A stretch of DNA of 64,000 nt, from assembly GCF_016865425.1 (NCBI RefSeq), contig NZ_AP023355.1, forward strand, positions 5,826,198-5,890,197. The letters are read 5' to 3'. Shown piece after piece: positions 1-64,000 of this stretch. The position numbers and the translations under genes were made by a program. The notes beneath the pieces are model-generated. The model saw nothing but the letters and a program-made list of their open reading frames with translations, made no database searches and was not told where the DNA came from. The stretch's first letter is position 1; the number at the start of each line of letters is the position of its first letter. The stretch is from Actinocatenispora thailandica. GTDB taxonomy: Bacteria; Actinomycetota; Actinomycetes; Mycobacteriales; Micromonosporaceae.

Positions 1-306
1 CGTGCCGCCGAGCGCGCGGGCCATCGCCTGGAACCCGTAGCAGATGCCGAACACCGGCACCCCGGCGTCGAACAGGGCCGGGTCGACGCCCGGCGCGTCC
101 TCGGCGTACACGCTGGCCGGGCCGCCGGACAGCACGATCGCGGCCGGGTCCCGGGCGAGCAGCTCGGACACCGATGCCGAATGGGGCACGATCTCGGAGT
201 AGAGCTGCAGCTCGCGCACCCGCCGCGCGATCAGCTGCGCGTACTGCGCGCCGAAGTCGACGACCAGCACCGGACGCGGCACACCGGCCCGTGGCGTGTT
301 TTCCAT
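1..306 (-). CDS. guaA: GMP synthase (glutamine-hydrolysing), N-terminal part, cut by window edge
   Basis: This is the amino-terminal 102 residues of GMP synthase, which aminates XMP to GMP in purine synthesis. Translation from the ATG at 306 gives [20 protein letters not shown] near the start, then [15 protein letters not shown] and VFGICYGFQ. The last motif holds the nucleophilic cysteine of the class I glutamine amidotransferase domain. The synthetase domain lies outside the window. guaB and guaB3 lie about 30 kb away on the same strand, as in other actinobacteria. Residues 1-11 are a short extension before the conserved VLVVDFG strand, so the start could also be slightly downstream. Confidence 0.93.
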
Positions 307-420
307 GGTCCGAGCGTAGCCAGCGAGCCGGACCGACCCGGCGCCGGGCGCATCCAGGCGGCCCCGCCCGGCCCGCACTCCGCCGGGCGCCAGGTCGCGG
401 TGCCTGGCCTGCACGGCGCC

Positions 421-528
421 GAGCACGGTGACCGGCACGGCGCCGAGCACAGCGGCCGGCGCGGCGCCGAGCACAGCGGCCGGCGCGGCGCCGAGCACAG
501 CGGCCGGCGCGGCGCCGAGCACGGCGCC
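421..528. repeat. 24-bp tandem repeat, about 4.5 copies
   Basis: Units start at 421, 445, 469 and 493, with a 12-base partial unit at 517. Units 2 to 4 are identical and unit 1 differs at a few positions. Each unit starts GAGCAC and ends GGCGCGGCGCC or close to it. The block fills most of the gap between guaA, whose 5' end is at 306, and the end of the lipoprotein gene at 545. It therefore lies just upstream of guaA. Copy number may vary between strains. Confidence 0.85.
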
Positions 529-544
529 CTGCCGCGGCGGCCGG

Positions 545-1144
545 TCAGATGTCCCCGTACTTCGGCCTGGACAGCGGCGCCGACCCGTCGATGTGGGTAC
601 CGCTCGGCAGCGGGGTGAGCCAGAGCCGCCAGTCGTCCTGCACGTCCTTGCCCACCAGCTCCAGCCGGGCCCGCACCGGGGTGCGGGTGGTCCAGCCGTC
701 GTACCGACCCAGGTAGGGCTTGTCGAAACTGCGCCAGGTCGGTCGGATCACCACCGACCAGCTCTTCGGATGCTTCGGGTCGGCGCGAACCGTCCCGGCG
801 ACGCCGACCGCCCAGTTCTGGAAGTACTGGTCCTGTTTCGGTTTCGGTAGCGTGGCCGCGACGGCTACCAGGCGTAGGCAGCTCTCGTCCTGGTGACAGG
901 CGTCCTCCAACGCCCGGCGGGTGTCCGGGTCGCTGGCCCGGCCCAAACCCGCCACCCACCCGCTCAGGAACGTGTTGGCCTGACCCGCGGTCCCCGGCCG
1001 GCCCTGCTGCTCCAGCGGCGGCGGGGTGGGCACGGTGAACGCCGGCGCGCGCACCTCGGTCGTGGTCGACCCGCAGCCGGTCAGACCGGCCGCGGCCAGG
1101 CCAAGGGCGGCAAGGACACCAAGGGCGCGAGCAGTCGGACGCAT
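545..1144 (-). CDS. Putative lipoprotein of unknown function
   Basis: The product has 199 residues from the ATG at 1144. Residues 1-24 form a lipoprotein signal peptide: Arg near the start, a hydrophobic stretch [13 protein letters not shown], then the lipobox LTGC, so Cys24 would be lipidated and the protein held on the outer face of the membrane. The mature part is soluble, with a proline-rich stretch ([11 protein letters not shown]), then about 150 residues with many Trp and Arg, including [21 protein letters not shown] recognise no domain family. Secreted, membrane-anchored lipoproteins of this size are common in actinobacteria. It diverges from the DUF72 gene, with 115 bp between them. 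Confidence 0.72.
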
Positions 1145-1259
1145 ACCGGCAGGGTATCGGCGCGACGCGAGGCGGGACACCGGACGCAACCGGTCCGATA
1201 CCAGGCCGTGACCGCGGTTCCGGTTGCCGGCGCCGGCCCGGCGCGGTGAACTGTCGGGT

Positions 1260-2153
1260 ATGGGGGAGATCCGGGTGGGGACCGCGTCCTGGACCGACCG
1301 GACGCTGCTCGACTCCGGCTGGTACCCGGCCTCGGCCGACAACCCGGAGCGGCGACTGAGCTACTACGCCAGCCGGTTCCCGCTGGTCGAGGTGGACGCC
1401 ACGTACTACACGCCGCCGGCCGAGCGCACCGCGAGCAGTTGGGCCGCTCGTACGCCGGCCGGGTTCACCTTCACGATCAAGGCGTTCAGCCTGCTGACCG
1501 GGCACCCGACCCGGGTGTCGGCGATCTACAAGGACCTGCGGCCGGACACCGACAAGCGCAACGTGTACCCGAAGGACCTGCCCGCGCAGGCCCTGGAGGA
1601 CTGCTGGGACCGGTTCCTCTCCGCGCTGGACCCGCTGGTGCAGGCCGGCAAGCTCGGCGGGATCCTGTTCCAGTTCCCGCCGTGGTTCACCATCCGGCGC
1701 GACAACAAGCAGTTCGTGCTGGAGTGCGCGCACCGGTGCGCACCGATCCCGGCACTGGTGGAGTTGCGCAACGCCAGCTGGTTCGACGGCGACAACGCCG
1801 ACGAGACGCTGGAGTTGTTGTCCCGCAACGAGATCCCGTACGTGGCAGTCGACATGCCGCAGGGCCACCGCTCCTCGGTACCGCCGGTGCTGCGCGCCAC
1901 CGCACCGATCTCGGTGATGCGCTTCCATGGCCACAGTTCACAGTGGACTAGCAAGGACATCCACCAGAAGTTCGGCTACCACTACTCCGACGCCGAACTC
2001 GCCGAGTGGGCGCCGCGGCTGGCCCGGCTCGCCGACGACTCGGACCGCACCTACGTCCTGCTGAACAACTGCTACCGCGACTACGCCCAGACCAACGCGA
2101 CCCGCCTGACCGAACTGCTCGAAGCCGAACACGCCTCCGTCGCCCTCCCGTGA
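1260..2153 (+). CDS. DUF72 (YecE-like) family protein
   Basis: The 297-residue product begins MGEIRVGTASWTDRTLL, the typical opening of DUF72 proteins, which adopt a TIM-barrel-like fold. Other family features are the AxRFPLVEVDATYYTPP segment, FTIKAFSLLTGHP, LGGILFQFPPWF, and VRFH-like and NNCYRDYAQTNA motifs near the end. The biochemical function of the family is not established. The ATG at 1260 is preferred because the conserved barrel strand starts four residues later; an upstream extension to 1224 is not conserved in character. It is apparently monocistronic. Confidence 0.88.
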   Translation: MGEIRVGTASWTDRTLLDSGWYPASADNPERRLSYYASRFPLVEVDATYYTPPAERTASSWAARTPAGFTFTIKAFSLLTGHPTRVSAIYKDLRPDTDKRNVYPKDLPAQALEDCWDRFLSALDPLVQAGKLGGILFQFPPWFTIRRDNKQFVLECAHRCAPIPALVELRNASWFDGDNADETLELLSRNEIPYVAVDMPQGHRSSVPPVLRATAPISVMRFHGHSSQWTSKDIHQKFGYHYSDAELAEWAPRLARLADDSDRTYVLLNNCYRDYAQTNATRLTELLEAEHASVALP

Positions 2154-2468
2154 CCGTCGAGGCGACCACCGCGACGGCCGACGTTCGCGACCCGAGCAGC
2201 CCGTCTCGATGTCGCCGGCCGCCTGGGAGGACCCAGAACGACCGTGACGGCAGGGCGGCGACGACGCGGGGTCGGTCCGCCAGAAGCCCGCATACCGCAC
2301 CAGTGAGCGCTTAACCCGACAGCGTCACCGTGACTCGTCGATCATCGGCAGACCGCCCCCAATCCGGCAGCCGCCGGCACCCGAGAAATCTCGCGCGGGC
2401 CCGACCCGCATCCGACGCCCACACCCGCGAAGCCTTCCGTGCGCAGCTCCGACGGCTACAGTGCCCGC
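2154..2468. other. Intergenic stretch, no gene seen
   Basis: These 315 bases separate the DUF72 gene from the PucR-type regulator. I found no convincing reading frame with a start site, no strong hairpin and no clear sigma-70 hexamers. It presumably carries the 3' end of the DUF72 transcript and the promoter of the regulator. Confidence 0.4.
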
Positions 2469-3554
2469 ATGCAAGGGCTGCTGCGATGGGTCTCGACGAT
2501 CGACTCCGCGGCCGAACGCGCCCTGCGCATCATCGAGTTCTTCGACCAACTGACCCGGCACGACGCCGACATCGAAGCGGTGACCCGCGCCACCGCGGTG
2601 ATGGCCGAGGCGACGGCCGGCGCCGAGGACGACGTGCACGACGTCGCGTGCGCGATGACACCCGCCGGACGGCCGGCTCAGCAGACCGGCGCGAAAACGA
2701 TCTCCCGGCCCGTCGTGCACGGCAACGAGGTGATCGGGCGAGTCTGGCTCGCGCGCGCCGAGGGCGACCTGGAGCGCGACTGGGACGATCTGGTGATGGA
2801 GCGGATGGCGTTGGCGATCGCCGCCGCCCACGCCAGGCGGCGGCCCCCCGAGCGCAACCTGGTCTCCGGGCCGACCGACCCCGCCATCGTGCAGTACCTC
2901 CTCGGTGGTGGGATCTCCGAGCCCGACGCCAGCCGGGCCGCCCAACTGCTCGGATTCCGGGCCGGTCAGCAGGTCAGGGTCGTCGTCGTTGCCTGCGCCG
3001 ACCTTTCGAACCGCATGTCGGAGCTGCGTGCGGCGTTCGCGGGTTTCGTCGTCCTCGCCGCCCTGAGCGGGACCGACGCGGCGGTCATCGGGTCGCCGCT
3101 GCCGACGTCGATCACACTGCCGGACGGCACCACCGGCTGCGTCGGCCCCACCGTGCCAGTCGAGCACGCCGACGTCTCGTGGCGCTCCGCCCATCGCGGC
3201 CTGCGGTTCGCGGCGATGTCACCGAGCTGGCCGGCGCTGATCGACACCGCCGACCTGGGATGCCTGCTCGCGCTCGACGGGCTCGACCGTGACGGGATCA
3301 GGGAACTCGCGGATGTGCGGGCGGTGGGGGCGGTCGCCGCCGGTCGCCGCGGCAAGGAGGACCTCGACCTGCTCGACGTCATCTGCGCATCGAACTCGCT
3401 ACGCGAAGCGGCCACTTCGGCGCACATGCACCACAGCAGCGTCAACTACCGAGCGCAGGCACTCGGCGCCCAACTCGGCATGAACCTCGGCACGGCCGTG
3501 GGGCGGTATCGGGCCAGAACGGCCCTGATCTTCTGGCGGCTGCACTGCCGATGA
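2469..3554 (+). CDS. PucR/CdaR-type transcriptional regulator
   Basis: The product has 361 residues. The last 60 or so (LLDVICASNSLREAATSAHM, then HHSSVNYRAQALGAQLGMNL) form the C-terminal helix-turn-helix of the PucR/CdaR family. Upstream are a mixed alpha/beta region that may sense a ligand and a helical N-terminus (ERALRIIEFFDQLT). Members of this family usually control catabolic operons for purines, sugar acids or similar compounds. The gene precedes a same-strand sugar importer, esterase and dehydrogenase cluster, so it is probably the local regulator. A 20-nt palindrome starts five bases after its stop codon. The ATG at 2469 is chosen over 2439; neither has a strong Shine-Dalgarno sequence. 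Confidence 0.8.
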   Translation: MQGLLRWVSTIDSAAERALRIIEFFDQLTRHDADIEAVTRATAVMAEATAGAEDDVHDVACAMTPAGRPAQQTGAKTISRPVVHGNEVIGRVWLARAEGDLERDWDDLVMERMALAIAAAHARRRPPERNLVSGPTDPAIVQYLLGGGISEPDASRAAQLLGFRAGQQVRVVVVACADLSNRMSELRAAFAGFVVLAALSGTDAAVIGSPLPTSITLPDGTTGCVGPTVPVEHADVSWRSAHRGLRFAAMSPSWPALIDTADLGCLLALDGLDRDGIRELADVRAVGAVAAGRRGKEDLDLLDVICASNSLREAATSAHMHHSSVNYRAQALGAQLGMNLGTAVGRYRARTALIFWRLHCR

Positions 3555-3558
3555 GTCC

Positions 3559-3578
3559 ATTCCGCCATCTGGCGGAAT
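3559..3578. promoter_or_regulatory. Perfect 20-nt palindrome, candidate operator
   Basis: The sequence ATTCCGCCATCTGGCGGAAT has 9-bp arms around a TC centre. It lies five bases after the regulator stop and 115 bp before the importer's first gene. A T-tract is missing, so an operator for the importer operon is more likely than a terminator. The binding protein is unknown; the upstream PucR-type protein is the obvious candidate. Confidence 0.5.
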
Positions 3579-3692
3579 TACGGACGGCTATTTCAGCCAG
3601 GTTCCGATGTCGTTACGCGCCGACGGTTGCGAGACTCGTTCCACCTTCCCGAACACCACCCGTAGCCGTTCGTGCGGCTGAGAGGACCTCGC

Positions 3693-4688
3693 ATGTCCGG
3701 ACGAACCCGGAGCACCTCAGGCCGGTTACTCGTTGTCGCCGCGTGCACCTCGATACTGGCGGTCCTGTCGGCGTGTGCTGCGAACCCCAACGAAGGCAGC
3801 GCATCGACGACCAGTTCGACGAAAGCCCACACCACCGGTAAGCCCTTGGCATCGGCCGAGTTCGTCAACCCGTTGCCGCAGTACCCGGCGTGGCGCACCA
3901 TCGGCGACTGCATGGCGAGCGAGGCCAAGTCCCGCGGGATCGACTTCACCGAGAGCGGCCCGACCGGGGGCACTCTCGACGCCACCAAGATGATCCAGCA
4001 GATCCAGCAGGCGACCGCCGACAAGAAGGGCGCCATCATCACCTTCCCGGCCAGCGATGCCTTCACGCCGGTGCTGCAGAACGCGCGGAAGGCAGGCATC
4101 GTCACCGGCACGCTGTACGGCGATGGGGGTGACGTCGTCGTCGGCCCCAACTACACCAAGCTGGGCAAGATGTTCGTCGATGCCATCGCCAAGCGCCCCG
4201 GGCAGCAGAATCTCGGCCTGATGGCGCAGAGTGACACCGGCCAGGCCAAGCAGTGGACGGCCGGTGTCGTGGCCGCGGCGAAGGCCACGAGCAACGTCAA
4301 GGTCGTCGGGACCGTCTACACCAACGACGACGCCGCGAAGGCTCTCGACCAGGCCAACGCGCTGCTGACCGCGCACCCGGACATCAACGTGATCGCCAGC
4401 CACATGGGTTCCGTCACGCCCGGTGTCGTCGCCGCGATCAAGTCACGGAACCTGGTGGGCAAGGTCGTGTTCGTCGCGTCCGGCGCCGACAACGGCGGCA
4501 AGGAGGCGGTGGCGCACGGCATCGCGTACGGGGCATGGCTGCAGGGCCTGTGCGACGAGGGCAAGACCATCATCGACGCGGTCGCGGACAAGGCCGAGGG
4601 CAAGACGGTGCCGGCGCACATCGACGCCAAGGAGACCATCGGTACCAAGAAGAACCTCAGCACCCTGCTCGGGCAGGGTTGGGGGTGA
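3693..4688 (+). CDS. Sugar ABC importer, periplasmic-type binding lipoprotein
   Basis: The product has 331 residues from the ATG at 3693, which follows a GAGAGGA ribosome site. A signal peptide ends in the lipobox LSAC at about residues 26-29, so this is a surface lipoprotein. The mature part looks like the ribose/galactose-type binding proteins of the CUT2 importers: repeated alpha/beta segments such as KMIQQIQQATADKKGAIITF, ANALLTAHPDINVIASHMGS and the C-terminal ASGADNGGKEAV. It leads an operon with an ATPase, a permease, two esterases and, after 165 bp, a polyol dehydrogenase. The ligand is probably a sugar or polyol; it cannot be named from sequence. Confidence 0.9.
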   Translation: MSGRTRSTSGRLLVVAACTSILAVLSACAANPNEGSASTTSSTKAHTTGKPLASAEFVNPLPQYPAWRTIGDCMASEAKSRGIDFTESGPTGGTLDATKMIQQIQQATADKKGAIITFPASDAFTPVLQNARKAGIVTGTLYGDGGDVVVGPNYTKLGKMFVDAIAKRPGQQNLGLMAQSDTGQAKQWTAGVVAAAKATSNVKVVGTVYTNDDAAKALDQANALLTAHPDINVIASHMGSVTPGVVAAIKSRNLVGKVVFVASGADNGGKEAVAHGIAYGAWLQGLCDEGKTIIDAVADKAEGKTVPAHIDAKETIGTKKNLSTLLGQGWG

Positions 4689-4696
4689 CCGATCCG

Positions 4697-5500
4697 ATGA
4701 CCGACGAACCACCTTCGGACACCGGCAGCAGTCCCGCCCTCCAGTTGCGGGGGATCACCAAGAGCTTCGGATCCGTGCAGGCGCTCGAACACGTCGACTT
4801 CTCGGCCTGGCCCGGGGAGATCCATGCGATCGTCGGCGACAACGGTGCCGGCAAGTCGACGATGCTCAAGATCGTCACCGGTATCCATCAGGCCGACACC
4901 GGCGAAATCCACCTCAACGGACGGCCGGTCGAGCTGCGCCACAACGCCACGACCGTGCAGGATCTCGGTGTTGCGGTGGTCTACCAGGATCTCGCCCTGG
5001 TCGAATGCCTGGACATCGCCCAGAACCTCTCGCTCGGGAGCCTGCCCCGCCGCTGGGGCATCGTGCTGGACCGGCAACGGATGGCGCGGGATGCGGCCAA
5101 GGTGCTCAGTGACCTCAAGGTGCGGGTCGGCGACGTCCACACACCCGTCGGCCTGCTCTCCGGCGGCCAGCGGCAGATCATCGCGATTGCTCGCGCCGTC
5201 CGGATGGACAAACCGCTGATCCTGCTCGACGAGCCGACCGCGGCCCTCGGCGTCCAGGAGTCGGCCCGCGTCGGGACGATCATGGAGGAGCTGCGCGCCG
5301 CCGGCAAGGCGGTGGTCTGCATCAGCCACGATCTCGAGTTCGTCTTCGCCCACGCCGACCGGGTCACCGTCCTCAGGCTGGGAGTGAGCGTCGGCACCCG
5401 CCGGACGGCGGACACCACTCGCGACGAAATCATCGGGCTCATCACCGGAGCGTTCCCCGGTGATCCGCGGCCCGTCCGAACCCAGAAGGATCCGGCATGA
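4697..5500 (+). CDS. Sugar ABC importer, ATP-binding subunit (single domain)
   Basis: The 267-residue protein has Walker A GDNGAGKST, Q-loop VVYQDLALVE, signature LSGGQRQ, Walker B LILLDEPTAAL and the switch histidine in CISHD. It energises uptake by the adjacent permease. At one nucleotide-binding domain it is half the length of RbsA or XylG (about 500 residues) and resembles the single-domain FrcA type of CUT2 ATPase, which works as a homodimer. A GTG at 4685, overlapping the stop of the binding-protein gene, is an alternative start in the same frame; the ATG at 4697 is used here. The 3' end overlaps the permease start by ATGA. Confidence 0.92.
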   Translation: MTDEPPSDTGSSPALQLRGITKSFGSVQALEHVDFSAWPGEIHAIVGDNGAGKSTMLKIVTGIHQADTGEIHLNGRPVELRHNATTVQDLGVAVVYQDLALVECLDIAQNLSLGSLPRRWGIVLDRQRMARDAAKVLSDLKVRVGDVHTPVGLLSGGQRQIIAIARAVRMDKPLILLDEPTAALGVQESARVGTIMEELRAAGKAVVCISHDLEFVFAHADRVTVLRLGVSVGTRRTADTTRDEIIGLITGAFPGDPRPVRTQKDPA

Positions 5501-6534
5501 CCGCCACCCAGCCGTCCTCGGCCGCAGACCAGGAGCCTGCCACCGCATCCCGGGGTGCGGAACCCGCCGCGGCTCACCGCAGCGTGCTGTCCAGAGCGCT
5601 GCTGCGGCAGGAACTCACGCTCGTGCTCGTCATCATCGCCATCGGCGCTGCGGCCTTCACGCGTAACCCCGAGTTCCTCAGCGGCCACAACGTGCTCGAA
5701 CTGTTTCGCAGTTCCGTCATCTACTTCGTGATGGCCTGCGGTGCGGCCATGCTCAGCATCGGTGGCGGGCTTGACTTCTCGGTCGGCGGCGTTTTCACGC
5801 TCGGGGCCCTGAGCACCAGCCTCCTGCTGGTGCGGGATGTCCCGTGGCCGTTGGCGGTGCTGTTCGGGGTTGCGGTCGGTGCCCTGGTCGGGATCGTCAA
5901 CCACCTCATCATCACCTACTGGCACGTCCCGCCGATCATCGCGACCCTGGGCACGTTCTTCGTACTGCTGGGCGTGAACGCGGAGGTCTCGCAGGGAGAC
6001 GACGTGTTGCCGCTGCCGGACTCGTTCACGAAGTTGGGACAGGGCAACGTCCTGGGCGTTCCCAACGTCGTGCTCTATGCCGTCGTCGTCGGCGTCGTCT
6101 GCTGGTTCGTGCTGGAACGCACCCGGTTCGGGGTGAACGTTCGTGCCCTCGGCGGCAACCGGCAAGCAGCGGTCCAGAACGGGCTTCGGGTGGTGCGGCT
6201 CAACCTCGCCCTCTACGCGATCGCCGGGGCGACCGGGAGCCTGGCCGGAATCATCTACACCGCACGCGTCGGCGCCGGCCAGGTGCAGGCCGGTGGCGCA
6301 ACCACGACCCTCAACGTCGTCACCGCCGTCCTCATCGGCGGAGTGAGCCTGTTCGGCGGCCTCGGCACGATCACCGGTGTGGCGTTCGGTGCCCTCCTGC
6401 TGTCGACCGTGGACAACGCGCTGATCGTCGCGCAGGTGCCGCCGGCCTACAACAACATCATCGTCGGTGCCATCCTCATCGGCGCGGTCGGGATCGATCA
6501 CCTGCGCCGCAAGCGTTTGTACCGGCGGGGCTGA
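5497..6534 (+). CDS. Sugar ABC importer, membrane permease (RbsC-like)
   Basis: The product has 345 residues and many hydrophobic spans, with the CUT2 permease features GGGLDFSVGGVFTLGAL near residue 88 and VRALGGNRQAAVQNGL (the cytoplasmic EAA-like loop that contacts the ATPase) near residue 210, plus NVVTAVLIGGVSLFGGLGTI near 270. About eight to ten membrane segments are expected. The start overlaps the ATPase stop (ATGA), showing translational coupling. Only one permease gene is present, consistent with a homodimeric channel in this class. Confidence 0.92.
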   Translation: MTATQPSSAADQEPATASRGAEPAAAHRSVLSRALLRQELTLVLVIIAIGAAAFTRNPEFLSGHNVLELFRSSVIYFVMACGAAMLSIGGGLDFSVGGVFTLGALSTSLLLVRDVPWPLAVLFGVAVGALVGIVNHLIITYWHVPPIIATLGTFFVLLGVNAEVSQGDDVLPLPDSFTKLGQGNVLGVPNVVLYAVVVGVVCWFVLERTRFGVNVRALGGNRQAAVQNGLRVVRLNLALYAIAGATGSLAGIIYTARVGAGQVQAGGATTTLNVVTAVLIGGVSLFGGLGTITGVAFGALLLSTVDNALIVAQVPPAYNNIIVGAILIGAVGIDHLRRKRLYRRG

Positions 6535-6538
6535 CGCG

Positions 6539-7498
6539 ATGACCACGAACTGGACGGTGCAGGCACGCCACGTGGATCCCGAGCTCGCGGCGATGCAGGT
6601 CCTCTCCCCGCGGATCACGCTGGACGACCTCACTGCCGCCCGCGAGCTGGAGCAGACGCTGGCGACACAGACGACCCGGCAGCCGGACGACGTCGAAGTC
6701 CTGGAGCTGGTCGGAGAGCGCCGGGACGGTACGGCGCTCGCGATGCGGCTGTACCGGCCCGCCCGATGGCGCGGCGCCACGCTGCCGGTGCTCCTGTTCA
6801 TCCACGGCGGCAGCTTCGTCACCGGCGGGCTGCACAGCGAGGACAACCGCTGCATCCACTACGCGCGGGAGGCCCAGGTCGCCGTCGTCGCGGTGGACTA
6901 CCGCCTCGCCCCCGAGCATCCCTTTCCGGCCGCGGTCGAGGACTGCCAGGACGCGCTCGGCTGGATCGTCGAGCATGCGCGCACTCTCGGCTGCGATCCG
7001 GCCAGAATCGCGCTCGGTGGCCTGAGCGCTGGCGGCTGCCTCGGCGCGGCACTGGCCCTGTGGACAGCCGAGCATCGGGACATCCGGCCCGTCTTCCTGA
7101 TGCTGCTGTTCCCGGTGCTCGATGCGCGGCTCGCGACGCCGTCGGTCAACGAATTCACCGACACCCCGGTGCTCATCGCCGACACCGTCCACCGGCTGTG
7201 GAACCTCTACCTCGGCGAACCCGGCCAGCGCGCGGCGCCACTGCCGCCGCTCGCGTCCCCGGCCGAGGCCACCGACGTGCACGGCTTCCCGCCGACGCTG
7301 ATGGTCACCGCCCAGTACGACCCGCTGCGGGACGAGGGGCTCGCGTTCGCGGCTCGGCTGGCAGGCGCCGGCGTACCCGTCGACCTGCACCACTTCGGCC
7401 GGGGATTCCATTCCTTCGACTCGTTCGATGCCACCCGGCTGGGACTGGAGTGCCTGGACATCCAGGTACGCGCTCTGCAGCGAGCCCTCGCCCCGTGA
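6539..7498 (+). CDS. Alpha/beta hydrolase, hormone-sensitive-lipase family esterase (first of two)
   Basis: The 319-residue protein has the family's oxyanion motif IHGGSF, the nucleophile elbow GLSAGG, the acid in AQYDPLRDEG and the histidine in GFHSFDSF. This is a full catalytic triad, and no signal peptide is seen, so it should be a cytoplasmic carboxylester hydrolase. It begins four bases after the permease stop, inside the importer operon. I infer that it removes acyl groups from the imported compound; the substrate is unknown. The next gene is a second member of the same family, but the two are not close copies. Confidence 0.88.
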   Translation: MTTNWTVQARHVDPELAAMQVLSPRITLDDLTAARELEQTLATQTTRQPDDVEVLELVGERRDGTALAMRLYRPARWRGATLPVLLFIHGGSFVTGGLHSEDNRCIHYAREAQVAVVAVDYRLAPEHPFPAAVEDCQDALGWIVEHARTLGCDPARIALGGLSAGGCLGAALALWTAEHRDIRPVFLMLLFPVLDARLATPSVNEFTDTPVLIADTVHRLWNLYLGEPGQRAAPLPPLASPAEATDVHGFPPTLMVTAQYDPLRDEGLAFAARLAGAGVPVDLHHFGRGFHSFDSFDATRLGLECLDIQVRALQRALAP

Positions 7499-7518
7499 CC
7501 GTGTCCAGGAGCCGTCCG

Positions 7519-8460
7519 ATGGAGACATCCGCGCGTCAGCCGAACCTCGATCCGGCCGCCGCACTGGTCATCGAACACATGGCGCAGACCATGAACATCG
7601 ATCCCGACTCGGCGCCCGAACAGGTGCGCGGCGACTTCGCCGCGACGACCGCCTGGTTGCGGGAGCCGTCCTCGCCCGCCGCGGGCATCCGCAGCGAGGA
7701 CCGCACCATCGACGGGCCGGACACCTCGGTGCCGGTACGGCTCTACACGCCGCCGAGTAGGAGCACCCCGGACACCGTCGTCTACATGCATGGCGGCGGC
7801 TGGGTCGTCGGCGGGCTCGACACCGCCGACGTGACCGCACGCAACCTCTGCAGCATCGTGGGTGCGACGGTCGTGTCCGTCGGCTACCGGCTCGCTCCGG
7901 AACACCCGTTCCCGGCAGCGACCACGGACTGTGCCACGGTCATCCGCTGGGCGGCCGGCCGTCAGCCACGATGGCTGGGTGTGGCGGGCGACAGCGCAGG
8001 GGGGAACCTCGCCGCGGCCATGGCCAACGAGTTCCCGGATCTCATCGATGGCCAGCTGCTGCTCTACCCGGCGCTCGATCCCCGGCAGGACACCGCGTCC
8101 TACCGCACGTTCGCCGAGGGGTACCAGCTCACCAGCGCCGCCATGGACTACTACTGGCGCTCTTACACGACACCGGAACAGTCCCAGCACCCCACCGCGG
8201 CGCCCGCCTTGCACGGCGAGCTGTCCTCCGCTCCCGCGGCGGTCGTAGCGACGGCACACTTCGACCCGTTGCACGACGAAGGCCGGGCCTATGCGGTACG
8301 CCTGGTCGAGGCCGGTGTGCCGACCGTCTACCTACCGGCCGCCACCCTGCCGCACGGCTGGGCCGACATGACCGACCGGGTGCCGGCCGCGGCACGTGCG
8401 CTGCGCTCGGCGGTGTCGGCTTTCGCGGAACTGCGCAACCGAGCGGTCCAGGAACCCTGA
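7519..8460 (+). CDS. Alpha/beta hydrolase, hormone-sensitive-lipase family esterase (second of two)
   Basis: The 313-residue protein carries MHGGGW (oxyanion hole), GDSAGG (nucleophile serine), HFDPLHDEG (acid) and LPHGW (histidine). The ATG at 7519 is chosen because AGGAG lies eight bases upstream; in-frame GTG codons at 7495 and 7501 are alternatives, the first overlapping the previous stop. The conserved YRLAPEHPFPAA segment is shared with the neighbouring esterase, which suggests an old duplication followed by specialisation. It is a cytoplasmic ester hydrolase in the sugar-import operon. Confidence 0.88.
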   Translation: METSARQPNLDPAAALVIEHMAQTMNIDPDSAPEQVRGDFAATTAWLREPSSPAAGIRSEDRTIDGPDTSVPVRLYTPPSRSTPDTVVYMHGGGWVVGGLDTADVTARNLCSIVGATVVSVGYRLAPEHPFPAATTDCATVIRWAAGRQPRWLGVAGDSAGGNLAAAMANEFPDLIDGQLLLYPALDPRQDTASYRTFAEGYQLTSAAMDYYWRSYTTPEQSQHPTAAPALHGELSSAPAAVVATAHFDPLHDEGRAYAVRLVEAGVPTVYLPAATLPHGWADMTDRVPAAARALRSAVSAFAELRNRAVQEP

Positions 8461-8541
8461 GGAGGCTCGGCGCACCCGAACCGTCCTGGTACCGCGTTGC
8501 CACTCGGCGCCGCCGACCGTGTCGAACGCCGCCGCCAGCCC

Positions 8542-8609
8542 CGACGATACGACCGCGTGCGATCCCATCGGGCGGTGCCGCCCACCCAACCCGCTGCTCG
8601 ACGATACGA
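8542..8609 (+). repeat. 11-bp direct repeat upstream of the dehydrogenase
   Basis: CGACGATACGA occurs at 8542-8552 and again at 8599-8609, 57 bp apart, in the 165-bp gap before the dehydrogenase gene. The second copy runs into the ribosome-binding region (GAAAGG). It could be a regulator site for a second promoter of the operon. Confidence 0.35.
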
Positions 8610-8625
8610 AAGGCGTGTCACCGCC

Positions 8626-10104
8626 ATGACCGAGCTGACCTCCGCGACGACCGACCGGCTGGACCCGCGCGTGGCGACCGTCGCCTACGACCGTTCTGCG
8701 TTGCAGGTCGGCATCGTCCACTTCGGCGTCGGGGGCTTCCACCGATCCCACCAGCAGGTCTACCTCGACGCGATCGCCGCCAGCGGCGAAACCGACTGGG
8801 GTGTCTGCGGGGTGGGTCTGCTGCCACCGGACGCCGCGGCCCGCGACGCGGCCCACGCGCAGGATGGTCTCTATGTCCTGACCACCAGCGCGCCCGACGG
8901 CACCCGGCAGGCACAGGTGATCGGCACGCTGATCCGCTACCTGTTCGGACCCGACGATCCGGCCGCGGTTCTGGACGTCCTGGCTGCCGCATCGACCCGG
9001 ATCGTTTCACTGACCATCACCGAAGGTGGCTACGGCATCGACGACGCCACCGGAGAGTTCGATCCGCACGACGAACTCACCCTCCTGGACCTGGCCGGTG
9101 CCACCATCCCGCACAGCGCCTTCGGCTACCTCACCGAAGCACTCCGGCGCCGCCGGGCCGAAGGCACCCCACCCTTCACGGTTCTGTCCTGCGACAACAT
9201 GCAGGGCAACGGGCACACCGCCAAGAAGGCGGTCGTCTCGTTCGCGCGGGCACGAGACCCGCAGCTCGCCGACTGGATCGACGCCACGGTGAGCTTCCCG
9301 TCCTGCATGGTGGATCGCATCACCCCGGTGCCCACGGCCGAGGCCCGCCGTGCGTTGCGGGACGAGTACGGGGTCGAGGATCGTTGGGCGCTGCGGTCGG
9401 AGAGTTTCATCCAGTGGGTCGTCGAGGACGACTTCCCGGCGGGCCGGCCGGATCTGGCATCGGTGGGTGTCCAGCTGGTCCCCGACGTCGAGCCGTACGA
9501 GCTGATGAAGCTACGGCTGCTGAACGCCTCGCACCAGGCGATGAGCCATCTCGGCCTCCTCGACGGTCGAACGTGGGTGCACGACGTGTGCGCTGACCCG
9601 ACCTACGTCGCGTTCCTGCGCCGCTACATGGAAACCGAAGCCGTCCCGACGTTGCGCCCGGTGCCTGGCGTCGACCTGCCGGCGTACTGCGACCAGTTGA
9701 TCGAACGGTTCGCGGGGGTGGCGGTGCGGGACACCCTCGCGCGCCGTGCCGTCGACGCGTCGGACCGGCTGCCGAAGTTCCTGATCCCGGTACTTCGCCG
9801 GCAGCTCGCCGACGGCGGGCCGATCGACTGCTGCGTGCTGGTGCTCGCCGCGTGGAGCAGGTGCCTCGAAGGTGGCCTGCCGGCGAACGCGGTGACCATC
9901 ACCGACCGGAGAGCGGACGAGCTGCTGGCGCTCGTCGCGCAGGAACGGACGCACCCGGGTGCGCTGCTGGAGTTCGCTCCCGTCTTCGGTGACCTGGGTA
10001 CCAATCACAGGCTGGTCACCAGCTACCTGGCAGCCCGCGAACAGCTGGCACGCCACGGTCCGCGCTTCGCGATGCGGGCCCTGTCCGGGGACCGAACAGG
10101 CTGA
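8626..10104 (+). CDS. Mannitol dehydrogenase family oxidoreductase
   Basis: The 492-residue protein is an NAD(P)-dependent polyol or uronate dehydrogenase of the long-chain mannitol/fructuronate reductase family. The Rossmann part starts with VHFGVGGFHRSHQQVYLD. The family core SCDNMQGNG follows near residue 190, with TPVP and the catalytic region KLRLLNASHQAMSHLG near residue 300. The lysine KLRLLN-x2-H pattern is the usual active-site signature. Members oxidise mannitol, arabinitol or sorbitol to ketoses, or reduce fructuronate and tagaturonate. With the upstream importer and esterases, it probably performs the first oxidation of the imported polyol. Confidence 0.9.
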   Translation: MTELTSATTDRLDPRVATVAYDRSALQVGIVHFGVGGFHRSHQQVYLDAIAASGETDWGVCGVGLLPPDAAARDAAHAQDGLYVLTTSAPDGTRQAQVIGTLIRYLFGPDDPAAVLDVLAAASTRIVSLTITEGGYGIDDATGEFDPHDELTLLDLAGATIPHSAFGYLTEALRRRRAEGTPPFTVLSCDNMQGNGHTAKKAVVSFARARDPQLADWIDATVSFPSCMVDRITPVPTAEARRALRDEYGVEDRWALRSESFIQWVVEDDFPAGRPDLASVGVQLVPDVEPYELMKLRLLNASHQAMSHLGLLDGRTWVHDVCADPTYVAFLRRYMETEAVPTLRPVPGVDLPAYCDQLIERFAGVAVRDTLARRAVDASDRLPKFLIPVLRRQLADGGPIDCCVLVLAAWSRCLEGGLPANAVTITDRRADELLALVAQERTHPGALLEFAPVFGDLGTNHRLVTSYLAAREQLARHGPRFAMRALSGDRTG

Positions 10105-10244
10105 TCGCCGGGCCGGCCCGGGTATCCGCCCCGCGCCGGCGTCGGCCACCCGGGCGGCTCGGTCTCCTGTCCTGCGAGCCTGCGGCCGGGCCGCCGTGCT
10201 CGACGAGGAGCTCGCGACCCGGCCCGGCCCGTCCGAACGCACGG

Positions 10245-11528
10245 TCAGAGTGGGTCGCCGGTCAGGGTGTAGCGGGTGCCGTACTCGGGGACGAGGCGGC
10301 GGGTGCCGATCGGCGGGTGCAGCCGGGTCGGCTCGGTGGTGTGGATCGGCGCGACCGTGGCCGGGTGGATGCGTTGCACCATCCGGTGCAGGTCGTCCTG
10401 CGAGGCGTGGCCGGAACAGCCGATCGTGTGCAGCGGTACGGACAGCGTCGCGAGCCAGCCGGTCAGCAGCGACCACCGCGGGTCGAACGCGCCGAGCGGC
10501 TCACCGTTGGCGTGCACGTACGCGGAGTCCACCGACAGCGGTAGGTCCAGCAGCGCCGGGAACTCGTACGGCTCGGGCGCGACGACGAAGTCACCGGGCG
10601 CGGCGTGCAACTGCGCCGGCGGTACCGAGTCCGCGGACTCGGCGGCGACGCCCAGCCGGTTCAGGAACGCGGCCACCTGGGCGGGCCACAGCAGGCGCCG
10701 GCCGGCCGTCTCGGTGCACGCGACGAACTCGGCCGCCCGCTCGACGTCCCGCGGGTACAGCGCGAGCAGGATCAGGCCGCTCGTCTCGCGCAACAGGGTG
10801 CGGTACGAGGCGGCGACGTCGTCCTCGTCCCGGGGCCGGCCGTCGGCGGCCGGCCAGCCCAGCGTGGTGCCCTCGGTGACGAGCAGATCGCAGCCGGCCG
10901 CCCGGTCCACGAAGGACTCCGAGCGGTCCGGATGCCGGCCGTGGAACCGGATGTCACCGGTGTAGGCGAGCACCCCGTCCGGGGTACGGACCAGGTAACC
11001 GCTGGCCCCGGGCACGTCGTGATCGACCGGGACGCACTCGACGCTGATTTCTCCACAGTGGACGATCTCGCCGTCGTGGAGGGGCCGCCAGGCCGGCTCC
11101 CGGCCGGGCAGCCCGGCACCGGTGTCGGCCAGCGCCGCCAGCAACCGGACCGCGTCGTGATGCGCGTGCACCCCGAGGTCCGGGCGGACGAAGCCGGCCA
11201 GGCCGACGTGGTCCAGGTGCGGGTGGCTGACGAACACCGCGGTCTCGCCCGCCGGCTGGGCCAGCGCGGCCAGCTCGCGATCCTCGTCGGCGCCCGGCAG
11301 CAGGGCCGGGTCGAACAGCCCGGGGATGCGCGGCGCGGCGCCGACCCGCAGCCGGTCCGCGAGGTCGCGGCCCGGCCGCGGCGTCACCGGCGCGCGGAAC
11401 AGGTCGCCGCCGGCCGGGATGTCCAGGCCGATGTCCAGCAGCACCCGGTGTCCGCCGTGGCTGACCAGGATCTTGCTCGATCCGATGACCCCGAGCCCGC
11501 CAAAGAACTCCACAGTGGACACACACAT
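10245..11528 (-). CDS. Beta-CASP metallo-beta-lactamase-fold hydrolase (RNase J-like, short form)
   Basis: The product is 427 residues from the ATG at 11528. It has the metal motif HPHLDH (residues 102-107), His170 in VDHD, and Asp192 in YTGDIRFHG. Near the end are SGHASQDDL (372 onwards) and APIHTTEP (His396), which match beta-CASP motifs of RNase J and CPSF-like nucleases. It lacks the C-terminal domain of true RNase J (about 550 residues). Either nuclease or small-molecule hydrolase activity is possible. It is the last gene of a minus-strand sugar-transport cluster, 48 bp after the HAD gene. A GTG at 11522, six bases after GGGAG, is a good alternative start. Confidence 0.83.
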   Translation of the reverse strand: MCVSTVEFFGGLGVIGSSKILVSHGGHRVLLDIGLDIPAGGDLFRAPVTPRPGRDLADRLRVGAAPRIPGLFDPALLPGADEDRELAALAQPAGETAVFVSHPHLDHVGLAGFVRPDLGVHAHHDAVRLLAALADTGAGLPGREPAWRPLHDGEIVHCGEISVECVPVDHDVPGASGYLVRTPDGVLAYTGDIRFHGRHPDRSESFVDRAAGCDLLVTEGTTLGWPAADGRPRDEDDVAASYRTLLRETSGLILLALYPRDVERAAEFVACTETAGRRLLWPAQVAAFLNRLGVAAESADSVPPAQLHAAPGDFVVAPEPYEFPALLDLPLSVDSAYVHANGEPLGAFDPRWSLLTGWLATLSVPLHTIGCSGHASQDDLHRMVQRIHPATVAPIHTTEPTRLHPPIGTRRLVPEYGTRYTLTGDPL

Positions 11529-11576
11529 CTCCCGAAACTGGTTGGGTACCGGCCGAGCCACCGCCCGGAGGGGCCG

Positions 11577-12272
11577 TCAGCCGACCTGGTGGCTCGCGGC
11601 GAAACCGGCCGGATCCGCCGCCCAGCTGCGGACACCGGGCAGCAGGTCGTCCACGACCCGCCCGGACAGCTGCGCCGGCCCGGCCTGCCGGCCGAACCGG
11701 TCAACATACCCACCGATCGCGCCGAGCCGCAACGCGGGTGCGATGTCGTTGCGCCAGTGGTCGCCGAGGCTGAGCAGCCGCCACGGCTGGCCGGCCGCGC
11801 CGATCGAGCGCAGCAGCCGGGTCGCCAGCGGTACCAGCCCGTCCGGCTTGTGCGCGCTGAACACGACCTCGGCGAACAGGTTCGCCACCCCGAGCCGGTC
11901 GAGCAGTGCGACCAGGCCGTCTCGGGGGCTGTTCGTCGCGAGGACCGGAAGGTACCGGTCCCGCAGCTCGGTCACCAGCCGCACCAACGGTTCCGAGACC
12001 GTGACCGGCACGGTGCCGTCGGCCATCCCGTACCGGGAGCGGAGGAACGCGGCGTCGGCGAGCCGGCGCGGGACGGTACCGGCGATCGCCCGTACCGCCT
12101 CCCAGCCGTCGGCGGCGACGATCGGCGAGGTGCCCGCCAGGTACGCCTCGACGCCCGGAACCAGGCCCGCATCGCCGGTCAGCGCGGCCAGTTCGGCGGC
12201 GTAGCACCGGATCGGCTCGTCGCCGGTGTAGAGCGTGCCGTCCAGGTCGACCAGCAGGATGCCTTCGATCAC
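11577..12272 (-). CDS. HAD-superfamily hydrolase
   Basis: The 231-residue protein starts with GTG at 12272, overlapping the permease stop by four bases. Motif I is VDLDGTLYTG, motif II lies in VLATNSPRDG, the lysine in FSAHKPDG, and motif III in LSLGDHWRNDI. This is the phosphoglycolate-phosphatase-like pattern, so it is probably a cytoplasmic phosphatase acting on a sugar phosphate or similar compound. Coupling to the importer suggests that it acts on a product of the imported ligand. Confidence 0.85.
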   Translation of the reverse strand: MIEGILLVDLDGTLYTGDEPIRCYAAELAALTGDAGLVPGVEAYLAGTSPIVAADGWEAVRAIAGTVPRRLADAAFLRSRYGMADGTVPVTVSEPLVRLVTELRDRYLPVLATNSPRDGLVALLDRLGVANLFAEVVFSAHKPDGLVPLATRLLRSIGAAGQPWRLLSLGDHWRNDIAPALRLGAIGGYVDRFGRQAGPAQLSGRVVDDLLPGVRSWAADPAGFAASHQVG

Positions 12273-13099
12273 TTCAGACCCCCGGCCGCCGAGTACGCGC
12301 CGGTGACGAAGTGTCGTTGCAGCGCGAGGAAGATGGCGAGCACCGGGATGGTGGTGAAGGTGACCGCGGCGGACAGGCCGGTCCAGTCGGTGCCCTCGGC
12401 GCCGTAGAACGTGGCCAGGCCGACCTCCACCGGCTGCACCGAGGTGGAGGAGGTCATGATGAACGGCCACACGAACGCGTTCCACGAACCCATGAACACG
12501 TTGAGCGCGACGATGATGACCGCCGGGCGGACCAGTGGCACCCCGATCGACCACAGGGTGCGCAGCCTGCCGGCGCCGTCCAGCTCGGCGGCGTCGAACA
12601 GTTCGGCCGGCAGCCCGGCGAAGAACTGCCGGACCAGGAAGATGCCGAACACGCTGCCACCGAACGGGATGATCTGGATCCAGTAGCTGTCCAGCCAGTC
12701 GATGGTCTGCGCGATCACGTAGTCCGGGATCAGCAGCACCGTCTGCGGCACCATCATCACCGCGAGCACCACGGTGAACAGCGCGGTACGGCCGCGGAAG
12801 CGCAGCACGCCGAACGCGTAGCCGGCCAGTACCGAGGTGACCACGGCGAGCACCACCGTGCACAGCGCGATCAGGACGGTGTTGCCGAACAGCCGAACCC
12901 ACGGTGCCGCCGCCCAGGCCCGGGCGTAGTTCGCCCAGTGCCAGTGCGGCAGCAGCGACGGCGGGAACTTGTACACGTCGCCGGTGCGGGCCAGCGACGT
13001 GACCAGCACCCACCAGAACGGCCCCAGGAACGCCAGCCCGACGACGACCGCCACGACACGGCGCAGTACCGGGCCGGCCACTCGTCGCCGGGTTGCCAT
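12269..13099 (-). CDS. Sugar ABC importer, permease (MalG-like)
   Basis: The 276-residue membrane protein has six predicted spans and the EAA loop LFDAAELDGAGRLRTLWSIG near residue 185, where the ATPase docks. The N-terminus RRRVAGPVLRRVVAVVVGLA resembles the MalG/UgpE class. It starts immediately after the stop of the binding-protein gene and overlaps the HAD gene start. No ATPase gene is near; actinobacteria often share one MsiK-type ATPase between several such importers. Confidence 0.92.
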   Translation of the reverse strand: MATRRRVAGPVLRRVVAVVVGLAFLGPFWWVLVTSLARTGDVYKFPPSLLPHWHWANYARAWAAAPWVRLFGNTVLIALCTVVLAVVTSVLAGYAFGVLRFRGRTALFTVVLAVMMVPQTVLLIPDYVIAQTIDWLDSYWIQIIPFGGSVFGIFLVRQFFAGLPAELFDAAELDGAGRLRTLWSIGVPLVRPAVIIVALNVFMGSWNAFVWPFIMTSSTSVQPVEVGLATFYGAEGTDWTGLSAAVTFTTIPVLAIFLALQRHFVTGAYSAAGGLK

Positions 13100-14374
13100 C
13101 TACTGCCCCGACTTCATCGCGTCGACGGCCTGTTGCTGGGCCGAACCCAGCGCCGCGGACGCTGACTGCTTGCCGGTGATCGCGGACTGCATCGCCACCG
13201 CGAGCATGCCCTGCGCCTGCGTGATCCACGGGTACGGCGGGTCGGCCTTGGCGGTCGTCAGTGCCTGCGCGGCGAACTTCTGGTACGGGTTCTTCGTGAT
13301 GAAGTCGGTCATCTTCGGCAGCGCGGACGGCGTCACCGGCAGGTAGCCCGAGTTCTCCGCCCAGTACGCCTGGGAGTCGGCCGAGGTGAGGAACTTCAGG
13401 AAGGTCCAGGCCGCCGTGCGCTCCGCGTCGGACGCCTTGGCGAACAGCACGATGTTGGTGCCGGCCATCTGGTTCGCCCGGGTGCCACCGGGGCCGGTCG
13501 GCAGCGGCGCGGTGCCCATCGGGAACTTCCCGCCGACCGCCTTGGCGTTGTAGTAGTAGCTCGCGACGCTGGAGACGTCGAAGCCGCCCTTGCCGGCGCC
13601 GAGCGCGACCTGGCCCGGGTAGTTCTTGCCGAGCGTCAGCGCACCGGCCTTCTTCAACCCCACCAGGTAGTTCATCGCCTTGACCGCGGCCGGGCTGGTG
13701 AACTGCGGCTTGCCGTCGGCGGCGAACACCGGCGTGCCGTACGCCTGGGACAGGATCTCGAACCACGCCTCCCCGCCGGCGGGCCCGGCCGAGCCGCCCG
13801 GGTCGATCGCGATGCCGACGGTACCGTTGCCGGACACCGCCTTCGCCGTCGCGGCGAACTCGTCCCAGGTCTTCGGCGCGCTCCTGCCCTTGGCGGACAA
13901 CAGCTTCTTGTTGTAGTACTGGATGACCACGCTCTTGTTGAACGGCCACATGTATAGCTTGTGGTCGGCCGGCAGGTAGAGGTCGTGGCGCACGCTCGGA
14001 TACAGCGAATCGACGTCGGCCGGCTTGGCGTAGTCGGTCAGCGGCACCACCACGTTGCTCTTGGCGAAGGTGGCCGCCCAGTCCGAGTAGACCTGTCCGA
14101 TCGTCGGTGGCTTGCCGGCGGACAGCGCCGCGGTCTCCTTGTTGTGCAGCGTGCCGTAGTCCGGCTCGACCTGCAGCTGGACGTCGATGTCGGGGTGCGC
14201 CTTCTCGAACCGCTTGGTCAGCGTCTGCATCGAGGTCTTGAGCGTGCCGGAGCTCATCGCCTCCATGAAGGTGATCGTGGTCTTGCCGGACGACGAACCC
14301 GATCCGCAGGCGGCGAGCCCGCCCGCGCCGAGCGCGCACACCGCGAGCGCGGCGGCGACACGAGTCTTATGCAC
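13100..14374 (-). CDS. Sugar ABC importer, extracellular binding lipoprotein (family 1)
   Basis: The 424-residue protein starts with GTG at 14374, seven bases after AGGAG. A signal peptide ends in the lipobox LAAC (Cys23). The mature part has the solute-binding family 1 pattern: TITFMEAMSSGTLKTSMQTL, a KRFEKAHPDIDVQLQ helix, then NKKLLSAKGRSAPKTWDEFA and WTFLKFLTSADSQAYWAENS. This matches MalE/UgpB-like proteins for oligosaccharides or glycerol-phosphate esters. It lies between the two permease genes, whereas the usual order is binding protein first. Confidence 0.92.
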   Translation of the reverse strand: MHKTRVAAALAVCALGAGGLAACGSGSSSGKTTITFMEAMSSGTLKTSMQTLTKRFEKAHPDIDVQLQVEPDYGTLHNKETAALSAGKPPTIGQVYSDWAATFAKSNVVVPLTDYAKPADVDSLYPSVRHDLYLPADHKLYMWPFNKSVVIQYYNKKLLSAKGRSAPKTWDEFAATAKAVSGNGTVGIAIDPGGSAGPAGGEAWFEILSQAYGTPVFAADGKPQFTSPAAVKAMNYLVGLKKAGALTLGKNYPGQVALGAGKGGFDVSSVASYYYNAKAVGGKFPMGTAPLPTGPGGTRANQMAGTNIVLFAKASDAERTAAWTFLKFLTSADSQAYWAENSGYLPVTPSALPKMTDFITKNPYQKFAAQALTTAKADPPYPWITQAQGMLAVAMQSAITGKQSASAALGSAQQQAVDAMKSGQ

Positions 14375-14423
14375 TGGTACTCCTAGGGGGTGTCTTCATG
14401 GCTCCGCCCGGGCGAGCCGGAGT

Positions 14424-14509
14424 CCGTTTGTCCGCTCGCAAGGCGGAGGTGCGGGTGCATACCGGTGTCGTATGTGCCCGCGCCGACAACGCGGCGAGCG
14501 GGCGAACGG
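14424..14509. repeat. ~85-bp inverted-repeat element, copy 1
   Basis: The element is bounded by CCGTTTGTCCGCTCG (14424-14438) and CGAGCGGGCGAACGG (14495-14509), which pair at 13 of 15 positions. The right side continues GCCCGGCGCAGC. A second copy with the same layout lies at 37321-37403. It sits between the MalF-like gene, which ends at 14548, and the binding-protein gene, which starts at 14374, so the hairpin would form in the intercistronic RNA. Confidence 0.6.
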
Positions 14510-14547
14510 GCCCGGCGCAGCCGGGTGGCTGGCTGTGCAGACACCTC

Positions 14548-15486
14548 CTAGCTGAGGGTGGACCGACGGGTACGGAACTGCAGCAACGTGAACAGCGCGG
14601 TGACGAGGAACAGCACGACGGCGAGCGCCGCCGCGTAACCGGTGTGGAAGAAGACGAACGCCTCCTGGTAGAGCAGGTAGCTCAGCGTGGTGGTGGCGTG
14701 TGCCGGGCCGCCCTCGGTCATCACGAAGAACTGGGTGAACGCCTGCAGCGAGGAGATCGTCGAGATGGTGACGACGAACAGGGTGACCGGCCGCAGCTGG
14801 GGCCAGGTGACGTACCAGAACTCCTGCCAGCGGTTCGCCCCGTCGACCCGGGCCGCCTCGCCCAGCTCGCCGCTGACCACGGCGAGCCCGCCGAGGAAGA
14901 TCACCACGGTGAACCCGACCTCGTGCCACAGGCTGTAGGTCAGGATCGCCGGCATCGCGGTGCTGGACGAGTCGAGCCAGTCCACCGCCGGCAGGTGCAG
15001 CCACCGCAGGATCGCGTTGGCCAGGCCGAACTGCGGGTTGAAGATCCACACCCAGACGATCGAGGTGGCCACCAGCGGCGTCACGTGCGGCACGAACACC
15101 GCCACCCGCACCCCGGAGAGCCAGGCGCCGCCGCGGGACAGCAGCAGCGCGATCGCCAGCGAGATCGCGGTGCCGCCGATCACCATGCCGGCGGTGAAGT
15201 ACAGCGAGGTCAGCGCGCTCGCCGCGAACGACGGGGTGGAGTGCGCGAACAGCCGGCGATAGTTGTCCGCGCCGATGAACGTCGACTGCGACACGTTCAG
15301 CGGGTTCCAGTCGAACAGGCTGATCACGAACGTGTACCCGGTCGGCAGGATGGTGAAGACCGCGAAGATCACCAGCGCCGGCAGGCTGAACAGCACCGCC
15401 GTCGGCCCGGAGCGGTCACGGGACCGGCGCCGGCTCCGCACCGCGACCCCACGCCGGCTGGGTCGGTCTAGCTGCGTTGTCGCCAC
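14548..15486 (-). CDS. Sugar ABC importer, permease (MalF-like)
   Basis: The 312-residue protein starts with GTG at 15486. It has six predicted membrane spans, starting with TAVLFSLPALVIFAVFTILP, and the EAA loop LGEAARVDGANRWQEFWYVT near residue 220. The PHVTPLVATSIVWVWIFNPQ segment is typical of MalF/UgpA. It is the first gene of the minus-strand cluster permease, binding protein, permease, HAD, beta-CASP hydrolase. The 494-bp upstream gap must carry its promoter. Confidence 0.92.
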   Translation of the reverse strand: MATTQLDRPSRRGVAVRSRRRSRDRSGPTAVLFSLPALVIFAVFTILPTGYTFVISLFDWNPLNVSQSTFIGADNYRRLFAHSTPSFAASALTSLYFTAGMVIGGTAISLAIALLLSRGGAWLSGVRVAVFVPHVTPLVATSIVWVWIFNPQFGLANAILRWLHLPAVDWLDSSSTAMPAILTYSLWHEVGFTVVIFLGGLAVVSGELGEAARVDGANRWQEFWYVTWPQLRPVTLFVVTISTISSLQAFTQFFVMTEGGPAHATTTLSYLLYQEAFVFFHTGYAAALAVVLFLVTALFTLLQFRTRRSTLS

Positions 15487-15515
15487 GGCAGTCGCGCGTC
15501 CTCTTCCCGCCTCGC

Positions 15516-15577
15516 ACTTCCAATTTTCGGGAAGTTAAGGCGCCGAACATGTCCCAAGAGTTAATCTGGAAAGTTCC
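15516..15577. promoter_or_regulatory. Two inverted repeats upstream of the sugar importer, candidate operators
   Basis: ACTTCC-N8-GGAAGT lies at 15516-15535, and GGAA-AG-TTCC at 15568-15577 within the larger imperfect CTGGAAAGTTCCGG. They lie 30 to 91 bp upstream of the importer start at 15486, in the one clearly A/T-richer stretch of the gap, where a promoter would be expected. Both repeats share GGAA/TTCC arms, so one regulator could bind both. No regulator of this importer is encoded next to it apart from the SARP gene on the other side. Confidence 0.4.
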
Positions 15578-15980
15578 GGCTATGAACGGTGCCCGAGCTT
15601 ACAACCCGACTGACATGCCGGATAGGGTTAGAACCCGCGGTGAGCAAACTGTTATGCCCGCGTTGCCCTGATCCCACATCCTGGACGATTTCTGTCCATC
15701 GGCGCGCTACCAGGCCGAACGCGCCGAGCTGCCGCCAGGCCCGCACCTCCGGCGCGCCGGGCTGCCGCCAGGCCTGGGCGCCCTCCGGCGCCACCGGGCT
15801 GCCGCCAGGCCCGCACACCCTCCGGCGCACCGATCCGCCCGGCCGCGACGCCGCCCGCCGCCACGGAGCCGCCCAGCGCTGACCGCTGTGCGGCGGTTGA
15901 TACCGGTACGAGCGTGCGGTGCCACGCCGAGCCCCGGCGCGAGCGGCGGCCCCTCGCCGCCGGCCCATATCCTTGACCGC
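15578..15980. repeat. Rest of the intergenic gap, with a ~35-bp imperfect tandem repeat at 15726-15831
   Basis: This is the remainder of the 494-bp gap before the SARP gene. Three units start at 15726, 15759 and 15796. Each begins with G-GCTGCCGCCAGGCC and then CTCCGGCGC, with lengths of 33 to 37 bp. No gene was recognised here. The repeat lies 150-255 bp before the SARP start. A short T-rich stretch around 15540-15660 differs from the rest of the region. Confidence 0.55.
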
Positions 15981-18900
15981 GTGGCCCCGGTGCTGACCCT
16001 GCTCGACGGCGTGCGCTGGCACGGGACGCCGATCCCCGGAGACCGCGCCCGGACCCTGCTCGCGCTGCTCGCCCTGCACCCCCGTACCGGGGTCGGCGGC
16101 GGCCGGCTGGTCGACCGGCTCTGGCCCGATCAGCCGCCGGCGAACCCGACCAAGGCGCTGCAGGTGGTGGTGTCGCGCACCCGCGCCGTGACCGCGCCGG
16201 ACGCGGTGCTGCGCACCCCCGGCGGCTACCGGCTCGGGCTGCCCGACGAGCAGGTGGACGTGCTGCGGCTGGCCGCCGCAATGCGCCGGGCCGGGGAGGC
16301 GCTCGCGGCCGGCCGGGCCGACGACGCCCGCCGGCTGGCCGAGGAAGCGCTCCTGCTGGGCGCGGCGACGCCGGCCCCTCCGGACGGGCCGCTCGCCGAG
16401 CTGACCGGGCGGGCGACGCGGGAGTGCGCCGAAGCCCGGCGGATCGTGGGCCTGGCCCGCAGCCTCGGCGGCGACCACGACGGCGCGCTGCCGCTGCTGG
16501 AGGCGGCGCTGGCCGAGCACCCCGACGACGAGGACCTGCTCGCCCGGCTGCTGCGCAGCGAGGCCGCGGTGCGCGGCAACGGGCCGGCGCTGCAACGGTA
16601 CGAACGGCATCGGGCGACGCTGCGGGACCGGCTCGGTACCGACCCCGGGCCCGAACTGTCCCGGGTGCACGCCGAACTGCTCGCCGCCGATCGGCCGGTA
16701 CGCACCGGGCTGTACTACGACGCCTCGACGCTGCTCGGCCGCGACCAGGACATCTCCGCGGTACTCGGGCTGCTCGGCTCGCACCGGGTGGTCTCGGTGG
16801 TGGGGCCCGGCGGGTTGGGCAAGACGCGGTTGGCGCACGCGGTCGGCCGGCGGTCCACCGCGCCGGTGGTGCACTTCGTGGAGCTGGTCGGCGTCTCGTC
16901 ACCGGACGCGGTGGTCGGCGAGGTCGGCGCGATGCTCGGGGTGCGCGACTCGGTCCGCGGGCACCGGATGCTGACCGCCCGGCAGCGCGCCGACGTGCGC
17001 GCCCGGATGGCCCGGCATCTGGACAGCGCGCCGGCGTTGCTGATCCTGGACAACTGCGAGCACCTGGTCGCCGCGGTCGCCGAGCTCGTCGCGTACCTGG
17101 TGGCGACGACGCGCGACCTGCGGGTGCTGACCACCTCCCGGTCCCCGCTGTCGATCCCGGCCGAACAGGTCCATCCGCTCGCGGAGCTGGCCAGCGCCGA
17201 TGCCGCGGCGCTGTTCCGGCAGCGTGCCCTGGCGGTACGGCCGGGCGCCCGGATCGCCGAACCGACGGTCACCGAGATCGTCACCCGGCTCGACGGGCTG
17301 CCGCTCGCCATCGAACTCGCCGCGGCCAAGGTACGGGTGATGTCGGCGGACGAGGTCGCACGCCGGCTGGCCGACCGGTTCGCGCTGCTGCGCGACGGCG
17401 ACCGGACCGCACCGGACCGGCACCGAACGCTCCAGGCCGTCATCGAATGGTCCTGGAACCTGCTCGACGACGCGCAGCGGCGCGCGCTGCACTGGCTGTC
17501 GCTGTTCGGTGACGGGTTCACCCTCGACGCGGCCGAACGGATGCTCGGGCCGTCCGCACTGGCCGCGGTGCACGCGCTCGCCGACCAGTCGCTGCTGAGC
17601 GTTCAGGAGACCGGCACCGGCCTGCGGTACCGGATGCTGGAGACGGTCCGCGAGTTCGGCCGGCTGCGGCTGGCCGAGGCGGGGCAGGCGGACGAGGCGC
17701 TCGCCGCCCAGCGTGCCTGGGCGATCGGCTACACCGAGCGGTACTCGTCGGCGCTGTTCGGCCGCGACCAGTTCGAGGCGGTGGACGCGCTGTGGGCGGA
17801 GGAGGGCAACCTCGCCGAACTGCTGCGCCAGGCACTCGCCGAACCGGACCCGGCGACCGTGGTACACCTGCTGGCCGGGTTGGCACCGCTGTGGTCGCTG
17901 CGCGGCGACCACCTGCGCCTCATCGCGTTGGGCGACGCGATCGGGGCCAGCCTCGCCGGCTGGACCCCGCCGCCGGAACTGGTGGAGGTCACCCGGGGCG
18001 CGCTCGTCACCACCCTGATGAACGTGATGACCATCCTGGAGGACGAGCTGTCGCTGCCGCTGCGCGACCTGCTCGCCCGGCTGCCGGAGGGCCACGACAC
18101 CGATCCCCGCGTCACCGCGATGACAACCGTACTGATGGCCTGCGACCCGAGCGAGGGCCTCGCGTCGCGGCGCCATCTCGAACAGCTCCGCCGCAGCGGC
18201 GACGGCACCGTGGTGTTCCTCGCCGCGCAGATGACCAGCTTCCTGCTGGAGAACGCCGGCGAACCCGACGCGGCGGCGGACGCCGCCGAGGAGGCGCTGG
18301 CGCTGATCACCGGGGACGAGGGGCCGTGGCTGGCGGCAATCCTGCACGCGATGCTCGCCTCGCTGCGGCTGCGGCTCGGCGACCACCGGTGTGCCGTCGA
18401 GCACGCCCGCGCCGCGCTGCCGGTACTGGCGCGGATGGGTTCGGTGGACGACGAGACGCAGATGCGGGCGGTGCTGTTCGCCGCCGCCATCCGCGACGGC
18501 GAGCTGGCCAGCGCGGAACGCGAGCTGGCCGGCATCACCCGGGTCGTCGACGGGAAACCGATCTTCGGCAGCTTCGGGCTCGTCCACCTCTGCACCGCCG
18601 AACTCGCCCTGGCCCGGGGCGAGCGGGAACGCAGCCTGGCCGAGTTCCGGCTGGCGGTGCACCGGGCGCGCGACTTCCGGGTACCGAACGCGGCGGTGTC
18701 CACCGGCGCCGAGCCGTGGGTGATGACCGCGGAGGCCGCGGCGCTGACCGCGTACGCCGAGTTCGCCGAGCCGGCCGAGGTGTCGTTCGCCGCAACGCTG
18801 TTCGCCGACTGCGGCCGCAGCGTGCGCCGGCTGATCTTCGGCGGTACCGCGTTCCCGGACTATCCGGTGGCGGGCGCGCTGCTGTTCGGGCTGGCCTGCT

Positions 18901-19151
18901 GGGCGCTGCTGCGGGACGCGGCGCCCGCCGAGCCGGCGATCCGGATGCTGGTACTGGCCGAACGGTTCGGCGGCCTGCACGTGGTCCCGGTGATGGCGCC
19001 CGAACGGATCGTCCCGCGCGCCGAGCGGGTCGCGCTGGGCCGCCTCGAAGCGGTACGCGAGGAGTACGGGGACCGGCGCGGCCCGGCGCTGCGGGACGAG
19101 GCCGGCCGGGTGCTCGACCAGGTGTTCGGACCGGACCGGAAGGAACCGTGA
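15981..19151 (+). CDS. AfsR/SARP-family regulator with NB-ARC ATPase and helical repeats
   Basis: The 1056-residue protein starts with GTG at 15981, just before the DNA-binding domain. Domains in order: OmpR-type winged helix (about 1-90, with RARTLLALLALHP and GGRLVDRLWPDQPP); bacterial transcriptional activation domain (about 90-240, ending DRLGTDPGPELSRVHAELL); NB-ARC/STAND ATPase (about 250-560, Walker A GPGGLGKTRLA near 275, Walker B-like LLILDNCEHL, then DGLPLAIELAAAKV); a C-terminal array of helical repeats. Such proteins activate secondary metabolism or development in actinomycetes. No biosynthetic genes follow; the DrrAB-type exporter on the opposite strand is its nearest neighbour. 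An upstream in-frame extension to 15888 is unlikely to be translated. Confidence 0.88.
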   Translation: MAPVLTLLDGVRWHGTPIPGDRARTLLALLALHPRTGVGGGRLVDRLWPDQPPANPTKALQVVVSRTRAVTAPDAVLRTPGGYRLGLPDEQVDVLRLAAAMRRAGEALAAGRADDARRLAEEALLLGAATPAPPDGPLAELTGRATRECAEARRIVGLARSLGGDHDGALPLLEAALAEHPDDEDLLARLLRSEAAVRGNGPALQRYERHRATLRDRLGTDPGPELSRVHAELLAADRPVRTGLYYDASTLLGRDQDISAVLGLLGSHRVVSVVGPGGLGKTRLAHAVGRRSTAPVVHFVELVGVSSPDAVVGEVGAMLGVRDSVRGHRMLTARQRADVRARMARHLDSAPALLILDNCEHLVAAVAELVAYLVATTRDLRVLTTSRSPLSIPAEQVHPLAELASADAAALFRQRALAVRPGARIAEPTVTEIVTRLDGLPLAIELAAAKVRVMSADEVARRLADRFALLRDGDRTAPDRHRTLQAVIEWSWNLLDDAQRRALHWLSLFGDGFTLDAAERMLGPSALAAVHALADQSLLSVQETGTGLRYRMLETVREFGRLRLAEAGQADEALAAQRAWAIGYTERYSSALFGRDQFEAVDALWAEEGNLAELLRQALAEPDPATVVHLLAGLAPLWSLRGDHLRLIALGDAIGASLAGWTPPPELVEVTRGALVTTLMNVMTILEDELSLPLRDLLARLPEGHDTDPRVTAMTTVLMACDPSEGLASRRHLEQLRRSGDGTVVFLAAQMTSFLLENAGEPDAAADAAEEALALITGDEGPWLAAILHAMLASLRLRLGDHRCAVEHARAALPVLARMGSVDDETQMRAVLFAAAIRDGELASAERELAGITRVVDGKPIFGSFGLVHLCTAELALARGERERSLAEFRLAVHRARDFRVPNAAVSTGAEPWVMTAEAAALTAYAEFAEPAEVSFAATLFADCGRSVRRLIFGGTAFPDYPVAGALLFGLACWALLRDAAPAEPAIRMLVLAERFGGLHVVPVMAPERIVPRAERVALGRLEAVREEYGDRRGPALRDEAGRVLDQVFGPDRKEP

Positions 19152-19206
19152 CGCCGGCCGGGCCCCGGTCGGGCCCGGCCGGCGCGACGGCCAGAGGTGC
19201 GGCGGT

Positions 19207-20043
19207 TCAGAGGTGCCGGCGGTAGCTGCGCACCGACAGCGGGGCGAAGATCGCCACGACCACCAGGCAGGCCAGCAGGGTCCAGCCCACCTCGGCGCTG
19301 ATCGTGCCCTTGTTGGCCAGGTCGCGCGCCGCGGTGACCATGTGCGACACCGGGTTGACCCGGACGAACGCCTGCAGCCAGCCGGGCAGCGAGGCCTCCG
19401 GCACGAACGCGTTGGACAGGAACGTCAGCGGGAACATGATCATCATCGAGATGCCCTGCACCGCCTGGGCGCTGCGGGCGATCGTGCCGACCCAGGTGAA
19501 CGCCCAGGCCAGCGACCAGCCGCTGACGATCGCGAGCAGGATCGCGCCGAGCACCCCGAGCGCCCCGCCGTCCGGCCGGTACCCGACCGCGATGCCCATG
19601 CCGAACGTCAGCGTCGCGGCGATGGCGTACCGCACCAGGTCGGCCACCATCGGGCCGGCCAGCGGCGCGATCCGCGCCATCGGCAGCGACTTGAACCGGT
19701 CGAAGACACCCTTCTCCATGTCCTCGCGCAGCTGGGTACCGGTGGCCATGCAGGTCGTCAGTACGGTCTGGGCGAGGATGCCGGGGATCATCAGCGGCAG
19801 GTAGCTGCGCACGTCGCCGGCGATCGCGCCGCCGAAGATGTACGCGAACATCGCGGTGAACAGGATCGGCTGCAGCGTCACGTCGAAGAACTGCTCCGGG
19901 TTGCGGCGCATCTTCTTCAACGCCCGCCAGGCCATCGTCATCGTCTGGCTGACGACCTCGCGGGGGCTGATCCGCCGCCGCGCGGCGGCCACCCGGTCCG
20001 CCGGCCGGACCCGCTGCTCGCCGAGCACGCCGATGGCGCTCAT
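19207..20043 (-). CDS. ABC-2 type exporter, membrane subunit (DrrB-like)
   Basis: The 278-residue protein has a cytoplasmic N-terminus, then WRALKKMRRNPEQFFDVTLQ leading into six membrane spans. GVFDRFKSLPMARIAPLAGP is the characteristic cytoplasmic loop of the daunorubicin-resistance permease family. The ATG at 20043 overlaps the stop of the ATPase gene (ATGA), so the two are coupled. The pair should export a hydrophobic compound; the substrate is unknown. Confidence 0.92.
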   Translation of the reverse strand: MSAIGVLGEQRVRPADRVAAARRRISPREVVSQTMTMAWRALKKMRRNPEQFFDVTLQPILFTAMFAYIFGGAIAGDVRSYLPLMIPGILAQTVLTTCMATGTQLREDMEKGVFDRFKSLPMARIAPLAGPMVADLVRYAIAATLTFGMGIAVGYRPDGGALGVLGAILLAIVSGWSLAWAFTWVGTIARSAQAVQGISMMIMFPLTFLSNAFVPEASLPGWLQAFVRVNPVSHMVTAARDLANKGTISAEVGWTLLACLVVVAIFAPLSVRSYRRHL

Positions 20044-21089
20044 CGCCGTCCCTCCTTCGTCGCAACGTCCTCGGCCGACTCGTGTTCCTGCGGTTCGGCG
20101 GGGTGGCCGGTGAGGGTCAGGAACGCCTCGTCCAGGCTGGGCTGGTCGACGCTGACCGAGGCGACCCGGATGCCGGCGTCGCGCAGCGCCACCAGTACCT
20201 CGGCGGCCAGGTCGGCCTGCTTCAGCGGGGCCTGCAACCGGGACCGTTCCGGGCTGAGGATCGGGTCGAGCCCCAGTACCCGGCGGATCACGTCGCCGGC
20301 CGCGCCGGTCTGCTCCGGCTCGACCAGTACCAGTTGCAGGCTGGTGTCGCCGACCGCGGCCTTCAACTCCTCCGGGGTGCCTTCGGCGACCTTGCGGCCG
20401 TGGTCGATCACCGCGATCCGGTCGGCGAGCTGATCCGCCTCGTCCAGGTACTGCGTGGTCAGCAGCACGGTGCAGCCGTCCGCGACCAACCCGCGGATGG
20501 TGTCCCACATCTGGCCGCGGGTGTGCGGGTCCAGTCCGGTGGTCGGCTCGTCCAGGAAGATCAGCGGCGGGGTGGTGATCAGGCTCGCGGCCAGATCCAG
20601 GCGCCGCCGCATCCCGCCGGAGAACTTGGCGATGGTCTTGTCCGCCGCGTCGCCCAGGCCGAACCGCTCCAGCAGGTCGACCGCGAGCTTCTTGGCCCGC
20701 GCCGACCGGATGCCGTGCAGCCGGGCGAACAGCCACAGGTTCTCCCGCGCGGTCAGGTTCTCGTCGACCGAGGCGTACTGCCCGGTCACGCCGACGAGCT
20801 GGCGGATCACGTGCGGCTGCCGGGCGACGTCCACGCCGAAGATCTCGGCATGCCCGGAGTCGATGCGCAGCAGCGTCGCCAGCATCCGCAGTGTGGTGGT
20901 CTTGCCGGCGCCGTTGGGGCCCAGTACCCCGAAGACGCCGCCGGTACGGATCTCCAGGTCGATGCCGTCGACCGCGCGTTGCGCACCGAAGGACTTGACC
21001 AGCCCCTCGGCGTACACCGCGAGGTCGGCGCCCCCGGTACCCGACCGGCCGGACGGCCGGCGGGCGGTGTGTGTGTCGGTGATGCTCAT
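20040..21089 (-). CDS. ABC-2 type exporter, ATPase subunit (DrrA-like)
   Basis: The 349-residue protein has Walker A GPNGAGKTT, signature FSGGMRRRLDLAASL, Walker B LIFLDEPTTGLD and switch TTQYLDEADQLADR. The region after residue 230 (VAEGTPEELKAAVGDTSLQL) and the C-terminal domain with SVDQPSLDEAFLTLTG are specific to the daunorubicin resistance subfamily. It powers the downstream membrane subunit. The pair converges with the AfsR-like gene, so they do not share a promoter. Confidence 0.93.
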   Translation of the reverse strand: MSITDTHTARRPSGRSGTGGADLAVYAEGLVKSFGAQRAVDGIDLEIRTGGVFGVLGPNGAGKTTTLRMLATLLRIDSGHAEIFGVDVARQPHVIRQLVGVTGQYASVDENLTARENLWLFARLHGIRSARAKKLAVDLLERFGLGDAADKTIAKFSGGMRRRLDLAASLITTPPLIFLDEPTTGLDPHTRGQMWDTIRGLVADGCTVLLTTQYLDEADQLADRIAVIDHGRKVAEGTPEELKAAVGDTSLQLVLVEPEQTGAAGDVIRRVLGLDPILSPERSRLQAPLKQADLAAEVLVALRDAGIRVASVSVDQPSLDEAFLTLTGHPAEPQEHESAEDVATKEGRR

Positions 21090-21239
21090 GCGCCCATGGT
21101 GACCGCGGGCGGTTTCAGCTCGCCTTCACCGGGTTGCCGCCCGGGAAAGACCCATCGGGCCCGGTATCGCCGCAGCGTTCGCGCAACACCCCGAACAGCG
21201 CGAAGCACGTCGAGCCCGGTAGCGGCACCCCGCCCCGGC

Positions 21240-21260
21240 ACCCGGCCGGCGAAGCCGGGT
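21240..21260 (-). terminator. Hairpin at the end of the GMC oxidoreductase gene
   Basis: ACCCGGC (21240-21246) and GCCGGGT (21254-21260) pair around a 7-nt loop. The hairpin touches the stop codon of the oxidoreductase gene. There is no T-tract, which is common for actinobacterial terminators. Confidence 0.4.
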
Positions 21261-22957
21261 CAGCGGGCGGGGCGCAGGCGCAGCGCGGCCGGGGCGGAGC
21301 GTGGCACGACCGGATCGGACGGCGGTACCGGCTCGACCGGGCGGTACCCGGCACCCAGCGGCGGGCGCGGGTCGGGCGCACCCCGGTTCGGCCACAGCGA
21401 CACCGCGCGTTCGGCCTGCGCGGTGATCGTCAGCGACGGGTTGACGCCGAGGTTCGCCGACACCGCCGCACCGTCCAGCACGTGCAGCCCGGGATGCCCG
21501 TACACCCGCTGGTACGCGTCGACGACGCCGCGCTCGGGGTCGGCGCCGATCGGGCAACCGCCGAGGATGTGCGCGGTCAGCGGGATGTTGAAGATCTCGC
21601 CCCAGCTGCCGCCGGGCACCCCGTCGATCAGCTCGGCGAGCCGCCGTACCGCCTCGTTGCCGGCCGGGATCCAGCCCGGGTTCGGTTCGCCGTGCCCCTG
21701 GCTGCTGGTCAGCCCGCCGAACGGGCCGCGCCGGCGCCGCACCGTCAGCGAGTTGTCCAGCGACTGCATGACCAGCGCGATGATGGTGCGCTCGGACCAG
21801 CGCCGGGTGGAGATGCCCCGGGCCAGCGTGCCCGGGTGCCGGGCCGCCTCGGCCAGCCACTTCAGCGACCGGGGCAGCCGGCCGCCACCGTCGGTGAGCA
21901 GCGTCTGCAGCAGGCCCATCGCGTTCGACCCGTGCCCGTACCGGACCGGCTCGATGTGGGTGTCCGGGTCGGGATGGAACGAGCTGGTGATGGCCACCCC
22001 GCGGGTGAAGTCGACGTCCGGCCGGTTCGACTTGGCGCCGACGATCGACTCGGAGTTGGTCCTGGTCAGGGTGCCGAGCGCGGGCGACAGCTCGGGCAGC
22101 ACGCCGGTGTCGCGCAGCTCGTGCAGCAGCCGCTGGGTCCCGAGCGCGCCGGCCGCGAACACGACCTGGTCGGCGGCGAACACCCGCCGGTTGGCGGCCG
22201 ACCCGACCGATCCGGTCCGCGTCGTCTCGACCCGGTAGCCGCCACCGGGCCGCGGCCGTACCGCGGTGACGGTGCTCATCGGGAAGACCCGCGCGCCGGC
22301 CCGTTCGGCCAGGTAGAGGTAGTTCTTCACCAACGTGTTCTTCGCGTTGTGCCGGCAGCCGGTCATGCACTCGCCGCACTGCAGGCAGCCGTTGCGGGCC
22401 GGACCGGCACCACCGAAGTAGGGATCCTCGGCGGACTCACCCGGAGTACCGAAGAAGACACCGACCGGCGCGTTGTGGAACGTGTCGCCGACCCCCATCT
22501 GCCCGGCGACCGTGCGCATCGCCCGGTCCGACGGCGTCTCCCCCACGTACGGCACCACGCCGAGCATCCGTTCCGCCTGGTCGTAGTGCGCTGCGAGCTC
22601 GGCCGACCAGTCGGTGATGTCGGCCCACTGCGGGTCGGCGAAGAACCGCTCCGGCGGCCGGTACAGCGTGTTCGCGTAGACCAGGGAGCCGCCGCCGACA
22701 CCCGCACCGGACAGCACCAGCACGTTGCGTAGCAGCGTGATCCGCTGAATGCCGTAGCAGCGCAGCCGCGGCGCCCACAGGAACCGGCGCAGCCGCCACG
22801 ACGTCTCCGGGAACTCGTCGTCGGCGAACCGGCGGCCGGCCTCCACGACGGCCACCCGGTAACCTTTCTCGGTCAGCCGCAGGGCCGCGACACTGCCCCC
22901 GAATCCCGACCCGACGATCACCACGTCGAAGCCGGCGATCGGCTCGGTCACACCCAT
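21260..22957 (-). CDS. GMC-family FAD oxidoreductase, cholesterol-oxidase-like (ChoD type)
   Basis: The 565-residue protein starts at 22957, with AAGGAG just upstream. The FAD-binding fold is VVIVGSGFGGSVAALRL (residues 12-28) with the acidic end VVEAG near 37-41. The flavin motif LSGAGVGGGSLVYAN follows at 82-96. The C-terminal GMC part has HILGGCPIGADPERGVVDAY and GLHVLDGAAVSANLGVNPSL. Cys191, 194, 197 and 201 form CLQCGECMTGCRHNAKNTL, a CxxCxxCxxxC pattern. Gene order relative to guaB3 matches M. tuberculosis choD (Rv3409c). A sterol or another hydroxylated substrate is plausible but unproven. Confidence 0.88.
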   Translation of the reverse strand: MGVTEPIAGFDVVIVGSGFGGSVAALRLTEKGYRVAVVEAGRRFADDEFPETSWRLRRFLWAPRLRCYGIQRITLLRNVLVLSGAGVGGGSLVYANTLYRPPERFFADPQWADITDWSAELAAHYDQAERMLGVVPYVGETPSDRAMRTVAGQMGVGDTFHNAPVGVFFGTPGESAEDPYFGGAGPARNGCLQCGECMTGCRHNAKNTLVKNYLYLAERAGARVFPMSTVTAVRPRPGGGYRVETTRTGSVGSAANRRVFAADQVVFAAGALGTQRLLHELRDTGVLPELSPALGTLTRTNSESIVGAKSNRPDVDFTRGVAITSSFHPDPDTHIEPVRYGHGSNAMGLLQTLLTDGGGRLPRSLKWLAEAARHPGTLARGISTRRWSERTIIALVMQSLDNSLTVRRRRGPFGGLTSSQGHGEPNPGWIPAGNEAVRRLAELIDGVPGGSWGEIFNIPLTAHILGGCPIGADPERGVVDAYQRVYGHPGLHVLDGAAVSANLGVNPSLTITAQAERAVSLWPNRGAPDPRPPLGAGYRPVEPVPPSDPVVPRSAPAALRLRPAR

Positions 22958-23143
22958 TTGGCTCCTTCCCGCCACCGGGTTTGCGTCGATGGACAATGAT
23001 CCCCCGTATGGCACCTGATGGGTAGCGCGCCGGTGGTATGGCGTGGTGCGCGGTCGCCGGTCGACCGCACCGTTGCCCGAGCAGGTACGGGGATGCTCGG
23101 CACGGCGGTCCATCTTCGGTACGCGGGCAGGAGGGAGACGGTC

Positions 23144-23557
23144 ATGACCGCGGACCGGTTCGAGGTCGACACCGATCAGTTGCGCAGCGCCGCCGCCCGA
23201 CTGGCCGAGATCGGCGACCGCCTCGGCCACCCCGTCGGCCCGGGGCTCTCCCCGGCCGGTGACGCGGCGGCGGGCGGCGCGGCACACCCCGTGCCGGGGG
23301 CCGGCACGGCACCGACGGGTGACCCGGCCGAGCCGCCGGGGCCGATGCCGGATCCCGCCGAACTGCTCGGTGACGCCGGGCTGGACGGCTGGTCGTTCGG
23401 ATCCGTGCTGTCCCGGCTGCACGCCAGCTGGGACGCCTGCGTCGCCGGCCTCGCCGCCGACTACTCCGACCATGCCGATCAGCTGCGGGCCGCCGCCGAC
23501 CGGTACGACGACGCCGAGCGCATCATCGACCAGGTGCTGCGCGGCGGCAGCTCGTGA
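23144..23557 (+). CDS. WXG100-like helical protein
   Basis: The 137-residue protein starts at 23144 after a strong AGGAGG site. It opens with FEVDTDQLRSAAARLAEIGD, a helix typical of WXG100/ESX-type proteins, has a Gly/Pro-rich middle (about 38-68), and ends with a second helical stretch LHASWDACVAGLAADYSDHA and ERIIDQVL. Small helical-hairpin proteins of this kind are often substrates or partners of type VII secretion. It is the first of three overlapping genes. No secretion machinery is encoded here. Confidence 0.68.
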   Translation: MTADRFEVDTDQLRSAAARLAEIGDRLGHPVGPGLSPAGDAAAGGAAHPVPGAGTAPTGDPAEPPGPMPDPAELLGDAGLDGWSFGSVLSRLHASWDACVAGLAADYSDHADQLRAAADRYDDAERIIDQVLRGGSS

Positions 23558-25515
23558 TGCTCACCGTCGAGCAGCTTCGGCAGGTACGGCCGGGCCGGGT
23601 CGCCGCGGTCGCCGACACGCTGCGCGCCGACGCCGCCCGGATGGCCTCGGTGGTCGAGCAGGCGGTCGAGTCCGCCGGCAAGGACCTGGCCAGCTGGCAC
23701 GGGCCGGCGGCCACCGCGTCGACCGCGCACCGGCATGCGCTGGTCGACGACGCGCGCCGGCTCGGCGAGGCGCGTACCCAGGCGGCGACGGTGATCGCCG
23801 ACGTGGCCGAACGGCTGGACGAGGCGACCCAGCTGCTGTCGCTGGCCGACTCGTTCGCCGGGCTGGTCGGCTGCCGGGTGCACGGCCGGGCCGAGGTCAC
23901 CGTGCTGCCGTCCACGATGCTCGGCCCGCTGGCCAACGTGTACGACTCGGTCCGCCGCACCGCCGCCTCGCTCGCCGCCCGCGCGCTGGTCGTCGCCGAG
24001 GCGGCCGACCTGCACGCGTCCCGGGCGCTCGGCGCGGCACCCGGCGAGCTGGCCGACCCGGACCCGGGCGACGAGCCGCCGGCCGCCCCGGGTCCGCCGG
24101 CCGGGGCCGGCGAGCACGGCGGCGGCAGCGAGCTGGCGTCGGCCGGCGAGGACCCGCGCGAGCCCACGGACCGGGCCGACCAGCAGGACGACGCGGACCG
24201 GCTCGACCAGCTGTCCGGCCAGCACAGCTCGGTCGGCGACCTCGCCCCGGCGGTGATGCTGCTCTACGCCGGGATGTCCGCGTCCCGCCGCCGGGCGGCA
24301 CGCCGGAAGCGACCGGGCCTGGTCGCCGGGCTGCCCGGCGCACCGCTGCCGGAGCGGTACGCGGCGAGCCGGCAGCTGATCGACGAGAGCCGGGCCGAGC
24401 TGCGACGCAGCCGCAGCGCGCTGGCCGCGGCCGACGACGACGGCGAGCGGTCGGTGGCCCGGGCCCGTACCACCGATGCGATCAACCAGCGGATCGGCAC
24501 CCTCAACTCGTTCCTCGCCGCCCGCACGGTCAGCGGCGTGGATCCGGCCACCGGGGGTCGCGTCACCGACAGGTACGAGCGGAGCTTCCTCGGCTTCGAC
24601 CCGAGCGGCGCCGGCCGGGTGGCCGAGGTGTTCGGCGATCTGGCCCGGGCCCGCAACGTCGCGGTGCTGGTGCCGGGCGGGCGCAACGGGCTGGACACGT
24701 TCAACTCGCTCGCCGCGGACGCCCGGTTGCTGGCCGACACCGCCGGCCCCGGCACCGCCGTGGTGGTCTGGCTGGGGTACGACTCGGCCGGCGCGGCGGG
24801 CCCCGGCGGGGTGCCGGCCCGGGCCCGCAGTGGCGCGACGGCGCTGCGCCGGTTCGTCGCCGGGATCGCGCCGAACCTGCGCCCCGACGCCCGTACCGTC
24901 CTGCTCGGCCACGGCTTCGGCACCGTCCTGGTGGCCGCGGCGCTGCGCGCCGGGTACCAGCCGGACGATGCGGTGTTCGTCGGCAGTGCCGGCCTCGGCG
25001 AGCGGATCAGGTCGGCGGCCGACCTGCGGCCGGCCACCCCGAACGGCAGGGACGACCTGCCCGGACCGGTGCTGCGGGCACGCACCGGCACCCGCTGGTG
25101 GGCGGTGCGTGCGCCCGGCGACACCCTCGCGTACTCCAGGGTGCACGGCGCCGATCCGGCCGACTTCGCCGACGTGACCCGGCTGGAGACGCAGGGCGGC
25201 ACCGAGGTCGTCGGGCACGACCGGTACTACGCGATCGGCAGCGAATCGCTGGACAACCTGGCTCGCGTGGTCGCCGGCCGCCTCACCGAGGTGACCTGCA
25301 CCGACACCACGCTGGAGGAGGAGCTGCTGCTTGCCGGCCTGGACCGGCCGGCGCCGGTGCATCCGCCCGGCCAGGCCCCGGTCGACGGGGTGCTGGGCAG
25401 CCTCGACGGGGTCCTGACCCGGCCGCCGGCCGACCGGGCGTCGACCCCGGCCGCGTCGGCGCCCGGCCAGCCGACCGCCGCAGTGCAGTCCCCGAGGCCG
25501 GGAGCGGGCGGATGA
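23557..25515 (+). CDS. WXG-like helical region fused to a DUF1023 alpha/beta-hydrolase domain lacking the nucleophile
   Basis: The product is 652 residues from the ATG at 23557; a GTG at 23554 overlapping the previous stop is equally possible. Residues 1-110 are helical with a W-x-G motif (LASWHGPA), as in type VII substrates. Residues 160-240 are a low-complexity Asp/Glu/Pro/Gly region. From about 320 on is a DUF1023-type hydrolase fold: VAVLVPGGRNGLDTFNSLAA, then LLGHGFGTVLVAAALRAG, and a late His in EVVGHDRYY. In DUF1023 proteins the elbow is usually GHSYG; here residue 453 is Gly, so the serine nucleophile is missing. This may be an inactive or binding-only hydrolase. Confidence 0.78.
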   Translation: MLTVEQLRQVRPGRVAAVADTLRADAARMASVVEQAVESAGKDLASWHGPAATASTAHRHALVDDARRLGEARTQAATVIADVAERLDEATQLLSLADSFAGLVGCRVHGRAEVTVLPSTMLGPLANVYDSVRRTAASLAARALVVAEAADLHASRALGAAPGELADPDPGDEPPAAPGPPAGAGEHGGGSELASAGEDPREPTDRADQQDDADRLDQLSGQHSSVGDLAPAVMLLYAGMSASRRRAARRKRPGLVAGLPGAPLPERYAASRQLIDESRAELRRSRSALAAADDDGERSVARARTTDAINQRIGTLNSFLAARTVSGVDPATGGRVTDRYERSFLGFDPSGAGRVAEVFGDLARARNVAVLVPGGRNGLDTFNSLAADARLLADTAGPGTAVVVWLGYDSAGAAGPGGVPARARSGATALRRFVAGIAPNLRPDARTVLLGHGFGTVLVAAALRAGYQPDDAVFVGSAGLGERIRSAADLRPATPNGRDDLPGPVLRARTGTRWWAVRAPGDTLAYSRVHGADPADFADVTRLETQGGTEVVGHDRYYAIGSESLDNLARVVAGRLTEVTCTDTTLEEELLLAGLDRPAPVHPPGQAPVDGVLGSLDGVLTRPPADRASTPAASAPGQPTAAVQSPRPGAGG

Positions 25516-25913
25516 GCCACCCGCGTCGTGCCGCGAACCCCTACCAGGCCCGGGACGAGCTGCGCGGGCTGCTGCTGGTGGCGGCGGTGGCCGGGGTGCC
25601 GGACCAGCATCCGGTCGTGGCGGTCGACGCCGGGCCGACCGGCGCCGGCGCGCTGTCCGACGGCGCGGCCAGCTCGCTGGTCAGCCGGATCCGGGTGGAG
25701 ATCGGCGACCCGGCCGACGGCGACCCGGAGCATCGCCTCGCCGCGGTCCGCCGGCACCTGGTGGCCGAGGGCTGGTCGGTGGTGCGCAGCGCGGGCGCCG
25801 GCGACCGGCTGGAGCTGGTCGCGGTGCGCGCCGGATACACCATCGCGGTGAGCCGGCACCGGGCCGAGCGCCGGCTGGTGCTCACCGGCGAGACCCCGCC
25901 GCTGCCCACCTGA
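25512..25913 (+). CDS. Conserved small protein, third gene of the WXG/DUF1023 module
   Basis: The 133-residue soluble protein overlaps the preceding stop (ATGA). The N-terminus has Arg- and Ala-rich helices (YQARDELRGLLLVAAVAGV), and the second half alternates strands, for example RIRVEIGDPADGDPEHRLAA and GWSVVRSAGAGDRLELVAVR, with an ending VSRHRAERRLVLTGETPPLP. The pattern suggests a compact alpha/beta protein. I recognise no family. Translational coupling implies a role with the WXG-like and hydrolase-like proteins, perhaps as a chaperone or immunity partner; that is inference only. Confidence 0.7.
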   Translation: MSHPRRAANPYQARDELRGLLLVAAVAGVPDQHPVVAVDAGPTGAGALSDGAASSLVSRIRVEIGDPADGDPEHRLAAVRRHLVAEGWSVVRSAGAGDRLELVAVRAGYTIAVSRHRAERRLVLTGETPPLPT

Positions 25914-25965
25914 ACCGGCGTCCGGTCGGGGTGGCTGCCGGCGGGGCCGGGCCCGCCGGCCGGCG

Positions 25966-27252
25966 TCACGGACCGGCACGGGTCAGTTCGGCGTCGCCGG
26001 TCGGCTGCGGGGTGCCGCGCCGGCGGTGCCGGAGGTGGTCGTAGCTGAGCGCCGCGGCGGCCACCGCGAGCGTCCACAGCAGGTAGGGCCCGGCCAGCAC
26101 GAACAGCGCCGACACGCACACCAGCGCGAACGCCGCGGCCCGCCGGGACCAGCTGCGGCGCGGCAGCAGCTTCACCGCCGCGGCCGTACCCAGCACGTAC
26201 ACCAGGACGAACGAGCCGGTGGTGAGCCGGGTCGGTACCTCGGTGCCGGCCCCGGTGGCCGCGACCACCAGCAGCGCCACACCGCCCATCGCGGTGACCA
26301 CGGCGAGGCTGCGCCGCGGTACCTCGCCGGCCTGGCTGCCGTGCGAGAACCAGCCGGGCAGCGCGCCGTCCCGGCCGAGCGCCGCGCCGAGCTTCGCCGC
26401 ACCGGAGAAGTATGCGTTCATCGCGCCGAGGGTGAGCAGCACGGCGGCGACGGCGGCGAAGATCCGTACCCCGCCGCCGAACGCGATGGCCAGCAGATCC
26501 GCCAGCGGTGCCTGTGCCTGTCCGGCGGCCGAGCCGAGCACCAGCACGCTGGCCGCCGCGATCGCGAGGTAGAGCACGCCGATCACCACCAGCGCCACGG
26601 CGGTGGCCCGGGGCAGGTCGCGCGCCGGGCGGCGGAAGTCGGCGGCCAGCGCGGTGACCGCCTCCCAGCCGGCGAACCCCCACACCAGCAGCGTCGCCGC
26701 GGACACCACGGCGAGGCCGCCGTGCGGCGCGAACGGGTGCAGGTTGGCCAGCCGGGCGTGCGGCGCGGCGGCGATCGTCGCGACCAGCAGCAGCGCGACC
26801 AGCAGGCCGGCGAGGCCGACCTGGATCCGGCCGGACAGCGAGACCCCGAACGCGTTCGCCCCGGCGACCGCCAGGATCATCAGCCCGGACACCACGATCG
26901 TGGTGGTACGGCCACCGCCGAGGGCGGCCGACACGTACCCGGCGCCGAACATCGCGGCGGCCGGCGCGCCGGTCATCACCGCGAGGTAGAAGCACCAGCC
27001 GACGACCGCCGCGGCGCGCCGGCCGAACGCGCGCCGCACGTACGTGGAGACGCCGCCGGCGTCCGGGTACCGCGCGCCGAGCGCCGCGAACGCGGCAGCC
27101 AACGGTACCGACAGCACGATCAGCGCCAGCCAGGACAGCAGCGACGCCGGCCCGGCGGTACGGATCGCGAGCGCGGGCAGCGTGATCACGCCGGTGCCGA
27201 GGACGGCACCGATGGTCACGGCGGCACCCTGTACCGAGGTCAACCGGCTCAT
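25966..27252 (-). CDS. APC-superfamily amino-acid permease
   Basis: The 428-residue protein has about twelve hydrophobic spans. It starts MSRLTSVQGAAVTIGAVLGT, the first APC helix with its Gly-rich break, and contains RYPDAGGVSTYVRRAFG and VWGFAGWEAVTALAADFRRP, both typical of the family. It probably imports or exchanges an amino acid or amine. It diverges from a MocR-type regulator across 67 bp holding a clear inverted repeat, so the regulator probably controls it. Confidence 0.9.
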   Translation of the reverse strand: MSRLTSVQGAAVTIGAVLGTGVITLPALAIRTAGPASLLSWLALIVLSVPLAAAFAALGARYPDAGGVSTYVRRAFGRRAAAVVGWCFYLAVMTGAPAAAMFGAGYVSAALGGGRTTTIVVSGLMILAVAGANAFGVSLSGRIQVGLAGLLVALLLVATIAAAPHARLANLHPFAPHGGLAVVSAATLLVWGFAGWEAVTALAADFRRPARDLPRATAVALVVIGVLYLAIAAASVLVLGSAAGQAQAPLADLLAIAFGGGVRIFAAVAAVLLTLGAMNAYFSGAAKLGAALGRDGALPGWFSHGSQAGEVPRRSLAVVTAMGGVALLVVAATGAGTEVPTRLTTGSFVLVYVLGTAAAVKLLPRRSWSRRAAAFALVCVSALFVLAGPYLLWTLAVAAAALSYDHLRHRRRGTPQPTGDAELTRAGP

Positions 27253-27273
27253 GGCGGCCACGCTACGGTGCTG

Positions 27274-27322
27274 CATTGGTGCACCGACAGGGCCAAGATC
27301 TGCCATCTCGACTGGACCAATG
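27274..27322. promoter_or_regulatory. Inverted repeat between permease and MocR-type regulator, candidate operator
   Basis: CATTGGT (27274-27280) and ACCAATG (27316-27322) are perfect inverted arms. Extended, they read ATTGGTGCA and, on the other strand, ATTGGTCCA. A GGCCAAG half-site-like sequence lies between them at 27291-27297. ATTGGNCCA-type sites are common for MocR/PdxR regulators. The right arm overlaps the ATG at 27320, which raises the possibility that translation of the regulator starts at the GTG codons at 27338 or 27341. Confidence 0.55.
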
Positions 27323-28795
27323 GCTAGGATCGAGCACGTGGTGGACGTGCACATCAGCCTGGCCGGGCGCGGCGACCGGACCACCCGGATCTACCGGCAG
27401 CTGCGCGACGCGATCGTGGACGGCCGGCTGCGCGCCGGCACCCGGCTGCCGCCGACCCGGGAACTGGCCAGCACGCTCGCGGTGTCTCGGACCACCGTGA
27501 CCGCCGCGTACGAGCGGCTGATCGCCGAGGGGTTCCTCACCGGCCGGGTCGGTGCCGGTACCTTCGTGCGGCCGGTGCCGACCGCACCCGGCGACGCGCC
27601 CGTCGCCCCGCGGCACGGGGTCCACCCGCGGGCGATCTGGCGGCAGCTGGCCGCCGAGCCGGCGCCGGACGCGTCCCCGGCCCGGTACGACTTCCGGGTC
27701 GGTGTCCCCGACCCGGACCTGTTCCCGCTCGCCACCTGGCGCCGGCTGGTCGCCGGCGAGCTGCGGGCCACCACCCTGCGCCGCCCGCCGTACGCGGAGC
27801 CGGCCGGGCTGCCGGCGCTGCGCGCCGCGATCGCGCGGCACCTGGCCCTGTCCCGGTCGGTCCGGGCCGGCGCCGACGACGTGGTCGTCACGCAGGGCGC
27901 GCAGCAGGCGATCGACCTGCTCGGCCGGGTACTGGTCGAACCGGGTGACCGCGTCGCAGTGGAGGACCCGGGATACCTGCCGGCCCGGCAGGCGCTGCGG
28001 GCGGCCGGTGCCCGGATCGTCGGCGTACCGGTGGACGGCGAGGGCATCGACGTCACGGCGCTGCCGGACGACGCCCGGCTGGTGTACGTGACCCCGTCGC
28101 ACCAGTTCCCGCTCGGGGTGGCGATGTCACCGGCCCGCCGGCACGCGCTGCTCGACTGGGCCGGCCGGCACGGCGCGGTGATCGTGGAGGACGACTACGA
28201 CAGCGAGTTCCGGTACGGCGCCCGCCCGCTGGATCCGTTGCAGAGCCTGGACACCGCCGGCCGGGTCGTGTACGTCGGGTCGTTCGCCAAGACGATGGCG
28301 CCGATGCTGCGGCTCGGGTTCCTGGTCGCGCCGGCCTCGCTGATCCCGGCGCTGCACGCGGCCCGCCGGGTGGCCGACTGGTACGGCGACCCGGTCGTGG
28401 CGGGCGCGATGGCCCGGTTCATCGACGAGGGCCTGCTGGCCCGGCACGTCCGCCGCGCGCAGCGCACGTACGCGGCGCGCCGCGAGGCGCTGCTCGACGC
28501 CCTGCACCGCCGGTTCGGCGACCGGCTGGCCGTGGTGCCGTCCGCCGCCGGCCTGCACGTCGCCGCCCGGCTGACCGACCGGTCCCTCGGCGCCGGCCGG
28601 TATCACGACCTCGGCCCTCGGCTCGCCGCGGCGAGCCGGGTCGGCGTCGCGGTCGACCCGCTGGATCGCTTCTGCACCAAGCAGAACCTGCAGCACGGCC
28701 TGGCCCTCGGCTTCGGTACCGTCCCCGCCGACCGGATCGACGCCGGCATCCGCCTGCTCGCCGACGCCTTCGGCGACGCCGGCGCACGGCCATAG
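27320..28795 (+). CDS. MocR/PdxR-type GntR regulator with aminotransferase domain
   Basis: The product is 491 residues from the ATG at 27320; starts at GTG 27338 or 27341 would be shorter by six or seven residues. Residues 20-85 are a GntR winged helix (LRDAIVDGRLRAGTRLPPTR, then LAVSRTTVTAAYERLIAEG). From about 130 on is a fold-type I aminotransferase domain, with AEPAGLPALRAAIARHLALS, VEDPGYLPARQ, EDDYDSEFRY and the PLP-binding lysine Lys324 in SFAKTMAP. These proteins sense pyridoxal phosphate or an amino compound. It diverges from the APC permease. Confidence 0.92.
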   Translation: MARIEHVVDVHISLAGRGDRTTRIYRQLRDAIVDGRLRAGTRLPPTRELASTLAVSRTTVTAAYERLIAEGFLTGRVGAGTFVRPVPTAPGDAPVAPRHGVHPRAIWRQLAAEPAPDASPARYDFRVGVPDPDLFPLATWRRLVAGELRATTLRRPPYAEPAGLPALRAAIARHLALSRSVRAGADDVVVTQGAQQAIDLLGRVLVEPGDRVAVEDPGYLPARQALRAAGARIVGVPVDGEGIDVTALPDDARLVYVTPSHQFPLGVAMSPARRHALLDWAGRHGAVIVEDDYDSEFRYGARPLDPLQSLDTAGRVVYVGSFAKTMAPMLRLGFLVAPASLIPALHAARRVADWYGDPVVAGAMARFIDEGLLARHVRRAQRTYAARREALLDALHRRFGDRLAVVPSAAGLHVAARLTDRSLGAGRYHDLGPRLAAASRVGVAVDPLDRFCTKQNLQHGLALGFGTVPADRIDAGIRLLADAFGDAGARP

Positions 28796-28839
28796 CCATC
28801 GGCACGGTTAACCTGGTCGCCGATCGACGGAGGTGCATC

Positions 28840-29352
28840 GTGACCGTGCTGACCCGGTCGGCGGGCCCGGCGGACGTGCCCGCCCTCGTCGAGCTGCGCT
28901 GTTCCAACGCCGAACACCACGTTCGGCTCGGCCCTGCCGCGCACCGCGTGCCGGACCGCGACAGCGTGCGCCGCTACTTCGAGCGCCGGCTGAGCGACGG
29001 ACCGGACGACCTGCTCCTGGTGGCCGAGACGGCCGGTACGACCGCTGGCATGGCCGAGGTCGTGCTGCGCCCGGAGCCGCCGGACCACCAGATCCTGGTT
29101 CCGCGCCGTACCGCGGAGGTGCACACCGTGGTACTCGACAGCCACCGCGGCCTGGGTGTCGGCCGGGCACTGCTCGCCGCGGCCGAGCAGACCGCGACGG
29201 GCCGCGGAGTCGAGGTCCTCCTCGCCGTGGTCTTCGCACCCAACCGGGACGCCGTGGGCTTCTACACCTCGGCCGGCTTCGGCCCGCACGGAACCCTGCT
29301 CGCCAAGACCCTGCCGGGCCCGCGCGAACAGCCCACCCCACCCTGCCCGTAG
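28840..29352 (+). CDS. GNAT-family N-acetyltransferase
   Basis: The 170-residue protein starts with GTG at 28840, seven bases after CGGAGG. The acetyl-CoA motif A is VVLDSHRGLGVGRALLAAAE, followed by FAPNRDAVGFYTSAGFGPHG. It is a cytoplasmic acyltransferase of unknown substrate. It lies 44 bp after the MocR-type gene and may be read from the same promoter. Confidence 0.88.
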   Translation: MTVLTRSAGPADVPALVELRCSNAEHHVRLGPAAHRVPDRDSVRRYFERRLSDGPDDLLLVAETAGTTAGMAEVVLRPEPPDHQILVPRRTAEVHTVVLDSHRGLGVGRALLAAAEQTATGRGVEVLLAVVFAPNRDAVGFYTSAGFGPHGTLLAKTLPGPREQPTPPCP

Positions 29353-29811
29353 CTACCAGGACGGCATCTGCCGGTACGCCTCCCGGAGCCCGGCGACCGG
29401 GGCCCCGGTGTCGGCGACCGCGGCGATCACCTCGCGCGCCCGCCAGCGGTTGGATCGCACCACCCGTCCCGACTCGAACGCCTGACACGCTTCGAGTACC
29501 GCGCCCTCCGGCTCACCAGAGGTGGCGAGCGCGAGGGCGAGATCCAGTCGTGCCGCCGCGACCCGGCGCGGCCACCGGCCGGGATCCGGTTCCGCGGTGA
29601 GCCGGGCGATCACGCTACGGGCGTGCCCGGCGGCCGCCGGATCTCCCAGCCAGGCCAACGTGGTCGCCGTGTACGAGCTGAGCTTCGTCGGGTCGTAGCG
29701 GTACACCGCGCCCGGCAGCTCGGCATCGACGACGGCCGCATCGAACGATCCGCCGAGCTCGCGGCCGGAGAGGCCGACACGATCGTCACCCTGATGGAAC
29801 GAGACGGCCTG
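29353..29811 (-). pseudogene. C-terminal remnant of an XRE-type regulator with helical repeats
   Basis: The open frame runs without a plausible start from a stop at 29812 to a stop at 29353. It encodes RYDPTKLSSYTATTLAWLGD, AAARLDLALALATSGEPEGA and VVRSNRWRAREVIAAVADTG, which resemble the C-terminal repeat region of long Streptomyces-type XRE regulators. The N-terminal DNA-binding part is missing. The stretch 29812-29886 up to guaB3 holds no further gene that I can support. On the other strand, about 29720-29880 has an open frame of natural composition, but nothing recognisable. Confidence 0.5.
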
Positions 29812-29886
29812 CTACCGGAGTACCGGCCGTCCCTGACCTGGGTGCGCTTCTACCGGCACCGGCCTTCCCGAGGAGTCCCGGACCGG

Positions 29887-31005
29887 TCAGCGGTCGAGGA
29901 TGAGGTTGACCCGCTGGAACTCCTTGAGGTCGGAGTAGCCGCACTTGGCCATCGCCCGGCGCAGGCCGCCGAACAGGTTCATCGCGCCCTCCGGGTCGTC
30001 GGACGGCCCGTACAGGATCTCCTCCAGGCTGCCGAGCTGCTCGCCGGCCGGGCTGAACATCCCGCGCGGCAGCTTCGGGTGGCTGGCCGCGGAGTGCCAC
30101 CAGGCGCCGCCGGCCGGCGCGTCGGTGGCCATCGTCAGCGGCTCGCCGAGCATCACCGCGTCCGCCCCGCAGCCGAGCGCCTTCGCGATGTCGCCGGAGG
30201 TGGACAGGCCGCCGTCGGCGATCAGGTGCACGTACCGGCCGCCGGTCTCGTCCAGGTAGTCGCGCCGGGCCGCCGCCGCGTCCGAGATCGCGGTGGCCAT
30301 CGGTACCCGGATGCCGAGCACCGTGTCGGTGGTGGAGAAGTCGTCCGCGCCGACCCCGACGATCACGCCGGCCGCGCCGGTGCGCATCAGGTGCAGCGCG
30401 GTCTGGTAGTTGGTGATGCCGCCGGCCACCACCGGCAGGTCCAGGTCGGCGATGAACTCCTTGAGGTTCAACGGCTCGTCGGTGGTCGACACGTGCTCGG
30501 CGGACACGATGGTGCCCTGGATGATCAGGATGTCGATGCCGGCGTCCAGGATCACCGGGGCCAGCTGCAGGGTGTGCTGCGGCGACACCCGCACCGCCAC
30601 GGTGGCGCCGGCGTCCCGGATCTGCTTGACCCGCTCGCCGATCAGCTCCGGCCGGATCGGCTCCGCGTACAGCTGCTGCAGCCGGCGGGTGGCCGCGGCC
30701 TCCTCGTCCAGCTGGCTCAGCTCGTGCAGCACCGGCACGGGATCCTCGTACCGGGTCCAGAGGCCCTCGGCGTTCAGCACCCCGAGGCCCCCGGCCCGGC
30801 CCAGCGCCACCACCGACTCCGGGCTCATCGTGGCGTCCGACGGGTGCCCCACGCACGGGATGTCGAACCGGTACGCGTCGAGCTGCCAGCTGGTCGACAC
30901 GTCGTCCACGTCGCGGGTGCGCCGGGTCGGCACCAGCGCCACCTCGTCGAGGTGGAACCCGCGACGCGCCGCCTTACCCATTCCGATCTCGACCATGTCC
31001 CGCAC
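29887..31005 (-). CDS. guaB3: GuaB3, IMP dehydrogenase-related protein
   Basis: The 372-residue protein starts with GTG at 31005, eight bases after GGAGG, giving VRDMVEIGMGKAARRGFHLD. It has the IMPDH barrel without CBS domains: VLNAEGLWTRYEDP is specific to the GuaB3 group, then IIQGTIVSAEHVS where IMPDH would have its catalytic loop, and LIADGGLSTSGDIAKALGCG. GuaB3 proteins accompany guaB2 in actinobacteria; their activity is not settled and some act as GMP reductases. It lies downstream of guaB on the same strand with a 139-bp gap. Confidence 0.93.
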   Translation of the reverse strand: MRDMVEIGMGKAARRGFHLDEVALVPTRRTRDVDDVSTSWQLDAYRFDIPCVGHPSDATMSPESVVALGRAGGLGVLNAEGLWTRYEDPVPVLHELSQLDEEAAATRRLQQLYAEPIRPELIGERVKQIRDAGATVAVRVSPQHTLQLAPVILDAGIDILIIQGTIVSAEHVSTTDEPLNLKEFIADLDLPVVAGGITNYQTALHLMRTGAAGVIVGVGADDFSTTDTVLGIRVPMATAISDAAAARRDYLDETGGRYVHLIADGGLSTSGDIAKALGCGADAVMLGEPLTMATDAPAGGAWWHSAASHPKLPRGMFSPAGEQLGSLEEILYGPSDDPEGAMNLFGGLRRAMAKCGYSDLKEFQRVNLILDR

Positions 31006-31144
31006 GATGGACCCCTCCCGCCATCCGGAGCCCGGATCGCCGCGCTGTCCGGAACTCACACCCGAAACGGCACTGTACCGGTCATGGTGACCGGCACGTG
31101 CGTCGACGGGACCACCCGATCGGTACCCGGAACCGGTCGGCGGC

Positions 31145-32734
<1,590 letters not shown>

Positions 32735-32936
32735 TCAGCACGCCGAGCGTCAAGCGCTGCCGCCGGCCGCGTGTTCCGATCCTACGCCCGGCAACATTCC
32801 CGCCACGCGGGCTGTTCCCGGGTGCGGCCCGCAGCACGTCCAGACACCCGGGCCGGCGTGGAACCTGCCCGGTTGTCGGGATCACCCGGCCGTGCACGGG
32901 CGGCGGGCGGGCCTACCCAGGCGATACCGTGGGCTC

Positions 32937-33308
32937 GTGCGTGACGAGCCGCTCGACCCCTTCGCGAACGACCCGACCGACCCGACCGCCGGCCTGTTCG
33001 GTGGCGTGCCCGGCCAGCCGCTCGCCGACGACGAGCGCGACGAGGTCACCGCGGAGCTGGCCGAGCTGGACGAGTTCCAGCGGTTCCTGGAGCCGACCGG
33101 GATCCGCGGCGTGGTGTTCGACTGCGACGACTGCCACGCCGCCCACTACGTCGCCTGGGAGCTGCTGCGCAGCAGCCTGCACCACGTGCTGGAGCACGGC
33201 CGGCCGCGGCTGCACGAGCCGGCCTACCAGCCCGACCCGGACCACTACGTCTCCTGGGAGTACGCGCGGGGCTACGTGGACGGGGCGCGGGCCGCCGAGC
33301 ACGACTGA
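32937..33308 (+). CDS. DUF5319 family protein
   Basis: The 123-residue protein starts with GTG at 32937. Family features are DEPLDPFANDP at the start, GVVFDCDDCHAAHYVAWELL with a CxxC pair, and PDHYVSWEYARGYVDG near the end. It is acidic and probably cytosolic. It diverges from guaB and converges with the anti-SigD gene, the position held by M. tuberculosis Rv3412. The function is unknown. Confidence 0.9.
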   Translation: MRDEPLDPFANDPTDPTAGLFGGVPGQPLADDERDEVTAELAELDEFQRFLEPTGIRGVVFDCDDCHAAHYVAWELLRSSLHHVLEHGRPRLHEPAYQPDPDHYVSWEYARGYVDGARAAEHD

Positions 33309-33323
33309 CCCGGCCCCGGCAGG

Positions 33324-34318
<995 letters not shown>

Positions 34319-34322
<4 letters not shown>

Positions 34323-34903
34323 ACTCCGACCTCGTCGTACAGCTCGGCCGCGAGGGCACGCAGCCGGTTCAGCGCGCGGTGCTGGGCGACCCGCACCGCA
34401 CCGGCGGTCATGCCCAGAGCGTGCCCGGTCTCCTCGGCGGTCATGCCGACACCGACCCGCAGCACGACGACCTCGCGATGCTGCGGCGTCAACCGTTCCA
34501 GCAGGCCGCGCATCCGACCGGCCGCGTCCAGCGCGATGGCCCGGGCCTCCGGCCCGGCGTTCAGATCGACCTGCTCGGGCAGCGTCGCGACCGGCTCGGA
34601 CCGGTCCCGGGCGGCGCCCCGGTGGGCATCGGCGACCTTGTGCGCGGCGATCCCGAAGACGAACGCGGTGAACGGCGAGCCGCCCGCCCGGTACCGGGGC
34701 AGTGCACCCAGCACGGCGATACACACCTCCTGCGCCACGTCGTCAGCCGTCGTGTACGCGCCGCGGCCGGTCCGACCGAGTCGAGCACGGCAGTAACGAA
34801 CCACGATCGGCCGGATCCGCGTCAGCAGCTCCTCGACCGCAGCGCGGTCGCCGCCGCCGGCGCGTACGGCGAGCTCGGTGAGCCCCGCCTCCGGTGATGT
34901 CAT
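34319..34903 (-). CDS. sigD: RNA polymerase sigma factor SigD (ECF type)
   Basis: The 194-residue protein has sigma region 2 ([40 protein letters not shown], then [15 protein letters not shown]) and region 4 ([20 protein letters not shown], then [20 protein letters not shown]). It lies directly upstream of its anti-sigma gene with a 4-bp overlap, as for M. tuberculosis sigD-rsdA. The ATG at 34903 gives a protein of normal ECF length; the frame stays open to 35137 without conserved content. Confidence 0.94.
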
Positions 34904-35116
34904 CGCCCGCTCGCACTCTCCCGTTACGAACCTTCCGCCGAACGGTAGCGTGTTTGCGGCGATCTTCGCATAGAGGTCGTCGCCGGTTGGGGCCTCGACA
35001 GACCTCCGTCGGCGCCCATCAGGGCAGGTCAGGTGGCTGGCCGTGGCCGGCACGGGCGGGCCGAGCCCGGTCACCCGACACGTCGCCCCGAGCGGCCCGG
35101 CCCGGACCCGCCCCGG

Positions 35117-35150
35117 CCCGGACCCGTCCCGGAGCACGGGCGGGTCCGGG
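35117..35150 (-). terminator. GC-rich hairpin after the BldM-like gene
   Basis: CCCGGACCCGTCCC (35117-35130) pairs with GGGCGGGTCCGGG (35138-35150) with one bulged base and a 7-nt loop. It lies 13 bp after the stop codon at 35163. It separates this transcript from the sigD promoter region at 34904-35110, where I see no gene. Confidence 0.55.
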
Positions 35151-35162
35151 GACGGCCTCCCG

Positions 35163-35795
35163 TCAGCTGACCAGGCCGGAGCGGAACGCGGACGCCACGG
35201 CGTGTGCCCGGTCCCGCGCGCCGAGTTTCCGGAACAGCCGGCGGGCGTGCGTCTTCACGGTGTCCTCCGAGACGAACAGTTCCCGGCCGATCTCGGCGTT
35301 GCTCTTCCCCTCGCTCATTCCCCGCAGTACCTGGAGCTCCCGTTCGGTGAGCACCCCGCGCCGCGGCCCCGCCGGCTGGGCCGGGCGGCCGAGCGTCGGG
35401 GAACCGGCGGGATTCTGCCGCCCGTTCGGGCACGCCAGCAGGATCCCCTGGGCCAGCGCGCTGACCAGGTCTTCCCCGTGTTCGCCAGCACGGATCACGC
35501 CGCGGGCACCGGCGGCGACCGCGGCCGCCGCGGCCCGCGGGTCGTCGGCGCCGACGAGCACGAGTGCGGTGTGTGGACCGCGGCTGAGAACCCGGCGGGT
35601 GAACTGCACCGGATCCGGCCGGGTCATTCCGACATCGATAAGGACGACGTCCGCCGGACGCTCGCCCATCCGGGCCAGCGCCTCCTCACCGGACAGCGCC
35701 GTCCGCACCGCGGCAGCGACGCCGAGATGCGCAGCCCAGGCAGCGATGCGTTGCGCCGCCACGGGCGTTCGTACACAGACGAGCACCGAGCGCAC
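35163..35795 (-). CDS. BldM-like atypical response regulator
   Basis: The 210-residue protein has a receiver-like domain (1-120) and a LuxR-type helix-turn-helix (about 148-210). The latter reads [58 protein letters not shown] and closely resembles Streptomyces BldM. The receiver keeps an Asp (Asp54 in LIDVGM), but the usual acidic pair is Cys7-Val8 and the conserved Lys is Arg, so phosphorylation is unlikely. Position next to sigD and a WhiB gene matches SCO4767-SCO4769. BldM controls morphological development. Confidence 0.85.
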
Positions 35796-35840
35796 GTGCT
35801 TCTCCTCTCTCCCAGACAGAGAGACCCCGGTGACTCGGGC

Positions 35841-36737
35841 TCATGACGCGATTGTGGTGTACGTGTTCTGCGCCACAGCTTCCCCCGTCACGACGACCTC
35901 CTTCAAGGTCTCCTGTCGCAGCCGGCACGCCACTCCCCACACCGGGAACGCCTCGACCGCCGCCGCGAGCCGCTCCGCTCTTCTCAGTATCACTGCCGCG
36001 GACCGGAATAGGGGTGCGACCGCTTGTCTGCGGGCAACTTCCCGCACCGAAACGCCATAAAAGAGCAGAGACTTCGCAAGATGACGCCGTGCTTGCGCCA
36101 TTTCGGCGCACCGTACCGCCCGGTAGGCCGCGTCGGCCGCGTTTTCCGGAAGATCGGAAAGGAGGGAAAGTTCGGCTGCAACCCAACCGCAACGTACGGC
36201 CGTTCGCCAGCTCGTGCCGGCCACCTCGGCCAGCGCCGCCCACCGGCACTCCGCCAGCCCCCGGTCGCCCGCACCGATCGCGTCCGCGGTCAACCCGACC
36301 AGCGCGTCCGCCCGCGCCTCCAGATCGCTGCCGGCCGCCGCCAGCGCCGCCGCGTCCAGCTCCGCGGCCCGCTCGTACCGCCCGCGCTGCCGGGCCGAGC
36401 TGCCGAGCGCGGAACGCGCCAGCGACACGTACCGCTGGTCGGTGCCCGGCCGCAGCCGGCCAGGCACCGATCCGGTGAGCCGGGCCGCGGGCAGCAGCAC
36501 CTCGTCGGCCGCACCGTACCGGCCGAGCGCGATCAGCGCCACGCCCCGCAGCCACGCCGACCGCGGCCCGGCCGGTACCGGCGCGAGCAGCGGCAACGCC
36601 CGCGCCGGCCGGCCGAACCAGAGCGCCCGCTCGGCCCGATCGACCGGGGTGTCGCCGCGCCGTTTGCCGTTCGCCGGCCGAGGGTACGGCGAAGGCGGGC
36701 GCCGGGCACCCGGCACCGGCTCGGACGAGGCAGGCAT
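35841..36737 (-). CDS. Helical-repeat protein, Rv3415c-like position
   Basis: The 298-residue protein starts at 36737 after AAGGA. It is almost entirely alpha-helical and Ala/Arg-rich, with TPR-like pairs such as RAERALWFGRPARALPLLAP, RYERAAELDAAALAAAGSDL and AVRCAEMAQARRHLAKSLLF. M. tuberculosis Rv3415c holds the same place between whiB3 and sigD, so it is probably an orthologue. Function is unknown. It lies 45 bp upstream of the BldM-like gene on the same strand and is probably co-transcribed with it. Confidence 0.75.
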   Translation of the reverse strand: MPASSEPVPGARRPPSPYPRPANGKRRGDTPVDRAERALWFGRPARALPLLAPVPAGPRSAWLRGVALIALGRYGAADEVLLPAARLTGSVPGRLRPGTDQRYVSLARSALGSSARQRGRYERAAELDAAALAAAGSDLEARADALVGLTADAIGAGDRGLAECRWAALAEVAGTSWRTAVRCGWVAAELSLLSDLPENAADAAYRAVRCAEMAQARRHLAKSLLFYGVSVREVARRQAVAPLFRSAAVILRRAERLAAAVEAFPVWGVACRLRQETLKEVVVTGEAVAQNTYTTIAS

Positions 36738-36760
36738 CCGCTCATCCTTGCCGATCCGGA

Positions 36761-36847
36761 CGACCGACGCGGCACCCCGCCGCACCGAACGACCGACGCG
36801 GCATCCGCCGCACTGAACGACCGACGCGGCACACCCCGCCGCGCAGG
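36761..36847. repeat. ~29-bp tandem repeat, three copies, in the whiB promoter gap
   Basis: Units at 36761, 36790 and 36818 all begin CGACCGACGCGGCA and continue with CCGCCGCAC or a variant, 28 to 30 bp each. The last runs into the whiB ribosome site (GGGAGGA). The array fills most of the 118-bp divergent gap between the helical-repeat gene and whiB, so it may space or bind promoter elements. Confidence 0.7.
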
Positions 36848-36855
36848 GAGGACCG

Positions 36856-37227
36856 ATGGCAGACATTCGTCGCCTACCCGGTACCAACACCGACCGGTGG
36901 GACTGGCAGCTCGCCGGCAACTGCCGTGGGTTGGACAGCGCGATGTTCTTCCATCCCGACGGCGAGCGCGGGCCGTCCCGGGCCCGCCGCGAGCGGGCCG
37001 CGAAGACCGTCTGCGGTACCTGCCCGGTACGGGCCCAGTGCGCCGCGCACGCCCTGACCGTGCACGAGCCGTACGGCGTGTGGGGCGGGCTGAGCGAGTC
37101 CGAGCGGCAGCGGCTGATCGACGGCGGCTGGGAGGACCTGGCCGACCGGCGCCGGCACCGGGTCGACCTGCGCCGGCTCGACGCCCGCCTGTCCGGCGCC
37201 GACGAACCCGAACTGGCCTCCGCCTAG
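36856..37227 (+). CDS. whiB3: WhiB-family iron-sulfur regulator (WhiB3/WhiD group)
   Basis: The 123-residue protein has the four cluster cysteines Cys23, Cys53, Cys56 and Cys62 (NCRG, VCGTCPVRAQC) and the GVWGG turn at 74-78, followed by a basic tail for DNA contact. Such proteins bind a 4Fe-4S cluster and the primary sigma factor and respond to redox or nitric oxide. The neighbourhood (helical-repeat gene divergent, groEL convergent) is that of M. tuberculosis whiB3 and Streptomyces whiD. A strong ribosome site lies just upstream. Confidence 0.93.
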   Translation: MADIRRLPGTNTDRWDWQLAGNCRGLDSAMFFHPDGERGPSRARRERAAKTVCGTCPVRAQCAAHALTVHEPYGVWGGLSESERQRLIDGGWEDLADRRRHRVDLRRLDARLSGADEPELASA

Positions 37228-37232
37228 AAACC

Positions 37233-37270
37233 CGACGAAGCGGGCCACCTCGAGGTGGCCCGCTTCGTCG
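37233..37270. terminator. Perfect 38-nt palindrome, bidirectional terminator
   Basis: CGACGAAGCGGGCCACCT (37233-37250) is followed by CG and then the exact reverse complement to 37270, and on the plus strand by TGTCGTGTTT. It lies five bases after the whiB stop and between convergent whiB and groEL, so it probably ends whiB transcription and stops readthrough from groEL. Confidence 0.85.
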
Positions 37271-37320
37271 TGTCGTGTTTCGGCGCCCACAGCACCCCGT
37301 GGGGCGTGAGCGAGCCGCGG

Positions 37321-37403
37321 CCCGTTCGGCCGCTGGCAAGCCGAGGCGAGGCGCCGGGCGCGAACCCAAGCCTCGAATCGGCGCCGTCCAGCGGGCAAAC
37401 GGG
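37321..37403. repeat. ~85-bp inverted-repeat element, copy 2
   Basis: CCCGTTCGGCCGCTGG (37321-37336) pairs imperfectly with CCAGCGGGCAAACGGG (37388-37403). The right side and its flank, AGCGGGCAAACGGGCCCGGC followed by GCAGC, differ by only one base from copy 1 at 14498 onward. The element lies 20 bp downstream of the groEL stop. It may be a processing or stabilising hairpin for the groESL message. Confidence 0.6.
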
Positions 37404-37423
37404 CCCGGCGCAGCGTCCCTGAG

Positions 37424-39127
<1,704 letters not shown>

Positions 39128-39138
39128 TTACGAGAGCG

Positions 39139-39447
39139 TCACTTCTCGACGATCGCGAGGACGTCACGCGCGGAGAGGATCAGGTAGTCCTCGCCCGCGT
39201 ACTTGACCTCGGTGCCGCCGTACTTCGAGTAGATGACGACGTCGCCTTCCTTGACGTCGACCGGGACACGGTTGCCCTTGTCGTCGATCCGGCCGGGGCC
39301 GACGGCGAGGACGGTGCCCTCCTGCGGCTTCTCCTTGGCGGTGTCGGGAATCACGATGCCCGACGCGGTCGTGGTCTCAGCCTCGTTGGCCTGGACCACG
39401 ATCCGGTCCTCCAACGGCTTGATCGCAACCTTGGTCGCGGTGGTCAC
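39139..39447 (-). CDS. groES: 10-kDa co-chaperonin GroES
   Basis: The 102-residue protein has the mobile loop [20 protein letters not shown] and the roof loop, and ends [18 protein letters not shown]. It caps the GroEL ring. It is the first gene of the groESL operon, with a 170-bp leader that carries one sigma-70-like promoter and two CIRCE-type operators. Confidence 0.97.
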
Positions 39448-39585
39448 GGCAAGACCCTCCTGGGGTACTCATCTGCATGCCTTTGGGTGACCGGCGGATC
39501 CGTCGTCGCGGGTGGCCGGACCGCTGGCCAGTGTCATGTGTCGACACTCTCAGAAGCTCTAACGAGGGCACCTGACGGCGCTTCG
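39448..39585. other. groES leader, no gene seen
   Basis: This is the 5' untranslated region between the CIRCE operators and groES. GTGTCGACAC, a 10-nt palindrome, lies at 39538-39547. An AGGAG-like ribosome site (complement of CCCTCCTGGG) lies just before the groES start. Confidence 0.5.
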
Positions 39586-39612
39586 TTAGCACCCCTGTCG
39601 CGAGAGTGCTAA
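39586..39612. promoter_or_regulatory. CIRCE operator 1 (HrcA site)
   Basis: TTAGCACCC-N9-GAGTGCTAA matches the CIRCE consensus TTAGCACTC-N9-GAGTGCTAA with one change in the left arm. It lies just downstream of the predicted -10 box of the groES promoter, where HrcA would block transcription in the absence of heat stress. Confidence 0.92.
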
Positions 39613-39616
39613 CCGA

Positions 39617-39646
39617 AGGTTAGGTCGACGATTGGCACTCCGTCAA
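39617..39646 (-). promoter_or_regulatory. groESL promoter
   Basis: On the minus strand TTGACG (39646-39641) and TAACCT (39622-39617) are 18 bp apart, a good vegetative sigma-factor promoter. The -35 box lies inside the second CIRCE-like repeat and the -10 box lies just before the first. Confidence 0.75.
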
Positions 39647-39658
39647 GGAGAGTGCCAA
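39632..39658. promoter_or_regulatory. CIRCE-like operator 2
   Basis: TTGGCACTC-N9-GAGTGCCAA is a perfect 9-bp inverted repeat with CIRCE spacing and one symmetric change (TTAG to TTGG). It covers the -35 box. Together with operator 1 it brackets the promoter, so HrcA repression should be tight. Confidence 0.88.
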
Positions 39659-39748
39659 TCGCCACGCCGATGTTTCGGCCGGCCGGAGCGAACGCTACGC
39701 GCCCCGCCGCCCGCCGCCGCAGACTGGAGGTGGACGGAGGTGAGCAGC

Positions 39749-39949
39749 ATGCGGGCGTCAGTTGGCGAACATCTGCACGTACACGGCCGTACGGTCGGCG
39801 AGCACGACCGGGTCGGGGAGATCGTCGAGGTGCGCGGCGAGCACGGCACCCCGCCGTACCTGGTCCGATTCCCCGACGGGCACGAGAACCTGGTGTACCC
39901 GGGGCCGGACTGCGTGGTCGACGAACAGGCCACCGGGCACCGAACCTGA
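39749..39949 (+). CDS. DUF1918 family small protein
   Basis: The 66-residue protein starts at 39749, eight bases after GGAGG. It has the family's beta-barrel pattern GEHLHVHGRTVGEHDRVGEI, EVRGEHGTPPYLVRFPDGHE and YPGPDCVV. Such small proteins are frequent in actinobacteria; function unknown. It is divergent from groES. Confidence 0.9.
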   Translation: MRASVGEHLHVHGRTVGEHDRVGEIVEVRGEHGTPPYLVRFPDGHENLVYPGPDCVVDEQATGHRT

Positions 39950-40018
39950 CGAATCATCCGCTCGGACCGCCCGCGGGTGGTCGACGCGGCCGATCCGGGC
40001 TGGGGCACCATCGGCACG

Positions 40019-41203
40019 GTGACCCCGGAACAGGTGACGATGCTGCGGTCCGCGGCCGGCCGCGAGGCGCTGACCGCCGCGGCGGCACTGGCGGACACCG
40101 ACCTGCTCGCCGCCGTCGAGCGGCTGCGCCGGGCCGGTCGCAGCCCGGAGCTCGCCGCGGCAGCGCTCGGTCAGGCGCGGCTGCGGCAGCGCGGCGCCGG
40201 CAAGTTCGGTGCCGACGCCGACCTGCTGCTGTTCACCGACGACGGCCTGCAGCAGGCGACCCGGCCGGTCGTCGCGGCCCGCCGGGCCCGCCGCCTCGCC
40301 GCCGCCGGCCACACCCACGTGCTCGACCTGTGCTGCGGGATCGGGTCGGACGCGATCGCGTTCGCCCGCGCCGGCCTGGCGGTCACCGCGGTCGACGCCG
40401 ACCCCGGTACCGCGGCCGTCGCCGCCGCCAACGCCGCGGAGCTCGGGCTCGCCGACCGGATCGAGGTCCGCGTCGGGGACGCCGCCACGGTGCACCGGGA
40501 GCTGTCCGGGCGTGGCGGCGCGGTGTTCTGCGATCCGGCCCGGCGGGCCGGCGGTCGCCGGGTGTTCGACCCCGCCGCGTACTCCCCGCCGTGGGACTTC
40601 CTGCTGTCCCTCACCGGCTCGGCGGCCTGCCTGAAACTCGGGCCCGGCATCGACCACGCGCTGCTGCCGCCCGGCGTCGAGGCCGAATGGGTCTCGGTGC
40701 GGGGCGAGGTCGTCGAGGCCGCGCTGTGGTGCGGGCCGCTCGCCCGGGTGCCGCGGCGGGCCACGGTACTGGACGGTACGTCGGCCGCCGAACTCACCGG
40801 GGACGGCACCCGCGAGGCGCCGGTCGCACCGCTGCGCCGCTACCTGTACGAGCCGGACGGCGCGGTGCTGCGCGCGCACCTGGTCGCCGAACTCGCCGAG
40901 GCGATCGACGGCAGCATCGGCGAGCCCGGCGTCGGGTACCTGTACACCGACGCCGAGGTGGCCACGCCGTTCGCCCGCGGGTACCGGATCGACGAGGTGC
41001 TGCCGTTCTCGGTGAAGCGGTTGCGGGCGGCGCTGCGGGCCCGCGACATCGGGGTGGTGACCATCAAGAAGCGCGGCATCGCGCTCGACCCGGACGCGCT
41101 GCGGCGCTCGCTGAAACCCTCCGGGGCCGGCACCGCGACGGTGCTGGTCACCCGGATCGCCGGCGCACCCACCGCGCTGCTCGCCCGGCCGCTGGCGCAC
41201 TGA
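40019..41203 (+). CDS. Class I SAM-dependent methyltransferase with THUMP-like C-terminal region
   Basis: The product is 394 residues from GTG 40019; GTG 39977 would add 14 residues. The helical N-terminus reads LADTDLLAAVERLRRAGRSP then QRGAGKFGADADLLLFTDDG. The Rossmann core has HVLDLCCGIGSDAIAFARAG with SAM motif I, AVDADPGT, and VFCDPARR in the motif IV position. The C-terminal part (YLYEPDGAVLRAHLVAEL, then DVGVVTIKKRG-like) resembles THUMP-like regions. The DPARR motif suggests a nucleic acid or small-molecule target; which one is not known. Confidence 0.85.
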   Translation: MTPEQVTMLRSAAGREALTAAAALADTDLLAAVERLRRAGRSPELAAAALGQARLRQRGAGKFGADADLLLFTDDGLQQATRPVVAARRARRLAAAGHTHVLDLCCGIGSDAIAFARAGLAVTAVDADPGTAAVAAANAAELGLADRIEVRVGDAATVHRELSGRGGAVFCDPARRAGGRRVFDPAAYSPPWDFLLSLTGSAACLKLGPGIDHALLPPGVEAEWVSVRGEVVEAALWCGPLARVPRRATVLDGTSAAELTGDGTREAPVAPLRRYLYEPDGAVLRAHLVAELAEAIDGSIGEPGVGYLYTDAEVATPFARGYRIDEVLPFSVKRLRAALRARDIGVVTIKKRGIALDPDALRRSLKPSGAGTATVLVTRIAGAPTALLARPLAH

Positions 41204-41320
41204 ACCGCGGCCCGAAAAGGAGCGGCTCCGGCCGCTGGCGCGCTGAACCGCGGCCCGAAAAGCAGCGGCTCCGGCCGCTGGGACGCTGAACCGCGGCCGG
41301 GGAAATGAGCGGCTCCGGCC
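41191..41320 (+). repeat. 43-bp tandem repeat, three copies, each with a UNCG hairpin
   Basis: Units begin at 41191, 41234 and 41277. Each contains GCTG-GCG-ACTGAACCGCGGCC (or near), then AGCGGCTCCGGCCGCT, a 6-bp stem closed by a C(TCCG)G tetraloop. The first unit includes the last codons and stop of the methyltransferase gene, so the array looks like duplication of the gene's end. It lies between that gene and the YbaK-type gene and may act as a triple terminator or spacer. Confidence 0.85.
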
Positions 41321-41346
41321 GCTCGACGCGGGTAACGTGCCGCACC

Positions 41347-41826
41347 GTGGCAGGCAAAGGTACCCCGGCGACCGCGCTGGTCGCCCGGGAACGAGTGACC
41401 CACCGGGTGCACGAGTACGCCCACGATCCGCGCGCCGAGTCGTACGGCGAGGAGGCCGCCGCGGCGCTCGGGGTGCCGCCGGAACGGGTGTTCAAGACGC
41501 TGGTGGCCGAGGTGGACGGGGCGCTGACGGTGGCGGTCGTGCCGGTCACCGGCTCGCTCGACCTGAAGGCGCTGGCCGCGGCGGCCGGCGGGAAGAAGGC
41601 GACGATGGCCGATCCGGTGGCGGCCGAGCGCGCCACCGGGTACGTGCGCGGCGGCATCAGCCCGCTCGGCCAGCGCAAGCGGCTGCGTACCGTCATCGAC
41701 TCGTCGGCCGAGGGGTACCCGACGGTGTTCTGTTCGGCGGGGCGACGCGGCCTGGAGCTGGAACTGGCCGCCGCCGACCTGGCTCGCCTGCTGGCCGCCG
41801 TCACCGCTCCGATCGCCGGGCACTGA
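41347..41826 (+). CDS. ybaK: Cys-tRNA(Pro) deacylase, YbaK type
   Basis: The 159-residue protein starts with GTG at 41347. It has the YbaK/ProX fold: HRVHEYAHDPRAESYGEEAA, GVPPERVFKTLVAEVDG with the conserved lysine, KKATMADPVAAERATGYVRG and GGISPLGQRKRLRTVIDSSA. It hydrolyses Cys-tRNA(Pro) formed by prolyl-tRNA synthetase, a translation quality-control step. Confidence 0.93.
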   Translation: MAGKGTPATALVARERVTHRVHEYAHDPRAESYGEEAAAALGVPPERVFKTLVAEVDGALTVAVVPVTGSLDLKALAAAAGGKKATMADPVAAERATGYVRGGISPLGQRKRLRTVIDSSAEGYPTVFCSAGRRGLELELAAADLARLLAAVTAPIAGH

Positions 41827-41935
41827 CCGGCCGCTGCGGGGCGCGATGCCCCGCACCGGCTCCCGAAGGACGCGCCGGATCGGGGTACCGGAAAACTGCG
41901 GGACGGTCCGGCGGGATGCCGGCTACGGTCGGCCG

Positions 41936-42502
41936 GTGGACATCAACCTGGCGGAGAAGCCGACCCTGACCGGCGAGCGGGTGCTGCTGCGGCCGGTCGA
42001 CGTGGCCGACACCGACGTGCTGCTCGCGGCGATGGAGGACCCGGAGGTCCAGCGGCTGACCGGCAGCCACCCCCGGCCGTACGACTCGTCGCCCGAGCTG
42101 CGGCGGCGCGCGGTCGAGGAGTGGTACCGGACCCGGCACGACCACGACGACCGGCTGGACCTGGCCATCGTCGACCGGGCGAGCGGCGAGTGCACCGGCG
42201 AGATCGTGCTCAACGAACTGTCCGTGCCGGACCGCTCGGTCAACCTGCGCATCATGATCGCGCCGCGGTGGGTCGGCCGCGGCCTGGGCAGCGCCGCGAT
42301 CTCGCTGCTGCTCGACCACGCGTTCGACACCGTCGGGCTGCACCGGGTCTCGCTCGGCGTCTACCCGTTCAACCCACGCGCGGTGCACGTGTACGAGAAG
42401 GCCGGGTTCCAGGTCGAGGGCCGGTTCCGGGACGCGCTGCGCTGGGACGGCGAGTACGTCGACGAGATCATGATGTCGGTACTGGACACCGATCCGCGCT
42501 GA
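41936..42502 (+). CDS. GNAT acetyltransferase, RimJ/RimL type
   Basis: The 188-residue protein starts with GTG at 41936. It opens with LTGERVLLRPVDVADTDVLL as in RimJ/RimL-like proteins. The acetyl-CoA motif is IAPRWVGRGLGSAAISLLLD, then HRVSLGVYPFNPRAVHVYEK and AGFQVEGRFRDALRWDGEY. It probably acetylates a protein N-terminus or a small amine; the target is unknown. Confidence 0.9.
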   Translation: MDINLAEKPTLTGERVLLRPVDVADTDVLLAAMEDPEVQRLTGSHPRPYDSSPELRRRAVEEWYRTRHDHDDRLDLAIVDRASGECTGEIVLNELSVPDRSVNLRIMIAPRWVGRGLGSAAISLLLDHAFDTVGLHRVSLGVYPFNPRAVHVYEKAGFQVEGRFRDALRWDGEYVDEIMMSVLDTDPR

Positions 42503-42586
42503 CCGGTTCGCAGCGGCGCCGGCCGGTGGCGGAGGCTCGCGGCGGGCCCGCCCGGCGCCGGCGGCCGGCACGGCACCGGCCTCCGG

Positions 42587-43759
42587 TCAGGCCGGCACCG
42601 GGTCCGCGGTGCCGGGCAGCACGTCCGCGGTGCACCGGTGGATGCGCAACACCGCGAGCCGCGCCCCGGTGAGCAGCCCGTACCGCTCGATCGCAAGCCG
42701 GCCGTAGCGCGAGCAGGTCGGCGCGTACCGGCACCGGGTCGGCAGCCGCGGCGAGATCCGTTGGTACGCCCGGATCGCGGCGACCCCGGCGCGGGCCGGC
42801 ACCCCGACCCGGCGGGCGGGCCCGGCCCCGGCCGGCCGAGGCCGGGCCGGCACAACGGCCGGGCGGGCCGGTAGGTCGGCCGCACCCGCCGGCACGGACG
42901 GACCGGTCGCGGTGCGGTGCAGGTACGGCAGGCCGGTGCCGGCCAGCGACACGAGCAGCGTGTGCGCGGTGTTCGAGCAGCCACCGCCGCTGCTGCCGCA
43001 CCCCGGGTCGGAGCCGGCGCAGCCGCCCGACGGACCGGCGCACGAGTCGTCCAGCTGCTTGCCGCAGTCGCTGCCGGTGCCACTGCAGGCCGAGTCGCAC
43101 GCCTTGCCGGCCGGATCACAGTTGACCCCCTCGACCGTGCACCCGGCGTTGCCGGTACCGGTCGGGCCACCGGTGGCGCCGCCACCCACACCCGTCGGAT
43201 CGCCGGTCGGGCCGCCACCGGCACCGGGCGTCCATGGGGTGTGGCCGGGCGTCGGGCGGCCCGAACCGGCGCCGGACAACGGGCCCGGACCGGACGAGGG
43301 GCCGGCACCGGGCGCCGCGGGCGCACCGTGGCCGGGACGCTGGGTGAGCCAGACGACCAGCACGCCGATCGCGAGCGAACCCAACGCGACCAGCGCGGCG
43401 AGGCCGCCCAGCCACCGCCACGGCCGCCGCGGTACCAGCCGTCGCCAGCCGCCCGGCGGCCCCGGCGCCCCGGCGGCATCGGCCGGGTCCGCCCCGGCAT
43501 GCGGGGACGCCGGTACGACGGCCCGGCCCGTCACCGCACCAGCCCCGGCGCCGCCCGCGGCGGCCTGGGTGGCCCGGCCGCCCGGCCCGCGGCAGCCGCT
43601 CTCCTCCGCCGCCGACCCACCGGCGCCCCCCGGCTCCCCGGCCGGCCGGGCGTCGCCTGGCGGCTCGGCCGCCTCGGGCCGGCCCGCCCCCTCGGCACCG
43701 CCGGGTTCCGCTGGTCCGGCCGCCGGTGGCGGGTCGTCGGGTCGGGACGGATCGGTCAC
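42587..43759 (-). CDS. Single-span membrane protein with Cys-rich segment and C-terminal YidD domain
   Basis: The 390-residue protein has four parts. Residues 1-105 are low-complexity Pro/Gly/Ala. Residues 117-138 form one membrane span (WLGGLAALVALGSLAIGVLV). Residues 145-265 are Gly/Pro-rich with nine cysteines at 207, 214, 221, 225, 232, 240, 247, 254 and 261. Residues 325-390 are a YidD domain: IRAYQRISPRLPTRCRYAPT, CSRYGRLAIERYGLLTG, and TADPVP at the end. Free-standing YidD proteins are about 80-100 residues and assist YidC-mediated membrane insertion. The fusion and Cys-rich spacer are unusual. It lies 99 bp after the ABC exporter pair, on the same strand. Confidence 0.82.
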   Translation of the reverse strand: MTDPSRPDDPPPAAGPAEPGGAEGAGRPEAAEPPGDARPAGEPGGAGGSAAEESGCRGPGGRATQAAAGGAGAGAVTGRAVVPASPHAGADPADAAGAPGPPGGWRRLVPRRPWRWLGGLAALVALGSLAIGVLVVWLTQRPGHGAPAAPGAGPSSGPGPLSGAGSGRPTPGHTPWTPGAGGGPTGDPTGVGGGATGGPTGTGNAGCTVEGVNCDPAGKACDSACSGTGSDCGKQLDDSCAGPSGGCAGSDPGCGSSGGGCSNTAHTLLVSLAGTGLPYLHRTATGPSVPAGAADLPARPAVVPARPRPAGAGPARRVGVPARAGVAAIRAYQRISPRLPTRCRYAPTCSRYGRLAIERYGLLTGARLAVLRIHRCTADVLPGTADPVPA

Positions 43760-43858
43760 GATGCCTCCAGGAGATCGGCCGACATCATCACCGACCCACG
43801 CAACCCGGGCGACCCCGCCCGCCGGCCGGGTCGGTGCCGGCCCACCGGCCGGGCCGGG

Positions 43859-45736
43859 TCAGGGTCGGCCGTGCCAGGACTCCCAGAGCGCGGCGTAGTC
43901 GCCGCCGGCAGCGACCAGCTCGGCGTGCGAACCGAGCTCGACGATCCGGCCGTCCGCGACGACGGCGACCCGGTCCGCGTCGTGCGCGGTGTGCAACCGG
44001 TGCGCGATCGCGATCACGGTACGGCCGTCGAGCACGGCGCCGAGCGAACGCTCCAGGTGCCGGGCGGCGCGCGGGTCGATCAGCGAGGTCGCCTCGTCGA
44101 GTACCAGGGTGTGCGGGTCGGCGAGCACCAGCCGGGCGAGCGCCAACTGCTGCGCCTGCGCCGCGGACAGCTCGGTACCGCCGGAGCCGACCACGGTGGC
44201 CAGCCCGTCCGGCAGCGCGTCGGCCCAGCCGATCGCGTCGACGGCGCGCAGCGCGGCCCGTACCTCGGCCTCGCTCGCGTCCGGCCGCGGCAGCGACACG
44301 TTGTCGGCGACGGTACCGACGAACACGTGGTGCTCCTGGGTCACCAGCGCCACCTCGCGGCGCCGGCGGGCCAGCGGCAGCGAGGTCAGCGGTACGCCGC
44401 CGATGGTCACCGAACCTTCCCGCGGCGGGTGGATGCCGGCGAGCAGCCGGCCCAGCGTCGACTTGCCCGCGCCGGACGGGCCCACCATCGCCAGCCGTTC
44501 GCCCGGTCGTACCGCGAGGTCGATGCCGCGCAACACGTCCCGACCGTCCACATAGGAGTAATGCAGGCCGGCGGCGACCAGGGTCGGCGCGGTGTCCCCT
44601 TCGCCGCGCCCGCACGCATGGTCCCCTTCGCCGGGCCTCCGCGCGGTGTCCCCTTCGCCGGACCCCCGCGCGGTGTCTGCTTCGCCGGGCCTCTGCGCGG
44701 TGTCTGCTTCGCCGGGCCCCCGCGCGCTGCCCGCTGGGGTGCGTCCCCGCCCGTCGCCCGGTTCGGCGGAGACGCCGAGCAGGCGGGCCAGCGAGGCGCC
44801 GCCGACCTGCAACTCGTCCAGCCAGGACAGCAGCCGGTCGACCGGGTCGATCAGCTGCTGCACGTACAGCGTGGCGGCCGTGACCTGGCCGAGGCTGGCC
44901 ATGCCGTGCGTGTAGAGCAGCCCGCCGACCAGCAGCGTCGCCACCACCGGAAGGACGTAGCTGACCTCCGCGGCGGGGAACCACACCGACCGCAGGAACA
45001 GCGTGTACCGCTCGGCCGCGAACGACCGCCCGATGTCGCCGTCGGTGCGCCGGATCCGCTGCCGGGCCAGCCGCAGCGCCTCGACGGTACGGGCGCCCTC
45101 GACGGTCTCGGCCAGCCCCTCGTTGACGTCCGAGTACGCGGCGTTCTCGCGCAGGTAGCCGGCGGTGGCACGGCGCAGGTACCAGCGGGTCGAGACCCAC
45201 AGGATCGGCACCGCGATCAGGCAGGGCAGCGCGACGAGCGGGCCGACCAGGGCCAGCGCGCCGAGCGTGAGGACGGTCGTGACCAGCGCGATGAGCGTCT
45301 CCGGCGCGGCGAACCGGACCGTGCGGGCGAGCGCGTCGACGTCCCGGGAGGTGCGGGTCAGCAGGTCACCGGTGCCGGCACGCTCCACCGTGGACAGCGG
45401 CAGGGACAGTACCCGGCGGACGAACTCCTCGCGCAGCTCGGCCAGCACCCGCTCGCCGAGCCGGAACGACACCAGCCGGGCGAAGCGGGTCAGCACCGAC
45501 TGGCCGATCACGAACGCCGCGATCGCCAGCGCCACCTTGTCCACCGTGACCCGGGTGGTCCCATCCTGTACCGCCTGCACCAGGTTGCCGAGCAGCCGCG
45601 GCGCGCCGAGACCGGCGACGGCCGCCAGCGCGTGCAGGACCAGCGCGGTCACCAGCGCCTTCGGGTGCCGCCGGGCGAGGGTACGGGCGTACCGCCGGAC
45701 CTGGGCCGGCGTCGCCACCGGCAGCTGCACCGTCAT
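43859..45736 (-). CDS. ABC exporter half-transporter, ATP-binding competent subunit
   Basis: The 625-residue protein has a six-span exporter domain (about 1-320) and an ATPase domain (about 385-625). Walker A is GPSGAGKST (419-427), the Q-loop TQEHHVF, Walker B LVLDEATS with Asp547 and Glu548, and the switch is AHRLH. The signature, normally LSGGQ, is LSAAQ (523-527). The linker at 341-385 is five 9-residue repeats of the type PGEADTAQR. It starts ATGA-overlapped with the partner gene and should form a heterodimer with it. Substrate unknown. Confidence 0.9.
   Translation of the reverse strand: MTVQLPVATPAQVRRYARTLARRHPKALVTALVLHALAAVAGLGAPRLLGNLVQAVQDGTTRVTVDKVALAIAAFVIGQSVLTRFARLVSFRLGERVLAELREEFVRRVLSLPLSTVERAGTGDLLTRTSRDVDALARTVRFAAPETLIALVTTVLTLGALALVGPLVALPCLIAVPILWVSTRWYLRRATAGYLRENAAYSDVNEGLAETVEGARTVEALRLARQRIRRTDGDIGRSFAAERYTLFLRSVWFPAAEVSYVLPVVATLLVGGLLYTHGMASLGQVTAATLYVQQLIDPVDRLLSWLDELQVGGASLARLLGVSAEPGDGRGRTPAGSARGPGEADTAQRPGEADTARGSGEGDTARRPGEGDHACGRGEGDTAPTLVAAGLHYSYVDGRDVLRGIDLAVRPGERLAMVGPSGAGKSTLGRLLAGIHPPREGSVTIGGVPLTSLPLARRRREVALVTQEHHVFVGTVADNVSLPRPDASEAEVRAALRAVDAIGWADALPDGLATVVGSGGTELSAAQAQQLALARLVLADPHTLVLDEATSLIDPRAARHLERSLGAVLDGRTVIAIAHRLHTAHDADRVAVVADGRIVELGSHAELVAAGGDYAALWESWHGRP
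44582..44716. repeat. 27-bp coding tandem repeat, five copies
   Basis: Five 27-bp units code for residues 341-385, the linker between membrane and ATPase domains: PGEADTAQR, PGEADTARG, SGEGDTARR, PGEGDHACG, RGEGDTAPT. Copy-number change would alter linker length without a frameshift. Confidence 0.85.
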
Positions 45737-47508
45737 TCCGTCGCCTCCACGGTGTGTCGCGACCGTGGCGGCAGCGTCGGGACACCGGGCCGGTCCTCGT
45801 CGTCGTCCTCGCCGCGGAGCACCACCGCGCGGTACGCCGGGTCCGCGAGCAGTTCGGCGTGGCTGCCGGCGGCGGCGAGGACGCCGTCGGCCACGAACAG
45901 CACCGTGTCGGCCCGGCCGGCGAGCAGCGGGCTCTCGGTCAGCACCACGGTGGTCCGACCGGCGCGGAAGCCGGCCAGCCGGGACGCGATCCGCGCCTCG
46001 GTGTGCGCGTCGACCGCGGAGGTCGGCTCGACCAGGATCAGCACGTCCGGGTCGGCGAGCAGTGCCCGCGCCAGTACCAGCCGCTGCTGCTGGCCGCCGG
46101 ACACCGACCGGCCGCGCTCCTCGATCGTGGTGTCCAGCCCGTCCGGCAGGCCGGCCAGGATGTCGGCCCCGGACGCGGCGTCCAGCGCGGCCAGGATCCG
46201 CTCGTCGGGCAGCGCACCGGACGGGTCCAGCTCGGCCCGCAGCGGCCCGGCGAACAGCCGGGCCCCGGTGTCGGACACCAGGATCCGGCGGCGCACCTCG
46301 GCGGCCGGCAGCCGGTCCAGCGGTACCCCGCGGAACAGCACCGAGCCGGCCGCGTACCGGCCGAGCCGGTCGGCGAGCTGCGCCGCGGCCGGCCGGCCCG
46401 ACACCACCAGTACGGTCAGCGAGCCGGCGGCGATCCGGATCCCGGAGGCGGCGTCGGCCAGCTCCACCGCACCCGGCTCGTCGGGTACCGGGGCGGGCGA
46501 GGTGGGGTCGGCCAGCTCCGGCTCGATGTCGAGGATCCGCACCACCCGGCGGGCCGCGACCAGCCCGCGGGTCAGGTTGTCGGCCGCCTCGGTGAGCGTG
46601 CTCAGCGGCTGCACCAGGAACGCCGCGTACCCGTAGAAGGCGACGAGCTGGCCGGGGCTGATCACGCCGGTCAGCGCGAACCGCGCGCCGAGCCAGGTGA
46701 CCAGTACGACGAACACACCGGGCAGCAGGATCTGGGTGGCGTCCAGGGTCGACTCGACGCCGGCGACCCGGTAGCCGGCCGCCCGGACCCGCTGCGACCG
46801 GGTGGCGTACCGCCGGGCGAACACCTCCTCGCCGCCCACCCCGCGCAGCACCCGCAGCCCGTGCACGATGTCGTTCGCGTACGTGGTGAGGTCGCCGGCG
46901 AGTTCCCGCTGCGCCTGCTGGCGGCGGTGCAGCGGCTTGAGCACCGGCCCGATCGCGAGCACCAGCAGCGGCACCCCGATCAGCACCAGCAGTCCCAGCG
47001 GTACCGAGGTGGTGAGCAGGATGACCGCCACGGTGACGAACGAGACGACCGAGCCGGCGAGCCGGCCGGAGATGTCCAGGGTGTTGCCGAGCTGGGCGAT
47101 GTCGGTGGCGCCGACGGTGACCACCTCACCGGTCGCGACCCGCTTCGGCAGCGTGGCACCGAGCCGCACCGCGTGCCGGGTCACCACCTGCACGGTCCGG
47201 TACGCGGCGGTCAGGAAGTTGGACACGGCGAGCCGGTGTCGCATCACGCCGGCGGCGGCCTGCACCACGCCGAGCCCGAACAGCACGGCCGCCCAGTCGA
47301 ACAGCGCGCGGGTGTCCCGGTGGCCGAGGCCGGCGTCGATCGCCTTGCCGATCGCGGCCGGCATCAGCGCCTGGGCGAGCATCCACGCCACCCCGAAGCA
47401 CATCGCGACGAGGATCGTGCCGGCCTGCCTGCGCACCAGCCAGCGCAGGTACGACGCGGGTGAGCGGTGTACCGGAGTGCCGGGATCGGCGAGGGGCAGT
47501 CGACGCAC
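45733..47508 (-). CDS. ABC exporter half-transporter, subunit with degenerate ATP site
   Basis: The 591-residue protein starts with GTG at 47508. The exporter domain (about 1-325) has LRWLVRRQAGTILVAMCFGV and the usual spans. In the ATPase domain the Walker A position reads VVSGRPAAAQLADRL with no GKS/T, the Q-loop glutamine is replaced (LVSDTGARLF), and Walker B is ILVEPTS with Val493 for Asp, while Glu494 is kept. The signature VSGGQQQR (469-476) is intact. With the partner subunit this leaves one complete composite site. Adjacent YidD-type gene may be part of the same transcript. Confidence 0.9.
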   Translation of the reverse strand: MRRLPLADPGTPVHRSPASYLRWLVRRQAGTILVAMCFGVAWMLAQALMPAAIGKAIDAGLGHRDTRALFDWAAVLFGLGVVQAAAGVMRHRLAVSNFLTAAYRTVQVVTRHAVRLGATLPKRVATGEVVTVGATDIAQLGNTLDISGRLAGSVVSFVTVAVILLTTSVPLGLLVLIGVPLLVLAIGPVLKPLHRRQQAQRELAGDLTTYANDIVHGLRVLRGVGGEEVFARRYATRSQRVRAAGYRVAGVESTLDATQILLPGVFVVLVTWLGARFALTGVISPGQLVAFYGYAAFLVQPLSTLTEAADNLTRGLVAARRVVRILDIEPELADPTSPAPVPDEPGAVELADAASGIRIAAGSLTVLVVSGRPAAAQLADRLGRYAAGSVLFRGVPLDRLPAAEVRRRILVSDTGARLFAGPLRAELDPSGALPDERILAALDAASGADILAGLPDGLDTTIEERGRSVSGGQQQRLVLARALLADPDVLILVEPTSAVDAHTEARIASRLAGFRAGRTTVVLTESPLLAGRADTVLFVADGVLAAAGSHAELLADPAYRAVVLRGEDDDEDRPGVPTLPPRSRHTVEATE

Positions 47509-47595
47509 GACCCTCGACGCTACGGCGGCACCGACGGCCACCGCGACCGAGTTTCCCCGGTACTCGGGGCGCCGGCGGCCACCCCCTGCGCAGCG
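47509..47595. other. Leader of the ABC exporter operon
   Basis: This is the first part of the 387-bp gap between the divergent exporter and GNAT genes. No gene was seen. The promoter of the exporter operon probably lies here or inside the inverted repeat next to it. Confidence 0.35.
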
Positions 47596-47659
47596 TCCTT
47601 TGCTCTGCCTACCTGAGCGTGCCACCAAAGTGTTGCGTATAGGTAGGCAGAGCAAAGGA
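47596..47659. promoter_or_regulatory. 19-bp perfect inverted repeat with 26-nt spacer
   Basis: TCCTTTGCTCTGCCTACCT (47596-47614) is the exact reverse complement of 47641-47659. The spacer (47615-47640) is less GC-rich than its surroundings and includes GCGTAT. It lies 88 bp upstream of the exporter start and may be an operator, a long hairpin or a remnant of a mobile element. Confidence 0.6.
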
Positions 47660-47790
47660 GCGTGAAAAAGGCCCGGCCCCGGAACCAGGCGCGCGCAAAG
47701 GGGCCGGCCCGGAGCAGGCGCGTGCAAAGGGCCCGACCCCGGAGCAGGCAGGCGGAAGGAGCGTGCAACGGGGCCGGGGCCGGAGCAGGC
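47659..47790. repeat. ~30-bp imperfect tandem repeat, four copies
   Basis: Units at about 47659, 47691, 47719 and 47758 share GCGTGCAAAGG (or GCGTGAAAAAGG), then GCCC-GGCCCCGGAGCAGGC with variants. They follow the inverted repeat and end before the GNAT gene. The remaining stretch to 47895 shows no gene. Confidence 0.6.
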
Positions 47791-47895
47791 GGGCGGCCGG
47801 CGGGTCCGCCGTTCGGTCGATCCGGTGCGCCGTGCGACACAGTTCGGCGATTTGCGTACCGGGCGCCCGGGCACCGGCACATAGGGTGCCGTTTC

Positions 47896-48786
47896 GTGAG
47901 TACGGGGTTCACCCGGCGCCGGTTGACCGACCGGGACGCCGGCACGGTGCTGGCATCGCTGCGCGCGTGGGAACCGTCGGCCGGCTGCGGGTGGCAGCTG
48001 CAGGCCGGCGACCTCGGCTGGGCGCTGCGGTTCGAACCGGCGATCCGGGACGAGCAGATCCGGGTGTGGTGGGACGCGACCGGGCGCCCCGCCGCGGTGA
48101 TCCTGTGCGACCAGCCGGGCAGCGCCCGGTGCGCGGTCAACCCCGCGTACCTGCACGACTCGACGCTGGCCGACGCGGTGCTGGCCGACCTGTCCCGCCG
48201 GCTGGACCCGGCCGGCGGCGGCCCGTGGATCGACCCGCCGCCCGGCCCGGGGGCGCTGACCCGCGCGCTGCTCGCCGCCGGGTACGAGCCGGACCCGGAC
48301 ATCTGGCTGCACCTGTGGCGCCCGCTGCCCGGCGCGGCCCACCAGCCCCGGCCCGAACCGACGGTACGGGCGTTCCGGCCCGGCGACGCGGCGCAGCGGG
48401 TGGCGGTGCAGCACGCCGCGTTCCCGGGCTCGTCACTGACCGCGGAACGGTACCGGCGGCTGCGCGCGGTGCCCGACTACCGCGCCGAACTCGACCTGGT
48501 CGGTACGGTCGACGACCGGATCACCGCGTTCTGCCTGGCCTGGCTCGGGCCGCCGGGCGGCACCGCGCTGCTCGAACCGGCCGGTACCCATCCGGGGCAC
48601 CGCCGGCGCGGCCACGCCAGCGCCGTGATCGTCGAGGCGTTCCGGCGGCTCGCCCGGCTCGGCGCGACCGGCGTCGCGGTACTGACCCCGGTCTCCAACC
48701 GGCCGGCCGTGGCGCTGTACCGGGCGCTCGGCTTCACCGCCGTCGCCGAGCGCCGCTCCTACTGGCCCGCCCCGGCACCGGCCTGA
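47896..48786 (+). CDS. GNAT acetyltransferase with two GNAT-like halves
   Basis: The 296-residue protein starts with GTG at 47896. The second half has a clear acetyl-CoA motif, THPGHRRRGHASAVIVEAFR, and NRPAVALYRALGFTAVAERR. The first half (about 1-150) has the size of a second, degenerate GNAT domain, with LLAAGYEPDPDIWLHLWRPL at its end. Tandem GNAT proteins include MshD of mycothiol synthesis, but I do not see enough to assign that. Confidence 0.83.
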   Translation: MSTGFTRRRLTDRDAGTVLASLRAWEPSAGCGWQLQAGDLGWALRFEPAIRDEQIRVWWDATGRPAAVILCDQPGSARCAVNPAYLHDSTLADAVLADLSRRLDPAGGGPWIDPPPGPGALTRALLAAGYEPDPDIWLHLWRPLPGAAHQPRPEPTVRAFRPGDAAQRVAVQHAAFPGSSLTAERYRRLRAVPDYRAELDLVGTVDDRITAFCLAWLGPPGGTALLEPAGTHPGHRRRGHASAVIVEAFRRLARLGATGVAVLTPVSNRPAVALYRALGFTAVAERRSYWPAPAPA

Positions 48787-48824
48787 CCCGGCCCGGACCG
48801 GGGCGGCCACGGTAGCGTGCGGGC

Positions 48825-49523
48825 GTGACTCGCGCGATTCTGTTCGACCTGTTCGGCACGCTGGTACCCGGCGACACCGGGGTGCAGCGGGACGAGGTGT
48901 CCCGGCGCATCTCCGCGGTGCTCGGCGTCGACCCGGAACGGTTCGCCGCCGAGGTACAGGCCAGCCGCAAGGACCGGTTCGCCGGACACCTCGGCGACCT
49001 CCCCGAGACGATGCGGACGCTCGCCGAACGGGTCGGCGGCCGGCCGTCCCCGGCCGCCGTGGACAGCGCGGTCCGGCAGCGGCTCGCCCTGGCCCGCCGC
49101 CAGCTGCACCCCGCCCCCGGCGTGCTGGCGGCGTTGGACGCGTTGCGTGGCAACGGTTGGCGGCTGGCGCTGGTGACCAACTGCAGCGCCGAGGTGCCGA
49201 TGCTGTGGCGCGAGACCGAGTTCGCCGACCGGTTCGAACTGGCGGTGTTCTCCAGCACCCTGGGCCACGTCAAGCCGGACCCGCGCGCGTACCTGGCCGC
49301 GGTCGTCGCGCTGAACCTGCCGCCCGCCTCCTGCGCGTTCGTCGGCGACGGCGCCAGCGACGAGCTGGCCGGCGCCGCGGCGCTGGGCCTGCCGACCGTG
49401 CTGGCCGACACGGCGATCGCCGACCCGTGGGCGGACACCGGCAGCTGGACCGGGCCGCGGATCGGTTCCCTCGCCGACCTGCCCGCGCTGCTCGACGAGC
49501 TGGTGGCCGACGAGGACCGGTAG
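48825..49523 (+). CDS. HAD-superfamily hydrolase
   Basis: The 232-residue protein starts with GTG at 48825. Motif I is LFDLFGTLVPG (Asp8), motif II VTNCSAEVP, the lysine in STLGHVKPDP, and motif III FVGDGASDELAGAAALG. Phe replaces the second Asp of motif I, as in haloacid-dehalogenase and some phosphatase subgroups. It lies 38 bp after the GNAT gene and is probably co-transcribed. Substrate unknown. Confidence 0.88.
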   Translation: MTRAILFDLFGTLVPGDTGVQRDEVSRRISAVLGVDPERFAAEVQASRKDRFAGHLGDLPETMRTLAERVGGRPSPAAVDSAVRQRLALARRQLHPAPGVLAALDALRGNGWRLALVTNCSAEVPMLWRETEFADRFELAVFSSTLGHVKPDPRAYLAAVVALNLPPASCAFVGDGASDELAGAAALGLPTVLADTAIADPWADTGSWTGPRIGSLADLPALLDELVADEDR

Positions 49524-49535
49524 GTCTCGCGCCGG

Positions 49536-49802
49536 TCAGGACCCGTCGCGGTCGACCGGGACGAAGTCCCACGAGTGCGGCGGCCGGGGCACCAGCCGGG
49601 CCGGCGGCTCGGCGATCTCGGCCGGCCGGCCGCCCCACCGGGAGAGCAGCACGATGCGCTCGTCGCCGGACCGGAACACCTCGGTACCGAGGTGGCCGGG
49701 TGCCGCCGCGAGCGCCGGCACGACCGCCTCGTACACCCAGTCGAGCAGTTCGGCGAACTCCGCCGGGTGCGCCCTGGCCTCCCACATCCGCACCGTCACC
49801 AT
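49536..49802 (-). CDS. Small ABM-like (monooxygenase-fold) protein
   Basis: The 88-residue protein starts at 49802, two bases after the tsaD stop; an overlapping GTG at 49811 is an alternative. The sequence VTVRMWEARAHPAEFAELLD, then APGHLGTEVFRSGDERIVLL, has the ferredoxin-like dimer pattern of the antibiotic-biosynthesis-monooxygenase domain family. It is the last gene of the t6A operon. Function unknown. Confidence 0.75.
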   Translation of the reverse strand: MVTVRMWEARAHPAEFAELLDWVYEAVVPALAAAPGHLGTEVFRSGDERIVLLSRWGGRPAEIAEPPARLVPRPPHSWDFVPVDRDGS

Positions 49803-49803
49803 C

Positions 49804-50871
49804 TCAGCCACCGATCCGGTCGGCGAGCGAGACGGTCGTCACCGGCAGCGAGGAGTCGGCCGGTATGTCCAACCCGGACGGTGGTACCGCGGCGGCGACG
49901 AGATGCGACCCGAGCGCGGCGACCATCGCACCGTTGTCGGTGCACAGCTTCGGCCGCGGCACCCGAACCCGGATCCCGTACCGCTCGGCGCGTTCGGTGG
50001 CCATCGACCGCAGCCGCGAGTTCGCCGCCACCCCGCCGCCGATCAGCAGGGTGTCCACCCCGTTGCTGCGGCACGCGTCGATCGCCTTGCGGGACAGCAC
50101 GTCGCACACCGCCTCCTGGAAGGACGCGGCGACGTCGTCCACCGGTACCGGCTCGCCGGTGCGTTCCCGTGCCTCGACCCAGCGGGCCACCGCGGTCTTC
50201 AGCCCGGAGAACGAGAAGTCGAACCGGTGCCGGGCCAGGTCGCGCGGCGAGGTCAGGCCGCGCGGGAAGTCGATCGCGACCGGGTCGCCGTTGCGGGCCG
50301 CCTTGTCGATCGGCGGGCCACCCGGGAACGGCAGCCCGAGCAGCCGGGCCACCTTGTCGAACGCCTCACCGGCCGCGTCGTCGATGGTGGCGCCGAGCGG
50401 CTCGACCCGGCCGGCCAGATCCTCCACCATCAGCAGCGAGGAATGGCCGCCGGACACCAGCATCGCGATCGCCGGCTCGGGCAGCGGCCCGTGCTCCAGG
50501 GTGTCCACCGCGACGTGCGCGGACAGGTGGTTCACCCCGTACAGCGGCTTGCCGGCGGCCAGCGCGTACGCCTTCGCCGCGGCGACGCCCACCAGCAGCG
50601 CACCGGCCAGCCCCGGGCCGGCGGTGACCGCGACGGCGTCCACATCGGACAGTCGTACGCCGGCGGTGTCGAGCGCCTCGCGCATGGTGCCGGCCATCGC
50701 CGCCAGGTGCGCCCGGCTCGCCACCTCCGGCACCACCCCGCCGTACTTGGCGTGCTCGGACATGCTGGACGCGATCGCGTCCGCCAGCAACGTCGTACCG
50801 CGCACCACGCCGATGCCGGTCTCGTCGCACGACGTCTCGATCCCGAGCACCAGCGGCTCATCGACGCTCAT
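49804..50871 (-). CDS. tsaD: tRNA t6A37 threonylcarbamoyltransferase TsaD
   Basis: The 355-residue protein starts at 50871 with AGGAGG upstream. It opens [17 protein letters not shown] and has [15 protein letters not shown], the metal-binding [27 protein letters not shown] and [12 protein letters not shown], all ASKHA/TsaD features. It transfers the threonylcarbamoyl group to A37 of ANN-reading tRNAs, together with TsaB and TsaE. Length is normal. Confidence 0.96.
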
Positions 50872-50930
50872 CGACGCTCCTCCTTCCCACGACGCCGACC
50901 AGACACCGCGGGGTGATCCCGATGGTTCGC

Positions 50931-51389
50931 TCACGCACCGCCCGAACCCTCCCTGCTCATCACCAACGCATCGGTGTTGCTCGGCTGGTAGTAGCCGCGA
51001 CGCCGGCCGACCTCGACGAAGCCGTAGCGACCGTACAGCGTGCGGGCCGGGTCGTTGTCGACCGCGACCTCCAGCAGGACGTGCCGCGCGCCGCGCCGGT
51101 CCGCCTCGGCGAGCAGATCGTCCAGCAGCGCCCGGCCGACCCCGGCACGCTGCCTGTCCCGGCGTACCGCGATGTTCTGGATCCACGCCTCGTCCGGGCC
51201 GGTGACCGCGAGGCCGGCATAGCCGACGATGCCGGACGAGTCGCGGGCGATCCGGTAGTAGTGCCCGGACGCCAGTTCGTTCCAGAACATCGCCGCGCTC
51301 CACCGCTCCGCGCCGAACAGGTCGTCCTCGATCGGCAGCAGTTCGCGGATGTGCCACCAGCGCAACCGCTCGATCCGTATCGCGCTCAC
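50931..51389 (-). CDS. rimI: Ribosomal-protein-S18-alanine N-acetyltransferase RimI
   Basis: The product is 152 residues from GTG 51389; GTG 51413 would add eight. It has [20 protein letters not shown], the acetyl-CoA motif [20 protein letters not shown], then [20 protein letters not shown] and [20 protein letters not shown]. The RimI family is commonly coded between tsaB and tsaD in actinobacteria, as here. It acetylates a protein N-terminus, classically S18. Confidence 0.93.
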
Positions 51390-51423
51390 CGGCCCCGGCC
51401 CCGTTCCTCGCACCGGCCCCGGC

Positions 51424-52124
51424 TCACCGCGCCGAGACCGGCTTCGGCGCGGCGGCCGGCGTCACGTCGGGCCGGCGCAGGTACCGCGGGACCAGCGTCT
51501 CGGTCGGCGCCCCGGCCCGGATCCGGTCGGCGGCCAGCGCGACCAGCGCGGTACCGACCGGGTAGCGCGGCTCGTCGGCGACCGGCACGCCAAGGATCTC
51601 CGCGTACTTCGCGGCGCCGTCCCCGACCGCCCGCTCGACACCCGGCCCCCGGCCGGCGCGCCGCCCGCGGCCATGGCCGGTCCGGTGGCGACGTCGGCGG
51701 GCTTGGCCACCGCCGGCTCGGTCTGCCGGACCCCGTCCAGGTAGACCGCCCAGTAGATCTCCCGGCGGCGCGCGTCGGTGGCGACCAACACCCGGCCGGG
51801 GCCGGCAGCGGCGCCGAGCGCGTCCAGCGTGCACACGTCGTAGGTCGGGATCGCCAGGGTCTGGCCGAGCGCGGTCGCGGTGACCAGCCCGACCCGCAGC
51901 CCGGTGAACGGCCCCGGGCCGGTACCGGCGACCACGGCGGCGAGGTCGGCCGGCACGTGCCGGGTCGCGGTCAGCACTGTCTCGATCGCCGGCGCGAGCC
52001 GCTCCCCGTGCGCCTGGCCGCCCACCGTCACCTCGGTGGCCAGCTCCCGTACCCCGTCGTCGGTCACCTCGGCGAGCACCGCGGTCACCGCGGCGGTCGC
52101 CGTGTCAACACCCAATACCAGCAC
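51424..52124 (-). CDS. tsaB: tRNA t6A protein TsaB, interrupted by an apparent 1-base deletion
   Basis: The first frame from ATG 52124 gives MLVLGVDTATAAVTAVLAEV, GERLAPAIETVL, VVAGTGPGPFTGLRVGLVTA and GRVLVATDARRREIYWAVYL, the complete N-terminal part of TsaB. After PAMAAGGAPAGG the sense shifts to another frame: VERAVGDGAAKYAEILGVPV, then DRIRAGAPTETLVPRYLRRP, ending at 51424. The break is at a run of five C on the plus strand (51646-51650); a sixth would restore a 233-residue protein. A sequencing or assembly error is likely, because TsaB is normally essential. Confidence 0.9.
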
Positions 52125-52245
52125 GTACCCATCCTGCCCCGTCGGTCCTCGCGGCCACGGGCCGACCTCTTACCACACCGCCGGCGGCCGGGCGCCGGGC
52201 CGGACCCGCCGCACCCGCCGCGCCCGGAACTGGCACCATCGGCGG

Positions 52246-53073
52246 ATGAGCACATGGTCGCCGAGCAGGACATACGACAGCGAATCGGGCACCGTACGGT
52301 GGGACCGGTTCGGGCCCGACGACGCCGACCCGGTGGTGCTGCTGCACGGCACCCCGTTCTCTTCGTACGTGTGGCGCAACGTCGCCGCGGCCCTCGCCGC
52401 CACGCACCGGGTGTACGTCTGGGACATGCCGGGCTACGGCGGTTCGGCGATGTCCACCGGGCAGGACGTCTCGCTCGGCGCGCAGGCCCGGGTGTTCACC
52501 GAGCTGCTGGCGCACTGGCAGCTGGAGGCGCCGGCCGTGGTGGCGCACGACTTCGGCGGCGCCGTCGCGCTGCGCGCGTTGCTGCTGCACGGTGCCCGGT
52601 ACCGCCGGCTCGGCCTGGTCGATCCGGTCGCGCTCGCGCCCTGGGGATCGCCGTTCTTCCGGCTGGTCGGTGCCAACTCCGCGGTGTTCGAGCAGCTGCC
52701 GCCGCACCTGCACGAGGCACTGGTCCGGCGCTACGTGTCGTCCGCGAGCTCGCCCGGCCTGCACCCGGCCACGCTGGACGCGCTGGTCGCACCGTGGCTC
52801 GGCGACGCCGGCCAGCCCGCCTTCTACCGGCAGATCGCCCAGGCCGACGAGCGCTACACCGACGAGTTCCACGACCGGCTCGGCGACCTCGACCTGCCGG
52901 TACTGGTCTGCTGGGGCGCCGACGACGAGTGGATCCCGCTCGACCGGGGGCGGCAGCTGGCCGGCCTGATCCCGTCGGCCGAGCTGGCCGTGATCGACGG
53001 TGCCGGCCACCTGGTCCAGGAGGACGCACCGGCCCAGCTCACCGCCGCCCTGCTGCCCTTCCTCACCGCCTGA
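52246..53073 (+). CDS. Alpha/beta hydrolase with Asp nucleophile (epoxide hydrolase/dehalogenase-like)
   Basis: The 275-residue protein starts at 52246. It has HGTPFSSYVWRNVAAALAAT, then VVAHDFGGAVALRALLLH, where the nucleophile elbow has Asp in place of Ser. This is the pattern of epoxide hydrolases and haloalkane or fluoroacetate dehalogenases. The acid is in CWGADDEWIPLDRG and the histidine in DGAGHLVQED. It is on the plus strand, between tsaB and tsaE, which are on the minus strand and usually adjacent; it therefore interrupts the t6A operon. Substrate unknown. Confidence 0.85.
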   Translation: MSTWSPSRTYDSESGTVRWDRFGPDDADPVVLLHGTPFSSYVWRNVAAALAATHRVYVWDMPGYGGSAMSTGQDVSLGAQARVFTELLAHWQLEAPAVVAHDFGGAVALRALLLHGARYRRLGLVDPVALAPWGSPFFRLVGANSAVFEQLPPHLHEALVRRYVSSASSPGLHPATLDALVAPWLGDAGQPAFYRQIAQADERYTDEFHDRLGDLDLPVLVCWGADDEWIPLDRGRQLAGLIPSAELAVIDGAGHLVQEDAPAQLTAALLPFLTA

Positions 53074-53133
53074 GGAGCCGGCCGCGCCCTGAACCGGCGA
53101 TCGCGGCGTGCCGGGGTGCCGGGCGGCTTCTCC

Positions 53134-53607
53134 TCAGAGGCCGGCGAGGCGTTCCGGCCAGTCGCCACCGTGCGGCACCAGGGTGACCGTGCGGGTGTCG
53201 TCGTCGAGACGGTCGATCCGCACCTCCAGGCGCGCGTCGGCCAGCTGCTCGACCAGCCCCGCACCCCACTCGACCACGGTCACCGACTCCTCGGTACTCG
53301 CGTCCAGGTCCAGGTCGTCGACCTCCAGCGCGCCGCCGAGCCGGTACGCGTCGACGTGCACCAGGGGCAGCGTCCCGCCGCGGGCCGGATCGGGCGGGTG
53401 CACCCGGGCGATCACGAACGTCGGGCTGGTGACGTCGCCGCGCACCCCCAGCCCGACACCGATGCCCTGGGTCAGCGCGGTCTTGCCGGCGCCGAGCGGG
53501 CCGACCAGCACGACCAGGTCGCCGGTGCGCAGCAGCCCGGCCAGCCGCTCGCCGAACGCCCGCGTGTCGTCCACTGTGGACAGTTCATGGTGGACGGTGT
53601 CGATCAC
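53134..53607 (-). CDS. tsaE: tRNA t6A ATPase TsaE
   Basis: The 157-residue protein starts with GTG at 53607, overlapping the preceding stop. Walker A is VGPLGAGKTALTQGI, followed by GVRGDVTSPTFVIARVHPPD and LVHVDAYRLGGALEVDDLDL, then VVEWGAGLVEQL. TsaE binds the TsaB/TsaD complex and its ATPase activity resets the t6A cycle. It is coupled to the upstream hydrolase gene and alr. Confidence 0.95.
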   Translation of the reverse strand: MIDTVHHELSTVDDTRAFGERLAGLLRTGDLVVLVGPLGAGKTALTQGIGVGLGVRGDVTSPTFVIARVHPPDPARGGTLPLVHVDAYRLGGALEVDDLDLDASTEESVTVVEWGAGLVEQLADARLEVRIDRLDDDTRTVTLVPHGGDWPERLAGL

Positions 53608-54704
53608 GCACCACTCCTCTTCTTCGCGGCCGCCACGAGCAGCACCCGGAGCGGCTCGGCGACCGCCTCCGGGTACTCCAGCAGCGCCATGTGTCCGGCA
53701 TCCGGCAGTACCAGCAGCGTCGCGTTCGGCAGCAGCCGGGTGATCTCCTGCGCGTGCGACAGCGGCGTGAACACGTCCTTGTCGCCCGCGATCACCAGCA
53801 CCCGACTGTGCCGCAAGGCTTCCAGCGCCTGGTACCGGCGGTGCCCGTACAGCGTCTTGACGTAGCCGGCGATCGACTCGACCGAGGTACGCGCGTTCAT
53901 CCGCTCCACGTAGCGCACCACGGCCGGGCTCGGCGCGGCACCGGCGAACCCGTACCGCCGGGTCAGCAGGTACGCGAGGTCGCCGGCGGCGTCGCGGGCC
54001 CGGTCGATGATCCCCGGAGTCAGCTTCGCCGCGTTCGCCAGCGCCGGCAGCAGGCTCGCCCGCGGCAGCAGTTTCGGCAACCCCAACGGAACCCCGGCCA
54101 GCTCACCGGCCGAGGTGGAGATGAGCGCCACGGCACGCACCCGGCCGTGCTGCTCGAACAGCTCCGGATGGCGCTCGGCCAGCGCCATGATCGTCATCCC
54201 GCCCATGGAGTGACCCACCAGCGCGACCGGCCCGTCCGGCGCGACCTCCTCCAGCACCCGCCACAACGCGCCGCCGAGCGCATCGATCGAGTACTCCCCG
54301 GCCGGGTGGCGGCCGGACCGGCCGTGCCCGGGCTGGTCGTACGCGACGATGCGCAGCCGCGGCGAGGTCAGCTCCGACAGCGCCTTGCGCTGGAAGTGGA
54401 ACGTGCCGGAATCCAGCGCGTAGCCGTGCACGAACACGACGGTCAGCGCCGGCGAGCCCCGCCCCGGCGGCTCCACCACCTCGACGTGCAGATCCACCCC
54501 GTCGTCGGTGGTGACGATCAGCTCGGCGTCCACCGGCAGCGCGTCGAACGGCTCGTCCCGGTACGGGTCGGCCGCGGCGGGCGTGCGATCGCGCCGGGTC
54601 AGCAGCGCCCGCACCGCGATGCCACCGGCGACCCCGGCGGCCGCGGCGCCGACGGCCGCGCCGACCAGCCCGGCGGTACGGGCCCTGCTGCGTCGTTCGG
54701 CCAT
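53604..54704 (-). CDS. Membrane-anchored alpha/beta hydrolase
   Basis: The 366-residue protein has an N-terminal hydrophobic segment (about 10-35, LVGAAVGAAAAGVAGGIAVR) after a positively charged start, then a hydrolase domain: VVFVHGYALDSGTFHFQRKA, the nucleophile elbow LVGHSMGGMTIMALAERHPE, the acid in IAGDKDVFTPLSHAQ and the histidine in PDAGHMALLEYPE. The triad is complete. It lies between alr and tsaE with overlaps on both sides (TAATG and GTGA), the order seen in other actinomycetes. Substrate unknown. Confidence 0.9.
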   Translation of the reverse strand: MAERRSRARTAGLVGAAVGAAAAGVAGGIAVRALLTRRDRTPAAADPYRDEPFDALPVDAELIVTTDDGVDLHVEVVEPPGRGSPALTVVFVHGYALDSGTFHFQRKALSELTSPRLRIVAYDQPGHGRSGRHPAGEYSIDALGGALWRVLEEVAPDGPVALVGHSMGGMTIMALAERHPELFEQHGRVRAVALISTSAGELAGVPLGLPKLLPRASLLPALANAAKLTPGIIDRARDAAGDLAYLLTRRYGFAGAAPSPAVVRYVERMNARTSVESIAGYVKTLYGHRRYQALEALRHSRVLVIAGDKDVFTPLSHAQEITRLLPNATLLVLPDAGHMALLEYPEAVAEPLRVLLVAAAKKRSGA

Positions 54705-55828
54705 TACGACGCGCCGCCGACGTAGCGCCGCACCGCGCGCGAGACGCCCAGCCGGCACACCACCTCGTAGCTGATCGTGCCGACCACGTCGGCCCAGTCG
54801 TCGGCGGTCGGCTCGCCGTCGTCGCCCGGGCCGAACAGCACCGCGACGTCCCCGTCGGCCACCGGGTCGTCCCCCAGGTCGACCACGAACTGGTCCATGC
54901 AGACCCGCCCGGCGATCGTTCGGCGGGCGCCGCCGAGCCACACCTGCCCCGCGTTGCTCGCCGCCCGGAACACCCCGTCGGCGTAGCCGAGCGGGACCAC
55001 CGCGAGCGTGCTCGGCCGCTCGGTGCGGTAGGTGTGCCCGTACGACACGCCGGCGCCCGCCGGCACCCGCTTGCCGATCAGCACCCGCGCCCGAACCGTC
55101 ATCGCGGGCCGCAGCGGCGCCGCGGCCGGCCACCCGCGCACCGGCGACAGCCCGTAGCAGGCGATCCCCGGACGGACCAGGTCGAAGTGGGTGTCCGGCC
55201 TGGTCAACAGGCCCGCCGAGTTGGCCAGGTGGCGATGGGTCGGCCGCAGCCCGGCGCGCTCGGCGACCGCCAACGCGTCGTGGTACGCCGCGAGCTGCCG
55301 GTCGACGCTCGGATGCCCCGGCTCGTCCGCGCAGGCCAGGTGGCTCCACACGCCGACGACCTGCACCGCGCCGTCCGCCTGCGCCTTCGCCGCGGCGGTG
55401 ACCAGGTCCAGCCAGCGATCCGCGGTCGCGCCGCCCCGGGACAGGCCGGTGTCGATCTTGAGGTGCACCCGGGCCGGCCGGCCGGCGGACCGCCCCGCCG
55501 CGGCGGCGTCGGCGAGGCCACCGAGCGTCGCGCAGGACAGGTCCACGTCTCGCCGCACCGCCGCGTCCACCGGGGTACCGGGCGCGATCAGCCAGGCCAG
55601 CAGCGGCGCCGTGATCCCCGCGTCACGCAGCTGGTACGCCTCGGGCAGGGTGGCCACGCCGAGCCAGCTCGCCCCGCCGCGCAGCGCCGCGCGGGCCGCC
55701 GGCACCGCGCCGTGCCCGTACCCGTCCGCCTTGACGACCGCCATCACCTCGGCCGACGTGAGCCCACCCAGCTGCGCCACGTTGCTCGCGATCGCGTCGA
55801 GATCGATCACCGCCTCGGCCTGCTCCAT
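54704..55828 (-). CDS. alr: Alanine racemase
   Basis: The 374-residue PLP enzyme makes D-alanine for the cell wall. The PLP lysine lies in VMAVVKADGYGHGAV (Lys34 region), the barrel has LKIDTGLSRGGA and HLANSAGLL, and the catalytic tyrosine lies in GAGVSYGHTYRTERP. RVCMDQFVVDLGD is the conserved C-terminal segment. The start at 55828 has GGGGGG close upstream. It begins the alr, hydrolase, tsaE run; its 5' region carries strong hairpins. Confidence 0.96.
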   Translation of the reverse strand: MEQAEAVIDLDAIASNVAQLGGLTSAEVMAVVKADGYGHGAVPAARAALRGGASWLGVATLPEAYQLRDAGITAPLLAWLIAPGTPVDAAVRRDVDLSCATLGGLADAAAAGRSAGRPARVHLKIDTGLSRGGATADRWLDLVTAAAKAQADGAVQVVGVWSHLACADEPGHPSVDRQLAAYHDALAVAERAGLRPTHRHLANSAGLLTRPDTHFDLVRPGIACYGLSPVRGWPAAAPLRPAMTVRARVLIGKRVPAGAGVSYGHTYRTERPSTLAVVPLGYADGVFRAASNAGQVWLGGARRTIAGRVCMDQFVVDLGDDPVADGDVAVLFGPGDDGEPTADDWADVVGTISYEVVCRLGVSRAVRRYVGGAS

Positions 55829-56357
55829 CCCCCCAGTGTTCCAGGTGCACCGCCCACCCCGCCCGCTGGCGCGCTGGTGGACGGGCGGGCGGCCGGCCCC
55901 GGCCGGGTCGGACCGAGGTGACGCCGCGCCGGGCCTCGAGCGGGTGGGCGACGGGGAGACAGGCGAACGGGGAGAGAGGCGTCTGGAACCTCTCTCCCCG
56001 TTCGACCCGGCGCCCGGACCATTCCGGTCGGTCCGGGTGCCAGGCCAAGGCGGCAATACCCCGCGAGGCGGGGAACGCCGCGCCCGGTGCCCGTCCGCAC
56101 CCCCCAGTTCCGGGCGGGTACCGGCACGCGACGATCAACACCGCTGTGTGTGCGTCCCAACACGAATCGTTGTGGACCCTGGTCATGATGCCTGGCGATC
56201 TCCGCGCCGTCCACCGTCGATTCGTCGGCCCAGGCGCACACGGCACCGGCAGAACGACTCTGCGTAGCCGCATTCGTTCGCGGAAACGGCGCACACCGGA
56301 CGGTCACCCGCCCCCGGAAGCGGTACGACCGCTACCCTGCGTGCCGTCCCGGCTTCC
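55829..56357. other. 529-bp gap before alr with three clustered hairpins
   Basis: No gene was recognised. Hairpin 1 is perfect: CGAACGGGGAGAGAGG (55964-55979) and its reverse complement at 55989-56004, with a 9-nt loop. Hairpin 2 is GGCGCCCGGACC (56009-56020) with GGTCCGGGTGCC (56030-56041), also with a 9-nt loop. Hairpin 3 is CCCCGC (56059-56064) with GCGGGG (56068-56073). They lie 136-245 bp upstream of the alr start and 285-394 bp downstream of the nnr stop. They could be terminators, a structured leader of alr, or a small RNA. Confidence 0.65.
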
Positions 56358-57833
56358 TCATCTGAAAGTGTTCGTCCTGCCGTTTCCGCTGGTCAGGGAC
56401 CGGACAACGGGTCGAAGTGCGGACAGGACGTGCATCGCGGTCACGGGCCCGTGCCCGGCCGCCTCCCGGCCGGCGAGACCGTGCGCGAAGGCGGCGGCGA
56501 TCGCGGCACGATCCGCCGGCAGCCCGGCCGCGAGCAGCGAGCCGAGCAGGCCGGACAGCACGTCGCCGGAACCGGCGGTGGCGAGCGCGGCGGTACCGGT
56601 CGAGTTGACCAGGCAGCGGCCGTCCGGCGTGGCGACCACCGTCCGGTCGCCCTTCAGCAGCACGATCACCCCCAGCCGGGCGGCCAACGCGCGCGCTGCC
56701 GCCGGTCGGTCGTCGCCCGGCTCGGCGCCGGACAACCGGGCGAACTCGCGGTCGTGCGGCGTCAGCACGGTCGGCGCGGCACGATCCCCGAGCCAACCGG
56801 CCGGATCCTCGGCCAGCAGCGTCAGGCCGTCCGCGTCCACGCACACCGGTACGTCGGCGGCGAGCGCCGCGCGCAGCTCGCCCTTCGCCCGCACGTCGGT
56901 ACCGAGGCCGGAACCGACCACCCACGCCTGCACCCGGCCCGCGTCACCGACCCGGTCGGAGATCACCGCCGACGGCCAGGCCCGCCGCACGAAGTCGGCG
57001 GCGTGGCCGGCGTACCGGACGAAGCCGGCCGGACCCAGCAGCGCACCGCCGACCGACAGCACCGCCGCACCGCTGTACGCCTCGGAACCGGTCGCCACCC
57101 CGACCACCCCGCGGGTGTACTTGTCCGACAGCGGCCCCGGCACCGGCCAGTCGGCGCCGATGTCGCCGGCGTCCGGAACCGACAACACCGGTCCGGCCGG
57201 CGGCTCCAGCTGCGCCGGCAGGTAGGGACCCAGGCCGATGTCGATCAGCTCGACGAGCCCGGCCCGGGGCGCGGCCGGCCCCACCACCAGGCACGGCTTG
57301 TAGGTACCGAACGTGACGGTGACGTCGGCGCACACCGACTCGGCCGGCGCCGCGCCGGTGTCCACGTCGACCCCGGACGGTACGTCGACGGCCAGCACCG
57401 GCGCGCCCGTCTCGGCGACCGCCCGGACCGCCGCGAGGGCGTCCGGTCGCAGCCCCGGCCGGCCACCGATGCCGACGATGCCGTCGAGTACCAGGTCGAC
57501 CGGGCCGGCCACCGAGTCGACCAGCCGGCCGCCGGCGGCGCGGAAGTCGGCCAGCCCGGCAGCGTGGGTGTGGTCGCCACCGAGCAGCAACGCCCGCACC
57601 TGCGCCCCGCGCCGGGCCAGCCGGGCACCGGCGAACAGCGTGTCCCCACCGTTGTTCCCCGCACCCACCAGCAGCAACACCCGCGACGAGTACACCCCGC
57701 GGTCGGCGAGCAGGCTCGCGGCCCGCACCGCGAGCCCGGCGGCGGCGCGCTGCATCAGCGCGCCGTCCGGCACCGTCGCCATCAGCGCCTGTTCCGCGGC
57801 GCGCACCTGCGCCACCCCGTACGCGTGCCTCAT
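56358..57833 (-). CDS. nnr: Bifunctional NAD(P)HX epimerase/dehydratase
   Basis: The 491-residue protein fuses the YjeF-N epimerase (about 1-215) and the ribokinase-like dehydratase (about 225-491). In the first part [20 protein letters not shown] and [20 protein letters not shown] are typical. In the second part [35 protein letters not shown] and [20 protein letters not shown] are seen. It repairs hydrated NADH and NADPH. The ATG at 57833 overlaps the acpS stop by four bases. Confidence 0.96.
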
Positions 57834-58203
57834 GACTCCCCCTCCGCGACGACCATGGCCGAGGCGATCCCCCGTCGTGCGACAGCGACAGGTGCCAGCG
57901 CTCGACGCCGTGTTCGGCGGCGGCGTCGGCGACGGTACCGGTGACCGCCAGCCACGGCCGGCCCGCCGAGTCGACGACCACCTCGCAGTCGCGCCAGTTC
58001 AGCCCGGCCGGTGCGCCGAGCGCCTTGGCCACCGCCTCCTTGGCCGCGAACCGGGCGGCCAGCGACTCCGGCGCGCGCGGACGGCCGACCGCCGTCACCC
58101 GCTCGTCGTCGGTGAACAACCGGTCCACCAGCATCGGCGTCCGCAGCAGCGCCCGCGCGAACCGCTCGACCAACACCACGTCCACTCCCACCCCGATGAT
58201 CAC
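57830..58203 (-). CDS. acpS: Holo-[acyl-carrier-protein] synthase, interrupted by an apparent 1-base deletion
   Basis: From GTG 58203 the frame gives [20 protein letters not shown], then [17 protein letters not shown] with the metal-binding glutamate, and HLSLSHDGG. The rest, [13 protein letters not shown], is in another frame and ends at 57830. The break lies in a run of five C on the plus strand (57869-57873); one more base restores a 124-residue protein, the normal AcpS length. A sequencing error is likely. AcpS transfers phosphopantetheine to acyl carrier protein. Confidence 0.9.
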
Positions 58204-58365
58204 GGCTCCACCCTGACACACCGCGGCGGGGCGTGAGCAACGTCGGCTGTGGCAGCCTGGAAGCCCACCCGCACCGCCTGCCGGCACCGCCCGTCGGCAC
58301 CGCCCGCCCCCGGCACCCGCCCGACCGCCTCGCCTGCCGCCCGTATCACCTGGAGGAACGTGCCG

Positions 58366-60417
58366 ATGACCGATCCGGACGACTACGACGAGAACCTCTG
58401 GCTGGAGGAGATCGACTCGCCGCGCGCGCTCGGCTGGGTCCGGGAACGCAACGCGGAGACGATCGCCGCGCTGTCCGGACCGGAGTTCGAGACGCTGCGG
58501 GCGTCGATCCGGGAGGTGCTCGACGCCGACGACCGGATCCCCTATGTCACCCGGCGCGGGGCGTACCGGTACAACTTCTGGCGCGACGCGGAGCACCCGC
58601 GCGGGCTGTGGCGCCGCACCACACCCGAGTCGTACCGCAGCGAGCAGCCGGTGTGGGAGACGGTGCTGGACGTCGACCGGCTCGCCGCCGACGAGGGCGA
58701 GAACTGGGTCTGGGACGGCGCGACCGTGCTGCGGCCGGACTACACCCGGGCGCTGGTGTCGCTGTCCCGGGGCGGGGCGGACGCCAGCGTGGTCCGCGAG
58801 TACGACCTCGCCCGGCGCGAGTTCGTCGCCGACGGTTTCGTGCTGCCGGAGGCGAAGACGTCGATCGACTGGATCGACGCGGACCGCATCTACGTCGCCA
58901 CCGACTTCGGCCCCGACACCCTGACCACCGCCGGGCTGCCCCGCACCGTACGGGAATGGCGCCGCGGCACGCCGCTCGCCGACGCCGAGCTGGTGTACGC
59001 CGGCGAGCCCACCGACTCCGGCGTCTCGGCGTGGCACGACGACACCCCGGGCTTCGAACGCGACTTCGTCTCCCGTTCGGTCGACTTCTACCGCACCGAG
59101 TGGTACCTGCGCGACGGTGCCGCGCTGCGCCGCATCCCGGTGCCGGACGACGCGATCGCCGCCGTGCAGCGCGACTGGCTGCTGATCGAGCTGCGCTCCG
59201 ACTGGCCGGTGGCCGGCACCACGCACCCGGCCGGTTCGCTGCTCGCCACCCGGTTCGAGGAGTTCCTCGCCGGCGGTGCCACAGCCGCACCCGAGCTGGT
59301 GGTGCTGTTCGCACCGGACGACCACACCGCGCTCGCCGGCTGGTCCTGGACCCGGCACCGGCTGATCGTCACCGAACTGCGGGACGTGTCGAGCCACCTG
59401 CGGGTACTCACACCCGCCGAATCGGGGCCGTGGCACGCGGCGACGCTGACCGCGCTGCCGGCGCACAGCGACGCGTCCGCGTTCGGTACCGACAGCGACG
59501 AGGACGACGAGTACCAGCTCACCGTGGAAAGCTTCCTGACCCCGTCCACCGTGCACCTCGGCACCGCGGGCGCGGGCGACGCGGTACCGGTGAAGCACGA
59601 GCCGCGCTACTTCGACGCGACCGGGCTGGCGGTGCGGCAGCAGTTCACCGCCTCGGCGGACGGCACGAAGGTGCCGTACTTCGTGGTCGGGCCGGACACC
59701 GACGAGCCGCTGCCGACCCTGCTGTACGGCTACGGCGGCTTCGAGATCTCCCTGCTGCCAGGCTATTCCGGCGTCATCGGCCGGGCCTGGCTGGCCCGCG
59801 GCTTCCGGTACGCGGTGGCGAACACCCGCGGCGGCGCCGAGTACGGCTCGCCCTGGCACACCGCCGCGCTGCGCGCGAACCGGCGCCGGGTGTACGACGA
59901 CTTCGCCGCGGTGGCAACGGATCTGACCGAGCGCGGGCTCACCACACCGAGCCGGCTCGGCATCCTCGGCGGCAGCAACGGTGGGCTGCTGACCGCGCTG
60001 ATGGCGATGCGCCGGCCGGAGCTGTTCGGCGCCGCCGTCAGCGAGGTGCCGCTGACCGACATGCGCCGCTACCACCGGCTGCTCGCCGGCGCGCTGTGGG
60101 TGCCCGAGTACGGCGACCCGGACGTCGCCGACGACTGGGCGTTCCTGCGCGAGTTCTCGCCGTACCACCAGATCCGGCCGGACGGCGAGTATCCGCCACT
60201 GCTGTTCACCACTTCCACCCGGGACGACCGGGTGCACCCCGGCCACGCCCGCAAGATGGTCGCCCGGCTGCGGGCGGCCGGCCACGACGTGTCGTACTAC
60301 GAGAACATCGAGGGCGGCCACGCCGGGGCCGCCGACAACGCCCAGGCCGCGTTCCTGTCCGCCCTCGTGCACCACTTCCTGCACCGCCACCTGGCCGGCA
60401 CCGAGTGTCCCCGGTAG
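58366..60417 (+). CDS. Prolyl oligopeptidase family (S9) serine peptidase
   Basis: The 683-residue protein starts at 58366, eight bases after GGAGGA. It has a propeller-type N-terminal domain (about 1-420) and a C-terminal catalytic domain: [32 protein letters not shown], the nucleophile Ser537 in [20 protein letters not shown], an Asp in [19 protein letters not shown] and the histidine in ENIEGGHAG. No signal peptide is seen, so it is probably cytoplasmic and cleaves short peptides. It is alone on its strand and converges with the Hsp70-like gene, with four bases between. Confidence 0.92.
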
Positions 60418-60421
60418 ACGG

Positions 60422-62575
60422 TCAGGACCAGATGTCCTGCGGACCGAACCGGCCACCGGCCAGCAGCCGGGCGAGGTCGGCCAGCACCGTCGCCGCCGCG
60501 GCCAGGTGCCACTCGGACGAGCGGCCCTTGGCCGTCGCGGCGACCATCCGGGCACACGCGGTGCCGAGCACCTCCGCCGCCACCGGCAGCGGCCCGGCCA
60601 GCAGCCGGGCGGCTGCGGCGATCCCCGCCGCGACGGCCGGATCCGTGTCGTCGAACCGGGTCTGCGCGGTGGCGTCGGCGGCGAACCGCTCGGCCCTCGC
60701 TGCGTCGTCGGTGAGCACCGCGCAGCACGCCAGCAGCCACGCCCGGTCGACCGGATCGCCGCAACCGTAGGCGATCCGTACCGCCTCCTCGACGGTCGCG
60801 GCATCGCAGCGCGGGCCGCCGGTCAGCACCTGGTAGGTCAGGACGGAGACCCAGGTGTTCGGCGTGGCCTGCGTCCGCGCGCACCGCAGCGCCTCCGCGG
60901 CCAGCTCGGCACCCCGGTCCGGATCGACCGCCGCGACGGTGACCGCAGCCGAGGCCAGCATGCTCGCCCGGGCGTCCGGGTCGTCCAGGTAGCCAGCGAG
61001 TCGCACCGCGCGCGCCGGATCGACCAGCGCCGCCGCCTGCCCGACCGACAGCAGGCCGTCCCGGCGCTGCTGCTGGTCCGCGATCCCCTCGACGAGCAAC
61101 TCGGCGACCTCGATCAGCGCGGCGGCGCGGGCCGGCAGCACCGGCCGCAGGCCCGTGGCGAGATCCGCCAACGCCATCACCTGCCAGTACGGGTCGGGCG
61201 CGGCCAGCGCCGTCCGCGCCGCCGCGGACCCCAGCGGAGCCAGCTCGGGCAGTTCGGCCGCGGCCAACCCGACCAGCACCTCGCCGAGCGCGCCGGCCCG
61301 GAACCGGACGTCGTGGGTGGTCCGGGCGACCGCGTCGGCCTCGACCGCGAGCTGCCGGGCCCGATCCGGCGCCACCGACGCCATCGCGGCGGCCAGGTGC
61401 GCCAACGCCGGCGCCCGGTCGGCCGGCGCGGACACCCGGCGGGCGAGCTGCTCCGCCTGGGCCAGCAGCCGGTACGCCTGGTCGGCCCGGACCCGCCGCG
61501 GGTCCGCCGGGCCGCCTACCGGGGCGGACCGGGCGAGCAGCCCGAGCAGCGCGCCGTGCACGCCGACCAGTTCCGGCTGGTTGACTCCGGTGGGCGCCAC
61601 CCCCAGCTCGCGATGCAGCACGGTGGCCACCAGCGGCATCCGGCTCATCCCGCCCACCAGGAACATCGGCCCGGGCAGCGGCAGTGCCAGGCCGGCCGCC
61701 CGGAGCACCGCCCGCAGCGCCTCGACGGCGTCGCCGACCATCGGCTCGGCGATGCCCTCCAGCTCGGCGCGGGAGATCGGGGCGTCGACGCCGACCAGCG
61801 GTACGTGCACGCTCGCCTGCGGGGTGCGGGACAGCATCTCCTTCGCGGCCCGTACGTCGTCGAGCAGCTGCTGCCGCGCCCGCCGGTCGTCCGGCGTGTC
61901 CGGCACCCGGAGCCGCTGCCACCCGGCGGGATCCCGCTCCCGGTGGGTGCGGTCGAGGTGGTCGATCAGCTCGTCGTCCAGGTCCAGCCCGCCGGCCTCG
62001 GCGAGCCGTTCGGTCGCCAGGATCCGGTCGCCGAACACCACCGAGACTGCGGCGGTACCGCCGAGATCGAGCACGGTCAGCGGCGCGGCCTGGGCGCCGA
62101 ACAGCCGGTGGAAGTACCGGGCGGCGGCGATCGGCGCCGCCTCCAGCAGCGCCCTGCCCAGTCCCGCCGACTCCGCTGCCACCGTCAGCACCGACCGTTC
62201 CCGCTCTGCCCAGCCGGCCGGGCACAGCAGCACCACCGTGCCGGGCGCGGCTCCGCCGACCCGGGCCGCTTCCGCGGCGACCCGGCCGAGCACCGCCGCC
62301 AGCGCCGTGACGACCGGTACGTCGGCGCCCAGCTTCACCGTCTCGTCGGCGATGCGCAGCAGCGGGTTCGGCTCGTACCGCTCCGGGGCGAGCCGGGCGG
62401 CGTGCACCGCGTCCCGGCCGGCGAGCAGGCCTCCGTCGGGTTGGGCGAACACCGCCGACGGCAGCAGCGGCGAGGAGTCGAACAGCAGCGGTTCGACCCG
62501 CCCGTCCGGGTGGCCCAGCATCGCCACCGTGTGCACCGCGCCCAGCTGGACCGCCAGCCCGCATCCCACCGCCAT
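60422..62575 (-). CDS. Hsp70-like ATPase with helical-repeat C-terminal region
   Basis: The 717-residue protein starts at 62575 after GGAGGG. The N-terminal half is an actin/Hsp70-type ATPase: the phosphate-1 motif region ([14 protein letters not shown]) is weak, but [20 protein letters not shown] and [20 protein letters not shown] match phosphate 2 and adenosine motifs. The usual peptide-binding domain is absent. The C-terminal half (about 365-717) is a long series of Ala-rich helical pairs such as [20 protein letters not shown]. Proteins of this design occur in actinomycetes; function unknown. Confidence 0.8.
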
Positions 62576-62691
62576 CGGGGCCCTCCGTCCGATCGGCGCG
62601 CAGGCCACGCCTGCCGTACCGCTCCGACCGTAGCCACCCCGGCCAACAGCCGACACCCGGCGACGACCAGCGCTGTTGTTAGCGTGGACGG

Positions 62692-63726
62692 ATGGAACAT
62701 CGGAGACTGGGTGGTAGCGGGTTGCAGGTCAGCGCCGTCACGTACGGCAACTGGCTGACCCACGGCAAGGACACCGAGCGGGTGGCGCGGGAGTGCGTCG
62801 CCGCCGCGCTCGACGCCGGCATCACCACGTTCGACACCGCCGACGTGTACGGCGCGCCCGACTACGGCGCCGCCGAGGAGGTGCTGGGCGGTGCGCTGGC
62901 GTCGGTGCGCCGGGCCGGCTACGTGCTGTGCACCAAGGTGTGTGGCCGCACCGGGCCGGGCGCGAACGACCAGGGCCTGTCCCGCAAGCACATCCTGGAG
63001 AGCTGCGACGCCTCGCTGCGCCGGCTCGGCACCGACCACATCGACCTGTACCAGGCGCACCGGTACGACGACGGCACGCCGCTGGAGGAGACCATGGTCG
63101 CGTTCGCCGACCTGGTACGGCAGGGCAAGGTCGGCTACCTCGGTACCTCGGAGTGGCGGCCGGACCAGATCGAGGCGGCCGCCGCGCTCGCCGCCGAGCT
63201 GCGGGTGCCGCTGATCTCCAACCAGCCGCAGTACTCGATGCTCTGGCGGGTGATCGAGCCCGAGGTGGTGCCGACCTGCGAGCGGCTCGGCATCGGCCAG
63301 ATCGTCTGGTCGCCGGTCGCGCAGGGCGTGCTGACCGGCAAGTACCTGCCGGGCCAGCCGCTACCCGCGGGCAGCCGGGCGACCCAGGAGCGCGGCGGCC
63401 GGTTCGTCGGCCGGTACCTGGGCGACGCCGTGCTGTCCGCCGTGCAGCGGCTGCGGCCGATCGCCGACGAGCACGGGTTGACGCTGGCGCAGCTGGCGAT
63501 CCGCTGGGTGCTGACGAACCCGGCGGTGTCCAGCGCGATCCTCGGCGCCTCCCGGCCGGAGCAGGTGCGCGACAACGCGGTGGCGGCCGGCGCGGTGCTG
63601 GACGCGGACACGCTGGCCCGCATCGACGCCGCGTTCGTCGACCCCGACCTCGGCGACCTGGTCGAACGCGATCCCGGCAAGATCGCCACCCCGTTCGCGG
63701 TCCGGGACGGCTGGCAGCGCGGCTGA
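62692..63726 (+). CDS. Aldo/keto reductase
   Basis: The 344-residue protein has the full aldo/keto reductase pattern: MEHRRLGGSGLQVSAVTYGN, the catalytic Asp and Tyr in TTFDTADVYG, the Lys in VLCTKVCGR, and the His in YQAHRYDDGTPLEET. SRKHILESCDASLRRLGTDH is the family signature. The NADPH region near the end is SAILGASRPEQVRDNAVAAG. It resembles the potassium-channel beta-subunit/YghZ group. Substrate unknown. Confidence 0.93.
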   Translation: MEHRRLGGSGLQVSAVTYGNWLTHGKDTERVARECVAAALDAGITTFDTADVYGAPDYGAAEEVLGGALASVRRAGYVLCTKVCGRTGPGANDQGLSRKHILESCDASLRRLGTDHIDLYQAHRYDDGTPLEETMVAFADLVRQGKVGYLGTSEWRPDQIEAAAALAAELRVPLISNQPQYSMLWRVIEPEVVPTCERLGIGQIVWSPVAQGVLTGKYLPGQPLPAGSRATQERGGRFVGRYLGDAVLSAVQRLRPIADEHGLTLAQLAIRWVLTNPAVSSAILGASRPEQVRDNAVAAGAVLDADTLARIDAAFVDPDLGDLVERDPGKIATPFAVRDGWQRG

Positions 63727-63752
63727 CCGTCCGTCCACAGTAGACAGAAAGT

Positions 63753-63785
63753 GCCGGGTTCGCCCGCACCGTGGGCGGACCCGGC
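63753..63785. terminator. Bidirectional terminator between convergent genes
   Basis: GCCGGGTTCGCCC (63753-63765) pairs with GGGCGGACCCGGC (63773-63785) with one mismatch and a 7-nt loop. It lies 26 bp after the aldo/keto reductase stop and directly before the LysR stop codon. Confidence 0.7.
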
Positions 63786-64000
63786 TCACCGTTTCGGCGG
63801 GGCCGGCAGGGTGCGGGCGCACCCGGCGAAGTCGGCCACCAGCCGGTTGCGATCGCCGGCCCGGGTCGCGAGTACCACGTGGCTCGGCTCCACCCCGTCC
63901 AGCGGCACCACGGTCAGATCGGCCCGGAGCATCTCGATACCGTTCACGACGGGCACGATGGCCACCGCCGCACCGGCCGCGACGAGTTCGATCTTGTCCT
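63786..64000 (-). CDS. LysR-type regulator, C-terminal part, cut by window edge
   Basis: The last 71 residues read KIELVAAGAAVAIVPVVNGI, EMLRADLTVVPLDGVEPSHV and VLATRAGDRNRLVADFAGCA. This is the end of the substrate-binding domain of LysR-type regulators, where the conserved aG.G.a.lP segment appears as VAAGAAVAIVP. The DNA-binding part lies outside the window. It converges with the aldo/keto reductase gene. Confidence 0.78.
   Translation of the reverse strand, partial: DKIELVAAGAAVAIVPVVNGIEMLRADLTVVPLDGVEPSHVVLATRAGDRNRLVADFAGCARTLPAPPKR

Follow-up and report, generated by a model that had tools for sequence, protein, structure and literature searches.

The window analysed here is a stretch of 64,000 nucleotides from Actinocatenispora thailandica (Micromonosporaceae). 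On its minus strand, a single open reading frame at 42587-43759 encodes a protein of 390 amino acids with a GTG start. Four bases before the GTG lies GGAGG (43764-43768, minus strand), likely the ribosome-binding site judging from the familiar motif. The protein begins with a Pro/Gly-rich head including the motif GCRGPGGR (residues 55-62; 43574-43597), which is invariant in three congeners. It is followed by a basic stretch, GWRRLVPRRPWRW, and by one transmembrane helix (residues 113-140; 43340-43423), with a hydrophobicity peak of 2.7 and helical in the structure model. A Gly/Pro/Thr-rich linker leads to a cysteine-rich arm with nine Cys (residues 207-261; 42977-43141), which shows no regular structure and low confidence in the model. 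After a short semi-hydrophobic stretch, the protein ends in a YidD domain (residues 326-388; 42596-42784) containing Cys 343, 349, and 376 and modelled as three helices. The open reading frame, the hydrophobicity, and Pfam agree with the description in the earlier note, a YidD domain at the C-terminus of a 390-residue protein with one membrane span.

The frame is real, based on orthologues, the start site, and the codon-position pattern; a misjoined frame is rejected on the same grounds. Full-length orthologues are present in two congeners (G050 and G012), with identities of 71% and 60%. In a third congener (G070), the contig ends within the N-terminal part of the gene, inside the GCRGPGGR motif (GGCRG), and gene loss in this genome is therefore rejected. 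At least part of the gene is present in all four genomes of the genus Actinocatenispora. Nucleotide differences between the window and G050 peak at codon position 3 in six of seven regions, narrowly in some. Their numbers at positions 1/2/3 are 5/2/8 in the transmembrane helix, 7/8/17 in the Cys stretch, and 11/3/12 (only just) in the YidD domain, while residues 263-318 show no position-3 excess (19/19/19). Against G012, position 3 is highest in five of seven regions, only just in the Cys stretch (18/17/19) and clearly in the YidD domain (12/6/26). These orthologues, with the recurrence of the architecture in other genera, bear out the earlier claim of a genuine fusion.

The usual YidD is a short stand-alone protein of 80-100 amino acids at the cytoplasmic face of the membrane. 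In Escherichia coli, this small protein is associated with the membrane and assists insertion that depends on YidC. By its sequence, the window protein belongs to the YidD family. PF01809 matches residues 326-388 with 63.7 bits (cut-off 27, E = 1.3e-17), and TIGR00278 matches with 58.9 bits (cut-off 40). The C-terminal 63 residues keep the three Cys and the P-x-C-S and R-C positions of YidD, and C343, P347, C349, S350, Y352, G361, G365, R372, and C376 are invariant across 27 aligned YidD sequences. What distinguishes the protein from the usual YidD is its length of 390 residues, with the membrane span and the Cys-rich arm in front of the domain, and its C-terminus, GTADPVPA instead of GGYDPVP. 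YidD matches were found in 10 of 14 control genomes, and the family is widespread in bacteria. In the passages concerned, two reviews (PMC8082313, PMC10502375) refer to Yu et al. 2011 for E. coli YidD, and one of them (PMC8082313) there names YidD only as a putative insertion efficiency factor.

Unlike canonical YidD genes, the window gene is not beside rnpA-yidC but between ABC genes and a GNAT gene, and its domain falls outside the canonical group in the trees described below. The position in the rpmH-rnpA-yidD-yidC cluster is usual for YidD but not required for membership in the family. The absence of this usual place, which the earlier note reported, holds within the window but not for the genome, since a standard yidD was found elsewhere (C1:6956925), with an rnpA-like frame upstream, as read from the open reading frame, and yidC downstream. 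This yidC is also supported by PF02096, at 6957276. Because an ordinary yidD sits between rnpA and yidC, the window gene is a second copy.

Such second copies are common in Micromonosporaceae, where 81 of 150 genomes contain at least two YidD matches; in the class sample outside the family, the proportion is 8 of 146. We call the paralogue group that is common in the family, the window gene included, YidD2. YidD relatives are also encoded at 66 loci (L174-L239) in viral contigs, some or all of which may be host genes at the edges of prophages.

In the phylogenetic tree of 78 YidD domains, a branch (99/96) sets the canonical copies apart, and the group opposite them (97/93) contains 51 of the 52 non-canonical copies. 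Only L062, which lacks an arm, adjoins the canonical group instead. When other families are included (99 rows), canonical copies still form one group, weakly supported (87/59), and armed copies from other families fall outside it. The alignment of about seventy columns is too short to settle the deeper branching order.

The arm of the window protein contains Cys at residues 207, 214, 221, 225, 232, 240, 247, 254, and 261. The gaps of 7, 7, 4, 7, 8, 7, 7, and 7 residues are exactly those reported from the first inspection of the sequence. Among 200,000 random placements, none contained at least six gaps of 7, a statistic picked after the data had been seen. The number of Cys alone is unremarkable, because at least nine Cys within 60 amino acids are reached in 7 of the 331 other stop-to-stop frames of at least 100 amino acids in the window. 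Thus, it is the spacing, unlike the count, that is striking in this DNA. The DNA of the Cys stretch showed no direct repeat, and Tandem Repeats Finder reported one weak array inside it (21 bp, 2.2 copies, 42997-43043). The arm contains nine Cys in the window protein and in G012 and ten in G050. Across the Cys stretch of three Actinocatenispora species, all sequences agree in 8 of 9 Cys columns, compared with 15 of 46 other columns (Fisher p = 0.0026).

The presence of an arm in other YidD paralogues was examined in frames selected by a YidD core pattern, with identical cores removed, in which Cys were counted in up to 90 residues before YidD. As starts were not fixed, these upstream frames may contain untranslated residues. 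At least four upstream Cys were present in 50 of 52 non-canonical frames, a set biased because some regions had been chosen for matches reaching into the arm, compared with 1 of 26 canonical frames (24 of the family plus L072 and L073). Five loci not fitting the core pattern were dropped; four of them reach the threshold, with 4-6 upstream Cys (L057, L058, L084, and L092), and the fifth, L093, has two. In the least biased set, 20 YidD2 hits taken in rank order regardless of Cys, 16 have at least four upstream Cys, and four (L271, L272, L285, and L288) have no arm. The arm is thus dispensable somewhere, as the four armless copies and the two upstream Cys each of L104 and L093 indicate. The earlier note took relatives without the cysteines as a sign against a conserved system; such relatives exist, but they are the minority in this set.

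Outside the family, 7 of 9 extra YidDs, from three families and counted by eye, have at least four Cys before YidD (one each in G244, G245, G255, G277, and G344 and two in G292), and the extra copies in G251 and G269 have fewer than four. A phylum-wide search with a profile of the short form described below matched 56 of 296 genomes, but only G003, from the same family as the window, matched through the Cys arm. In the other matches, the alignment starts at position 20 of the 121 or further on. As the window protein's own alignment starts only at position 42, a late start is no sign of an absent arm.

The arm occurs in several forms, whose sequences do not align with each other. The long form with a membrane helix, as in the window protein, is common to ten congeners and relatives: two congeners, L047, L061, L064, L074, L076, L078, L082, and L101. 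A single origin of this form stays putative. In these ten proteins, 71 of 77 Cys gaps are 4, 5, 7, or 8 residues, and no gap of 1-3 is observed. For example, the gaps are 4,4,4,8 followed by seven 7s in L061, 4,4,8,8,8,7,7,7,7,7 in L074, 4,8,8,8,8 in L078, and mostly 5 in L076 and L082. The short form, which is the commonest, has no first membrane span; it consists of a Lys/Arg-rich start, CDC..CD..C, and then a hydrophobic stretch such as GLFSLLLTLG. Other types include CNPGGPCNTC (L079 group), CDLPDC..DCGDCG (L100, with L075 similar), and CFACCPGGMCC (L102 and L112). Asp directly follows Cys in 49% of 306 arm cysteines. The regular 7-residue spacing emphasised by the earlier note therefore describes the window protein, but its membrane-helix relatives use 4, 5, 7, and 8, and the short form has close CD pairs. 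Likewise, an arm before YidD is found in other genera, but not universally with this spacing. By sequence, the arm recurs in its place and its Cys content, and it differs in sequence between genera.

Two further types were observed among second YidDs. L168 (near 9742) and L169 (near 9638), in G292 and G245, begin with a stretch rich in Gly and Tyr, after which comes GGGCLRDLLLLDAGCCLAESLGCGG or a similar sequence, an arm of another type with Cys and hydrophobic residues. L155 (G251) and L158 (G269) have no arm but a hydrophobic segment after the YidD domain, and in the 99-row tree the two group together with good support, separate from every other copy.

The variation bears on the question whether YidD2 is an ordinary YidD duplicate whose upstream extension is a fast-evolving low-complexity stretch, with Cys that share no function. 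The differences in arm sequence between genera, the CDG repeats in L044, L045, and L048 that look like slippage, the copies lacking an arm, and the frequency with which Cys-rich frames arise by chance in the G+C-rich window DNA are all in favor of it. Nevertheless, the preferential invariance of the Cys columns within the genus, and the return of an arm in this position across many genera and three further families, make this explanation unlikely.

The structure model is weak overall (mean pLDDT 55.3, pTM 0.34, 27 sequences) with confident regions limited to the surroundings of the helix and to the YidD part, where 10-residue blocks from 321 to 380 have pLDDT of 81-94. Foldseek of the model found nothing with E below 3, and a sequence search of PDB with YidD2 domains found no match at E up to 1. 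The topology was considered from the flanks of the single span, basic before it and a Gly/Pro/Thr-rich linker after it. Because of the basic N-terminal flank of the helix, the arm of the window form is predicted to be outside the membrane. With no more than one span in the window protein, the YidD domain would also be outside the cell, unlike the usual YidD. Such a protein could be extracytoplasmic, with the N-terminus inside and the arm and YidD outside, in which disulfides cross-link the protein to itself or to the cell surface and the YidD fold has been co-opted. The two flanks fit this topology, and the odd number of nine arm Cys in the window protein and G012 (ten in G050) would leave a free thiol. 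On the other hand, L078 and L082 have a second strong hydrophobic segment between the arm and YidD, because of which YidD would return to the cytoplasm. In the commoner short form, the first span is missing altogether, and the arm is probably inside or at the inner surface because a strongly basic N-terminus precedes it. The extracytoplasmic location is possible but, on balance, doubtful. The side of the membrane on which the domain lies is what separates it from the function in membrane insertion considered below.

Upstream of the YidD2 gene, two ABC-type frames lie in tandem in the window (43859-48414), and the start of the second, an 893-aa frame, looks too early. The nearer one, an ABC exporter half (43859-45736, minus strand), lies 99 bp from the YidD2 gene. 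G050 and G012 have the same order, as does G070 as far as its contig reaches, and the exporter half is taken here as part of the surroundings of the gene. Predicted genes of 41 loci from 16 genera (the window and L074-L113), obtained with a simple gene finder, were clustered, and no neighbor gene was kept throughout the family in this set. YidD itself was clustered in 29 loci from 13 genera. The widest neighbor clusters were ABC-type (8 loci, 6 genera, probably mixed families) and PP2C-phosphatase-like (6 loci, 3 genera). Some genera share a local gene order, such as g28/g29, phosphatase- and trehalose-type genes as read from sequence, and g8/g26. Small neighbors may be missed, because the gene finder missed the window gene itself. 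The PP2C-phosphatase-like gene is located within ~5 kb of YidD2 at L088, L092, L098, L099, L113, and L085, and two of these three genera also have trehalose-type genes there, which may reflect either an inherited gene order or a link with YidD2. In another family (G344), L166 carries YidD2 near 12272 between recF-like and gyrB-like genes, named from sequence, with the canonical yidD near 4208, ~8 kb away, perhaps near the replication origin.

A second YidC is present in 7 of 16 hand-picked genomes, 5 of 10 with YidD2 and 2 of 6 without, and in none of the four Actinocatenispora congeners. No link is seen in these 16 genomes, and a YidC copy as the partner of YidD2 is rejected on this sample. 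That neither YidC copies nor neighbors point to a partner stands against a role of YidD2 as an insertion factor.

The arm was also compared with known Cys-rich systems. Short-form arms such as CIDCGDCGCTGC (L157) resemble CxxCxxC of the ferredoxin-like and zinc-knuckle type, but the spacing in the window arm is 7, not 2-3. Neither the window protein in Pfam nor any of five proteins run against NCBIfam matched a metal-binding model. L076 has regular Cys spacing and a weak match to CefA, the Cys-every-fifth RiPP peptide (NF038108, 15 bits against a cut-off of 30), while the window protein gives no match. Together with Cys at about every fifth residue in L076 and L082, this match would fit periodic Cys on which a modifying enzyme acts, as it does in ribosomally made peptides, or at which the ribosome pauses when cysteine is scarce. 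Such a function is very improbable, as the match is far under the cut-off, the arm is fused to a folded domain, and no neighbor is kept throughout the family in the general clustering of predicted genes. A literature search on polycysteine attenuation, like one on the Actinocatenispora genome, yielded nothing of use.

What is observed directly is the architecture of YidD2, which is conserved in the genus and recurs both within the family and in three more families of the class, together with the presence of a canonical yidD in the same genome. The identity of its domain makes nascent membrane proteins the most likely target of the window protein. Judged by composition, the arm Cys, often accompanied by Asp and beside the membrane, would most resemble a metal or redox site. 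The reading we prefer, to which we give a probability of roughly one in three, is that a second YidD with a Cys arm is an accessory factor for membrane insertion and that the arm binds metal or senses redox. Like E. coli YidD, YidD2 would be active at the membrane, with newly synthesized membrane proteins as its clients. The arm would be flexible and may bind a metal ion or cluster (Zn or Fe-S) or undergo reversible oxidation. The activity of YidD2 or its clients would thereby depend on the metal or redox state. In favor of this reading are the canonical copy in the same genome, the separation of the paralogues in the 78-domain tree, the frequency of upstream Cys in the sets counted, the Cys-Asp pairs and preferred gap lengths, the retained YidD residues, and a model that is confident in the YidD part but not in the arm. 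Against it are the copies without an arm, the arm sequences that fail to align between forms, the YidD domain that a single span would place outside the cell, and the lack of a match to metal-binding models in the proteins run. The new accessory factor for insertion or export that the earlier note suggested is accordingly still a hypothesis.

In the literature searched, outside of which most subscription papers lie, no paper on a Cys-rich or cysteine-armed YidD was found by title or abstract. The NCBIfam YidD model accepts all five proteins run against it, each with a different arm form, and automatic naming would therefore hide the difference in the arm. It is conceivable, though rather speculative, that actinomycetes hold an ancient second YidD gated by metal or redox, whose arm beside the YidD domain at the membrane selects or matures metal- or disulfide-containing membrane proteins. 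YidD is widespread, yet its mechanism is poorly known. A natural YidD variant with a recurrent Cys arm, found beside the ordinary copy, is a direct handle on the mechanism of YidD.
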